Below are positions 1-33,279 of a stretch of 33,279 nt of DNA, piece by piece. The notes under the pieces were generated by a model. It searched no databases, was not told the DNA's origin, and saw only the letters and a program-made list of their open reading frames with translations. Every line of letters starts with the position of its first letter. Positions within the stretch are counted from its first letter, which is position 1. The position numbers and the translations under genes are program-made. This DNA is from Candidatus Woesearchaeota archaeon (GTDB taxonomy: Archaea; Nanobdellota; Nanobdellia; Woesearchaeales; GCA-2686295), in NCBI GenBank assembly GCA_016784125.1, contig JADHVI010000009.1, positions 1-33,279 on the forward strand. Direction: 5' to 3'.

Positions 1-2
1 TC

Positions 3-242
3 ATTCAGTCAAAAATTGTCAAAAGCACCCATGGTGCAAAACTTCGACCTGTCATTGAAGCTGAAGTCGAAATTTGTGACAGAAAAATAAAAGAAAAATT
101 TACACTTGCAGATAGAGGTCATATGAGATACCAAGTCTTAATAGGACAAAATATCTTAAAACAAGGATTCTTAATTGATCCCTCTAAAGAAAGCGTTGAG
201 GTGAAGAAGAGTGAAAGCAGCCCTGATAAGTCTGGGAAGTAA
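3..242 (+). CDS. RimB-like retropepsin-fold protease (ATP-dependent zinc protease family), C-terminal part
   Basis: The reading frame is open from the window edge to TAA at 240-242 and gives 79 residues, so the N-terminus lies outside. The visible part has the family's C-terminal pattern: a basic R-P-V-I-E segment, then FTLADRGHMRYQVLIGQNIL and FLIDP. This matches the 'tL.dR..M.ypvLiGr..L...flvdp' signature of RimB/DUF785 aspartic-protease-like proteins, which usually sit beside rimK. In Pseudomonas, RimB trims the glutamate tail that RimK adds to ribosomal protein S6. Archaea have no S6, so the substrate here must differ. The gene overlaps the rimK-like gene by 32 bp, which suggests coupled translation. 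The catalytic Asp motif lies upstream of the window and cannot be checked. Confidence 0.8.
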   Translation: MQSKIVKSTHGAKLRPVIEAEVEICDRKIKEKFTLADRGHMRYQVLIGQNILKQGFLIDPSKESVEVKKSESSPDKSGK

Positions 243-1287
243 AAGTTCCGAATGGACCGCTGAGGCCATGAAGAAATACTTTGATGAAGTAGATGAAATT
301 AAACTAAAGGATATCGAAATTAATTTTTCAGGGAAAAAATCAGAGGTTCTATACAAAGGCAAACCTTTAGAGAGCTATGACTGTATATTAGCCAAAGGTT
401 CATTCCGATACGCACCATTACTTAGATCAGTAACATCACTTCTAAAAGATAAATGTTATATGCCTTTAAGCGCAGAATCATTTACGGTTGGACACGACAA
501 ATTACTAACACAATTAAAATTACAGCAAAAAAACATACCAATGCCAAGGACTTACTTGAGTGCTACAACCAGCGCTGCAAAAAAGATTCTTGAGAAAGTC
601 AATTACCCAATTATTATGAAGTTTCCACATGGAACTCAAGGCAAAGGAGTATTGTTTGCAGACTCATATGCATCAGCTTCTTCAATGCTTGATGCGTTGT
701 CAGCTTTGAACCAACCATTTCTGATTCAAGAATTTATTGAGACAGGAGGCGCTGATATCAGAGCTATAGTTGTAGGCGATAAAGTTATTGCATCTATGAA
801 AAGAAAAGCCGATATCAAAGAAGCCAGAGCAAATATTCACGCAGGCGGAATTGCTGAAGGAGTTGTACTTGATTCTTATGCTAAAAAAGTTGCAGTTGAT
901 GCTGCTAGAGCCATTGGTGCAGAAGTATGTGGAGTTGACATGCTAGAATCTGCCAAAGGACCTGTTGTTATTGAAATAAATTTGAGTCCTGGATTACAGG
1001 GCATTGCCACAGTAACAGATGTTGATTTACCAGATAAAATCGCTAGTTATTTATTCAAACAAACCATGCAATTTTTATCTGAAAACAAAAAGAATGGAAC
1101 AGCCAAAATTATGGAAGACTTGGATGCTGATAAGACAAAAGAGATTATTAGCACACTCGATTTCAGAGGCGCAAGAATTCTATTGCCAGAAGTAATCACG
1201 AAAGTTGCTGGCTTAAAAGAAACTGATGACGTTCAATTTTCTGCAGAGAAAGATAAGATTCATATCAAAAAGTTAAACATTGGATAG
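211..1287 (+). CDS. RimK-like ATP-grasp alpha-L-glutamate ligase with extra C-terminal domain
   Basis: ATP-dependent ligase of the RimK/CofF/MptN/LysX group, which adds glutamate to a protein or cofactor carboxyl group. Residues about 96-290 form the ATP-grasp fold: K137 before the glycine-rich loop GTQGKG (141-146), QEFIE (173-177), and the metal-binding EINLSPGLQG (255-264), typical of RimK. The start is GTG at 211, preceded by GAGGTGAAGA; the first residues MKAALISLG fit the family's first strand. The protein is 358 aa, about 60 longer than E. coli RimK. The extra piece (about 319-357: ARILLPEVITKVAGLKETDD and a following beta strand) resembles a SpoVT/AbrB-type swapped-hairpin half. It overlaps the upstream RimB-like gene. 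The family is clear, but protein versus cofactor substrate cannot be told from the sequence. Confidence 0.88.
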   Translation: MKAALISLGSKSSEWTAEAMKKYFDEVDEIKLKDIEINFSGKKSEVLYKGKPLESYDCILAKGSFRYAPLLRSVTSLLKDKCYMPLSAESFTVGHDKLLTQLKLQQKNIPMPRTYLSATTSAAKKILEKVNYPIIMKFPHGTQGKGVLFADSYASASSMLDALSALNQPFLIQEFIETGGADIRAIVVGDKVIASMKRKADIKEARANIHAGGIAEGVVLDSYAKKVAVDAARAIGAEVCGVDMLESAKGPVVIEINLSPGLQGIATVTDVDLPDKIASYLFKQTMQFLSENKKNGTAKIMEDLDADKTKEIISTLDFRGARILLPEVITKVAGLKETDDVQFSAEKDKIHIKKLNIG

Positions 1288-1434
1288 AAATGTCTATAAC
1301 CATTAATCACAGATTAGATAGAACACTTCTATGAATTCAACATTGAATGGTTCTTGAGCATGATCAGAATTTTTCATCACACAAAAATACAAATAACAAA
1401 CAAAACTTGACAAAAGTTATAAAAAATTCAGACA

Positions 1435-1707
1435 TTACAATAAGTTTCTTACATTGTCGATGTTCTTAGCGACTTCTTCACCTTTTTTGGTAAGAGTCAA
1501 AACCTTTAATCGACCTTGTTTCTCAAAATTTATTAATCCTGCTTTGTTCATTTCTTGTAGAATTTTTACAACATGACTATATGTGCAATCAACAATTTTT
1601 GCTAGTGAAGAAGCATAAATATCATTAGTCTTATTTAGAAGTGTAACGAGCATCATTGCCGGTTTTTCTCTGAAAAAAATGTTAAAGACTTTCTTGTTTC
1701 TTGCCAT
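1435..1707 (-). CDS. Winged helix-turn-helix (MarR/PadR-like) transcriptional regulator
   Basis: A 90-residue single-domain DNA-binding protein. After a short basic N-terminus, residues about 16-85 read as a winged helix. One helix (AMMLVTLLNKTND) is followed by a helix-turn-helix, with ASSLAKIVDCTYSHVVKILQ as the recognition region. The wing runs GLINFEKQGRLKVLTLTKKG and a C-terminal helix follows. Small proteins of this type are common in DPANN archaea. A TATA-like GCTTTAAATAT (1736-1746, read on the minus strand) lies about 34 nt before the ATG. The AT-rich repeats at 1748-1824 are candidate operator sites, so autoregulation is plausible (inference). No ligand-binding domain is present, so the signal sensed is unknown. 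Confidence 0.8.
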   Translation of the reverse strand: MARNKKVFNIFFREKPAMMLVTLLNKTNDIYASSLAKIVDCTYSHVVKILQEMNKAGLINFEKQGRLKVLTLTKKGEEVAKNIDNVRNLL

Positions 1708-1747
1708 AATTATCCCATATTTTTATTGTCTTTTCGCTTTAAATATT

Positions 1748-1824
1748 CATATGTGTTGAAATAGGCATTAACAATCATATATGTGTTAAGCTATATGTTA
1801 GAATAATGTTAGTCATATATAAAA
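1748..1824. promoter_or_regulatory. Repeated CATATGTGTT-type sites between regulator gene and convergent region
   Basis: This AT-rich stretch contains CATATGTGTT, then TTAACAATCATATATGTGTTAA (outer arms TTAACA/TGTTAA are a perfect inverted repeat), then CTATATGTTAG and AATGTTAGTCATATATAAAA. The shared core CATAT(AT)GTGTT occurs twice, about 30 nt apart. It lies just upstream of the winged-helix gene and of a Shine-Dalgarno-preceded micro-ORF, so it could be an operator. Binding is inference only. Confidence 0.4.
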
Positions 1825-1850
1825 CTATCGATTTTTAGGAGGAGAAAACT

Positions 1851-1925
1851 ATGTTAGTTGTCGTAAAGATTCTAAGTAGTGCCTGTATGAGTTATGCTTT
1901 TGAATCTTGTAGAATAATATTTTAA
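1851..1925 (+). CDS. Possible 24-residue peptide with strong ribosome-binding site
   Basis: A short frame of 24 codons (begins MLVVVKILSS, contains two Cys, ends IIF) starts at ATG 1851. A strong Shine-Dalgarno match, TAGGAGGAG (1836-1844), lies 6-7 nt upstream. It runs antisense into the last 54 bp of the acyltransferase gene at 1872-3041. The peptide is hydrophobic and matches no family I recognise. The strong ribosome-binding site is the only argument for it, and chance is quite possible. TATA-like elements lie at about 1787-1796 and 1816-1824; only the first would place the Shine-Dalgarno inside the transcript. Confidence 0.25.
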   Translation: MLVVVKILSSACMSYAFESCRIIF

Positions 1926-3041
1926 CAAACCTTTTTGTTTAACTACTAGACGCTTCTTATCTCTCCTTACAATATGACTATCATGAAGTCTTGAAATATA
2001 ATCACTGAATTTCGTCTTATGAGATCGAACATATTGCTTGTTAGATGTGGCCATGTGTATTAACTGCGCCGTTCTCTCAGCAACAGTTTGTTCATCCAAA
2101 GTATCAGTTCCGTGTTCTTCAGCTAAAGAATGAATTGCATGCTTAACAACATCACTTTCCAAAACTGGGACATTCAATCTAACTTGCAAACGCAAGTATG
2201 CAGCAAAGTCTCTAGCCACATGAATTAAATTTGATTCCTCAGGAACATAATCTTTAAACATTTCTTTAGCACTTACAGGTGCGCCAACATGCAAATATAT
2301 GGGATCAGGCACAACACTTTTTTCTGAGAAATCACTCATTAAATCACCTTTCTCAGATTTAGAAAGCCCTCTAACATACACCGCATCCTCAGGAACTTTT
2401 GCATACGCAAGTCCTAAAGGTACAAACAGGATGTCATCAATAGTAGGATCATCACTAATTTTATTTTTGAAAAAAGTATCCAACACAGTACTCAAAACAC
2501 CCTCCTTAAACACCTTAAGATTCCCTGCTCTAGATCTAGTGCCTTCAGGAAATACCATTAAAGGGACATCATTTTCTAATAAAGCTTGAAAATAAGAATT
2601 AGCTAATGTTTTGTAATCAGGATCTTTACTCCAAGATGCAGCGTCAAACTTGAAAGCACCTGCAGATTTTAATCTTAATGAAGAAATCCAATTTGTAAAC
2701 AAATTCTTTCCTGCAACAAACACAGGATAAGGAAGATCATGCTCAAGAAACTGAGTTACTAAAACTAATGAATCTAAATTACTAACATGATTGGCAACAT
2801 AAACAATTGGCGTTCTAGAAGTACGTAAAGAAGCAATATCCGCATCGATATCAGTTGAGAAAACCACATTATTCATAGCAGGATAAAACTGTCCATAAAA
2901 CTTAGAAACAGCATACAACCAAGGTTTTCTATGGCGAGCAGCCATATCAATTAATGTATCCCTAGCATTTGTAATATGAGGAGAATCAGCATTCTCGACG
3001 TAATGATCCAATGTTTCCTTAACAATTTGTTTGAAACGCAT
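1872..3041 (-). CDS. PlsB/PlsC-like glycerol-phosphate acyltransferase family protein
   Basis: Membrane-associated acyltransferase, 389 aa. Motif I is NHVSNLD (84-90), the H-x4-D catalytic pair. Motif II is around GAFKFDAASW (128-137). Motif III is FPEGTRSRAG (164-173), and KEGVLS (179-184) matches motif IV. The spacing and the sequence between motifs II and III look closer to glycerol-3-phosphate acyltransferase (PlsB/GPAT) than to the shorter PlsC proteins. The family transfers fatty acyl groups to glycerol phosphate or lysophosphatidate at the membrane. That is unexpected in an archaeon with ether-linked isoprenoid lipids, though such genes are reported in DPANN and other uncultured archaea. 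A TATA-like TTTAAAAAG (3071-3079) lies about 34 nt upstream. The family is clear; acceptor and donor are unknown. Confidence 0.8.
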   Translation of the reverse strand: MRFKQIVKETLDHYVENADSPHITNARDTLIDMAARHRKPWLYAVSKFYGQFYPAMNNVVFSTDIDADIASLRTSRTPIVYVANHVSNLDSLVLVTQFLEHDLPYPVFVAGKNLFTNWISSLRLKSAGAFKFDAASWSKDPDYKTLANSYFQALLENDVPLMVFPEGTRSRAGNLKVFKEGVLSTVLDTFFKNKISDDPTIDDILFVPLGLAYAKVPEDAVYVRGLSKSEKGDLMSDFSEKSVVPDPIYLHVGAPVSAKEMFKDYVPEESNLIHVARDFAAYLRLQVRLNVPVLESDVVKHAIHSLAEEHGTDTLDEQTVAERTAQLIHMATSNKQYVRSHKTKFSDYISRLHDSHIVRRDKKRLVVKQKGLLKYYSTRFKSITHTGTT

Positions 3042-3097
3042 AGGTTTTCGTCTTTGGGAAGAAAAAATCCTTTAAAAAGCTAAGGGAAAAAACCTTT

Positions 3098-3565
3098 TTA
3101 TTGATCAGGTTCAATCCAAACATTGTCAAACTGTCTGAAATATGCAAGATGAGGATAAGCATTTGCACTAACTTCAGCGATATGATAAACCCTAAGTTGA
3201 CCTTCTCTGTGAATATCCTTGAGCCATTCTTCCGCAGTTAAATCATCTAAAGCAATATCTCTAAGAAATGACTGAAACTCAACGTTTTGAGGTACAATTT
3301 CTCGTCCGGTTTGTAAAAGTCCAATCGCAGAATCTGGATCTTGCGTGTGAGATAATATACATCTGAGCATTGCAGTGATAGCTGCACTCGAAGTTGCTAA
3401 GAGATGATCATTAGAACCTCTGCCTGTTAAATAGCCTGTTTCACTACGCCGCGTAACTTTCTTAACAGAAACATAATCACCTGGCTTTTGCTCATAAATA
3501 TATGTGTAAGGTGATGCAAGATATACTTCAATGGTGGGCCTAATTAAAGGTAGATTACCAGTCAT
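3098..3565 (-). CDS. Conserved-looking protein of unknown function
   Basis: A 155-aa soluble protein that I do not recognise. It has no membrane segment or signal peptide. The first half is strand-like (RPTIEVYLASPYTYIYEQ). The middle has a Ser/Ala-rich helix (ATSSAAITAMLRCILSH, about 57-73) and the end is aromatic (PHLAYFRQFDNVWIEPD). It follows the acyltransferase on the same strand, 56 bp upstream of it, but that gap holds a TATA-like element, so the two may be transcribed separately. A TATA-like TTTATTTAAAG on the minus strand at about 3609-3619 sits upstream of its ATG. No ribosome-binding site is evident. Confidence 0.7.
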   Translation of the reverse strand: MTGNLPLIRPTIEVYLASPYTYIYEQKPGDYVSVKKVTRRSETGYLTGRGSNDHLLATSSAAITAMLRCILSHTQDPDSAIGLLQTGREIVPQNVEFQSFLRDIALDDLTAEEWLKDIHREGQLRVYHIAEVSANAYPHLAYFRQFDNVWIEPDQ

Positions 3566-3760
3566 TTTTTCTTATGAATTCCAAAAGCTGATTAATTAAC
3601 TTTCTTTGTTTATTTAAAGAAGAGATTAGAGAGAAGTATTTAAAGGTAATCTGAAAATAAATTTGCAACATCATTTATGGATTCTATCATAGTGATAAAT
3701 CTAGAAACTTAACAGATTTAAAAAGGTGATTAGTAGTTTCATAATTAGAGAAAAAAATCA

Positions 3761-3832
3761 CGCCCCTGCGAAGAATCGAACTCCGACCTCAAGCTCCGCA
3801 AGCTTGCATTCTATCCATTAGACTACAGGAGC
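3761..3832 (-). tRNA. tRNA-Arg (anticodon GCG)
   Basis: On the minus strand a full cloverleaf of 72 nt can be drawn. The acceptor stem is GCTCCTG/CAGGGGC with discriminator G. The anticodon stem is CAAGC/GCTTG around loop TTGCGGA, anticodon GCG, reading Arg CGC/CGU. The T arm is CGGAG-TTCGATT-CTTCG and the variable loop has 4 nt. The D arm is weak: in the standard register it pairs GTCT with GAAT and contains a C-A mismatch, although TCT/AGA pairs in a shifted register. CCA is not encoded, as usual in archaea. A run of seven T follows the 3' end (complement of 3751-3757), a likely terminator. No intron is seen. Confidence 0.9.
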
Positions 3833-3905
3833 AAACGACACGCATTCGTTTACATTGCCACTCCCCTTTTGGGTCGGACGCTACGCGTCAAGTAAAAACA
3901 AACAA
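3833..3905 (-). other. GC-rich, hairpin-prone block immediately 5' of tRNA-Arg
   Basis: This stretch of about 70 nt is clearly richer in GC than its surroundings. On the minus strand it can form GACGC-GTA-GCGTC and CCC-AAAA-GGG hairpins directly ahead of the tRNA. It holds no convincing open frame. It could be part of a longer tRNA precursor, a small structured RNA, or a remnant of another RNA gene. No C/D-box pair was found. Confidence 0.3.
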
Positions 3906-3921
3906 GAATCATTTATAAATT

Positions 3922-4344
3922 TTAACCTCTTAAGAAAAATTCTACCGCAGCATAATGTGCTTCTCGCTTTTCAGCTGAATAAGTTCTCATCATTGCAAAG
4001 TCTGGCATTATAAGAGTTGGTTTACCATAAAAAGTGACTGTATGCATCAACATTTTGTCATAAGATTCATTACTCCTAGTTAGTTTTTCTTCTTCAGGAG
4101 GAGAATAATCTTCTCTTTCAACAAGCAAATCGTAATAATCCTTTCCAAAGATTATTCTTAGATTAGGATTCTCAGCCATTATAATTCCGCTCAAGCCATC
4201 TGGTCGTATATTCATTATGTTCAAAGAAAGATAATCTAATAATTCAGTTAGTATATTTAGAGGTTTTTGACTTGTTCGCGCAATGGTTTGTCTATGAGAA
4301 AGATTGTCATATAATATGGTTTCTGTGTCAACCGTCTCTGTTAT
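3922..4344 (-). CDS. Unknown protein; coding frame extends 40 codons upstream to a Shine-Dalgarno followed by ATA
   Basis: Unrecognised soluble protein. Conventional starts give 100 aa (TTG at 4224) or 97 aa (ATG at 4215). The frame stays open further upstream to a TAG at 4360-4362, and the added part (for example NILTELLDYLSLNIMNI) looks like real protein running smoothly into the rest. No ATG, GTG or TTG occurs there. A good Shine-Dalgarno, GAGGTGG (4349-4355), is followed after four T by ATA at 4342-4344. A TATA box, TTTAAATAA (4380-4388), is placed so that transcription would begin near 4357. The gene therefore probably starts at ATA (or ACG at 4335), giving about 140 aa. The C-terminal part has an Asp/Glu-rich patch, YSPPEEEKL. 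The alternative is a damaged start codon or a sequencing error. Confidence 0.6.
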   Translation of the reverse strand: MTETVDTETILYDNLSHRQTIARTSQKPLNILTELLDYLSLNIMNIRPDGLSGIIMAENPNLRIIFGKDYYDLLVEREDYSPPEEEKLTRSNESYDKMLMHTVTFYGKPTLIMPDFAMMRTYSAEKREAHYAAVEFFLRG

Positions 4345-4388
4345 AAAACCACCTCTACACTATTTTCTTAATTTAGAAGTTTAAATAA
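4342..4388 (-). promoter_or_regulatory. TATA box and Shine-Dalgarno for the gene at 3922-4344
   Basis: Read on the minus strand: TTATTTAAAC (TATA, centre about 4384), then 27 nt later the expected start of transcription, then GAGGTGG (4355-4349), TTTT and ATA. The spacing matches the other promoters in this window and supports an unusual start codon rather than the TTG or ATG 40 or more codons further in. Confidence 0.5.
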
Positions 4389-4461
4389 TTTTCGTAGAAG
4401 AAAAAAAAGAAAAAAAAATAGAAATCAAATTGATTTCTGATCCTTAAATTCAATAAAAAAA

Positions 4462-4881
4462 TTACTCTTTGTAGATTGCTCCAACAATAGCTCCGTTGAT
4501 TAAGAATATAATCAAACCGCTAATAATCCAGTAGAACACAACCCAAGGAGATATCATCATGAAGAATGGCATTGTAACCATTCCTGAGAATGCTCCAACT
4601 AACCAAATCACAAATCCATATATTACTCCTTTGGAAGCGCCTTCTTTTGGCAATCCTTTGTACAAAAACGCGTATACTAGCGCAAAGATTATTCCCACTA
4701 ATAAACTCAGTAGTATAACCAGTGTTATGTTTCCAGCCCCTAGAGCCATTGGATCTCTCCAGATGTTTGTTGGAGGTATGTTGTAAACCCAGTTGAATAA
4801 CCATCCACAGGTTAACCAAGTGTACAATCCAGTTATGATCCAAACTACGATTCCTGCTAGAAAAATTCTTCCTATTTTCAT
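4462..4881 (-). CDS. Four-helix integral membrane protein, unknown function
   Basis: A 139-aa protein with about four hydrophobic segments: near the N-terminus (IFLAGIVVWIITGLYTWL), then ITLVILLSLLVGIIFALVYA, then VIYGFVIWLVGAFSGMV, and a long C-terminal pair around PWVVFYWIISGLIIFLINGA. A YKGLPKEGASKG loop separates helices two and three. ATG at 4881 is preferred over TTG at 4896, because the TATA-like TGTATTAAAC lies 26 nt upstream of it and GGGGTGG sits just before it. Only the general 'small membrane protein' class can be assigned. It lies alone, downstream of MnmC1 on the same strand. Confidence 0.75.
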   Translation of the reverse strand: MKIGRIFLAGIVVWIITGLYTWLTCGWLFNWVYNIPPTNIWRDPMALGAGNITLVILLSLLVGIIFALVYAFLYKGLPKEGASKGVIYGFVIWLVGAFSGMVTMPFFMMISPWVVFYWIISGLIIFLINGAIVGAIYKE

Positions 4882-4953
4882 ATTTGACCACCCCAAAAAT
4901 GTTTAATACAAATAAAGATGTTGTTGAATTATAAAAATATTTCTTTATTACTA

Positions 4954-5610
4954 TCAGAAAAGCTTTGTTGCGATAGTAGAAGGTGCTCTTCGTCCAATAC
5001 AAGGGCCATCTTTGACGTCAAAACCCGCTCTAACTAAGTTTATGCGAACATGTGTAGCACAAGAATAAGTTGCTAATAACCCACCAACTTTTAATTTAGC
5101 GCAAACATCCTTGAAAACTTCTTCACTCCACATATCAGGTTGAGTTTTAGGTGAAAAAGCATCAAAGAAACAAATATCGAATTCCTCGGATATGTCTTGT
5201 ATTGTTTGCTTTGCATCGCCAAAGACCAAGGATATATGGATGTTTTCGTTTTTATAATTATTATTTTTAATATTTTTAATAATTTCATAACTCTTAAACT
5301 TTGGACTTAATTCTTTTAACTTTTCAGATAACGATTCATCCAATTCCAAACCAACAATTCTAATCTTACAATCAGGATTAACAGCTAAAGCAGCGTCGAT
5401 TGCCGCAGCAGAATTATAACCAATACCAAAGCAGAAATCCAATATTCTGACAGTTCCTTTCTTAGCCAATTCAACAATGTTTGTAGGTTCAGCATACTTC
5501 TTAATAGCTTCTTCTTCAGCACCACTAACAGAATGATACGTTTCACCAAATTCTTCGCTGACAAAAGTAAATGAGCCATCGCCAGTCTTGAGTTTCTTCA
5601 GTTGCTTCAT
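4954..5610 (-). CDS. mnmC: MnmC-like tRNA (mnm5s2U34) methyltransferase domain protein (MnmC1 only)
   Basis: SAM-dependent methyltransferase of the MnmC N-terminal-domain family (DUF752), 218 aa. In bacteria this domain makes the last methylation of 5-aminomethyl-2-thiouridine at the tRNA wobble position. Diagnostic segments are DGSFTFVS (11-18), TYHSVSGAEEEA (24-35), the SAM loop DFCFGIGYNS (58-67), FFDAFSPKTQPDMWS (148-162) and TYSCATHVR (181-189) followed by AGF. The FAD-dependent oxidase half of bacterial MnmC is absent. The start is ATG with a TATA-like TTCTTTAAAA (5631-5640, opposite strand) 26 nt upstream, so the gene is probably leaderless. Family assignment is strong; the exact wobble substrate in an archaeon is inferred. 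Confidence 0.85.
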   Translation of the reverse strand: MKQLKKLKTGDGSFTFVSEEFGETYHSVSGAEEEAIKKYAEPTNIVELAKKGTVRILDFCFGIGYNSAAAIDAALAVNPDCKIRIVGLELDESLSEKLKELSPKFKSYEIIKNIKNNNYKNENIHISLVFGDAKQTIQDISEEFDICFFDAFSPKTQPDMWSEEVFKDVCAKLKVGGLLATYSCATHVRINLVRAGFDVKDGPCIGRRAPSTIATKLF

Positions 5611-5644
5611 AAGAAAGAGTTATTAGCATATTCTTTAAAAAATT

Positions 5645-6085
5645 TTACAATAAGAACTTAGCAAAGTACAGAACAAAAAATAATACTAAGAACAAATAAT
5701 ACTTCTTGAACAAACCCCAGACTTTATTATGTTTGTTCTCCAAAACAAATATTGAAGCTGTCAGGATTCCATACAAGAATACGAGAACAGGGATGGTCAA
5801 GCTAACAGAAAAAAACAAAAAGGCCCCTAAAGCAATATAAATGAGCCTATGAAAATCTTTTTTCAAAAAAATAAATAATACTACAAACACAACAACTAAC
5901 AACACAGCTATCCACAACCATCCAACTTCGAAAAATAAGAAGAACAGCATCAATAAAAACAAGATTTTTTGCAGAAAAACAAAGTATTTCTTACCAATTT
6001 TAAGTTCTTCTTTTGCAAGTAAAGCTATAACTAAGCCAGCGTATAATCCAACAAAAGATATTAATGTAAGAATTATGGCGTCCAT
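5645..6085 (-). CDS. Hydrophobic membrane protein downstream of a pilin-like gene
   Basis: About 146 aa, made almost wholly of transmembrane helices, roughly five. A short KIGKKY loop and a basic FLKKDFHRL stretch are the main polar parts. ATG at 6085 is preferred to TTG at 6097. Either way the gene overlaps the end of the upstream pilin-like gene (stop at 6073), so the two are co-translated. The pairing suggests a role in the same surface or secretion structure (inference); the protein itself matches no family I can name. Confidence 0.7.
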   Translation of the reverse strand: MDAIILTLISFVGLYAGLVIALLAKEELKIGKKYFVFLQKILFLLMLFFLFFEVGWLWIAVLLVVVFVVLFIFLKKDFHRLIYIALGAFLFFSVSLTIPVLVFLYGILTASIFVLENKHNKVWGLFKKYYLFLVLFFVLYFAKFLL

Positions 6086-6537
6086 GTTGATCCACAAGGT
6101 GATCCATCTGCAAATTCTATCTCAGAACTACCAATACCAGTCCAAACAATACCAAATTCATCCACTATGAATTTCACAGTAGAGTTATACTCATTTGTTT
6201 CCAAGAATAAACAGAAATCACCCGCAACTCCTAATCTTTCTCTTAAATCTTCATAATCCTCAGCAGCCAAATCAAAGAATACATCCTCATGAAACTCGTT
6301 TGAAACAGGATCAATTAATCCCTCTTCGAAAATCCTTTCGGCAACTACATCTCCCTTATTTGTAAGTTCCCGAGCCTTAGACTCCTTCTCACCACCAATA
6401 AGAGAGTAGAATATAACAATAATCAGTACAAAAACAAGTAGTCCTATGATTAAGTCGATAGACCAAGCTTGTCCCTTTCGACCTATCGAAAGTCCAAAAA
6501 TCTGTGATTTTTGATAGTTTCTAGAATTTCTTCTCAT
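6073..6537 (-). CDS. Type IV pilin-like protein with class III-type signal
   Basis: 154 aa. A basic N-terminus (MRRNSRNYQK) leads to RKGQAWSIDLIIGL and a single hydrophobic helix (about 29-47: LIIGLLVFVLIIVIFYSLI). This is the arrangement of archaeal prepilins, which are cut next to KGQ by an EppA/FlaK-type peptidase. The rest is an acidic soluble domain with two cysteines (CLFLE and PCGS near the end) that could form a disulfide. The ATG is preceded by GGGGTGTGAG. It leads an overlapping pair with the membrane protein at 5645-6085. It could be a minor pilin or a pseudopilin-type assembly component. Confidence 0.65.
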   Translation of the reverse strand: MRRNSRNYQKSQIFGLSIGRKGQAWSIDLIIGLLVFVLIIVIFYSLIGGEKESKARELTNKGDVVAERIFEEGLIDPVSNEFHEDVFFDLAAEDYEDLRERLGVAGDFCLFLETNEYNSTVKFIVDEFGIVWTGIGSSEIEFADGSPCGSTWTP

Positions 6538-6668
6538 CTCACACCCCTATCATGTTCTTAAAAGATTGAAGTTTAAAAAAGTTTCTTTTTTAAGCCTCTA
6601 AAAAAAAACAATAAATTTATATATCATAATTGTAAGAATTTATACTGCGAAGCATTGAGGTGAACGTA

Positions 6669-7346
6669 GTGTCAGAAAAATTAGTTTCAGAAGAAACAGA
6701 ATGGAACAAAGTTGCAGAAGAATTAGACGCTGAAAAGATAAAATTAGCATTTTATGACAGCACAGTTATTTCTCTACTCGGAAACTTAAAGTCAAAGAAA
6801 GTTCTTGATTATGGAGGAGGACCGGGAGTTTTAGCGATCGCATTAAAAAAACTCGGAGCTGACGTTAAAGAATATGATATTTCTGAAGATATGTTAAAAC
6901 AAGCAGCAGAAAAAATCGGTGAAGAAAATATTTATCATTCAGTTGAAGATATTCCCCAAGAAGAGTTTGATTTTATAATTTGTAATCTTGTTTTATGTAT
7001 TGTTTTTGAAAATGAAGTAAGAAGAATAGTTGAAAAAATTAAAAACTCTTTGCATCAAGGAGGGTTTGCGTTCATTGGATTTTGCAATCCTAAACTGTTG
7101 AATGTTCCTGAAACAAATCTTGATTTAAGACCGACTCCAACACATAAATACGAAGAAAATCATAGTTATATGAAAACCAAGAAAGAAGGCATGTATGAAA
7201 TTATTGAAAACCATCGACCAATTGAATGGTACGAGCAAATGTACAAAGAAGTAGGTCTAACTCTTGAAGACACATTTTTCACGCCAGAATATGAACTTAA
7301 AGGAAGAAAGATTAAAGATTTTATAATTTTCAAATTAAAGAGGTAA
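6669..7346 (+). CDS. Class I SAM-dependent methyltransferase
   Basis: About 225 aa with a Rossmann methyltransferase core. Motif I is VLDYGGGPGVLAIALKKLGA. It is followed by the acidic strand VKEYDISEDML (ribose-binding acidic residue), the FDFIICNLVLC segment (motif IV region) and GGFAFIGFCNP (post-motif region). The C-terminal part (HRPIEWYEQMYKEVGLTLED) resembles small-molecule methyltransferases of the UbiE/type 11 kind. GTG at 6669 is preferred over GTG at 6660, because GAGGTGA (6657-6663) then has correct spacing. A TATA-like TTTATATATC lies near 6617-6626. The permease follows 4 bp later, so the two probably form an operon; the substrate is unknown. Confidence 0.75.
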   Translation: MSEKLVSEETEWNKVAEELDAEKIKLAFYDSTVISLLGNLKSKKVLDYGGGPGVLAIALKKLGADVKEYDISEDMLKQAAEKIGEENIYHSVEDIPQEEFDFIICNLVLCIVFENEVRRIVEKIKNSLHQGGFAFIGFCNPKLLNVPETNLDLRPTPTHKYEENHSYMKTKKEGMYEIIENHRPIEWYEQMYKEVGLTLEDTFFTPEYELKGRKIKDFIIFKLKR

Positions 7347-7350
7347 TAAT

Positions 7351-8661
7351 ATGTTCAAGAAAATAGCTAAATATTTCGAGTTTGAGAAACACAAGACAAA
7401 CTACCGAACAGAAATCATTGCAGGGCTTTCTACATTCATGGCTCTGGCATACATTTTTGTAGTTAACCCTTCTATTTTAGCTGAAGGAGGATTCAACAAA
7501 AGCGCAGTTCTATTCGCAACTATAGCAGTTTCATTCCTAGCAACACTTATAATGGGAGTTTGGGCTAAAAAACCATTTGCTTTAGCTCCAGGAATGGAGA
7601 TGAATGCATATGTTACTTTCTTTGTAATAGCAGGATTAGGGTTTGCTTGGCCTCAAGCTTTAGGAGCAGTTTTCTGGTCAGGAGTAATATTTATAATTCT
7701 TACATTAACTAATGTTAGAACAAAAATTATCCAAGCAATACCTGATAAGATGAAATCAGGACTTGCTTTATCTGTAGGTGTCTTCTTAATGCTTATTGCG
7801 TTAAGTCTGGCGAATGTAATTAAATATGAAGGTATAACATTCAGTCATTTTGGGAGCGTTGCCACACCATTATTTCTAGTTCTGGTATTTGGAGTTGTAG
7901 CAGTACTTATACTAAGAAAATTAAAGGTTCCAGGAGCAGTTCTTATTAGTATTATATTAGCATCTGTTCTTGCACATTTATTGGGATTAGGAGGATCTGG
8001 AACTTCATTTGCAGTATCTAAAGAAATGCTTAGTGCAACATTCCGATTGGATTTGGGAGTAATTATTGATCCAAGAATGTGGAGTGTAATCTTAATATTG
8101 TTCCTCGTTGATTTTTATGGAAGTGTAGCTAAATTTATTGGATTAACGAGAGGCACATCAATTGTTGATAAAAATGGAAATATGCCTCAAATGAAAGAAG
8201 CTTTATCAGTTGATGGTGCAGCAACCATTGTTGGTGCAGGACTTGGAACTACTAGTTTGACAACTTATGTTGAGAGCGGAGTTGGAATTGCAGAAGGCGG
8301 AAGAACAGGGTTCACAGCAGTAGTAATAGCGGTTCTAATGCTTTTGTTCTTGGCACTCACTCCACTACTAAACTTAGTTCCTTTAATTGCAACTACAGGA
8401 GCTTTGTTCTGGGTTGGATTACATCTTTTCCCAAGTAAGGCAGAGCTAAAGACTTACAATAAACTAGACATATTTACTGTTGTAGTAATGATTGTCATCA
8501 CAGTCTTGACCTTCGCAATTGATAAAGCCTTGCTAGCAGGATTCATCATATATATGATTGGCTTGATAGTAAAGAAAAAAGGTAAAGATATCAACCTATT
8601 TATGGTAATATCAACAATCCTTTTAATTATTGGTTTCGTGCTTTCAATAGTAATTAAGTAA
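7351..8661 (+). CDS. NCS2-family adenine/guanine/hypoxanthine permease (AzgA type)
   Basis: A 436-aa polytopic transporter. The N-terminus (YFEFEKHKTNYRTEIIAGLS, then TFMALAYIFVVNPSIL) is highly characteristic of AzgA/GhxP/PbuG purine:proton symporters. Other family marks are FALAPGMEMNAYVTFF, IPDKMKSGLALSVGVFLMLI, and a half-helix region TTSLTTYVESGVGIAEGGRTG that contributes to base binding. The length is the family norm. GAGGTAATA precedes the ATG, and the gene lies 4 bp after the methyltransferase. Purine import fits an organism with reduced biosynthesis and with the Prs and Nudix genes nearby. A T-rich stretch at 8672-8688 follows the gene. Confidence 0.9.
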   Translation: MFKKIAKYFEFEKHKTNYRTEIIAGLSTFMALAYIFVVNPSILAEGGFNKSAVLFATIAVSFLATLIMGVWAKKPFALAPGMEMNAYVTFFVIAGLGFAWPQALGAVFWSGVIFIILTLTNVRTKIIQAIPDKMKSGLALSVGVFLMLIALSLANVIKYEGITFSHFGSVATPLFLVLVFGVVAVLILRKLKVPGAVLISIILASVLAHLLGLGGSGTSFAVSKEMLSATFRLDLGVIIDPRMWSVILILFLVDFYGSVAKFIGLTRGTSIVDKNGNMPQMKEALSVDGAATIVGAGLGTTSLTTYVESGVGIAEGGRTGFTAVVIAVLMLLFLALTPLLNLVPLIATTGALFWVGLHLFPSKAELKTYNKLDIFTVVVMIVITVLTFAIDKALLAGFIIYMIGLIVKKKGKDINLFMVISTILLIIGFVLSIVIK

Positions 8662-8670
8662 ATAAACCAA

Positions 8671-8690
8671 TTATTTTTTTCTTTTTTAAT
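8671..8690 (+). terminator. T-rich terminator after the permease gene
   Basis: ATTATTTTTTTCTTTTTTAA follows the permease stop by about 10 nt. Runs of seven and six T without a stem are typical of archaeal intrinsic termination. The rtcA TATA element (TTTTTAAAC, 8696-8704) comes directly after it, marking a boundary between transcription units. Confidence 0.55.
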
Positions 8691-8725
8691 AAAGATTTTT
8701 AAACAACCCTCTGTTCAAATAAATC

Positions 8726-9772
8726 ATGATAGAAATTGACGGTTCATACGGTGAAGGAGGAGGTGCAATTCTTAGACAAGCACTAGCTCTTAGCACATTA
8801 ACTAATCAACCATTCGAGATAAACAACATCCGAAAAGGAAGACCAAAGCCAGGATTAAAAGCTCAACATATGCATTCAATCATCGCATTAGAAAAAATCT
8901 CAAAGTGCTCAGTGATGGGATGCGAAGTTGGCTCTGAAAAACTCACATTTATACCTGGAACCGTAACCAACAAAACAATTGATGTTGACGTCGGAACCGC
9001 AGGATCAATAACACTGTTAATGCAATCCTTGTTATTGCCAATAATATTCTCAGAAAAGACTGTTACGCTAAACATTACAGGCGGAACAGATGTGAAATGG
9101 TCTCAGCCAATAGACTACTTTGCTAGTGTACTAGTACCACACTTAAAAGAATACGCAGACATTGAAGTGAAGACAATGCAACGAGGTTATTATCCTAAAG
9201 GAAACGGGAAAGTAACTATTAAAATCAAGAGCAAAACAAACCAAGAAGAGCTCTTACCAATTCTTTTAGACGAAAAAGGAGAGTTGCTACAAATAAAAGG
9301 AATATCTCATGCATCTGCAGATTTAATAAATGCAAAAGTAGCAGATCGACAAGCGAAAAACGCAGAAATATTACTATCAGATTTAAGAGTGCCAGTAAGC
9401 ATTACAAGGCAATACAGCAATTCATTAAGCACAGGTTCAGGCATAACTCTATGGGCAGTATTCAGCAAGAACTCATATGATGAAATCCCAGTGATCTTGG
9501 GCGGAGACGCATTAGATGAGAAAGGAAAAAGAGCTGAATCAGTAGGTGAAGAGGCAGCATTTAATCTGAAAAAAGAAGTAAAGTCAGAAGCAGTAGTTGA
9601 CAGCTACTTAGCAGACCAACTAATACCCTTACTTGGATTAACAAAGGGCATAATCAAGACTTCAAAAATAACTAAGCACACAGAATCAAATATTTACGTG
9701 ACAAAAAAATTCTTAGATGTAACATTCGAAGTAGAAAACAATCATATCAAAGCATCATTGGCTGATAAGTGA
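8726..9772 (+). CDS. rtcA: RNA 3'-terminal phosphate cyclase
   Basis: ATP-dependent enzyme that converts RNA 3'-phosphate ends to 2',3'-cyclic phosphates through an adenylated histidine. At 348 aa it has the family length. The N-terminus IDGSYGEGGGAILRQALALS and the following KGRPKPGLKAQHM are diagnostic. The middle carries GTAGSITLLMQSLL and RGYYPKGNGKV. Near the end, KITKHTESNIYV supplies the likely adenylated histidine, H318. The TATA box TTTTTAAAC lies 26 nt before the ATG, so the gene is probably leaderless. The last 18 bp overlap the convergent coiled-coil gene. No rtcB ligase is seen in the window. Confidence 0.93.
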   Translation: MIEIDGSYGEGGGAILRQALALSTLTNQPFEINNIRKGRPKPGLKAQHMHSIIALEKISKCSVMGCEVGSEKLTFIPGTVTNKTIDVDVGTAGSITLLMQSLLLPIIFSEKTVTLNITGGTDVKWSQPIDYFASVLVPHLKEYADIEVKTMQRGYYPKGNGKVTIKIKSKTNQEELLPILLDEKGELLQIKGISHASADLINAKVADRQAKNAEILLSDLRVPVSITRQYSNSLSTGSGITLWAVFSKNSYDEIPVILGGDALDEKGKRAESVGEEAAFNLKKEVKSEAVVDSYLADQLIPLLGLTKGIIKTSKITKHTESNIYVTKKFLDVTFEVENNHIKASLADK

Positions 9773-11836
9773 TAAGTTAATATCATCATATAGTTCTCTA
9801 ATGGAGTTATACAATATCTCCCTATCATCAGAGCTTATATTTGAGCCGTGAAATTTATCTTTGATTTTAGAATAAACATTCTTTGCATCAAACAACTGAT
9901 TGTTCTTGACCATATCTTGGCAAATGTCAATCAGTTGGTAGAACTCTTTCAAATTTTCATCAACTTTATTCTCAGGTTTATCAGATAGTTCCTGGAACTT
10001 TGAATGTAAATATTTTTGGAAGTTAATATCACCCATCTTCCTGTTATCCAATAATTCTTTCTCCTCATCTTCGATGTGCTTCTCAATCTCCTTGACTTCA
10101 GTAAGTTTATGTTTGGTTTCTGTTTCTCTAAACATCAAGTTTTCTTTAATTTCTTGAAGGTCACCCCTCTCAGAGGAGAGGTGATTCTCCATTTCTTTAA
10201 CCTCTTTTTCCCGGAGTTCAAACTCCTTTCTTCGAGTTTCAAAATCACGGAGTTCAAGTGTAAGTTCTTTTTCTTTCTGGAGAAGTTCATCATCTTTAGC
10301 TTCAAGCTTCTTGACTTCCGCAGTTAATTTTTTATCCTTAGCTTCCAAAGTTGCCTCTTTTTCTTCAAGTTCTTTGGTTGTAGTCTTTAACAGTTTATCT
10401 TTAGCAGTGAGCTCTTCAATATTTTTATTCAACTTAGCATCTTTTCTTTCAAGATAAACTTTAGTTTTCTTAAGAACATCTGCTTCATCTAGTAATTGTA
10501 ATGCTTCTTCTTTGTGTTTATTGAACTCAGACCAGTCAGTTTTCAATTTTTCAGCGCTAGCAGTATATTCAGAAATAAGCTTCGCAGATTGTTTCTCAGA
10601 TTTGGCTAAAGACAATTGTTCTTTCTTCAATCTTTTATCAATAATCGCTTTGACTTTCTCTTCTACAATTGCATTTAATTCCTTCTCTTTTTGCTGCAAC
10701 TTTTTTTCCTTGGTTTTTATGCGCACATCAAAACGTTCGACTTTCTTAGCATAACTTTCAACATGTTTTTCTTTATGTTCAAGAGCTTTCTTTTGAGAAT
10801 CAAGTTCATATTTCTTATCAACAATATCTCTATTGATTCCTAAGCCATATTCTTTCAAAATCTCTTTCATCTTCTGCTTTAATATCTTGTTTCGTTGAAG
10901 TTCAGCAGACTTCTCACTATCCAATATTTTTTTTACCCAAGCAGAAAATGCTTTCTTGTTTGACTGTACATTCTTATCGAATTTCTCATTATCAATGGTT
11001 TTGATTGCAGCCAATAATTCTTTCATAGACTTAATGAGCTTCTCATTATGATGAATTATGTAATCATTAGAAGTTTTCTTCAAAGCCTTCTTAGGATGAA
11101 CAACTATTTGTTCTAATTCCTTCTGAATTAGCTTCTGCTCTCTTTCAACAGATTTGAAATATTCATCAATAACCTTATCTACATTGCCTTTTTTTGGTTT
11201 CTTGAGTTTTGGTTTCTTGATAACAGTTTTTTTAACAACAATTTTTTTCTTCTTAACAATAAGTTTCTTAGGAGTTACTTTTTTCAATGGTTTCTTAACT
11301 ACAGACTTTGCAGAAACTTTTTTCACTGATTTTTTTATAGCTGCAACTTTAGTAATTTTCTTAATTGGTTTCTTAATAATTTTCTTAGAAGTTTTTTTAA
11401 CAGATATTTTCTTAGGTGCTTTGATATGATCAGGTTCTTCAACATCCCATCTTGGACCTTCTTCTTTTGGTTTATGCATCTCTTCAAGAATGTCTCCTTC
11501 ATCCCAATTAGCAGATTTTACAGGTTCTTTAATTTCAGGAGCTGGTGGCAAACCTTTATTCTTAAGTTTCTGTAGATGAGGCTTTTCTTCCCTCGTTGGA
11601 ATACCAAAATCTTGTCTTAACTTCTCAAGGTTTAATTCTTCATGATCAGAAAGCTCTTTAACTTCAGAAATATCAATTTTTTTCTTGCCGAAAATATCAC
11701 CAAACAAACCTTTTTTCTTTTCAGACCCGTTCACAACCTTTTTTTTCTTGTCGCCCATAGAAGTATCTGGATTTTTCTCTTCCTTGTCGTTCAAGAACTT
11801 TGGTGGCGGTGGTGGTGCTATATCCAAGTGTGCCAT
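9755..11836 (-). CDS. Large coiled-coil protein with histone H1-like lysine-rich linker
   Basis: 693 aa in three zones. Residues 1-135 are disordered and charged, with a proline run (APPPPPKF), LFGDIFGKKK and acidic patches such as GPRWDVEEPD. Residues about 136-220 are extremely basic (repeated KK.xVKK/KKPxKK units), like histone H1 tails. From about 225 to 620 almost every residue fits heptads rich in E, K and L, a long coiled coil. A C-terminal helical piece (about 640-693, LKEFYQLIDICQDMVKNNQL...) seems to be folded. No ATPase or SMC motifs, signal peptide or membrane segment is present. It may scaffold DNA, ribosomes or membranes; function is unknown. GAGGGG precedes the ATG. It overlaps the end of rtcA. 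Confidence 0.8.
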   Translation of the reverse strand: MAHLDIAPPPPPKFLNDKEEKNPDTSMGDKKKKVVNGSEKKKGLFGDIFGKKKIDISEVKELSDHEELNLEKLRQDFGIPTREEKPHLQKLKNKGLPPAPEIKEPVKSANWDEGDILEEMHKPKEEGPRWDVEEPDHIKAPKKISVKKTSKKIIKKPIKKITKVAAIKKSVKKVSAKSVVKKPLKKVTPKKLIVKKKKIVVKKTVIKKPKLKKPKKGNVDKVIDEYFKSVEREQKLIQKELEQIVVHPKKALKKTSNDYIIHHNEKLIKSMKELLAAIKTIDNEKFDKNVQSNKKAFSAWVKKILDSEKSAELQRNKILKQKMKEILKEYGLGINRDIVDKKYELDSQKKALEHKEKHVESYAKKVERFDVRIKTKEKKLQQKEKELNAIVEEKVKAIIDKRLKKEQLSLAKSEKQSAKLISEYTASAEKLKTDWSEFNKHKEEALQLLDEADVLKKTKVYLERKDAKLNKNIEELTAKDKLLKTTTKELEEKEATLEAKDKKLTAEVKKLEAKDDELLQKEKELTLELRDFETRRKEFELREKEVKEMENHLSSERGDLQEIKENLMFRETETKHKLTEVKEIEKHIEDEEKELLDNRKMGDINFQKYLHSKFQELSDKPENKVDENLKEFYQLIDICQDMVKNNQLFDAKNVYSKIKDKFHGSNISSDDREILYNSIRELYDDINLSLISQ

Positions 11837-11913
11837 TAAATACCCCTCTTTTTCCCCTAATTAATATCCTATATAATTAGTCGCTAATATAAATACCTTT
11901 CGATTTTGAAAAA

Positions 11914-13749
11914 TTATTCAACTGTCACTGATTTAGCTAAATTTCTAGGTTTATCAACATCAAGTCCTTTCATATCTGCTATATGATAAGCTAATAATTG
12001 AAGAGGTATAACATTTACTATTGGTGATAAATATTCTTGAACATTGGGAACATATATAGTGTGATCTGCCAAAGGCCCTATCTGAGAACTATAATCTTCT
12101 GTAGTTATGGCTATTATCTTTCCATTTCTAGATCTGACTTGTTCCATATTGGATATTATTTTTGAGCAGGAACTATTCATCTCAGTCGCCACAAACACTG
12201 AAGGCATATTATTATCTATCAATGCTATTGGACCATGTTTCATTTCTGCTGCAGGGTAGCCTTCCGCATGTATGTATGATATTTCCTTTAGTTTGAGTGC
12301 ACCTTCTAACGCGACAGGAAAATTTAAGCCCCTTCCAAGATATAAGAAGTTGCTGTGATTACAATATTCTTCTGCTACTGCTTTAATTTCGTTTTCTAAG
12401 AGTAATGCTTCTCTAACTTTGGATGGAATACTCTCTATCGCGACAATCATATCTTGAGCTTCTTCATCTGAAATCTTGTTTCTTATTATGCCAAGATATA
12501 AATTCAAAAGATTGAATGCTAATACTTGACTAGTAAAAGCTTTTGTACTAGCAACTCCTATCTCAGGACCTGCATGCAAATATATTCCTTTATCTGCTTC
12601 TCTAGCTATTTGACTTCCAACAACATTAACCATTCCAAATGGCACTCCACCTCTTCTTATACCTTCTTGTAAAGCAGCTAATGTATCAGCAGTATCTCCT
12701 GATTGGCTTACTGCCATCACCATATCACCAGGATTCACAACAGGATTTTGATATCTAAATTCTGAAGCATATTCAGCAGCCACAGGTATTCTTAAGGTCT
12801 TTTCAAAGAGATATTTGCCAACTTTACATGCATGCCAAGAAGTTCCACAACCAAGTAATATTATCCTATTAAGTTGTTCAAAATATTCTCCTGGTAGATT
12901 ATCAAATCCACCCAAATGAATATTTTTCTTATTTGGCTCAATTCTTCCCCTTAAAGTTTCTGTCAAGGTTTCTGGTTGCGTATGAATCTCTTTCAACATA
13001 AAATGTTTATATCCCTTTTTTTCCAATGCTTCTGTATCCCATTCAATGGTTTCTATTTCTCTTTCTTGCCTCTGACCCAAACTCACTATATTATATTTAT
13101 CTTTTGTTATAGTAATAATATCTCCATCTTTAAGAGAGATAATTCTTCTTGTATGATCTCTAATAGGTATCTCACTTGACGCTAAAAAATGTTCTCCACT
13201 TCCAATGCCTAGAATCAAAGGACTTCCTTTTTTTGCTCCTACAATCATATTATCTTCTTTACTGATTACAGCAGCACCATAAGTTCCTTCTACTTCATTC
13301 AATGCTTTTTCAACTGCTTGAGGTAGGTTTCCATTATAAAACTTATTTATTAAATGTGCCAATACTTCTGAATCTGTATCTGATTTAAATTTGAATCCTT
13401 CTTCTTCTAGAATTATTCTTAGCTCTTGATAATTTTCTATTATTCCATTGTGAACCAGTGATATACTGCCAGCCGAGTGTGGATGAGCATTAATTGTAGT
13501 GGGCTTTCCATGCGTCGCCCATCTAGTATGAGCGATGCCAATATTTCCATCTAGTCCAGCTAGATTTTGTTCTTTAATTATGGATTCTAAATTAGTTATC
13601 TTTCCTTCTGATTTGAGAAGCGTTATGCCAAGATTTGTTTTGATAGCCATTCCAGCAGAATCATAACCTCTATACTCTAATCTTTTCAGTCCATTCAACA
13701 AAACAGAAACCAAATCCTTACTACCAACATAACCAATTATACCACACAT
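11914..13749 (-). CDS. glmS: Glutamine--fructose-6-phosphate aminotransferase (isomerizing)
   Basis: Makes glucosamine-6-phosphate from fructose-6-phosphate and glutamine, the entry to UDP-GlcNAc for surface glycans. At 611 aa it has the normal length. The N-terminal class II amidotransferase starts MCGIIGYVG with catalytic Cys2, then RLEYRGYDSAG and AHTRWATHGKP. Two SIS domains follow (about 280-600), with the sugar-phosphate loop LGCGTSWHA and SQSGDTADT. The C-terminal NLAKSVTVE tail is canonical. The TATA element (minus strand, about 13771-13780) lies 26 nt before the ATG, so the gene is leaderless, and there is no room for a glmS ribozyme. It is divergent from the gene at 13838. Confidence 0.97.
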   Translation of the reverse strand: MCGIIGYVGSKDLVSVLLNGLKRLEYRGYDSAGMAIKTNLGITLLKSEGKITNLESIIKEQNLAGLDGNIGIAHTRWATHGKPTTINAHPHSAGSISLVHNGIIENYQELRIILEEEGFKFKSDTDSEVLAHLINKFYNGNLPQAVEKALNEVEGTYGAAVISKEDNMIVGAKKGSPLILGIGSGEHFLASSEIPIRDHTRRIISLKDGDIITITKDKYNIVSLGQRQEREIETIEWDTEALEKKGYKHFMLKEIHTQPETLTETLRGRIEPNKKNIHLGGFDNLPGEYFEQLNRIILLGCGTSWHACKVGKYLFEKTLRIPVAAEYASEFRYQNPVVNPGDMVMAVSQSGDTADTLAALQEGIRRGGVPFGMVNVVGSQIAREADKGIYLHAGPEIGVASTKAFTSQVLAFNLLNLYLGIIRNKISDEEAQDMIVAIESIPSKVREALLLENEIKAVAEEYCNHSNFLYLGRGLNFPVALEGALKLKEISYIHAEGYPAAEMKHGPIALIDNNMPSVFVATEMNSSCSKIISNMEQVRSRNGKIIAITTEDYSSQIGPLADHTIYVPNVQEYLSPIVNVIPLQLLAYHIADMKGLDVDKPRNLAKSVTVE

Positions 13750-13770
13750 ATCTTAAATGACTTTGTAAAT

Positions 13771-13817
13771 ATTTAAAAAATTTATGTAAAATACTATTTT
13801 AACAAAATATATAAAGC
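13771..13817. promoter_or_regulatory. Divergent promoter region between glmS and the coiled-coil gene
   Basis: Two TATA elements face outward: TTTTTTAAAT on the minus strand (centre about 13775, 26 nt before the glmS ATG) and TATATAAAG on the plus strand (13808-13816, 27 nt before ATG 13838). Both genes are predicted to be leaderless. Confidence 0.6.
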
Positions 13818-13837
13818 GCCTAAAACCATAAAAAAAC

Positions 13838-14188
13838 ATGGTTGCAAAACAGCAAGTAAACATTGAAGAAATTAATAATTATGTGCAAAAATTAGCAAAT
13901 AAAATTTCTGAGATGGATTCAGAATCTAAAGAAATTGTGAAAAATGTAAATAGTAAAGATGCTGAGCTACAAAAGATTGTTAACAGTTTAAAAGTAGAGA
14001 TTGAAAATCTGAAAAAATCTACTAGAACAGCTAAGGAAATTGTCGAACAACAAAAGAAAACTATTAAATTAATGATTACAGCTTTTAAGGGGCTTGTCAA
14101 ACAAGACAGCTTCATAAAACTAAAAGACAAGATTGATGAGTGGGGTCCAGAAACATTTATTACAAAAACAGAACTTAAGAAGATTTAA
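13838..14188 (+). CDS. Small coiled-coil protein, unknown function
   Basis: 116 aa, almost all helical. Residues about 8-90 form a heptad-rich coiled coil (INNYVQKLANKISEMDSESK, ELQKIVNSLKVEIENLKKS). A short C-terminal segment (LKDKIDEWGPETFITKTELKKI) could pack on a partner. It has no membrane helix or signal. The TATA box 27 nt upstream of the ATG supports the start. Its last 14 bp overlap the convergent DUF1385 gene. I do not recognise the family; proteins of this type are common orphan genes in DPANN genomes. Confidence 0.7.
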   Translation: MVAKQQVNIEEINNYVQKLANKISEMDSESKEIVKNVNSKDAELQKIVNSLKVEIENLKKSTRTAKEIVEQQKKTIKLMITAFKGLVKQDSFIKLKDKIDEWGPETFITKTELKKI

Positions 14189-15068
14189 TTGTTTTTTTCT
14201 CAGCTTTCAAAACTGCTTCCAAAGACTTTATCGCCACTTCTAATTGTTTATCAGTAGGTTGTTTAGTAGTTATTCTTTGTAGCCACATACCAGGTGCAGA
14301 GATTATCTTGAAGATTAATTGATTGTGATGTAAACCAGACATTCTAAGAACTTCATATGAAACTCCTGCAATGATTGGTAACAACAAGATTCTTAGTAAA
14401 TACTTCATCCAGAAACCCGCTGTAAAAGGTATGAACATATAGAATATTATACTAATAATTACAACTAGCAACAAGAACTCAGTTCCACATCTAGGATGCA
14501 TGGTTTTGTATTTCTTGGCATTCTTAGGAGTTAATTTCTTCTCCCCTTCATAGCAATGCACGGACATATGTTCCGCTCCATGATACTCAAACATCCGCTG
14601 AACATCGCTCATCAAAGAGATAACCCATAAATAACCAAGTAAGATAACTAATTTAATCAAACCATCAACTAGATTAAACCAAAAATTACCTAATCCCATA
14701 CTTTGACTGAATAAGTGAGCTAAGAACATTGGTAAGAATTTGAAAACTACAAGTGCAACAACAACTGAAACAAGTATAGTTAGAAAAATTTCTTTTGAAG
14801 TGAGCTTCTCATCATCTTTTTCTATAGACTCATTGGCAGAATAAGTCAAGGCTCTACTACCAAGAGCAATAGTGTCAATCATTGAAACGATTCCACGTAT
14901 GAAAGGAAAACCCAGAAATTTATTTCTTTGAGTATAAGCTTTATACTTTTCGAGCTTCACAGTAATTTTATCATCGGGTTTGCGGACTGCAACAGCATAG
15001 TAATTAGGACTACGCATCAACACTCCTTCAATAACCGCTTGGCCACCAACAAGAATCTTCTTTGCCAT
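14175..15068 (-). CDS. DUF1385 (YqhQ-like) membrane protein
   Basis: 297 aa. The N-terminus KKILVGGQAVIEGVLMRSPN is the hallmark of DUF1385. It is followed by GFPFIRGIVSMIDTIALGSRA, a membrane region with about four helices (two near 105-150, two near 195-235), and the cytosolic signature YHGAEHMSVHCYE followed by MHPRCGTEFLL. The family is widespread in Firmicutes and Thermotogae, where its role is not settled. The conserved GAEH and HPRCGT motifs (His, Cys) suggest metal or ligand binding (inference). The TATA-like element CTTTTTATAC (minus strand, 15091-15100) is 27 nt before the ATG. The gene converges on, and overlaps, the small coiled-coil gene. Confidence 0.88.
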   Translation of the reverse strand: MAKKILVGGQAVIEGVLMRSPNYYAVAVRKPDDKITVKLEKYKAYTQRNKFLGFPFIRGIVSMIDTIALGSRALTYSANESIEKDDEKLTSKEIFLTILVSVVVALVVFKFLPMFLAHLFSQSMGLGNFWFNLVDGLIKLVILLGYLWVISLMSDVQRMFEYHGAEHMSVHCYEGEKKLTPKNAKKYKTMHPRCGTEFLLLVVIISIIFYMFIPFTAGFWMKYLLRILLLPIIAGVSYEVLRMSGLHHNQLIFKIISAPGMWLQRITTKQPTDKQLEVAIKSLEAVLKAEKKTIKSS

Positions 15069-15149
15069 TGAGAATATGGACAGACAGATAGTATAAAAAG
15101 ATAGTGGTTTTAGTCAAGATTTAAAAACAAGTTATTATTCACTTTAAAA

Positions 15150-15557
15150 ATGAACAATAATCAAGAAATCTCAAAACTTGAAAAAATAAGTTTAGCTGTA
15201 AAAGGAGTTGCTTATGGATTGGCACCTTCAAGAATACAAGTTCAAAATGCAGGCGATGAACAAAGAGCAGGAATTATGAGTACTTCATCAAGAGTTGTTG
15301 ATGCAACTTTAGCTGTTTATGGAGTTGCTTATTGGGTCGGAAGAGCTTTTGGAGTAGACCTTGATCCTACAAATGGAGTTCTAGCAACCATAGGAACAAT
15401 TGCAATACCTGAAACAATTATTAGAGAAGGATCATTTGCCTTATACTACACATTCCAGCATCCAAACATTGGAAAAATTAGTGAAACACCATGGGGAGAA
15501 CCAATCTGGGAATTAATTGATGGACATAGACATTCTGAAGAATACAAAACCAAATAA
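15150..15557 (+). CDS. Protein of unknown function with hydrophobic segments
   Basis: 135 aa, not recognised. It shows two similar hydrophobic stretches (LAVKGVAYGLA about 16-26, and VVDATLAVYGVAYWVGRAFG about 48-67). A moderately hydrophobic central part (GVLATIGTIAIPETIIREG) follows, then an acidic/histidine tail (ELIDGHRHSEE). It may have one or two membrane-associated helices. The ATG lies 27 nt after the centre of the TATA element ATTTAAAAAC, so the gene is predicted to be leaderless. It is divergent from DUF1385 and convergent with rpiB, 7 bp away. Confidence 0.65.
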   Translation: MNNNQEISKLEKISLAVKGVAYGLAPSRIQVQNAGDEQRAGIMSTSSRVVDATLAVYGVAYWVGRAFGVDLDPTNGVLATIGTIAIPETIIREGSFALYYTFQHPNIGKISETPWGEPIWELIDGHRHSEEYKTK

Positions 15558-15564
15558 ATCAATA

Positions 15565-16071
15565 TTATTCTTCCATTGCTTCGATCTTCTTAACCCTTCG
15601 TTCGTGTCGTCCAGCTTCAAAATCGGTTTCTAAGAATAGTTTGATTAATTTCATTGCATGTTTCACATCAGCCACTTTACTAGGAATATTCAATAAATTC
15701 TTGTAGTTGCCAGATTGAGCTATTTCATTGATAGGTTTTTCAAATTCCAACCCTTTTAAGCAAAGAAGGTTTATATCATTATGAAGTCTTGCAAGGTAGA
15801 CAAGTTCTTCAGTCTGCAATGATGCAGCTCTTACGCCTTTAACTTTGTTAGCTGCGATTGCTGAACCAGTGCCAGAAGCACAGATCATTATCCCTCTCGT
15901 TTGGTTTTCAGCTACTTTTCTACCTAGAGCTTCACAAGCATCTGGATAATCATCATTTTCATCGAAATTAGGAGAAACATCTTCAAATTCAATACCTAAA
16001 GTAGAAAGTTCTTTCATAACCTCTTCTTTGAGTTTGAATCCCCCATGATCCGAGCCAATATAGATTTTCAT
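15565..16071 (-). CDS. rpiB: Ribose 5-phosphate isomerase B
   Basis: Interconverts ribose 5-phosphate and ribulose 5-phosphate. 168 aa with the RpiB/LacAB fold. KIYIGSDHGGFKLKEE (H9) binds phosphate and sugar. Catalytic Cys64 lies in CASGTGSAIAANKVKGVRAA, and H97 lies in LARLHNDINLL. The C-terminal TDFEAGRHERRVKKIE is the typical end. Archaea usually use RpiA, so the bacterial-type B enzyme suggests past transfer (inference). With Rpe at 18189 and Prs at 31430 it supplies PRPP. The TATA-like element on the minus strand near 16092-16102 is 26 nt before the ATG (leaderless). Confidence 0.95.
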   Translation of the reverse strand: MKIYIGSDHGGFKLKEEVMKELSTLGIEFEDVSPNFDENDDYPDACEALGRKVAENQTRGIMICASGTGSAIAANKVKGVRAASLQTEELVYLARLHNDINLLCLKGLEFEKPINEIAQSGNYKNLLNIPSKVADVKHAMKLIKLFLETDFEAGRHERRVKKIEAMEE

Positions 16072-16174
16072 ATTACAATCTTTAGATAAGAATTATTTAA
16101 ATTTTCCGAAAGAAAAGTAGTCACTCGAAAATTACAACAATCTTTTTAAAAGAAAATACTTTTCTCTTCGTAAA

Positions 16175-17170
16175 ATGAGCTTACCTAAAATTCTCGGAAC
16201 AAAAGATCCTAAAGATTTTGTTAACATGCAAGTCAGAATCTTTCAAGGAGATGGAGAAGTCTATTTTGCAAATGTTGAAGGAGCACCAATGGGCTTTCAA
16301 GAAATGATGAAACTCAGATCAGAAGAATGCGATCCAGAAGTTGTAAAAAAACAGCTTCAAGGAGAAGGATATCTTTTTGCAAACCTAGGATTATCAGTTG
16401 CTTTAACAACCACTATCAAAAATAAAAATTACGCTGTTCTTGTTATGCAAGAAAGAGAGGATTTAGGCGACACAGTGGCCAAACCTGTTTCAGGATACGT
16501 AGATTCAAGACATCTTCATAATCCGCTTTTAACAGTAGATGAAGAGATAGCAGAAGAAGTTATACTTACAACATTAAACGGCAGAATAATTCCTGGCTTA
16601 AGAAACACACAACCACTACCAAGACCTTTTGAAAACATAGAAGGAGTTGAATACTTAGAAGATGCAGCTTATCAATTAACAGAATCTTCCCTTGAAATAA
16701 TTGACGGACTTGTAGGACATCGAACAGGCCATGGTTTAGTCATAAACGGGAATTCAATTTTTAATTCCAGCACAGCAACTCAAAGAAGGTTCTCTCCACA
16801 ACTATATTTTCAGATACCATCAAATTCTGCTCAAATGATGTTTAGGTATCACATAGATGTTCCAAATATAGGCGCGGCAACTTTAGATCATGCTGAAAAA
16901 AGCTTCTTAAGAGTAGAAGATGTGTCTATGAATCATTCAGAGGACAAATATAACCCTGTAAAAAGAACTCTGAACATTGAAAGACATGACAACGGGCTTC
17001 TTCTAATTCAATTAAATGGAGAAAGACTAACAGATAAAGTGTATACATTTGAAAATGGAAAATTAGTTCCTTATTCAACTCAAGTTATTCTTTCAGAAGC
17101 GTTCGCACCAAAGGATAATGGTATCGTTACAGCGCAAAATATAACACTGGATCAGTATTTATTAGAATGA
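16175..17170 (+). CDS. Unknown protein with a degenerate Nudix-like region
   Basis: 331 aa, soluble and unrecognised. Residues about 70-135 have the outline of a Nudix domain: strands LGLSVALTTTI and YAVLVMQERE, then KPVSGYVDSRHLHNPLLTVD and the acidic helix EEIAEEVILTT. The canonical G-x5-E-x7-RE-x2-EE box is not met, so catalysis is doubtful. The C-terminal half (about 175-331) is beta-rich and aromatic, with several His and Asp (HRTGHGLVINGNS, FRYHIDVPNIG). The TATA element TTTTTAAAAG is 27 nt before the ATG. Its stop overlaps the next gene by 4 bp (ATGA), so the two are co-translated. Confidence 0.65.
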   Translation: MSLPKILGTKDPKDFVNMQVRIFQGDGEVYFANVEGAPMGFQEMMKLRSEECDPEVVKKQLQGEGYLFANLGLSVALTTTIKNKNYAVLVMQEREDLGDTVAKPVSGYVDSRHLHNPLLTVDEEIAEEVILTTLNGRIIPGLRNTQPLPRPFENIEGVEYLEDAAYQLTESSLEIIDGLVGHRTGHGLVINGNSIFNSSTATQRRFSPQLYFQIPSNSAQMMFRYHIDVPNIGAATLDHAEKSFLRVEDVSMNHSEDKYNPVKRTLNIERHDNGLLLIQLNGERLTDKVYTFENGKLVPYSTQVILSEAFAPKDNGIVTAQNITLDQYLLE

Positions 17171-17574
17171 GTCAAAAGAAACAAGGTCATCCACAAGTTC
17201 TCAATGTATGGGAATTCTATGTAAAACCAGAGTCAGTACCCGACTTCAGAAGATTCAATGGCATTGATGGAATCTGGCATAACTTCTTTAGCAAAAGATC
17301 AGATGATTACATTGACTCATGTTTGTGGCCTGACCCTTCTAGAGAGTTTGTTTTCACTACAGCAGATCATTGGAGGTCTGAAGCAGCATTCAAAGCATTT
17401 ATTGATCAATATCAAACAGAATACGCACAATTAAGTAAAGTACATCGAGAATTAATGTCCGAAGACCCTGTTCACAAAGGACATATCAGTCTAGGAATAG
17501 GAACAATGCCCCACGATATAAATGCTGCAATCGCGGCGTACAGCGCAGACGTTGTTAAGAAAAGAAAACCTTAA
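17167..17574 (+). CDS. Antibiotic-biosynthesis-monooxygenase-like (dimeric alpha-beta barrel) protein
   Basis: 135 aa. The pattern VLNVWEFYVKPESVPDFRRF, then GIWHNFFSK, YIDSCLWPD, FVFTTADHWRSEAAFKAFID and a helix to about residue 95 matches the ABM/ferredoxin-like alpha-beta barrel layout. Family members are small oxygenases, heme-degrading enzymes or ligand sensors, often homodimers. The tail (about 100-135, SLGIGTMPHDINAAIAAYSA) is extra. The start overlaps the upstream stop by ATGA, which ties it functionally to the Nudix-like protein. The fold assignment is fairly sure, the activity is not. Confidence 0.6.
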   Translation: MSQKKQGHPQVLNVWEFYVKPESVPDFRRFNGIDGIWHNFFSKRSDDYIDSCLWPDPSREFVFTTADHWRSEAAFKAFIDQYQTEYAQLSKVHRELMSEDPVHKGHISLGIGTMPHDINAAIAAYSADVVKKRKP

Positions 17575-17599
17575 ATAGTATTTTTTCTAAATTCAATAA

Positions 17600-18118
17600 A
17601 TGGTTGAAATAGTTGATGTTGTAAATGACAATGACAAGATAATTGGTAAGACTTCTAAATCATTGTGCCACAAATACGCTTTACTTCATAGAGATTCTAA
17701 AATTTTAACTTTCAAAGATTATTCGCTAAAAGAAATCGTGTTGCAAAAAAGACCAATGAATCTTAAGAGAAACCCGGGAAAAATTGTCCTGCCAGGAGGA
17801 CATGTAGACACAGGAGAAACTTATCTGCAAGCTGCTAAGAGAGAAAATATGGAAGAAATGCATGTAGATGAAAAATCTTTGAATCTAAAGTTTGAAAAGC
17901 TCTTCAAGATAAAAATTCCTGATGATGAAGATTATTTGTTTGTTACAGTTTACAAAGACATTGATTCAGGACCATTCCACCCAGACCATGAAGAAGTAGA
18001 TTCATATTTCTTTGCAGACATTGATAAATTAGAAAAAGACATGGACAACCACCCAAACAAGTACACTTTTGGAACAATCCTAATTCTTAAAGAATACAAA
18101 CTATACATTTCTCAATAA
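17600..18118 (+). CDS. Nudix hydrolase
   Basis: 172 aa. The Nudix box runs from G67 to V89: GGHVDTGETYLQAAKRENME, then EMHV. It keeps E73, R81-E82 and E85-E86, the metal-binding and catalytic residues, but has His where the usual Gly stands before the last hydrophobic residue. The N-terminal VEIVDVVNDNDKIIGKTSKS followed by HKYALLHRDS resembles the IPP-isomerase/YfcD branch of the superfamily. Members cleave diphosphates linked to another moiety; the substrate is not predictable. A TATA-like TTAAATAG lies at about 17571-17578, 25-26 nt before the ATG, so the gene has its own promoter 25 bp after the ABM-like gene. Confidence 0.82.
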   Translation: MVEIVDVVNDNDKIIGKTSKSLCHKYALLHRDSKILTFKDYSLKEIVLQKRPMNLKRNPGKIVLPGGHVDTGETYLQAAKRENMEEMHVDEKSLNLKFEKLFKIKIPDDEDYLFVTVYKDIDSGPFHPDHEEVDSYFFADIDKLEKDMDNHPNKYTFGTILILKEYKLYISQ

Positions 18119-18158
18119 CAAAATCTTAAATTGAATATTTGTGCTTTTGTTAATAAAA

Positions 18159-18168
18159 TTTATATATT
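18159..18168 (+). promoter_or_regulatory. TATA box for the ribulose-phosphate epimerase gene
   Basis: TTTATATATT is centred 26 nt before ATG 18189. The spacing makes a leaderless mRNA likely and rejects the upstream in-frame start at 18141, which would lie before the promoter. Confidence 0.65.
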
Positions 18169-18188
18169 CCCTAGTTAATAATTTTTTC

Positions 18189-18812
18189 ATGGTTAAGATT
18201 TCAGCATCACTTTTAGAGGAGGGTTTCTTTCAAGATGTAGTTGACAAAGTCAAATCAGCTGATATGATACACTTTGACGTAATGGACGGAGAGTTTGTTC
18301 CTAGAAAAACTATTTGGACAGAGGAAGTGGCCAGCGTTGATACAAAATTGCTGAAAGATGTTCATTTAATGGTTTTACAACCAGAAGATTTCATACAGGA
18401 TTTCATCGATGCAGGTGCAGACATGATATCATTCCATATTGAAGCAACCGATGTTCCTGAGGCAATTATTGGTATGATCCAACATCAAAGTGTTAAAGCA
18501 GGCATCACCATAAAACCTAAAACCGATGTTAGTGAAATAGTTAGATTCTTGCCAGATATTGATTTTGTATTGATAATGAGTGTTGAACCAGGATTAGGTG
18601 GGCAGTCGTTCATAAAAGATTCTCTAGAAAAAGTTCGTTTCATAAGAAAAAACTATCCTGACTTAGACATCGAGATTGACGGCGGCATCAACGAAGAAAC
18701 AGCAAAGTTAGCCGTGAAAGCAGGTGTAACAATATTAGTTTCTGGCACCTATCTCTTCAAGGACCCTGAAAACAGAATTAATCTTCTAAAAAATATGGAG
18801 AAAAAAAATTAG
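18189..18812 (+). CDS. rpe: Ribulose-phosphate 3-epimerase
   Basis: TIM-barrel enzyme interconverting ribulose 5-phosphate and xylulose 5-phosphate. The 207-aa protein from ATG 18189 begins MVKISASLLE, the family's first strand. Metal and catalytic positions are present: H28 and D30 in IHFDVMDGEFVP, H59 in DVHLMV, and D164 in EIDGGIN. The loop SVEPGLGGQSF and the phosphate site VSGTYLF are canonical. A longer frame from 18141 adds a hydrophobic leader, but it would begin before the TATA box and is rejected. It is a single gene, ending at a probable bidirectional terminator. With rpiB it forms the non-oxidative pentose-phosphate set. Confidence 0.95.
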   Translation: MVKISASLLEEGFFQDVVDKVKSADMIHFDVMDGEFVPRKTIWTEEVASVDTKLLKDVHLMVLQPEDFIQDFIDAGADMISFHIEATDVPEAIIGMIQHQSVKAGITIKPKTDVSEIVRFLPDIDFVLIMSVEPGLGGQSFIKDSLEKVRFIRKNYPDLDIEIDGGINEETAKLAVKAGVTILVSGTYLFKDPENRINLLKNMEKKN

Positions 18813-18857
18813 AGAGCCATAGGTAGCCTTCCTCAGCCCTCTTAAGAATTATTTTTT
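18801..18857. terminator. Probable bidirectional terminator
   Basis: AGAGAGC (18811-18817) can pair with GCCCTCT (18836-18842) with one wobble. An inner AGG-TAG-CCT mini-stem fits inside. A run of T follows on each side (TTATTTTTT on the plus strand at about 18849-18857, eight T on the minus strand from 18808 to 18801). It separates the convergent rpe and coiled-coil genes. Confidence 0.5.
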
Positions 18858-19367
18858 GTTTCCATAATAGAAAATATCTTCTATTTGGACATCTGCCGAT
18901 GTAAAATGGCCCTGCTTTTCATAGTAGGGCTTTTCTTCGCTTCTTTCTTGGACTTCTTGTTTTACAGGTTCTATGGGTTCTGGTTTAGAAATTTCTTGAG
19001 GCCTTGGTTCTTCTTGGCGAGGGGCCTCAAAGGACGGACTAGGGTCTGCACGCAGAGGTTCTCTTCGTGGTTGCAGAGAAGAAAGTGTGCCTGTTATATC
19101 CATGAGTTGATCTTGTAGACTAGTAATAGTCCTTGTCATCTCATGCATACGAGCTGTTGTCATATCTTTGAATCGTTTAAAGCTATTTGAGAGTTCTACT
19201 ACAACTTGTCCTTCAGAAGTAAATATCTTGCTCTCTGTTTGCTCTTCGTTCGACATTAGAAGGCTTTTTGCTCCTTGAACAGCATCTCTTGAATCATCGA
19301 AGAAACCGAATTTTTTTAGTTCTTCAGTCATGGCGTTTATTTTTTCAATTCTGTCTATATCATCCAT
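18849..19367 (-). CDS. Small protein with coiled-coil middle and Pro/Glu-rich tail
   Basis: 172 aa from ATG 19367 (MDDIDRIEKINAMTEELKKF). A helical N-terminal half includes FKRFKDMTTARMHEMTRTIT, a short coiled coil. Residues about 100-155 are disordered and rich in P, E, R and Q (for example PRQEEPRPQEISKPEPIEPV). A conserved-looking end follows, TSADVQIEDIFYYGNKK. Such tails often bind a partner protein. TTG at 19385 is possible but ATG is favoured. TATA TTTATAAG (opposite strand, about 19401-19409) would give a leader of about 12 nt. The family is unknown. Confidence 0.65.
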   Translation of the reverse strand: MDDIDRIEKINAMTEELKKFGFFDDSRDAVQGAKSLLMSNEEQTESKIFTSEGQVVVELSNSFKRFKDMTTARMHEMTRTITSLQDQLMDITGTLSSLQPRREPLRADPSPSFEAPRQEEPRPQEISKPEPIEPVKQEVQERSEEKPYYEKQGHFTSADVQIEDIFYYGNKK

Positions 19368-19414
19368 CGGGAACTCACAAAACAATTATTATATTAATCC
19401 TTTATAAGCTTTTC

Positions 19415-19443
19415 TATACTAGACTACATAAATAGTATACTAG
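19415..19443. promoter_or_regulatory. Candidate operator: TATACTAG direct repeats and TAGTATACTA palindrome
   Basis: TATACTAG occurs at 19415-19422 and again at 19436-19443, 21 bp apart (two helical turns). The second copy sits inside the perfect 10-bp palindrome TAGTATACTA (19433-19442). It lies in the divergent intergenic region, just upstream of the TATA box of the minus-strand coiled-coil gene and about 90 bp upstream of the aminotransferase promoter. Confidence 0.4.
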
Positions 19444-19562
19444 AATACACCTATAACAAGGATTGAAGGAAAGATTAATAACTAAATAAAAATCCCAACA
19501 ACCAAAAGCTCTTCGACAAATCGAAAAACTTATAAATTATTAACTACCACCAAGTGATTAAA

Positions 19563-20795
19563 ATGAGTCCGATTATTGAAATTACAGGCCGACATGGAGA
19601 AGAAGGTTTTGAAATTATAGAAATTGGAGGAATAGACGGTTTAGGCGGACTTTTAGAGAGTATGCTTGGAAGTTTGCTAGGATCAAGGATGGGTCCACAA
19701 TATCTAAATCTGGCATCCGCTCACAACAATATTGACATCACAGATTACGTTCCAGAGCATTTACTTATGGAACTAGTACCTAAACAAGAACTAATGAAAG
19801 ATGCATCCATAACAGAATTTCAAGGGCTAATAAAATCAATGAGAGATGCAGAAACAAGTCAAATCACAGATATTAATCGCATAATGCCATTCGATCAATC
19901 AACTAGAGGCACTATTTGCTATTTACTAGATTCTATTTCTGAACAAACAAACAAATCAGTAGCACTACCACTTCCAAACTGGCATTTCTGGAGTTCAGTT
20001 GCACCACCAACTAAATTAGAATATTTTGATGCACAAAATGAAGATCAACTTGTAGAAGGATTCCAAAAAATAGCCCGAAGAGGAAATATAGGGACATTAT
20101 TACTAGTTCATCCAACCAACCCACCCATATATGATATCTCAGAAGCAGGTGCCAAAGCAATAGATGAGATTGCTCAAAAAGAAGGCGTCAGAATTGTTCT
20201 TGACGAGATATTAAGAGGAACAAAAGCCATAGATGAAAGAGACTCCATAGCAAGATATTTCTCAGATCCAATTATAGTAGAAGGATTTTCAAAGAGATTT
20301 GGAGATGATCCATTTGGACACATGAGTTATATTATAACCCCACAAAAGGGACTCGTAATACCTAGTAGAGAATTAGAAGGGAACTACAGAGCAGGCGCAA
20401 TAAAAGTAATAGAACTAGCACAAACACACGCTTCTGAAAAAGTAGTTCAAGAAATGATTGCCAGAAACAAAGCATTTGACCAAGGGTTTTATGCAGAGTC
20501 TAAGGATATAACAATCGAGAGACCGTTTCCATCATCAATGGTTTCAACAATAAAAATTCCTAAGAACGGATCAATGGAAAACAGTGAACAAAGAAGAACA
20601 AGAATAGGTAGGGAAGAAGGCATTGTAATTAATGATGTTAGAGACTTCTATCCTGGAGAAAGCAATATAAATACGCCTTGGAGATGCGACATTCAACCCG
20701 GACAAGAGTATTTTAGAATAACAGTCGGAAATATAGGCGACCAAGAAACTCTATACAAAGCAGGAGTGAAAATTAGTAGAATAGTTACAAAATGA
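19563..20795 (+). CDS. PLP-dependent aminotransferase-like enzyme (fold type I), first of a tandem pair
   Basis: 410 aa from ATG 19563, which is 27 nt after the centre of TATA CTTATAAATT (leaderless); GTG at 19554 is less likely. Fold type I marks, numbered from that ATG: PLPNWHFW (136-143) for the substrate or PLP-ring side, HPTNPP (183-188) with the PLP-contacting Asn, IVLDEILRG (211-219) with the Asp that binds the pyridine nitrogen, and GFSKRFG with Schiff-base Lys244. R and F in WRCDIQPGQEYFRITVG fit the carboxylate-binding Arg near the C-terminus. The Gly-rich N-terminus (GGIDGLGGLLESMLGSLLGS) is unusual. Its stop overlaps the next gene by ATGA. Class and active site are clear; the substrate is unknown. 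Confidence 0.78.
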   Translation: MSPIIEITGRHGEEGFEIIEIGGIDGLGGLLESMLGSLLGSRMGPQYLNLASAHNNIDITDYVPEHLLMELVPKQELMKDASITEFQGLIKSMRDAETSQITDINRIMPFDQSTRGTICYLLDSISEQTNKSVALPLPNWHFWSSVAPPTKLEYFDAQNEDQLVEGFQKIARRGNIGTLLLVHPTNPPIYDISEAGAKAIDEIAQKEGVRIVLDEILRGTKAIDERDSIARYFSDPIIVEGFSKRFGDDPFGHMSYIITPQKGLVIPSRELEGNYRAGAIKVIELAQTHASEKVVQEMIARNKAFDQGFYAESKDITIERPFPSSMVSTIKIPKNGSMENSEQRRTRIGREEGIVINDVRDFYPGESNINTPWRCDIQPGQEYFRITVGNIGDQETLYKAGVKISRIVTK

Positions 20796-22066
20796 ACAAT
20801 CAACCAAGAAATCAAGAAGAGTTAATGGCATTATTACAAGACTTGCAACCAAAAACTTTTCTAGCAGGACTGCACTTACCCTATGGAACCGTACTCGGAA
20901 CTGATGAACCTCAAAATCTCTTAGACGCAAATATTCCACATCTTCCTTTTGGGAGAAATCTAGAAGAAATAGAATCACTAAAACAAATAATCGCAAGCAT
21001 AAGTAATGGATGTGAAGGAAAAAACAATACTAATATTCAAGAAGTTGTAGAAAGAATTATTTCAGAAGAAACAACAATTCCATTAGATAATTATCATATG
21101 GCAGTTACAGCAGATGGGGCCAGAGGAGCAATTATAGACTTATTAACACCCTTAATAAATCCTAAAAAAAATATTATTTCTTATGGTAATCCCAATTGGG
21201 TATTCGATAAAATTATAGGTATGATTGGTGGAGCAATAGACTTAACAGTTCCTGCAACAAATGCAGACGAATTTGTTAGTAGATTAGAAAATCTCCCTCC
21301 AAAAATATTAGATAGAATGCTGGGAATTATAATTGTTGATCCAAGCAACCCAGGAGGATACACCTTCTCAGAGTGGCACATCAAAAGAATAGATGAACTT
21401 ACAGAGGAATATAATATTCTCCCCATATTTGATGATGTATTCAGAGGATTACAAGCAGTAGGAGAGCAACATTCTAGTTCAAAGTATTCAAAAAGAGGTA
21501 TAATTGTTGAAACTACTTCAAAAAAATATAGTGCAAGAGGACTAGGAGTAACATGGTCATTAGTGCCAAAAACTCTTGGTATAAATTATGCAGCAGATAT
21601 GAATATAGAATGTGACGGTTGTAGAGAAATAGCTGCAGTTAATTTAGCTGCAATGCACAAAAACCAATTCAACGAAACCGTAAGAGAATATCTAATTGCA
21701 AACACAAATGCATTCATGGCAGGATTTGAAATGAGCACAGGAGAAATATCTGACAAAGGAACTTTTAGTAGCGCATTTGAAGGAATGCCAATTTTTAACT
21801 ATCATCCTCCTAAAACCACTACAACATCAGTGCTTAAACAAGCTTCACTCATGCAGAAAGTAATGGTAACTTCAGGTTTGGACTGGTTTAAAACAAGCCC
21901 TCTAGGAAATAGATTTTTCAAGGATGAAAATTCAGCAGCAATTGAACACTCAAGTCACTATTTAAGAATATGTCCTACAAAAGAAACACCAGAAAAACAT
22001 TTCTATGCAGGGATGAAGCTCGGAAGTTTAGTTGCAGCTTCTTCAGAAATAGAATCTAAAAGATAA
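20792..22066 (+). CDS. PLP-dependent aminotransferase-like enzyme (fold type I), second of a tandem pair
   Basis: 424 aa. Active-site elements: DGARGAIIDLL (108-118, PLP-phosphate helix), YGNPNWVF (131-138), VDPSNPGGY (182-190), IFDDVFRGL (212-220) and TTSKKYSARGLGVTW with Schiff-base Lys244. HYLRICP near the end carries the likely carboxylate-binding Arg. It is translated with the preceding enzyme through a 4-bp ATGA overlap and is a distant paralogue of it. Both keep their lysine, so a heterodimer or two successive steps are both possible (inference). Its TAA at 22064-22066 directly abuts the stop of alaX on the other strand. The substrate is unknown. Confidence 0.8.
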   Translation: MNNQPRNQEELMALLQDLQPKTFLAGLHLPYGTVLGTDEPQNLLDANIPHLPFGRNLEEIESLKQIIASISNGCEGKNNTNIQEVVERIISEETTIPLDNYHMAVTADGARGAIIDLLTPLINPKKNIISYGNPNWVFDKIIGMIGGAIDLTVPATNADEFVSRLENLPPKILDRMLGIIIVDPSNPGGYTFSEWHIKRIDELTEEYNILPIFDDVFRGLQAVGEQHSSSKYSKRGIIVETTSKKYSARGLGVTWSLVPKTLGINYAADMNIECDGCREIAAVNLAAMHKNQFNETVREYLIANTNAFMAGFEMSTGEISDKGTFSSAFEGMPIFNYHPPKTTTTSVLKQASLMQKVMVTSGLDWFKTSPLGNRFFKDENSAAIEHSSHYLRICPTKETPEKHFYAGMKLGSLVAASSEIESKR

Positions 22067-22777
22067 TTAATAATTTATCTTATAATAAACTCTTCTATTA
22101 TTCTTCCCCTTATTATCGGCCTTTAAAAACTCCAATTCACCAATCTCAGAAGTATTCTTAACGTGGGTTCCACCATCAGCTTGAGTATCAACAGCACCAA
22201 TAGAAACAATTCTCAGAGTTTCAATGTTTGGAGGCAAAGCATTAGCCAACCTAACCATGGAAGGATCTTTCAAAGCTTCCTCTCTAGGCATATACCTAGT
22301 TGTGACCTCTAAACCTTTTTTCAAGAGTTCATTTGCTCGAGCCACATATTCGATTATCTTTTCCCTATCATAATCCTCCAAACTGAAATCAATACGATTC
22401 TTATCGACACCGAGCTGATTGCCAGAAATCAAAGCGCCAGTCTCGTTATGAATCAAACCACTCAGAACATGGGACGCAGTATGTGCCTGCATAAGTTTAT
22501 AGCGACGATCCCAATCAATGACACAGTGAACTTTATCACCAGGTTGCAATCCAGGATGATCAACTTCGTGACTAATATTACCGGAGAATTTACCAACAAA
22601 TATAACCTTGAACTTCTCATTACCCTTAATCATCACACCTTCATCCCAAGGCTGGCCGCCAGAATTCGGATAAAAAGCGGTTTTGTCAAGAGCAACAAAC
22701 TTATCTTCATTAACAGAAACAACTTCTGCATCAAATTCCTTCAAATATGAATCATCTAAATATAAAACTTCACTCAT
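22067..22777 (-). CDS. alaX: Alanyl-tRNA editing protein AlaX
   Basis: Free-standing trans-editing enzyme that hydrolyses Ser-tRNA(Ala) (and possibly Gly-tRNA(Ala)). 236 aa from ATG 22777, where GGGTGAT gives a ribosome-binding site; GTG at 22786 is the alternative. It has the N-terminal beta-barrel (AFYPNSGGQPWDEG), metal-binding HTASH (H99, H103) and DTQADGGTHVKNTSEIG (H205). The usual Cys of CGGTH is Asp (D201), a variant that I believe also occurs in other AlaX proteins. The oligomerising C-Ala domain is absent. A TATA-like element at about 22826-22834 gives a leader of about 26 nt. The stop codon directly abuts that of the convergent aminotransferase gene. Confidence 0.92.
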   Translation of the reverse strand: MSEVLYLDDSYLKEFDAEVVSVNEDKFVALDKTAFYPNSGGQPWDEGVMIKGNEKFKVIFVGKFSGNISHEVDHPGLQPGDKVHCVIDWDRRYKLMQAHTASHVLSGLIHNETGALISGNQLGVDKNRIDFSLEDYDREKIIEYVARANELLKKGLEVTTRYMPREEALKDPSMVRLANALPPNIETLRIVSIGAVDTQADGGTHVKNTSEIGELEFLKADNKGKNNRRVYYKINY

Positions 22778-22851
22778 AGTAATCACCCAAATAAAGAGTC
22801 GCCATAGTATTATATAATAATTTCTATTTATAATCCAAAAAATACAAATAT

Positions 22852-22890
22852 ACTACTTAGCAGTAGTTAAAAAGCGAAAGATTTAAATAG
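22852..22890 (+). promoter_or_regulatory. Inverted repeat and TATA box upstream of the RHH-Nudix pair
   Basis: ACTACT-TAGC-AGTAGT (22852-22867) is a perfect 6-bp-arm inverted repeat. ATTTAAATAG (22881-22890) is a TATA box centred 27 nt before ATG 22913. The repeat sits just upstream of the TATA box and is a natural candidate operator for the ribbon-helix-helix protein encoded next. TATAGTATAATATAGTGTAA between TATA and ATG is a further imperfect repeat. Confidence 0.5.
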
Positions 22891-22912
22891 TTATAGTATA
22901 ATATAGTGTAAT

Positions 22913-23056
22913 ATGAGACATAAATTAAGTATAACAATTGGGGAAGACACAATTCTACAAATCAGAGATGCCCTAAGAAATAAAAATTATAGAAATAAAT
23001 CTCACTTTTTTGAAATTGCAGCCATAAACTTACTTGAAAAGGAGGTGTTAAAATGA
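22913..23056 (+). CDS. Ribbon-helix-helix (CopG/Arc-like) DNA-binding protein, 47 aa
   Basis: A small gene from ATG 22913 to TGA 23054-23056. The product starts MRHKLSITIGEDTILQIRDA, continues through a basic turn (LRNKNYRNKS) and ends HFFEIAAINLLEKEVLK. Strand (KLSITI), helix, a YRNKSHF turn and a second helix is the ribbon-helix-helix pattern; two chains would form a DNA-binding dimer. The promoter is leaderless. The stop overlaps the following Nudix gene by ATGA, and its last codons carry that gene's ribosome-binding site (AAGGAGGTG). The small size and pairing resemble the regulator part of toxin-antitoxin-like units, but no toxin is evident. It probably controls its own operon. Confidence 0.75.
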   Translation: MRHKLSITIGEDTILQIRDALRNKNYRNKSHFFEIAAINLLEKEVLK

Positions 23057-23712
23057 AAGAAATGTTAGATTATTACTCAAAAGAAGGAGAACACCTAGGA
23101 TCAATGGAAAAAAGCGAAATGCATCAAAAAATGAAGACAGAATATTTGAAGAAAGGAAAAGTTAGTGTCAGACATAAAGATGTAAAACTAATTCTAATGA
23201 CATCACAAGGAAGAATCATTCTTCAAAGAAGATCAAAATGGAAAGGAATGAACTCAGGACTATGGGATAAAACCATCGGAGGACATATTCGTAAAGGAGA
23301 TCAAACAGATCTTGCAATGCTAAAAGAATGTTCAGAAGAACTGGGAATTCCTGCAACAATCGTTCCAGAATCAGAATTTGAAAACGCAGTTTCAACAACA
23401 AATCTTCAAATACTAGGAATTTTAAAAAAATTAGTATATCTAGATAATTTTCAATCAAAAAGAACCGATCCTGATGGAAATAGTTGGATTGAACCGGCAA
23501 TGACTCAATTCTATATAGGCTATTATGATGGCCCAATCAGATTTGTTGATAGCGAATCAAGCGGAATAGAAGTTTTTTCACTGGACGAATTGAATACAGA
23601 GATAAAAAATGCGCCAGATAACTATACTGAAGACATAAAAGTAATGCTTCACAGATTTAAAGACTATTTGAAGCCAGCTACAACATATACACCACACGTT
23701 TTAAACGATTAA
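23053..23712 (+). CDS. Nudix hydrolase with D-for-E box variation
   Basis: 219 aa. After a helical N-terminus, residues about 40-185 form a Nudix domain: VKLILMTSQGRIILQRRS, then SGLWDKTIGGH, and a box G77 to I99 (GHIRKGDQTDLAMLKECSEE, then LGI). E92, E95 and E96 are kept. The first box Glu is Asp83 and the Arg before E92 is Lys91, conservative changes. The layout (QRRS..., GLWD...GGH) resembles the YfcD/IPP-isomerase-like branch. AAGGAGGTG precedes the ATG, inside the RHH gene, and the two overlap by 4 bp. The substrate is probably a nucleotide or isoprenoid diphosphate but cannot be fixed from sequence. Confidence 0.8.
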   Translation: MKEMLDYYSKEGEHLGSMEKSEMHQKMKTEYLKKGKVSVRHKDVKLILMTSQGRIILQRRSKWKGMNSGLWDKTIGGHIRKGDQTDLAMLKECSEELGIPATIVPESEFENAVSTTNLQILGILKKLVYLDNFQSKRTDPDGNSWIEPAMTQFYIGYYDGPIRFVDSESSGIEVFSLDELNTEIKNAPDNYTEDIKVMLHRFKDYLKPATTYTPHVLND

Positions 23713-23782
23713 TTATTATTTTACACACTATTTCTTCGACAGCTAAAAAGTGCTTTTGTACAATTAACACTGTTTACGCAAA

Positions 23783-23848
23783 CTTTATAAATAGTCCATA
23801 ATTCCAAACAAATGGTTTAGAGGTTCTGTAAGTAATTTATTTAGGTGA
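23783..23848 (+). promoter_or_regulatory. Promoter and leader of the S19e-L39e-L31e operon
   Basis: TATA CTTTATAAATAG (23783-23794) predicts transcription from about 23814. The leader is then about 39 nt and includes TTAGGTGA (about 23841-23848) as Shine-Dalgarno before ATG 23853. This differs from the mostly leaderless genes around it, as is common for ribosomal protein operons. Confidence 0.55.
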
Positions 23849-23852
23849 AAAA

Positions 23853-24500
23853 ATGCTATACGATGTACCACAAAACGAACTGATTGAAAAAACAGCAACC
23901 GAGCTGAAAAAGCTAATACACATGCCTAGCTGGGCGCCTTTTGTAAAAACAGGCACCCACAAGCAAAGACCACCTATTGATCCTGATTGGTGGTATGTAA
24001 GAGCCGCAGCAATATTAAGAAAGATTTACTTACGAGGACCTGTAGGTGTCTCAAAACTTAAAGTCCAATACGGTGGCAAGAAGAATCGAGGCGTAAGACC
24101 AGAAAAATTCTGCAAAGGATCAGGAAGCGTTATAAGAAAAGTTCTCCAACAACTAGAAGAAGCAAAGCTAATAAAACAAGAAGCAGTTGGAAAACATAAA
24201 GGACGCGTAATAACACCAAAAGGAAAATCAGTATTATTCTCAGTAGCAAAGAGCATTGGCAAAGTAGCACCCGCACCAAAGAAAGTGGCTCCTAAAAAGG
24301 AAGCACCAATCAAAGATGCTGGCGTACCAAAGGTAGAGGCTAAAAAAGATGTGCCAAAAGTAGAAGCCAAAAAGGAAGCACCAAAGCCAGATGCTAAACA
24401 AGATTACGTAATTCCAAAAGAAGAGCAATTAATGAAGATGCCAAAAGGCAAGGAAGAAAAGAAAGACGCCCCAGTTAAGGAGGAAGTTTCTAAGAAATAA
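23853..24500 (+). CDS. rps19e: 30S ribosomal protein S19e with long charged C-terminal tail
   Basis: Small-subunit protein S19e of archaeal and eukaryotic ribosomes, needed for 18S/16S maturation in eukaryotes. The core (1-137) is canonical: YDVPQNELIEKTATELKK, WAPFVKTGTHKQRPP, DWWYVRAAAILRKIYLRGPV, YGGKKNRG and LIKQEAVGKHKGRVITPKGK. Archaeal S19e is normally about 150 aa; this one has a further tail of about 75 residues of Lys, Ala, Pro, Glu and Val in imperfect repeats (KVEAKKDVPKVEAKKEAPKP). It is first gene of an operon with L39e and L31e, a conserved archaeal order. The tail is probably disordered and solvent exposed. Confidence 0.95.
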   Translation: MLYDVPQNELIEKTATELKKLIHMPSWAPFVKTGTHKQRPPIDPDWWYVRAAAILRKIYLRGPVGVSKLKVQYGGKKNRGVRPEKFCKGSGSVIRKVLQQLEEAKLIKQEAVGKHKGRVITPKGKSVLFSVAKSIGKVAPAPKKVAPKKEAPIKDAGVPKVEAKKDVPKVEAKKEAPKPDAKQDYVIPKEEQLMKMPKGKEEKKDAPVKEEVSKK

Positions 24501-24554
24501 AATGGACAAAAATAAAATTTTTGAACATCCAAAAATCAAGGAGGATTTTTGAAT

Positions 24555-24728
24555 ATGGCACGATTCATACATATAAGTAGGAAGCTAAGACTTGCAAAGA
24601 AAGGCAGACAAACTAGATGGGCTCCATTCTGGACAGTTCCAAAGATTTATGGACAAGGAAGAAGGATGCACCCTGGAAGGCACACTACAGTAAAGAGAAG
24701 TTGGAGAAGAAGTAATACTAAAGCTTAA
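24555..24728 (+). CDS. rpl39e: 50S ribosomal protein L39e
   Basis: 57 aa. ARFIHISRKLRLAKKGRQTR then WAPFWTVPKIYGQGRR and HPGRHTTVKRSWRRS match L39e, a very small basic protein in the wall of the peptide exit tunnel. The canonical length is about 51 aa, so this one is slightly longer at the C-terminus (SNTKA). AAGGAGGATTTTTGAAT supplies a strong ribosome-binding site before ATG 24555. It lies 54 bp after S19e and 1 bp before L31e. It is short and highly basic, hence easily missed in automatic annotation. Confidence 0.96.
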   Translation: MARFIHISRKLRLAKKGRQTRWAPFWTVPKIYGQGRRMHPGRHTTVKRSWRRSNTKA

Positions 24729-24729
24729 A

Positions 24730-25293
24730 ATGGCCGACACTAAAAAAGAAAAGGAAGCAAAAATTGTTCTTGAAAGAGCGTATAATGTACCTCTTAGAAA
24801 AGGATGGCTTAAAGTTGCAAGAATAAAAAGATCAAAGAAAGCAGTCAAAACATTGCAAGAATTTCTCGAGAAACATATGAAATCAGATGATGTAAGGTTA
24901 GGAATGCATTTAAACGAGTTTATTTGGAAGCATGGGATAAAAAATCCTCCGCATCATGTTCAATTAAAAGCAGTTAAATACGATGACGGCATCGTAAGAG
25001 CAGAACTGGAAGGCTACGAATTCAGAGGAGCAGTTCAATCAAAACCAAAGGAAGATAAACCAACAGGTCTCAAAGGCAAACTTCAAAGTGCATTAGGTAA
25101 AACAGAGGAAACAACACCAAAAGAAGAGAAACCTGTTGAAGTACCTGAAGAAGCTAAGAAGAAAGCACAGAGCAGCGAAGCTAAAAAGACAGAGAAAAAA
25201 CCAGCTGCAAAGAAACCTGTTGAGAAGAAAGAAAAAACTGCTGAGAAGAAAACTACTTCTAAATCAACTGCCAGTAAAACAACTAAAAAGTAG
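24730..25293 (+). CDS. rpl31e: 50S ribosomal protein L31e with long charged C-terminal tail
   Basis: 187 aa. Residues 1-98 are L31e: KIVLERAYNVPLRKGWLKVA, KRSKKAVKTLQEFLEKHMKS, VRLGMHLNEFIWKHGIKNPP and VQLKAVKYDDGIVRAELEGY. L31e sits at the tunnel exit, near the SRP and chaperone binding sites. The family is about 90 aa long. Here a tail of about 90 residues follows, rich in K, E, P, T and A, ending in repeated KK.xEKKxx units and TSKSTASKTTKK. Its stop at 25291-25293 directly abuts the stop of the opposite HPF-like gene. The start is 1 bp after the L39e stop. Confidence 0.95.
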   Translation: MADTKKEKEAKIVLERAYNVPLRKGWLKVARIKRSKKAVKTLQEFLEKHMKSDDVRLGMHLNEFIWKHGIKNPPHHVQLKAVKYDDGIVRAELEGYEFRGAVQSKPKEDKPTGLKGKLQSALGKTEETTPKEEKPVEVPEEAKKKAQSSEAKKTEKKPAAKKPVEKKEKTAEKKTTSKSTASKTTKK

Positions 25294-25611
25294 CTATTTA
25301 CTTACCACGGCAAGAATCTTCTTAAGTGAGGAATCCAAAGCCACAAATAAATTTCTGTCAATAACTTCTGACGTGTGAGCTTTACCACCAACCATAAGTT
25401 TTCCATGTATTTCATACTTTTGACTCTTTGGAGTCTTATGGACATCCTTCATGGTTACTGATAAACTTTCAAAATCTTTTAGGGCATCACTGAATTTCCT
25501 AGTATAACTACCAGTTATTTTCTTAACTACAATCAACTCTGCGTGGTCCAGATCCTTAAATCCTGCCAGGGTTATATTACCGCCTAGTTCTATATTTTCT
25601 GCATCCCCCAT
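25294..25611 (-). CDS. HPF/RaiA-like ribosome-associated protein (tentative)
   Basis: 106 aa. The order strand (ITLAGFKDL), helix, strand (LSVTMKDVHK), strand (KYEIHGKLMVGGKAHTSEVI) and helix (NLFVALDSSLKKILAVV) follows the beta-alpha-beta-beta-beta-alpha plan of hibernation promoting factor/RaiA. The Lys-rich segments and final helix also fit. If correct, it would bind the 30S decoding centre in resting cells. The similarity is in pattern, not in strong motifs, so other small alpha-beta folds are possible. ATG 25611 is chosen over TTG 25617, because the TATA centre at about 25637 lies 26 nt upstream (leaderless). Its stop codon abuts the end of L31e. Confidence 0.5.
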   Translation of the reverse strand: MGDAENIELGGNITLAGFKDLDHAELIVVKKITGSYTRKFSDALKDFESLSVTMKDVHKTPKSQKYEIHGKLMVGGKAHTSEVIDRNLFVALDSSLKKILAVVSK

Positions 25612-25700
25612 AACCAATTTTATGGTTCGGATATTTATAAATCTTTTGAATCTTAATTTTCTCGTCTAATTATTCACATACGAATATTTTTTTCAACAAT

Positions 25701-25750
25701 CTTTAAATAGGGCTTCATAAGACTTCTACCTACGATTTAACTGAGGAGGG
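25701..25750 (+). promoter_or_regulatory. metK promoter and Shine-Dalgarno
   Basis: TATA CTTTAAATAG (25701-25710) predicts transcription near 25732, a leader of about 25 nt, and GAGGAGGG (25743-25750) before ATG 25757. No SAM riboswitch would fit in this leader. Confidence 0.6.
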
Positions 25751-25756
25751 ATATAT

Positions 25757-26971
25757 ATGAAAAAAGGAAAATACTTGTTCACAAGCGAAAGTGTAACAGA
25801 AGGTCACCCAGACAAGATGTGTGACCAGATAAGTGATGCGATTCTAGACGCAGCATTATCAGAAGACCCAAATTCTAGAGTAGCAATTGAGACCCTAACA
25901 AAGACAGGTTTTGTAGTTGTCGCAGGGGAACTAACAACAAATACCTACATTGATGTTCAAAAAGTCGTAAGAGACACAATCAGAGAAATTGGTTACGATG
26001 ACCCATTATTCGGTTTTGACTGTGATGGATGTGGAGTTCTATCAGCAATATCAGAACAAAGCCCAGACATCTCACAAGGAGTAACTGAAGGAAAAGGATT
26101 GCACAAAGAACAAGGTGCAGGAGACCAAGGTATGATGTTTGGATACGCATCAAACGAAACCCCAGAATACATGCCACTACCAATAGTTCTAGCACATAAA
26201 TTAACAAAGAAACTAGCAACTGTAAGAAAATCTGGCAAATTAAAATACTTGAGACCTGACGGAAAAAGTCAAGTAACAATTGAGTACCACAACGGAACTC
26301 CAAAGAGAGCTGAAGCAATTGTTATTGCAACACAGCACTCACCAAACGTTAGCCATAAAACAATCGAAAAAGACATGATTAAACATGTTATCAAACCAGT
26401 TTGTGGCAAATGGATTGACAAGAACACCAAATTTCACGTCAACGCAACAGGAGCGTTCATAGTTGGAGGCCCAGTTGGAGACGCAGGAGTTACAGGAAGA
26501 AAGATCATTGTAGATACCTATGGTGGACACGGAAGTCACGGTGGAGGAGCATTCTCAGGAAAAGATCCTTCAAAAGTAGACAGATCAGCTTCATACGCAG
26601 CAAGATACATCGCAAAGAACATAGTTGCAGCAGGATTAGCAGCTAAATGTGAAGTACAACTAGCATACGCAATTGGAGTTGCAAACCCGGTTTCAGTACT
26701 GATTCACACCTTCGATACAAACAGAATACCTGAAGAAGAAATCAGCAAATTGGTTGTAAAACACTTCCCATTGAAGCCATCTGACATCATCAGTCACCTA
26801 AGATTGAAAAGACCAATCTTTAAGAAAACAGCTTCATACGGACACTTTGGAAGGAATGACCCAGACTTCACATGGGAAAAACTAGACAAAGTAGATGCAT
26901 TGAAGAAAGATGCAAGTCAGTTCGACAAGCCTAGTGTAAACGGCAGCAATGCCCCATTAGACGGGTACTAA
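25757..26971 (+). CDS. metK: S-adenosylmethionine synthetase, bacterial type
   Basis: Makes SAM from methionine and ATP. 404 aa, the bacterial/eukaryotic MAT length and sequence rather than the archaeal MAT family. Signatures: [20 protein letters not shown] (catalytic His and metal site), [12 protein letters not shown] (hexapeptide motif), and [20 protein letters not shown] leading to KVDRSA (P-loop-like motif). [11 protein letters not shown] near the C-terminus is typical too. It serves the methyltransferases at 4954 and 6669, among others. It has its own promoter and Shine-Dalgarno and is followed by T-rich sequence. Its presence in an archaeal context suggests an acquired gene, a pattern known in DPANN lineages (inference). 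Confidence 0.97.
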
Positions 26972-27010
26972 AACCCTTTTTTTCTTTATTTTTTTATCTT
27001 TTTCTTTTAA
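26972..27010 (+). terminator. T-rich terminator after metK
   Basis: The metK stop is followed by CCCTTTTTTTCTTTATTTTTTTATCTTTTTC, several T runs without a stem, as in archaeal intrinsic terminators. The TATA box of the next gene (GTTTAAATA, about 27023-27031) follows. Confidence 0.6.
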
Positions 27011-27053
27011 TCTTTACTTAATGTTTAAATAAGAAGTTTAATTTCTAATTGTT

Positions 27054-27503
27054 ATGAATAATATTGTCAGTTTAAATCTTAAATTAATGAACTCTGGATC
27101 CGAAGGAGGTATGAGATATTTAATGCTTGAGGAGAGCTTTGGTGGACCTGGAAGATTTGGAGAAGGATATACCTCTGCAGGTTTAGAATATCGATTTGAT
27201 CCAAAAACCGGTGAGATAAAAGAGTTTGACAGTTATAATCGTTATATGCAAGGAGAATTTAGAGACTTTCCAAGACACATACTCGAAGTTGCAATCTTAA
27301 ATAACCTATCAGGAATGGGAATAATTGATTATAAAGCGCCAAGAATCTGCTCTTTAGAAGCCAGACAAAATTTAGAAGAGTCGGTAAGAGTATACAATCT
27401 AAATCAGAATTTTAACTTAGGAAGATCAACTTTTAGAAAAGCAATGGATTTTTCCTTAGAATATTTAAGAAACCAAGACAGCGGACTTGTCTTACGATTA
27501 TGA
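27054..27503 (+). CDS. Protein of unknown function
   Basis: 149 aa, soluble and unrecognised. The first half is beta-like with Gly-rich turns (GSEGGMRYLMLEESFGGPGR, YTSAGLEYRFDPKTGEIKEF). The second half is helical (RHILEVAILNNLSG, EARQNLEESVRVYNLNQNF, FRKAMDFSLEYLRNQ). It has no membrane segment and no cysteine cluster. TATA GTTTAAATA is centred 27 nt before the ATG (leaderless), which supports the start. The gene stands alone between two promoters. Confidence 0.65.
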   Translation: MNNIVSLNLKLMNSGSEGGMRYLMLEESFGGPGRFGEGYTSAGLEYRFDPKTGEIKEFDSYNRYMQGEFRDFPRHILEVAILNNLSGMGIIDYKAPRICSLEARQNLEESVRVYNLNQNFNLGRSTFRKAMDFSLEYLRNQDSGLVLRL

Positions 27504-27559
27504 GTTTTGCATGCTTTTTTTTACTTAGGTTTATATAACTTTCAAGGTTTCTGAGCTAA

Positions 27560-28084
27560 ATGAAAAGAGTTGAAGACTTTTTAGAGGAAGCAAAACAGTT
27601 AAGTGACACAGAACTTACAGAAAAGTTCGGCGTTTATGACAACTGGAAAATGCTAGTTCAACATCACCATTTAAGTTTAGCATCAGGTCTTATTGAAACT
27701 AACAAATTCAGTTTTGCAAGACTTATTAACATTCATGGAGGAAGAATAGTTCGCCTAGATCATCTAGAAACTGCGAACGTTGAAATCATGGATTACTTAT
27801 TGCCAGAAAGAACTATAGATGAAACAATTATGTTTCAACAATGTTTTAAAGCCAACGGGTGGAATCACAATCTGACATTACAATTTCATCCTCAAACTTC
27901 AGATGGTTATCACAAAGGAGGATGGGATGAAAGATGGATAAGAAATGTTTTTCAAGCAATTGATGACGTTTCACAATATTTAATTCAAGAAGGGATTCCT
28001 GCTTGTTACATAGACGCTCGACCTAGAGGAACAAAACCTGACTTAGAAAATATGTATACTCTGGAAATGAGATCACAATCCTAA
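27560..28084 (+). CDS. Protein of unknown function, His- and Trp-rich
   Basis: 174 aa, not recognised. An N-terminal helical part (VEDFLEEAKQLSDTELTEKF) leads to a region with many histidines (MLVQHHHLSLAS, INIHGGRIVRLDHLE, HNLTLQFHPQTSDGYHKGGW) that could bind a metal. DERWIRNVFQAIDDVSQYLI and PACYIDARPRGTKPDLENMY complete it. TATA GTTTATATAA is centred 27 nt before the ATG (leaderless). The last 12 bp overlap the end of ftsY on the other strand. No similar family comes to mind; enzymatic function is possible but unproven. Confidence 0.65.
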   Translation: MKRVEDFLEEAKQLSDTELTEKFGVYDNWKMLVQHHHLSLASGLIETNKFSFARLINIHGGRIVRLDHLETANVEIMDYLLPERTIDETIMFQQCFKANGWNHNLTLQFHPQTSDGYHKGGWDERWIRNVFQAIDDVSQYLIQEGIPACYIDARPRGTKPDLENMYTLEMRSQS

Positions 28085-29869
28085 ATTTTCTATTATTTCT
28101 TCTTTGTCAAATTCCTTAAGATCATCATACGTTTGACCCGTACCTAAGAATAAGATTGGTTTCTTTGTAATATATGATACACTGATGGCCGCACCGCCTT
28201 TTTCATCAACATCAGCTTTTGCAAGAATAATTGCGTCAATCCCAACAGCTTCATTGTAAGCCTTTGCTTGCTCTACGCAATCATTGCCAGTTATGCTTTC
28301 TCCGATAAAAATCTTCATATCCGGGTTATTAACTCTAATTAATTTTTTTAATTCTTCCATTAAGTTAGTGTTACTGTGCAATCTTCCAGCAGTGTCTATT
28401 AACACAACGTCAATTCCTTTGCTTTTTGCATGCTCAATGGCATCAAAAGCAACTGCTGCAGGGTCCGCGTTATAATCATGCTTTATCATTTTCACTTTAA
28501 GCTTATTTGCATGCTCTTCTAACTGTTGAATGGCTGCCGCTCTAAATGTGTCTGAAGCTGCAAAGACAACGCTCAAATCGTTTTTTAGAAGTTTATTAGC
28601 CACTTTTGCCATAGTGGTTGTTTTTCCAGAACCATTAACACCTATAAATGCGATTATGTAAGGTTGTTTTTTCTTTACCTCTTTTAGTAAATCAATATTT
28701 TGAACATCTAAAACTTCTTCAATTGAGTTTCTTAAAGTATCTCTGATGACTTCTTCAACTCCCTTCCTTGAAACCTTTCCAGTTGTTAGTTCTTCTTTCA
28801 AATCCGCTTTGATCTTCTCAATGACTTCTACAGCTACATTGTTTTCTAGCAATGTAACTTCTAAATCCCAGAATATATCTTCAAACTTTTTCTCTGATAA
28901 ATTAAATTTAGTGACAGTTTCAGTTATTTTCGTAAAGAAGCCCTTTTTTTCCTCAGGTTGCTCTTCAGAAATAATTTTCTTTTCTTCAATAACTTCTTCT
29001 TTAAGTTCTTCATACTCTAATTCTTTTTCTTTCTTAGTAAATATCTTTTTGAAAAAACCTTTCTTTTTCACTTCTGGGACGCTAACTTCTTCTTCCATTA
29101 AATAATCCCAACCAGGTTGCCAAGCTTTTTTAGGACGCCAATCTTCATCTATAACTTGGCTCCAAGTTTTACTTAGTAGTAAAACCTCAATTGCAAACTG
29201 AGGCGCTTGATGTGCCATAATAGCAACATGTTTACCATAATATTCTTTATACAAATAATTAAGAAATTCTGCTATTCTTTTCTCAACTTCCTCATAACTT
29301 TCTCCGTTTGGAAAAGATGTTTTAATGTAATCTTTTAACTCCCAATCCTTCTTTTTCTGAGTAAAATCACCATAATCACATTCTCTAAGCCTCTTATCTT
29401 CTTTTAGTTTACAAAGATCTTTGAAATATTTTGCAGAGTCAGTGGCTCTTAAAAGATCAGAAGAAAACATGACATCAAATGTATCATACTTAATTTGCTT
29501 TGGTAAAACCTCAGCTTGTTCAATACCAAGTTCTGAAAGTTCACCTTCTGCCTGACCAGTTGCTAATTGCTGCTCATTATCAGTTGTAGTGCCGTGAACA
29601 AAATAAGTTATCTTTACGCCTTTGGTTTTTTCTATAACTTCTGCCTTTGATTTTTTCTTAGAAACTTTTTTATCTTCTTTTACTGCTTCGCCACCTTTGA
29701 CAGGTACCGGCTCAGCAGATTTAGGCTGTTTCTTCTTCTCAACTTTTTTCTTTACTTCTTTCTTAGGAGGAGTTTTGACTTCGACTTCTTCTTGTTCTAC
29801 TTCTGCCTCTACTCCTTTCTTTATAGAATCAACAACGCCTTTTAACTTGTCCTTTAGGAATTTAAACAT
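28073..29869 (-). CDS. ftsY: FtsY SRP-receptor GTPase with an inserted histidine-phosphatase-like domain
   Basis: 598 aa from ATG 29869. Residues 1-19 are an amphipathic helix (MFKFLKDKLKGVVDSIKKG), 20-84 a charged Lys/Glu linker. Residues 85-258 are a histidine-phosphatase (phosphoglycerate-mutase-like) domain: KITYFVHGTTTDNE with His92, SSDLLRATDSAKYF with Arg141, ECDYGDF with E163, and AIMAHQAPQFAIEVLL with His220. The usual RHG is VHG. A second charged linker (about 259-315) follows. Residues 316-598 are the FtsY NG domain with GVNGSGKT (410-417), DTFRAAAIQQL, DTAGR (492-496) and a GTG loop (576-578). It docks SRP-ribosome complexes at the membrane. A 55-residue upstream extension is rejected, because it overlaps the divergent gene and lies upstream of the TATA box (about 29891-29900), which is 26 nt before ATG 29869. 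Confidence 0.93.
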   Translation of the reverse strand: MFKFLKDKLKGVVDSIKKGVEAEVEQEEVEVKTPPKKEVKKKVEKKKQPKSAEPVPVKGGEAVKEDKKVSKKKSKAEVIEKTKGVKITYFVHGTTTDNEQQLATGQAEGELSELGIEQAEVLPKQIKYDTFDVMFSSDLLRATDSAKYFKDLCKLKEDKRLRECDYGDFTQKKKDWELKDYIKTSFPNGESYEEVEKRIAEFLNYLYKEYYGKHVAIMAHQAPQFAIEVLLLSKTWSQVIDEDWRPKKAWQPGWDYLMEEEVSVPEVKKKGFFKKIFTKKEKELEYEELKEEVIEEKKIISEEQPEEKKGFFTKITETVTKFNLSEKKFEDIFWDLEVTLLENNVAVEVIEKIKADLKEELTTGKVSRKGVEEVIRDTLRNSIEEVLDVQNIDLLKEVKKKQPYIIAFIGVNGSGKTTTMAKVANKLLKNDLSVVFAASDTFRAAAIQQLEEHANKLKVKMIKHDYNADPAAVAFDAIEHAKSKGIDVVLIDTAGRLHSNTNLMEELKKLIRVNNPDMKIFIGESITGNDCVEQAKAYNEAVGIDAIILAKADVDEKGGAAISVSYITKKPILFLGTGQTYDDLKEFDKEEIIENLGL

Positions 29870-29890
29870 AAGAAAATAGAAAAATAATTG

Positions 29891-29929
29891 GTTTATAAAA
29901 CTTTTCTTGTCATCGAAAAATATATATAA
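29891..29929. promoter_or_regulatory. Divergent promoters of ftsY and the gene at 29950
   Basis: TTTTATAAAC on the minus strand is centred about 26 nt before the ftsY ATG at 29869. TATATATAA (29921-29929) on the plus strand is centred 25 nt before ATG 29950. Both predict leaderless transcripts and fix the start choices of both genes. Confidence 0.6.
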
Positions 29930-29949
29930 CCATTTTGTAAAAAATGAGT

Positions 29950-31020
29950 ATGGACCAATTTGACGCAGAATCATTCGAAATTCTAAATGAAGCAAAGCAA
30001 GCTCAGAAAGCTCTACGTTCAGAGAACTATCCAAAAGTTTCTGAATTTCTTCAGCACATGACAGGATTAGAAAGACATGAAATAGAAATATTACTAGCAG
30101 ATGTTAGGCTTCAAAGCGATCAAACATTATTTTTTGATTTAAAGGAATACACTGCTAAGATTTACGAAGAATTAAGAGTTGCAAAAGAAGATTTTGATAG
30201 ACAAGAATACAAAAAAGTTGGTAAATTATTAAAATTTATTATTTCAGTTGAAAAAAGTGCAATAAAAGAAAAAAAATCTCATTCTGCAGAGATTAAATTA
30301 GCAACAATCGTTGCATTAGATACGGCCATAATTATGACTATTCGCGGATTCTTAGATGCATATGTGCAGCAATTTGGAAAAACCGTTGATGCAGTTGAGT
30401 ATTATATGCATGTAGGTGGAGAAACAATTTCTACTATTGGTTCTTGGTTTAATTTCGGAAAAGAGAGTGAACAAGAATTAGTCCAAGAAAAAACAGAAAT
30501 GAAAAAAGAAGATGAACAAGGATACAAAACATATTCTGAACAACCAGTTGAAACAAATTGGACTTTTTATCAAGACAATAGTTGGCAACACACATATTCT
30601 GACTACTTATACTTTGTCTGTTTAGCAGCTTTAGCAGGAAAAGTAGTTCTGCGAGACCTTCCAAGGTATGTAAAAAGAAAGTTTAAACAACACTCAGTAA
30701 ACAAAGAAATGATGGTACTTCAAGCCAAAGTCCATAACTTACTCAAAACTGAATTATTATCAATAAGAGACATGATTAATTCAGAAACTACTAAAGTCAG
30801 AGAATTAGAACTTAAATTGAAACAACTTGATCAAAAGATATCCGGTATAAATCGTGATCATACTACAGTACAAGAATATAAAGAGGTTGTATCCATTTAT
30901 GAAGAATTAAAAAGAGAATCCTTAAGTAGAGTTCAAGAGACTAAAAAATTAATTCGCGTAGAAACAGAAAGAATAATACAACAAGCAGCAGAACATTTTG
31001 CTACTCAGATTCAAGCTTAA
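29950..31020 (+). CDS. Unknown protein with helical domains and two possible membrane segments
   Basis: 356 aa from ATG 29950 (ATG 29944 would add two residues but lies slightly too close to the TATA box). The N-terminal 110 residues are helical, with two similar units (AKQAQKALRSENYPKVSEFL and AKEDFDRQEYKKVGKLLKFI), suggesting a repeated helical hairpin. Hydrophobic stretches occur at about 117-134 (IKLATIVALDTAIIMTIRGF) and 220-232 (YLYFVCLAALAGKVVL), separated by a polar loop rich in E, Y and W. The C-terminal part (about 250-345) is coiled coil. It is divergent from ftsY and its stop overlaps that of pfdA. Function unknown; a membrane-anchored scaffold is one possibility. Confidence 0.65.
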   Translation: MDQFDAESFEILNEAKQAQKALRSENYPKVSEFLQHMTGLERHEIEILLADVRLQSDQTLFFDLKEYTAKIYEELRVAKEDFDRQEYKKVGKLLKFIISVEKSAIKEKKSHSAEIKLATIVALDTAIIMTIRGFLDAYVQQFGKTVDAVEYYMHVGGETISTIGSWFNFGKESEQELVQEKTEMKKEDEQGYKTYSEQPVETNWTFYQDNSWQHTYSDYLYFVCLAALAGKVVLRDLPRYVKRKFKQHSVNKEMMVLQAKVHNLLKTELLSIRDMINSETTKVRELELKLKQLDQKISGINRDHTTVQEYKEVVSIYEELKRESLSRVQETKKLIRVETERIIQQAAEHFATQIQA

Positions 31021-31427
31021 TTCTCTTTTTTAGAACCAGCTTCTTTTTTCATCAAGTCATGTTGCAATTCTTGGATTTTCTCGTACATTTGCTCGTAGTA
31101 CTGAACTGTTTCTTCCTTGTACTGTTCTAAATCTTTGAGTTGTACTTCTATGATTTTCTTTGCACCTTCAACGTTCTTATCAACTACTATATGATTACCA
31201 ACATTTACTTTTAGCTTATCCACATTTTCAAGCGTTGCTTCTGCAAAGATACCGTTAGCTACAGGCACCAATATTTTATCGCCTTTTTTCAAGTTCTTAA
31301 AATCATCTAATGATTTGATAATCTTGTTGATCTCCTCGGCATTACTTTCAATGCTTTGAAGGGTTTGACTTAGCTGTTGTATCTGCTTTTCTATCATCTG
31401 ATATTCCATTACTTTTTCCTGATCCAT
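31017..31427 (-). CDS. pfdA: Prefoldin subunit alpha
   Basis: 136 aa. Two coiled-coil helices (about 5-45 and 87-130) flank the beta hairpins KKGDKILVPVANGIFAEATL and DKLKVNVGNHIVVDKNVEGA, the signature of archaeal prefoldin alpha. It forms the alpha2-beta4 jellyfish chaperone that hands unfolded proteins to the thermosome. In archaea pfdA commonly lies beside ftsY; here a 356-aa gene on the other strand sits between them. It starts 2 bp after prs and its ribosome-binding site lies in the end of prs. The stop overlaps the convergent gene by 4 bp. Confidence 0.92.
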   Translation of the reverse strand: MDQEKVMEYQMIEKQIQQLSQTLQSIESNAEEINKIIKSLDDFKNLKKGDKILVPVANGIFAEATLENVDKLKVNVGNHIVVDKNVEGAKKIIEVQLKDLEQYKEETVQYYEQMYEKIQELQHDLMKKEAGSKKEN

Positions 31428-31429
31428 TT

Positions 31430-32359
31430 TTAATCTCCCGCCATTATCTGTTTGTCAAGTGTGCTCACAGATTTATTTTCATTTATATTTTTGATTGCCA
31501 TAGCTAATGCTTTGCTTATATCTAAAATCTTGATTTTCCCATCGTCTTTAGTTTTAATAGTGTTTGTCACTAAAATTTCCTTGGCAACAGATTTATTAAG
31601 TTTTTCAAGAGCATCGTTTGAGAAAACTGCGTGAGTTGCACAAAGATATACATTTTCAGCGCCAGCATCCTTAACCGCTTTTGTTGCTTGGCAAAGTGTA
31701 CCACCAGTATCAATCATATCATCAAATAATATTGCATTCTTGCCTTCTACATCTCCAACAATTCGCATTTCATCAATCTTATTATGCTCTGCTCTTCTCT
31801 TATCAATCATGGCTATTGGTGCGTCTAACTCTTTACTTAATCTGAGTGCCCGTTTTACTCCACCAGCATCTGGCGAAACAACAACCATGTTTTTCAAATT
31901 AATTTTTTTGAAATGCTTTGCAAATAATGGAAATGCCCATACATCATCTAATGGTATATCAAAAAACCCTTGAATTTGAGATGCATGAAGATCTATTGTG
32001 AGTATTTTATTAGCTCCCGCAACAGTTATCAGATTCGCGATTAACTTTGCACTAATAGGTTCACGTGCTTCAGCTTTCCTATCTTGTCTTCCATAACCAT
32101 AGTATGGAATTACTACGGTCACTCTGTTTGCAGATGCTCTTCTTGCAGCGTCAATCATCAACAATAATTCCATTATTGCTTCATTAGAATCAGTTGTTTG
32201 GATTATAAACACATCATGACCTCTAACAGTTTCGTTCAATTTGACGTATATTTCTCCACAAGCAAATTTCTTGATAGTAATATCAGTCAATTTTGTTTTC
32301 AGATGTTTAGCAATATCTTCAGAAAGTTCTGGATTTGCAGTTCCAGTTATTAATATCAT
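31430..32359 (-). CDS. prs: Ribose-phosphate pyrophosphokinase (PRPP synthetase)
   Basis: Makes PRPP from ribose 5-phosphate and ATP for nucleotide synthesis and salvage. 309 aa from ATG 32359; GAGGGG precedes it, and the TTG at 32374 overlaps aIF6 and is rejected. Key motifs: DAARRASANRVTVVIPYYGY and GRQDRKAEAREPI (ATP site), TIDLHASQIQGFFDIPLDDV (flexible loop and PP-binding His), VVSPDAGGVKRA, and the PRPP loop LFDDMIDTGGTL. The class I features suggest allosteric phosphate control as in bacteria. It sits between aIF6 and pfdA in one tight operon and links with rpiB and rpe. Confidence 0.96.
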   Translation of the reverse strand: MILITGTANPELSEDIAKHLKTKLTDITIKKFACGEIYVKLNETVRGHDVFIIQTTDSNEAIMELLLMIDAARRASANRVTVVIPYYGYGRQDRKAEAREPISAKLIANLITVAGANKILTIDLHASQIQGFFDIPLDDVWAFPLFAKHFKKINLKNMVVVSPDAGGVKRALRLSKELDAPIAMIDKRRAEHNKIDEMRIVGDVEGKNAILFDDMIDTGGTLCQATKAVKDAGAENVYLCATHAVFSNDALEKLNKSVAKEILVTNTIKTKDDGKIKILDISKALAMAIKNINENKSVSTLDKQIMAGD

Positions 32360-32363
32360 TTTT

Positions 32364-33035
32364 TTACCCCTCAATAAATCCCAATGCTTCTTCAGCGTTC
32401 ATTATTTCAGCTGGACCTGAACTCTCCCCAATTATCATGCTTTTCTTATTACAGAGAATTCCTGATCTCACATAAGGGACCCCTAAGTTTACAGTACCTG
32501 GAATTGTTTTGACTTTTAAAACTTTTTCAATAAATTTAATTTCATATGATGATGTGTCTCGATGAATCAGAGCTTTGTCTCTATTTGTGACTATGCAAGC
32601 ACCAGGTATCTCAGTATTTGCAATACTCATTTTTTCAACAGGCAAACCAAAAACTTCTTTGATTATTTTTATATCACTCGTCGAAAAATTCTCGTTGACT
32701 AACACTCCACTCTCACTTACAATGATATTGTTACCTAAGCATGTAAGATCGGTTTTCAAAACTTTATATTTAATCTTAAGCTTGTCCAATTCTTCTAACT
32801 CACTTTCAAAGGTGATGCCAGGCACTAATATTACATCATCATTTCCAGCTATAAAGACGCCGATTAGAGATGTGCCAGCAATATTAATTTTGTGAACTGG
32901 CAGTTCAAAAATTCTCTTGATTTCTTTAACAGTTTCATCACTAATTTCTTTACCAACTAAAATATAGTTGTTAGTTGCAAATCCAAATAGTCCAACATTA
33001 GGATTATTGTTAAAATCCATCATCGTAGTTGCCAT
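32364..33035 (-). CDS. eif6: Translation initiation factor aIF6
   Basis: Anti-association factor that binds the large ribosomal subunit. 223 aa made of the five pseudo-repeats of the IF6 pentein fold; repeat edges are visible as NPNVGLFGFATNNYILVG, SLIGVFIAGNDDVILVP, CLGNNIIVSESGVLVN, EIPGACIVTNRDKALIHRD and NLGVPYVRSGILCNKKSMII. The length is usual for archaea. The first ATG (33035) is 26 nt after the centre of TATA GTTTTAAAA (33057-33065), so the gene is leaderless; ATG codons 5 and 6 are alternatives. The stop sits just before the prs ATG. Confidence 0.95.
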   Translation of the reverse strand: MATTMMDFNNNPNVGLFGFATNNYILVGKEISDETVKEIKRIFELPVHKINIAGTSLIGVFIAGNDDVILVPGITFESELEELDKLKIKYKVLKTDLTCLGNNIIVSESGVLVNENFSTSDIKIIKEVFGLPVEKMSIANTEIPGACIVTNRDKALIHRDTSSYEIKFIEKVLKVKTIPGTVNLGVPYVRSGILCNKKSMIIGESSGPAEIMNAEEALGFIEG

Positions 33036-33066
33036 AGCCTCGAAGAATAATGATTGTTTTAAAAAG

Positions 33067-33279
33067 TTACTTGTTCTTGTTTAGAACGATACCTATCTCA
33101 CCAAAGTGTTCATCTTGCATTAAATCTATCTTTCTTTGGGTATCTAGGTGTAGAAGTGGTATAAATGTTAATACTTTATCTTCTTTTGAATCTGAAGGAA
33201 TTAATTGTGAGAAAGTCAGCTCAGTAGTTGATTTCGCAAAATAGTTTGTAATTTTACCATAAATATCCTTTATTATTAC
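33067..33279 (-). CDS. scpA: ScpA (segregation and condensation protein A), C-terminal part
   Basis: A partial gene; only its last 70 codons lie in the window, entering from the right edge and ending at TAA (33067-33069). The visible end shows the ScpA kleisin C-terminal winged helix: FSQLIPSDSKEDKVLTFIPL, then LHLDTQRKIDLMQDEHFGEI and GIVLNKNK, matching 'F.ALLEL..q.ki...Q...FgdI'. ScpA bridges the heads of the SMC ATPase in the chromosome-condensing complex with ScpB. The aIF6 TATA box lies a few bases beyond its stop. The N-terminal SMC-neck binding part cannot be seen here. Confidence 0.78.
   Translation of the reverse strand, partial: VIIKDIYGKITNYFAKSTTELTFSQLIPSDSKEDKVLTFIPLLHLDTQRKIDLMQDEHFGEIGIVLNKNK

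Follow-up and report, generated by a model that had tools for sequence, protein, structure and literature searches.

Why should the receptor of the signal recognition particle (SRP) carry a histidine-phosphatase domain between its membrane anchor and its GTPase? Few proteins are as conserved across life as FtsY, whose A-region tends to be seen as a mere anchor. Here we analyse a window of 33,279 nucleotides from a Candidatus Woesearchaeota archaeon, in which the ftsY gene encodes such a protein. A first-pass annotation, made from the letters alone, had described it as an in-frame fusion and had proposed that the extra domain couples membrane targeting to a phosphorylated signal.

Anatomy of the fused receptor

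The reading frame is uninterrupted from 29869 to 28073 on the minus strand, and its 598-aa product is an FtsY that consists, from N to C terminus, of an amphipathic helix, a disordered tether, the histidine-phosphatase (HP) domain, a second disordered tether and the NG GTPase. The features, with the evidence for each in brackets, are as follows.

28073..29869, minus strand: ftsY-HP gene, 598 aa and stop (open reading frame, Pfam, conserved start)
29804..29863, minus strand: N-terminal amphipathic helix, residues 3-22, MFKFLKDKLKGVVDSIKKGV.., putatively membrane-targeting (AF2 helix, hydrophobic moment)
29633..29791, minus strand: charged tether 1, residues 27-79, predicted disordered (pLDDT below 50, low identity)
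29096..29620, minus strand: histidine-phosphatase domain of the VHGTT subfamily, residues 84-258 (Pfam, profile, AF2, Foldseek against PDB, alignment with HP-less sisters)
29591..29599, minus strand: VHG motif, residues 91-93, His92 being the nucleophile position and Val91 replacing the canonical Arg (alignments)
29447..29449, minus strand: Arg141, second phosphate-pocket arginine (kept in 14/14 FtsY copies)
29381..29383, minus strand: Glu163, acid/base position (kept in 14/14 FtsY copies)
29210..29212, minus strand: His220, second catalytic histidine position (kept in 14/14 FtsY copies)
29108..29143, minus strand: subfamily signature DWRxKKAWQPGW, residues 243-254 (near-invariant in alignment A1)
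28913..29059, minus strand: charged tether 2, residues 271-319, predicted disordered, with FFKKIF-type motifs (pLDDT below 50)
28076..28912, minus strand: NG domains (SRP54_N and SRP54 GTPase), residues 320-598 (Pfam, AF2, tree)

Pfam recognizes SRP54_N (E=4.5e-7) and the SRP54 GTPase (E=2.5e-71), both over cut-off, and His_Phos_1 (PF00300) at residues 92-226 (E=4.8e-25, 88.8 bits against a cut-off of 21.7). The MF start of the protein agrees with the conserved MF(G/K)xLK start of intact relatives; an upstream TTG start at 30034 is unlikely, since these relatives have an MF(K/G)FLK-type start in common. The hydrophobic moment of helix 3-22 (0.60-0.65) is the maximum within the protein, and the FFKKIF-type motif of tether 2 is retained in HP-less sister FtsYs.

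The AF2 model of the HP domain, built with 26 relatives, has a pLDDT of 95.5 and a pTM of 0.91, and its best Foldseek matches in the PDB are members of the superfamily (E to 2e-13, TMq about 0.8, about 23% identity). In the whole-protein model (pTM 0.53) residues 84-258 and the NG domains are folded, and residues 27-79 and 271-319 stay below a pLDDT of 50. With two folded units, disordered segments between them and an N-terminal helix, the receptor is thus predicted to resemble two beads strung on a disordered chain that follows an amphipathic helix. Pfam, the modelled fold and Foldseek therefore bear out the fusion as first annotated; the domain limits given at that time, 85-258, agree with those of the profile and the model, and structure prediction, one of the checks then proposed, returns the superfamily fold.

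Two further observations concern the rest of the window. The ftsY and prefoldin-alpha genes adjoin in many archaea; here a 358-aa open reading frame on the opposite strand (29944-31020) lies between ftsY and a prefoldin-alpha-like gene (31017-31427, recognized by eye). The 404-aa S-adenosylmethionine synthetase encoded at 25757-26971 on the plus strand resembles by eye the bacterial type (MetK), not the archaeal one.

Recurrence and constraint

A survey of related DPANN genomes, another of the checks proposed, located HP-FtsY in 13 of the 371 genomes sampled from the window's phylum, spread over seven families, and the scanned genome contigs showed this architecture in Woesearchaeota and in one unassigned archaeon. 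Taken together, the sources yielded 14 distinct HP-FtsYs of full length, 13 of them from the 371-genome sample; a micrarchaeal FtsY-HP (L032), cut at a contig end, was tallied as partial only and stands outside the 14. The sequences used in the trees come from public genome assemblies, mostly metagenome-derived, and such data could in principle yield two genes joined by assembly or binning. However, the architecture is common to 14 distinct full-length proteins, which come from many assemblies and seven families, the HP-FtsYs have diverged synonymously (pS 0.50-0.99 for HP and NG), and both domains are under selection. Recurrence of the architecture thus rules out an assembly join as well as chance; the first-pass annotation had already judged a join unlikely from the open frame and the similar composition of the linkers, and we consider the artefact explanation vanishingly improbable.

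Mean pairwise identity among HP-FtsYs is 0.60 for HP and 0.64 for NG, with 0.40 and 0.46 for the tethers, and in the pairs computed pN/pS ranges over 0.17-0.45 in HP and 0.13-0.41 in NG. His92, Arg141, Glu163 and His220, which had been picked out in the window protein at the outset, occur in every one of the 14 FtsY copies. Identity, pN/pS and these four catalytic positions together indicate that the domain is constrained in its FtsY setting, and by these comparisons of sequence it is under purifying selection near that of NG.

The VHGTT subfamily

Among the 371 genomes, the subfamily to which the domain belongs is sharply set apart from generic phosphoglycerate-mutase-like proteins (E <1e-60 versus >1e-35). 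It is present in 37 of them: in 13 the domain lies in FtsY, in one it is fused to GyrA and in 23 it is free-standing. All 39 matches in 380 Patescibacteria genomes are free-standing, as are all 17 in the 156 genomes of the phylum of G385 and three of the four in the 245 genomes of the phylum of G386. Overall, the subfamily was found in about 10% of the sampled CPR, Nanoarchaeota and Aenigmatarchaeota genomes, mostly as free-standing genes and throughout as a single copy per genome. No genome of the 371 has both a fused and a free copy; by rough chance expectation fewer than one such genome would occur among 371, and this mutual exclusion was not used as evidence.

The reading of VHG in place of RHG needs to be corrected in emphasis. 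Val91 is indeed present, but it follows a rule of the whole subfamily and is no defect or decay of this one protein. The RHG arginine is absent in all 97 members with a readable motif, its place being taken by V (mostly), A, I, S or P; the count covers 100 distinct domains, less three without a readable first motif. Five actinobacterial relatives have T at the same position. In contrast, H9, R58, E80 and H137 of alignment A1 (26 rows), which match His92, Arg141, Glu163 and His220, are invariant. The Asp of the HGTTxDN motif, Asp97 in the window protein, is likewise invariant in the subfamily. The distant actinobacterial relatives (30-38% identity) have THATT or similar and the tryptophan/GW signature in common, and most of them also have the W-x-P-G-W core.

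Genomic context gave no hint of function for the actinobacterial plasmid relatives, and no recurrent neighbour of the subfamily was seen in 60 loci, so that the neighbourhood offers no clue to function or substrate. A viral origin was rejected: no relative by sequence was found in viral contigs, and the matches in BFVD and phages are to the generic superfamily only.

Individual members vary. One copy (L064) is a variant with a Lys-rich tail. Another, at L030:2841-3380 in a genome titled candidate division SR1 (G388), has four in-frame TGA codons, as expected because TGA encodes Gly in the SR1 code. A decayed C-terminal remnant (KAPQLSLDV...KAWQPGW) lies at L222:1941-2159 in G066, in a short frame without an intact N-terminal half.

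Other hosts and the history of the fusion

FtsY is not the only host. In three Patescibacteria the domain is inserted in valyl-tRNA synthetase (ValRS) at one position, between WCxSRQIWxGHxI and DxLDTWFSS, and in a nanoarchaeote (G226) it is fused to the C terminus of GyrA, behind the beta-propeller.

L015:3514-6816: ValRS insertion
L024:5683-6696: ValRS insertion
L226:2470-4998, numbered on the reverse-complemented strand: ValRS insertion
L049:1188-3332, minus strand: GyrA C-terminal fusion

The GyrA fusion occurs in the same family where other genomes have HP inside FtsY. Elsewhere the domain is usually a protein of its own or part of ValRS or GyrA, which makes it look like a passenger grafted repeatedly and not like an error. 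Moreover, the A-region has taken more than one cargo, as the FtsY tether of L060 (370-3096, minus strand) holds a PF06821 serine hydrolase (RBBP9-like; residues 81-270, E=1.6e-9) upstream of HP. Inspection by eye of unusually long HP-less FtsYs found longer charged tethers only and no other domain.

The presence of HP in FtsY is patchy. The NG tree intermingles receptors with and without HP, even inside genera, with 11 changes, at least five of which are forced by well-supported branches, and a single clade of HP-bearing receptors is rejected (p=4.8e-8). The window NG groups with related archaeal FtsYs and is 80-85% identical to same-genus receptors. In that genus HP occurs in the window's genome (G000) and in G215 and is absent from G091, G127 and G321; in the alignment of these FtsYs both flanks are kept, and HP is present or absent as one block.

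On the HP tree, where bacterial and archaeal phyla are mixed, the FtsY copies fall into two clusters, which starred branches separate. A single HP-FtsY origin on this tree was not rejected by the AU test (p=0.44), and two independent fusions are not claimed. Because the largest-scale grouping of the HP copies tracks FtsY families, the simplest history is an old fusion followed by many losses. Recombination within f1 is possible, since the window HP is nearer to G069 (84% identity, against 69% to same-genus G215), and the window NG is nearer to G215 (84%, against 81% to G069).

These data also bear on the proposal that the domain is a cassette that spreads laterally and survives best when it sits in frame at places in indispensable proteins that tolerate insertion (the FtsY tether, the ValRS insertion loop and the GyrA tail). 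It would fit a loner gene without conserved neighbourhood in 60 loci, an HP tree with mixed phyla, essential hosts of three kinds and the second enzyme in the L060 tether. However, no mobility genes were seen, no relative was found in viral contigs, and the large-scale agreement of fused copies with FtsY families suggests vertical descent with losses. We give this proposal a rather low probability.

Possible function

The explanation that we judge somewhat likelier to be right than wrong is that HP is a working passenger enzyme, probably catalytic, which the FtsY tether keeps at the membrane, with NG unchanged. An otherwise normal FtsY would house a complete enzyme of the VHGTT subfamily in its disordered A-region tether and would supply it with expression and, via the N-terminal amphipathic helix, with membrane tethering, while NG would continue its ordinary SRP-receptor work unaltered by the passenger. 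The domain most likely dephosphorylates a small phospho-compound, with His92 as the nucleophile, Glu163 as the acid, and a pocket that includes Arg141 and His220. Candidates that may make up for the missing RHG arginine are the subfamily-specific Asp97 and the basic/aromatic DWRxKKAWQPGW segment. Catalysis is considered likely because the catalytic residues are retained. The passenger role is favoured because the subfamily is mostly stand-alone and occurs also in ValRS and GyrA, and because NG has no HP-linked difference: an alignment of the 14 HP-FtsYs with 27 others contains no fixed HP-linked column, and within a genus the NG identity of receptors with and without HP reaches up to 95%, the NG of one HP-FtsY (L003) being 94.7% identical to that of an HP-less receptor (L133). 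In addition, all 13 genomes tested at 90% completeness or more contain SRP54, fused ones included, so there the receptor still has its partner; SRP54 was not found in the window's genome, which is 83.6% complete.

Against this explanation, loss of the arginine could make HP a binding rather than a catalytic domain, that is, a pseudoenzyme that merely binds a phospho-ligand or another protein. Such a role would be in line with the absence of Arg in all readable subfamily motifs and in the five actinobacterial relatives; yet selection for binding alone would not predict the full His/Arg/Glu/His set that the 14 FtsY copies keep and whose counterparts are invariant in A1. We regard a pure binding role as rather unlikely.

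The coupling of membrane targeting to a phospho-signal, as first proposed, found no supporting evidence. It would have HP sense or remove a phospho-ligand (a metabolite, a nucleotide alarmone or a membrane phosphoprotein) and thereby tune SRP-dependent targeting. The domain is under selection and sits between the membrane helix and NG, where regulation could act; bacterial FtsY binds (p)ppGpp, which inhibits SRP-receptor complex formation, and this case demonstrates that the SRP pathway can be nucleotide-controlled (PMC8881573). However, the mark expected of regulation in NG or the linker was not found: NG carries no HP-linked signature in the comparisons above, and the tethers are predicted disordered and evolve fast. 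Furthermore, HP was gained or lost within genera, and the same domain exists alone or in unrelated hosts. Regulation of targeting by HP is thus disfavoured, and we think it improbable.

The passenger enzyme need not be neutral for its host, since the A domain of E. coli FtsY is reported to help anchor the receptor to the membrane, to contact the translocon and possibly to regulate the GTPase (PMC2572998). The recurrence of HP in FtsY, in two clusters of the HP tree, might mean selection for the FtsY location. More speculatively, and with a small probability, VHGTT may be a module that roams between bacteria and archaea and persists through in-frame grafting into essential proteins, and that in FtsY also serves as a phosphatase tethered to the membrane, its active site being non-canonical.

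The A-region in some DPANN archaea thus carries an intact, selected enzyme-like domain, and gain or loss of this domain between sister species provides natural with/without pairs for probing an A-region passenger. One module in FtsY, ValRS and GyrA is a rare case of grafting into essential proteins that are unrelated to one another, seen in bacteria as well as archaea. The subfamily without the arginine is an as yet uncharacterised branch of a large superfamily of enzymes.

Comparison with known systems

In agreement with the first-pass annotation, which knew of no such fusion, we found no description of FtsY-HP in the searched papers, all of them open-access, and on this scope the novelty is provisional. 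The main text of a survey of archaeal fusions gives no SRP receptor fusion (PMC11237513). That source does report an ATP sulfurylase (Sat)-histidine phosphatase fusion from one Sulfolobus (cluster 407.2), also an archaeal histidine phosphatase fusion, with another host protein in one genome (PMC11237513).

As an SRP receptor, the window protein is like other FtsYs in its complete NG, N-terminal amphipathic helix and charged A-region, and differs from the usual form in the 175-residue folded domain within that region. Most archaeal and bacterial receptors are described as reduced to the NG core, others having a variable A domain (PMC2572998).

As a phosphatase, the domain resembles branch 1 enzymes (PF00300; CobC/PhoE/PspA-like) in fold, nucleophile His, second Arg, Glu and second His, with PDB matches to CobC (6e4b), PspA (4ij5, 4ij6), PhoE (1h2e) and a riboflavin-biosynthesis histidine-family phosphatase (9mmh). 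In contrast to these, its subfamily is without the RHG Arg and has the Asp of HGTTxDN and the C-terminal DWRxKKAWQPGW, at about 23% identity. None of the NCBIfam equivalogs (CobC, PspA, dPGM) is over cut-off, the best being TIGR03162 CobC with 72.9 bits against 162.9. Finally, the stand-alone VHGTT proteins of CPR and DPANN belong to the same subfamily, match the domain over its full length with 49-62% identity and have all catalytic positions; unlike the FtsY copies, they are unfused loner genes.
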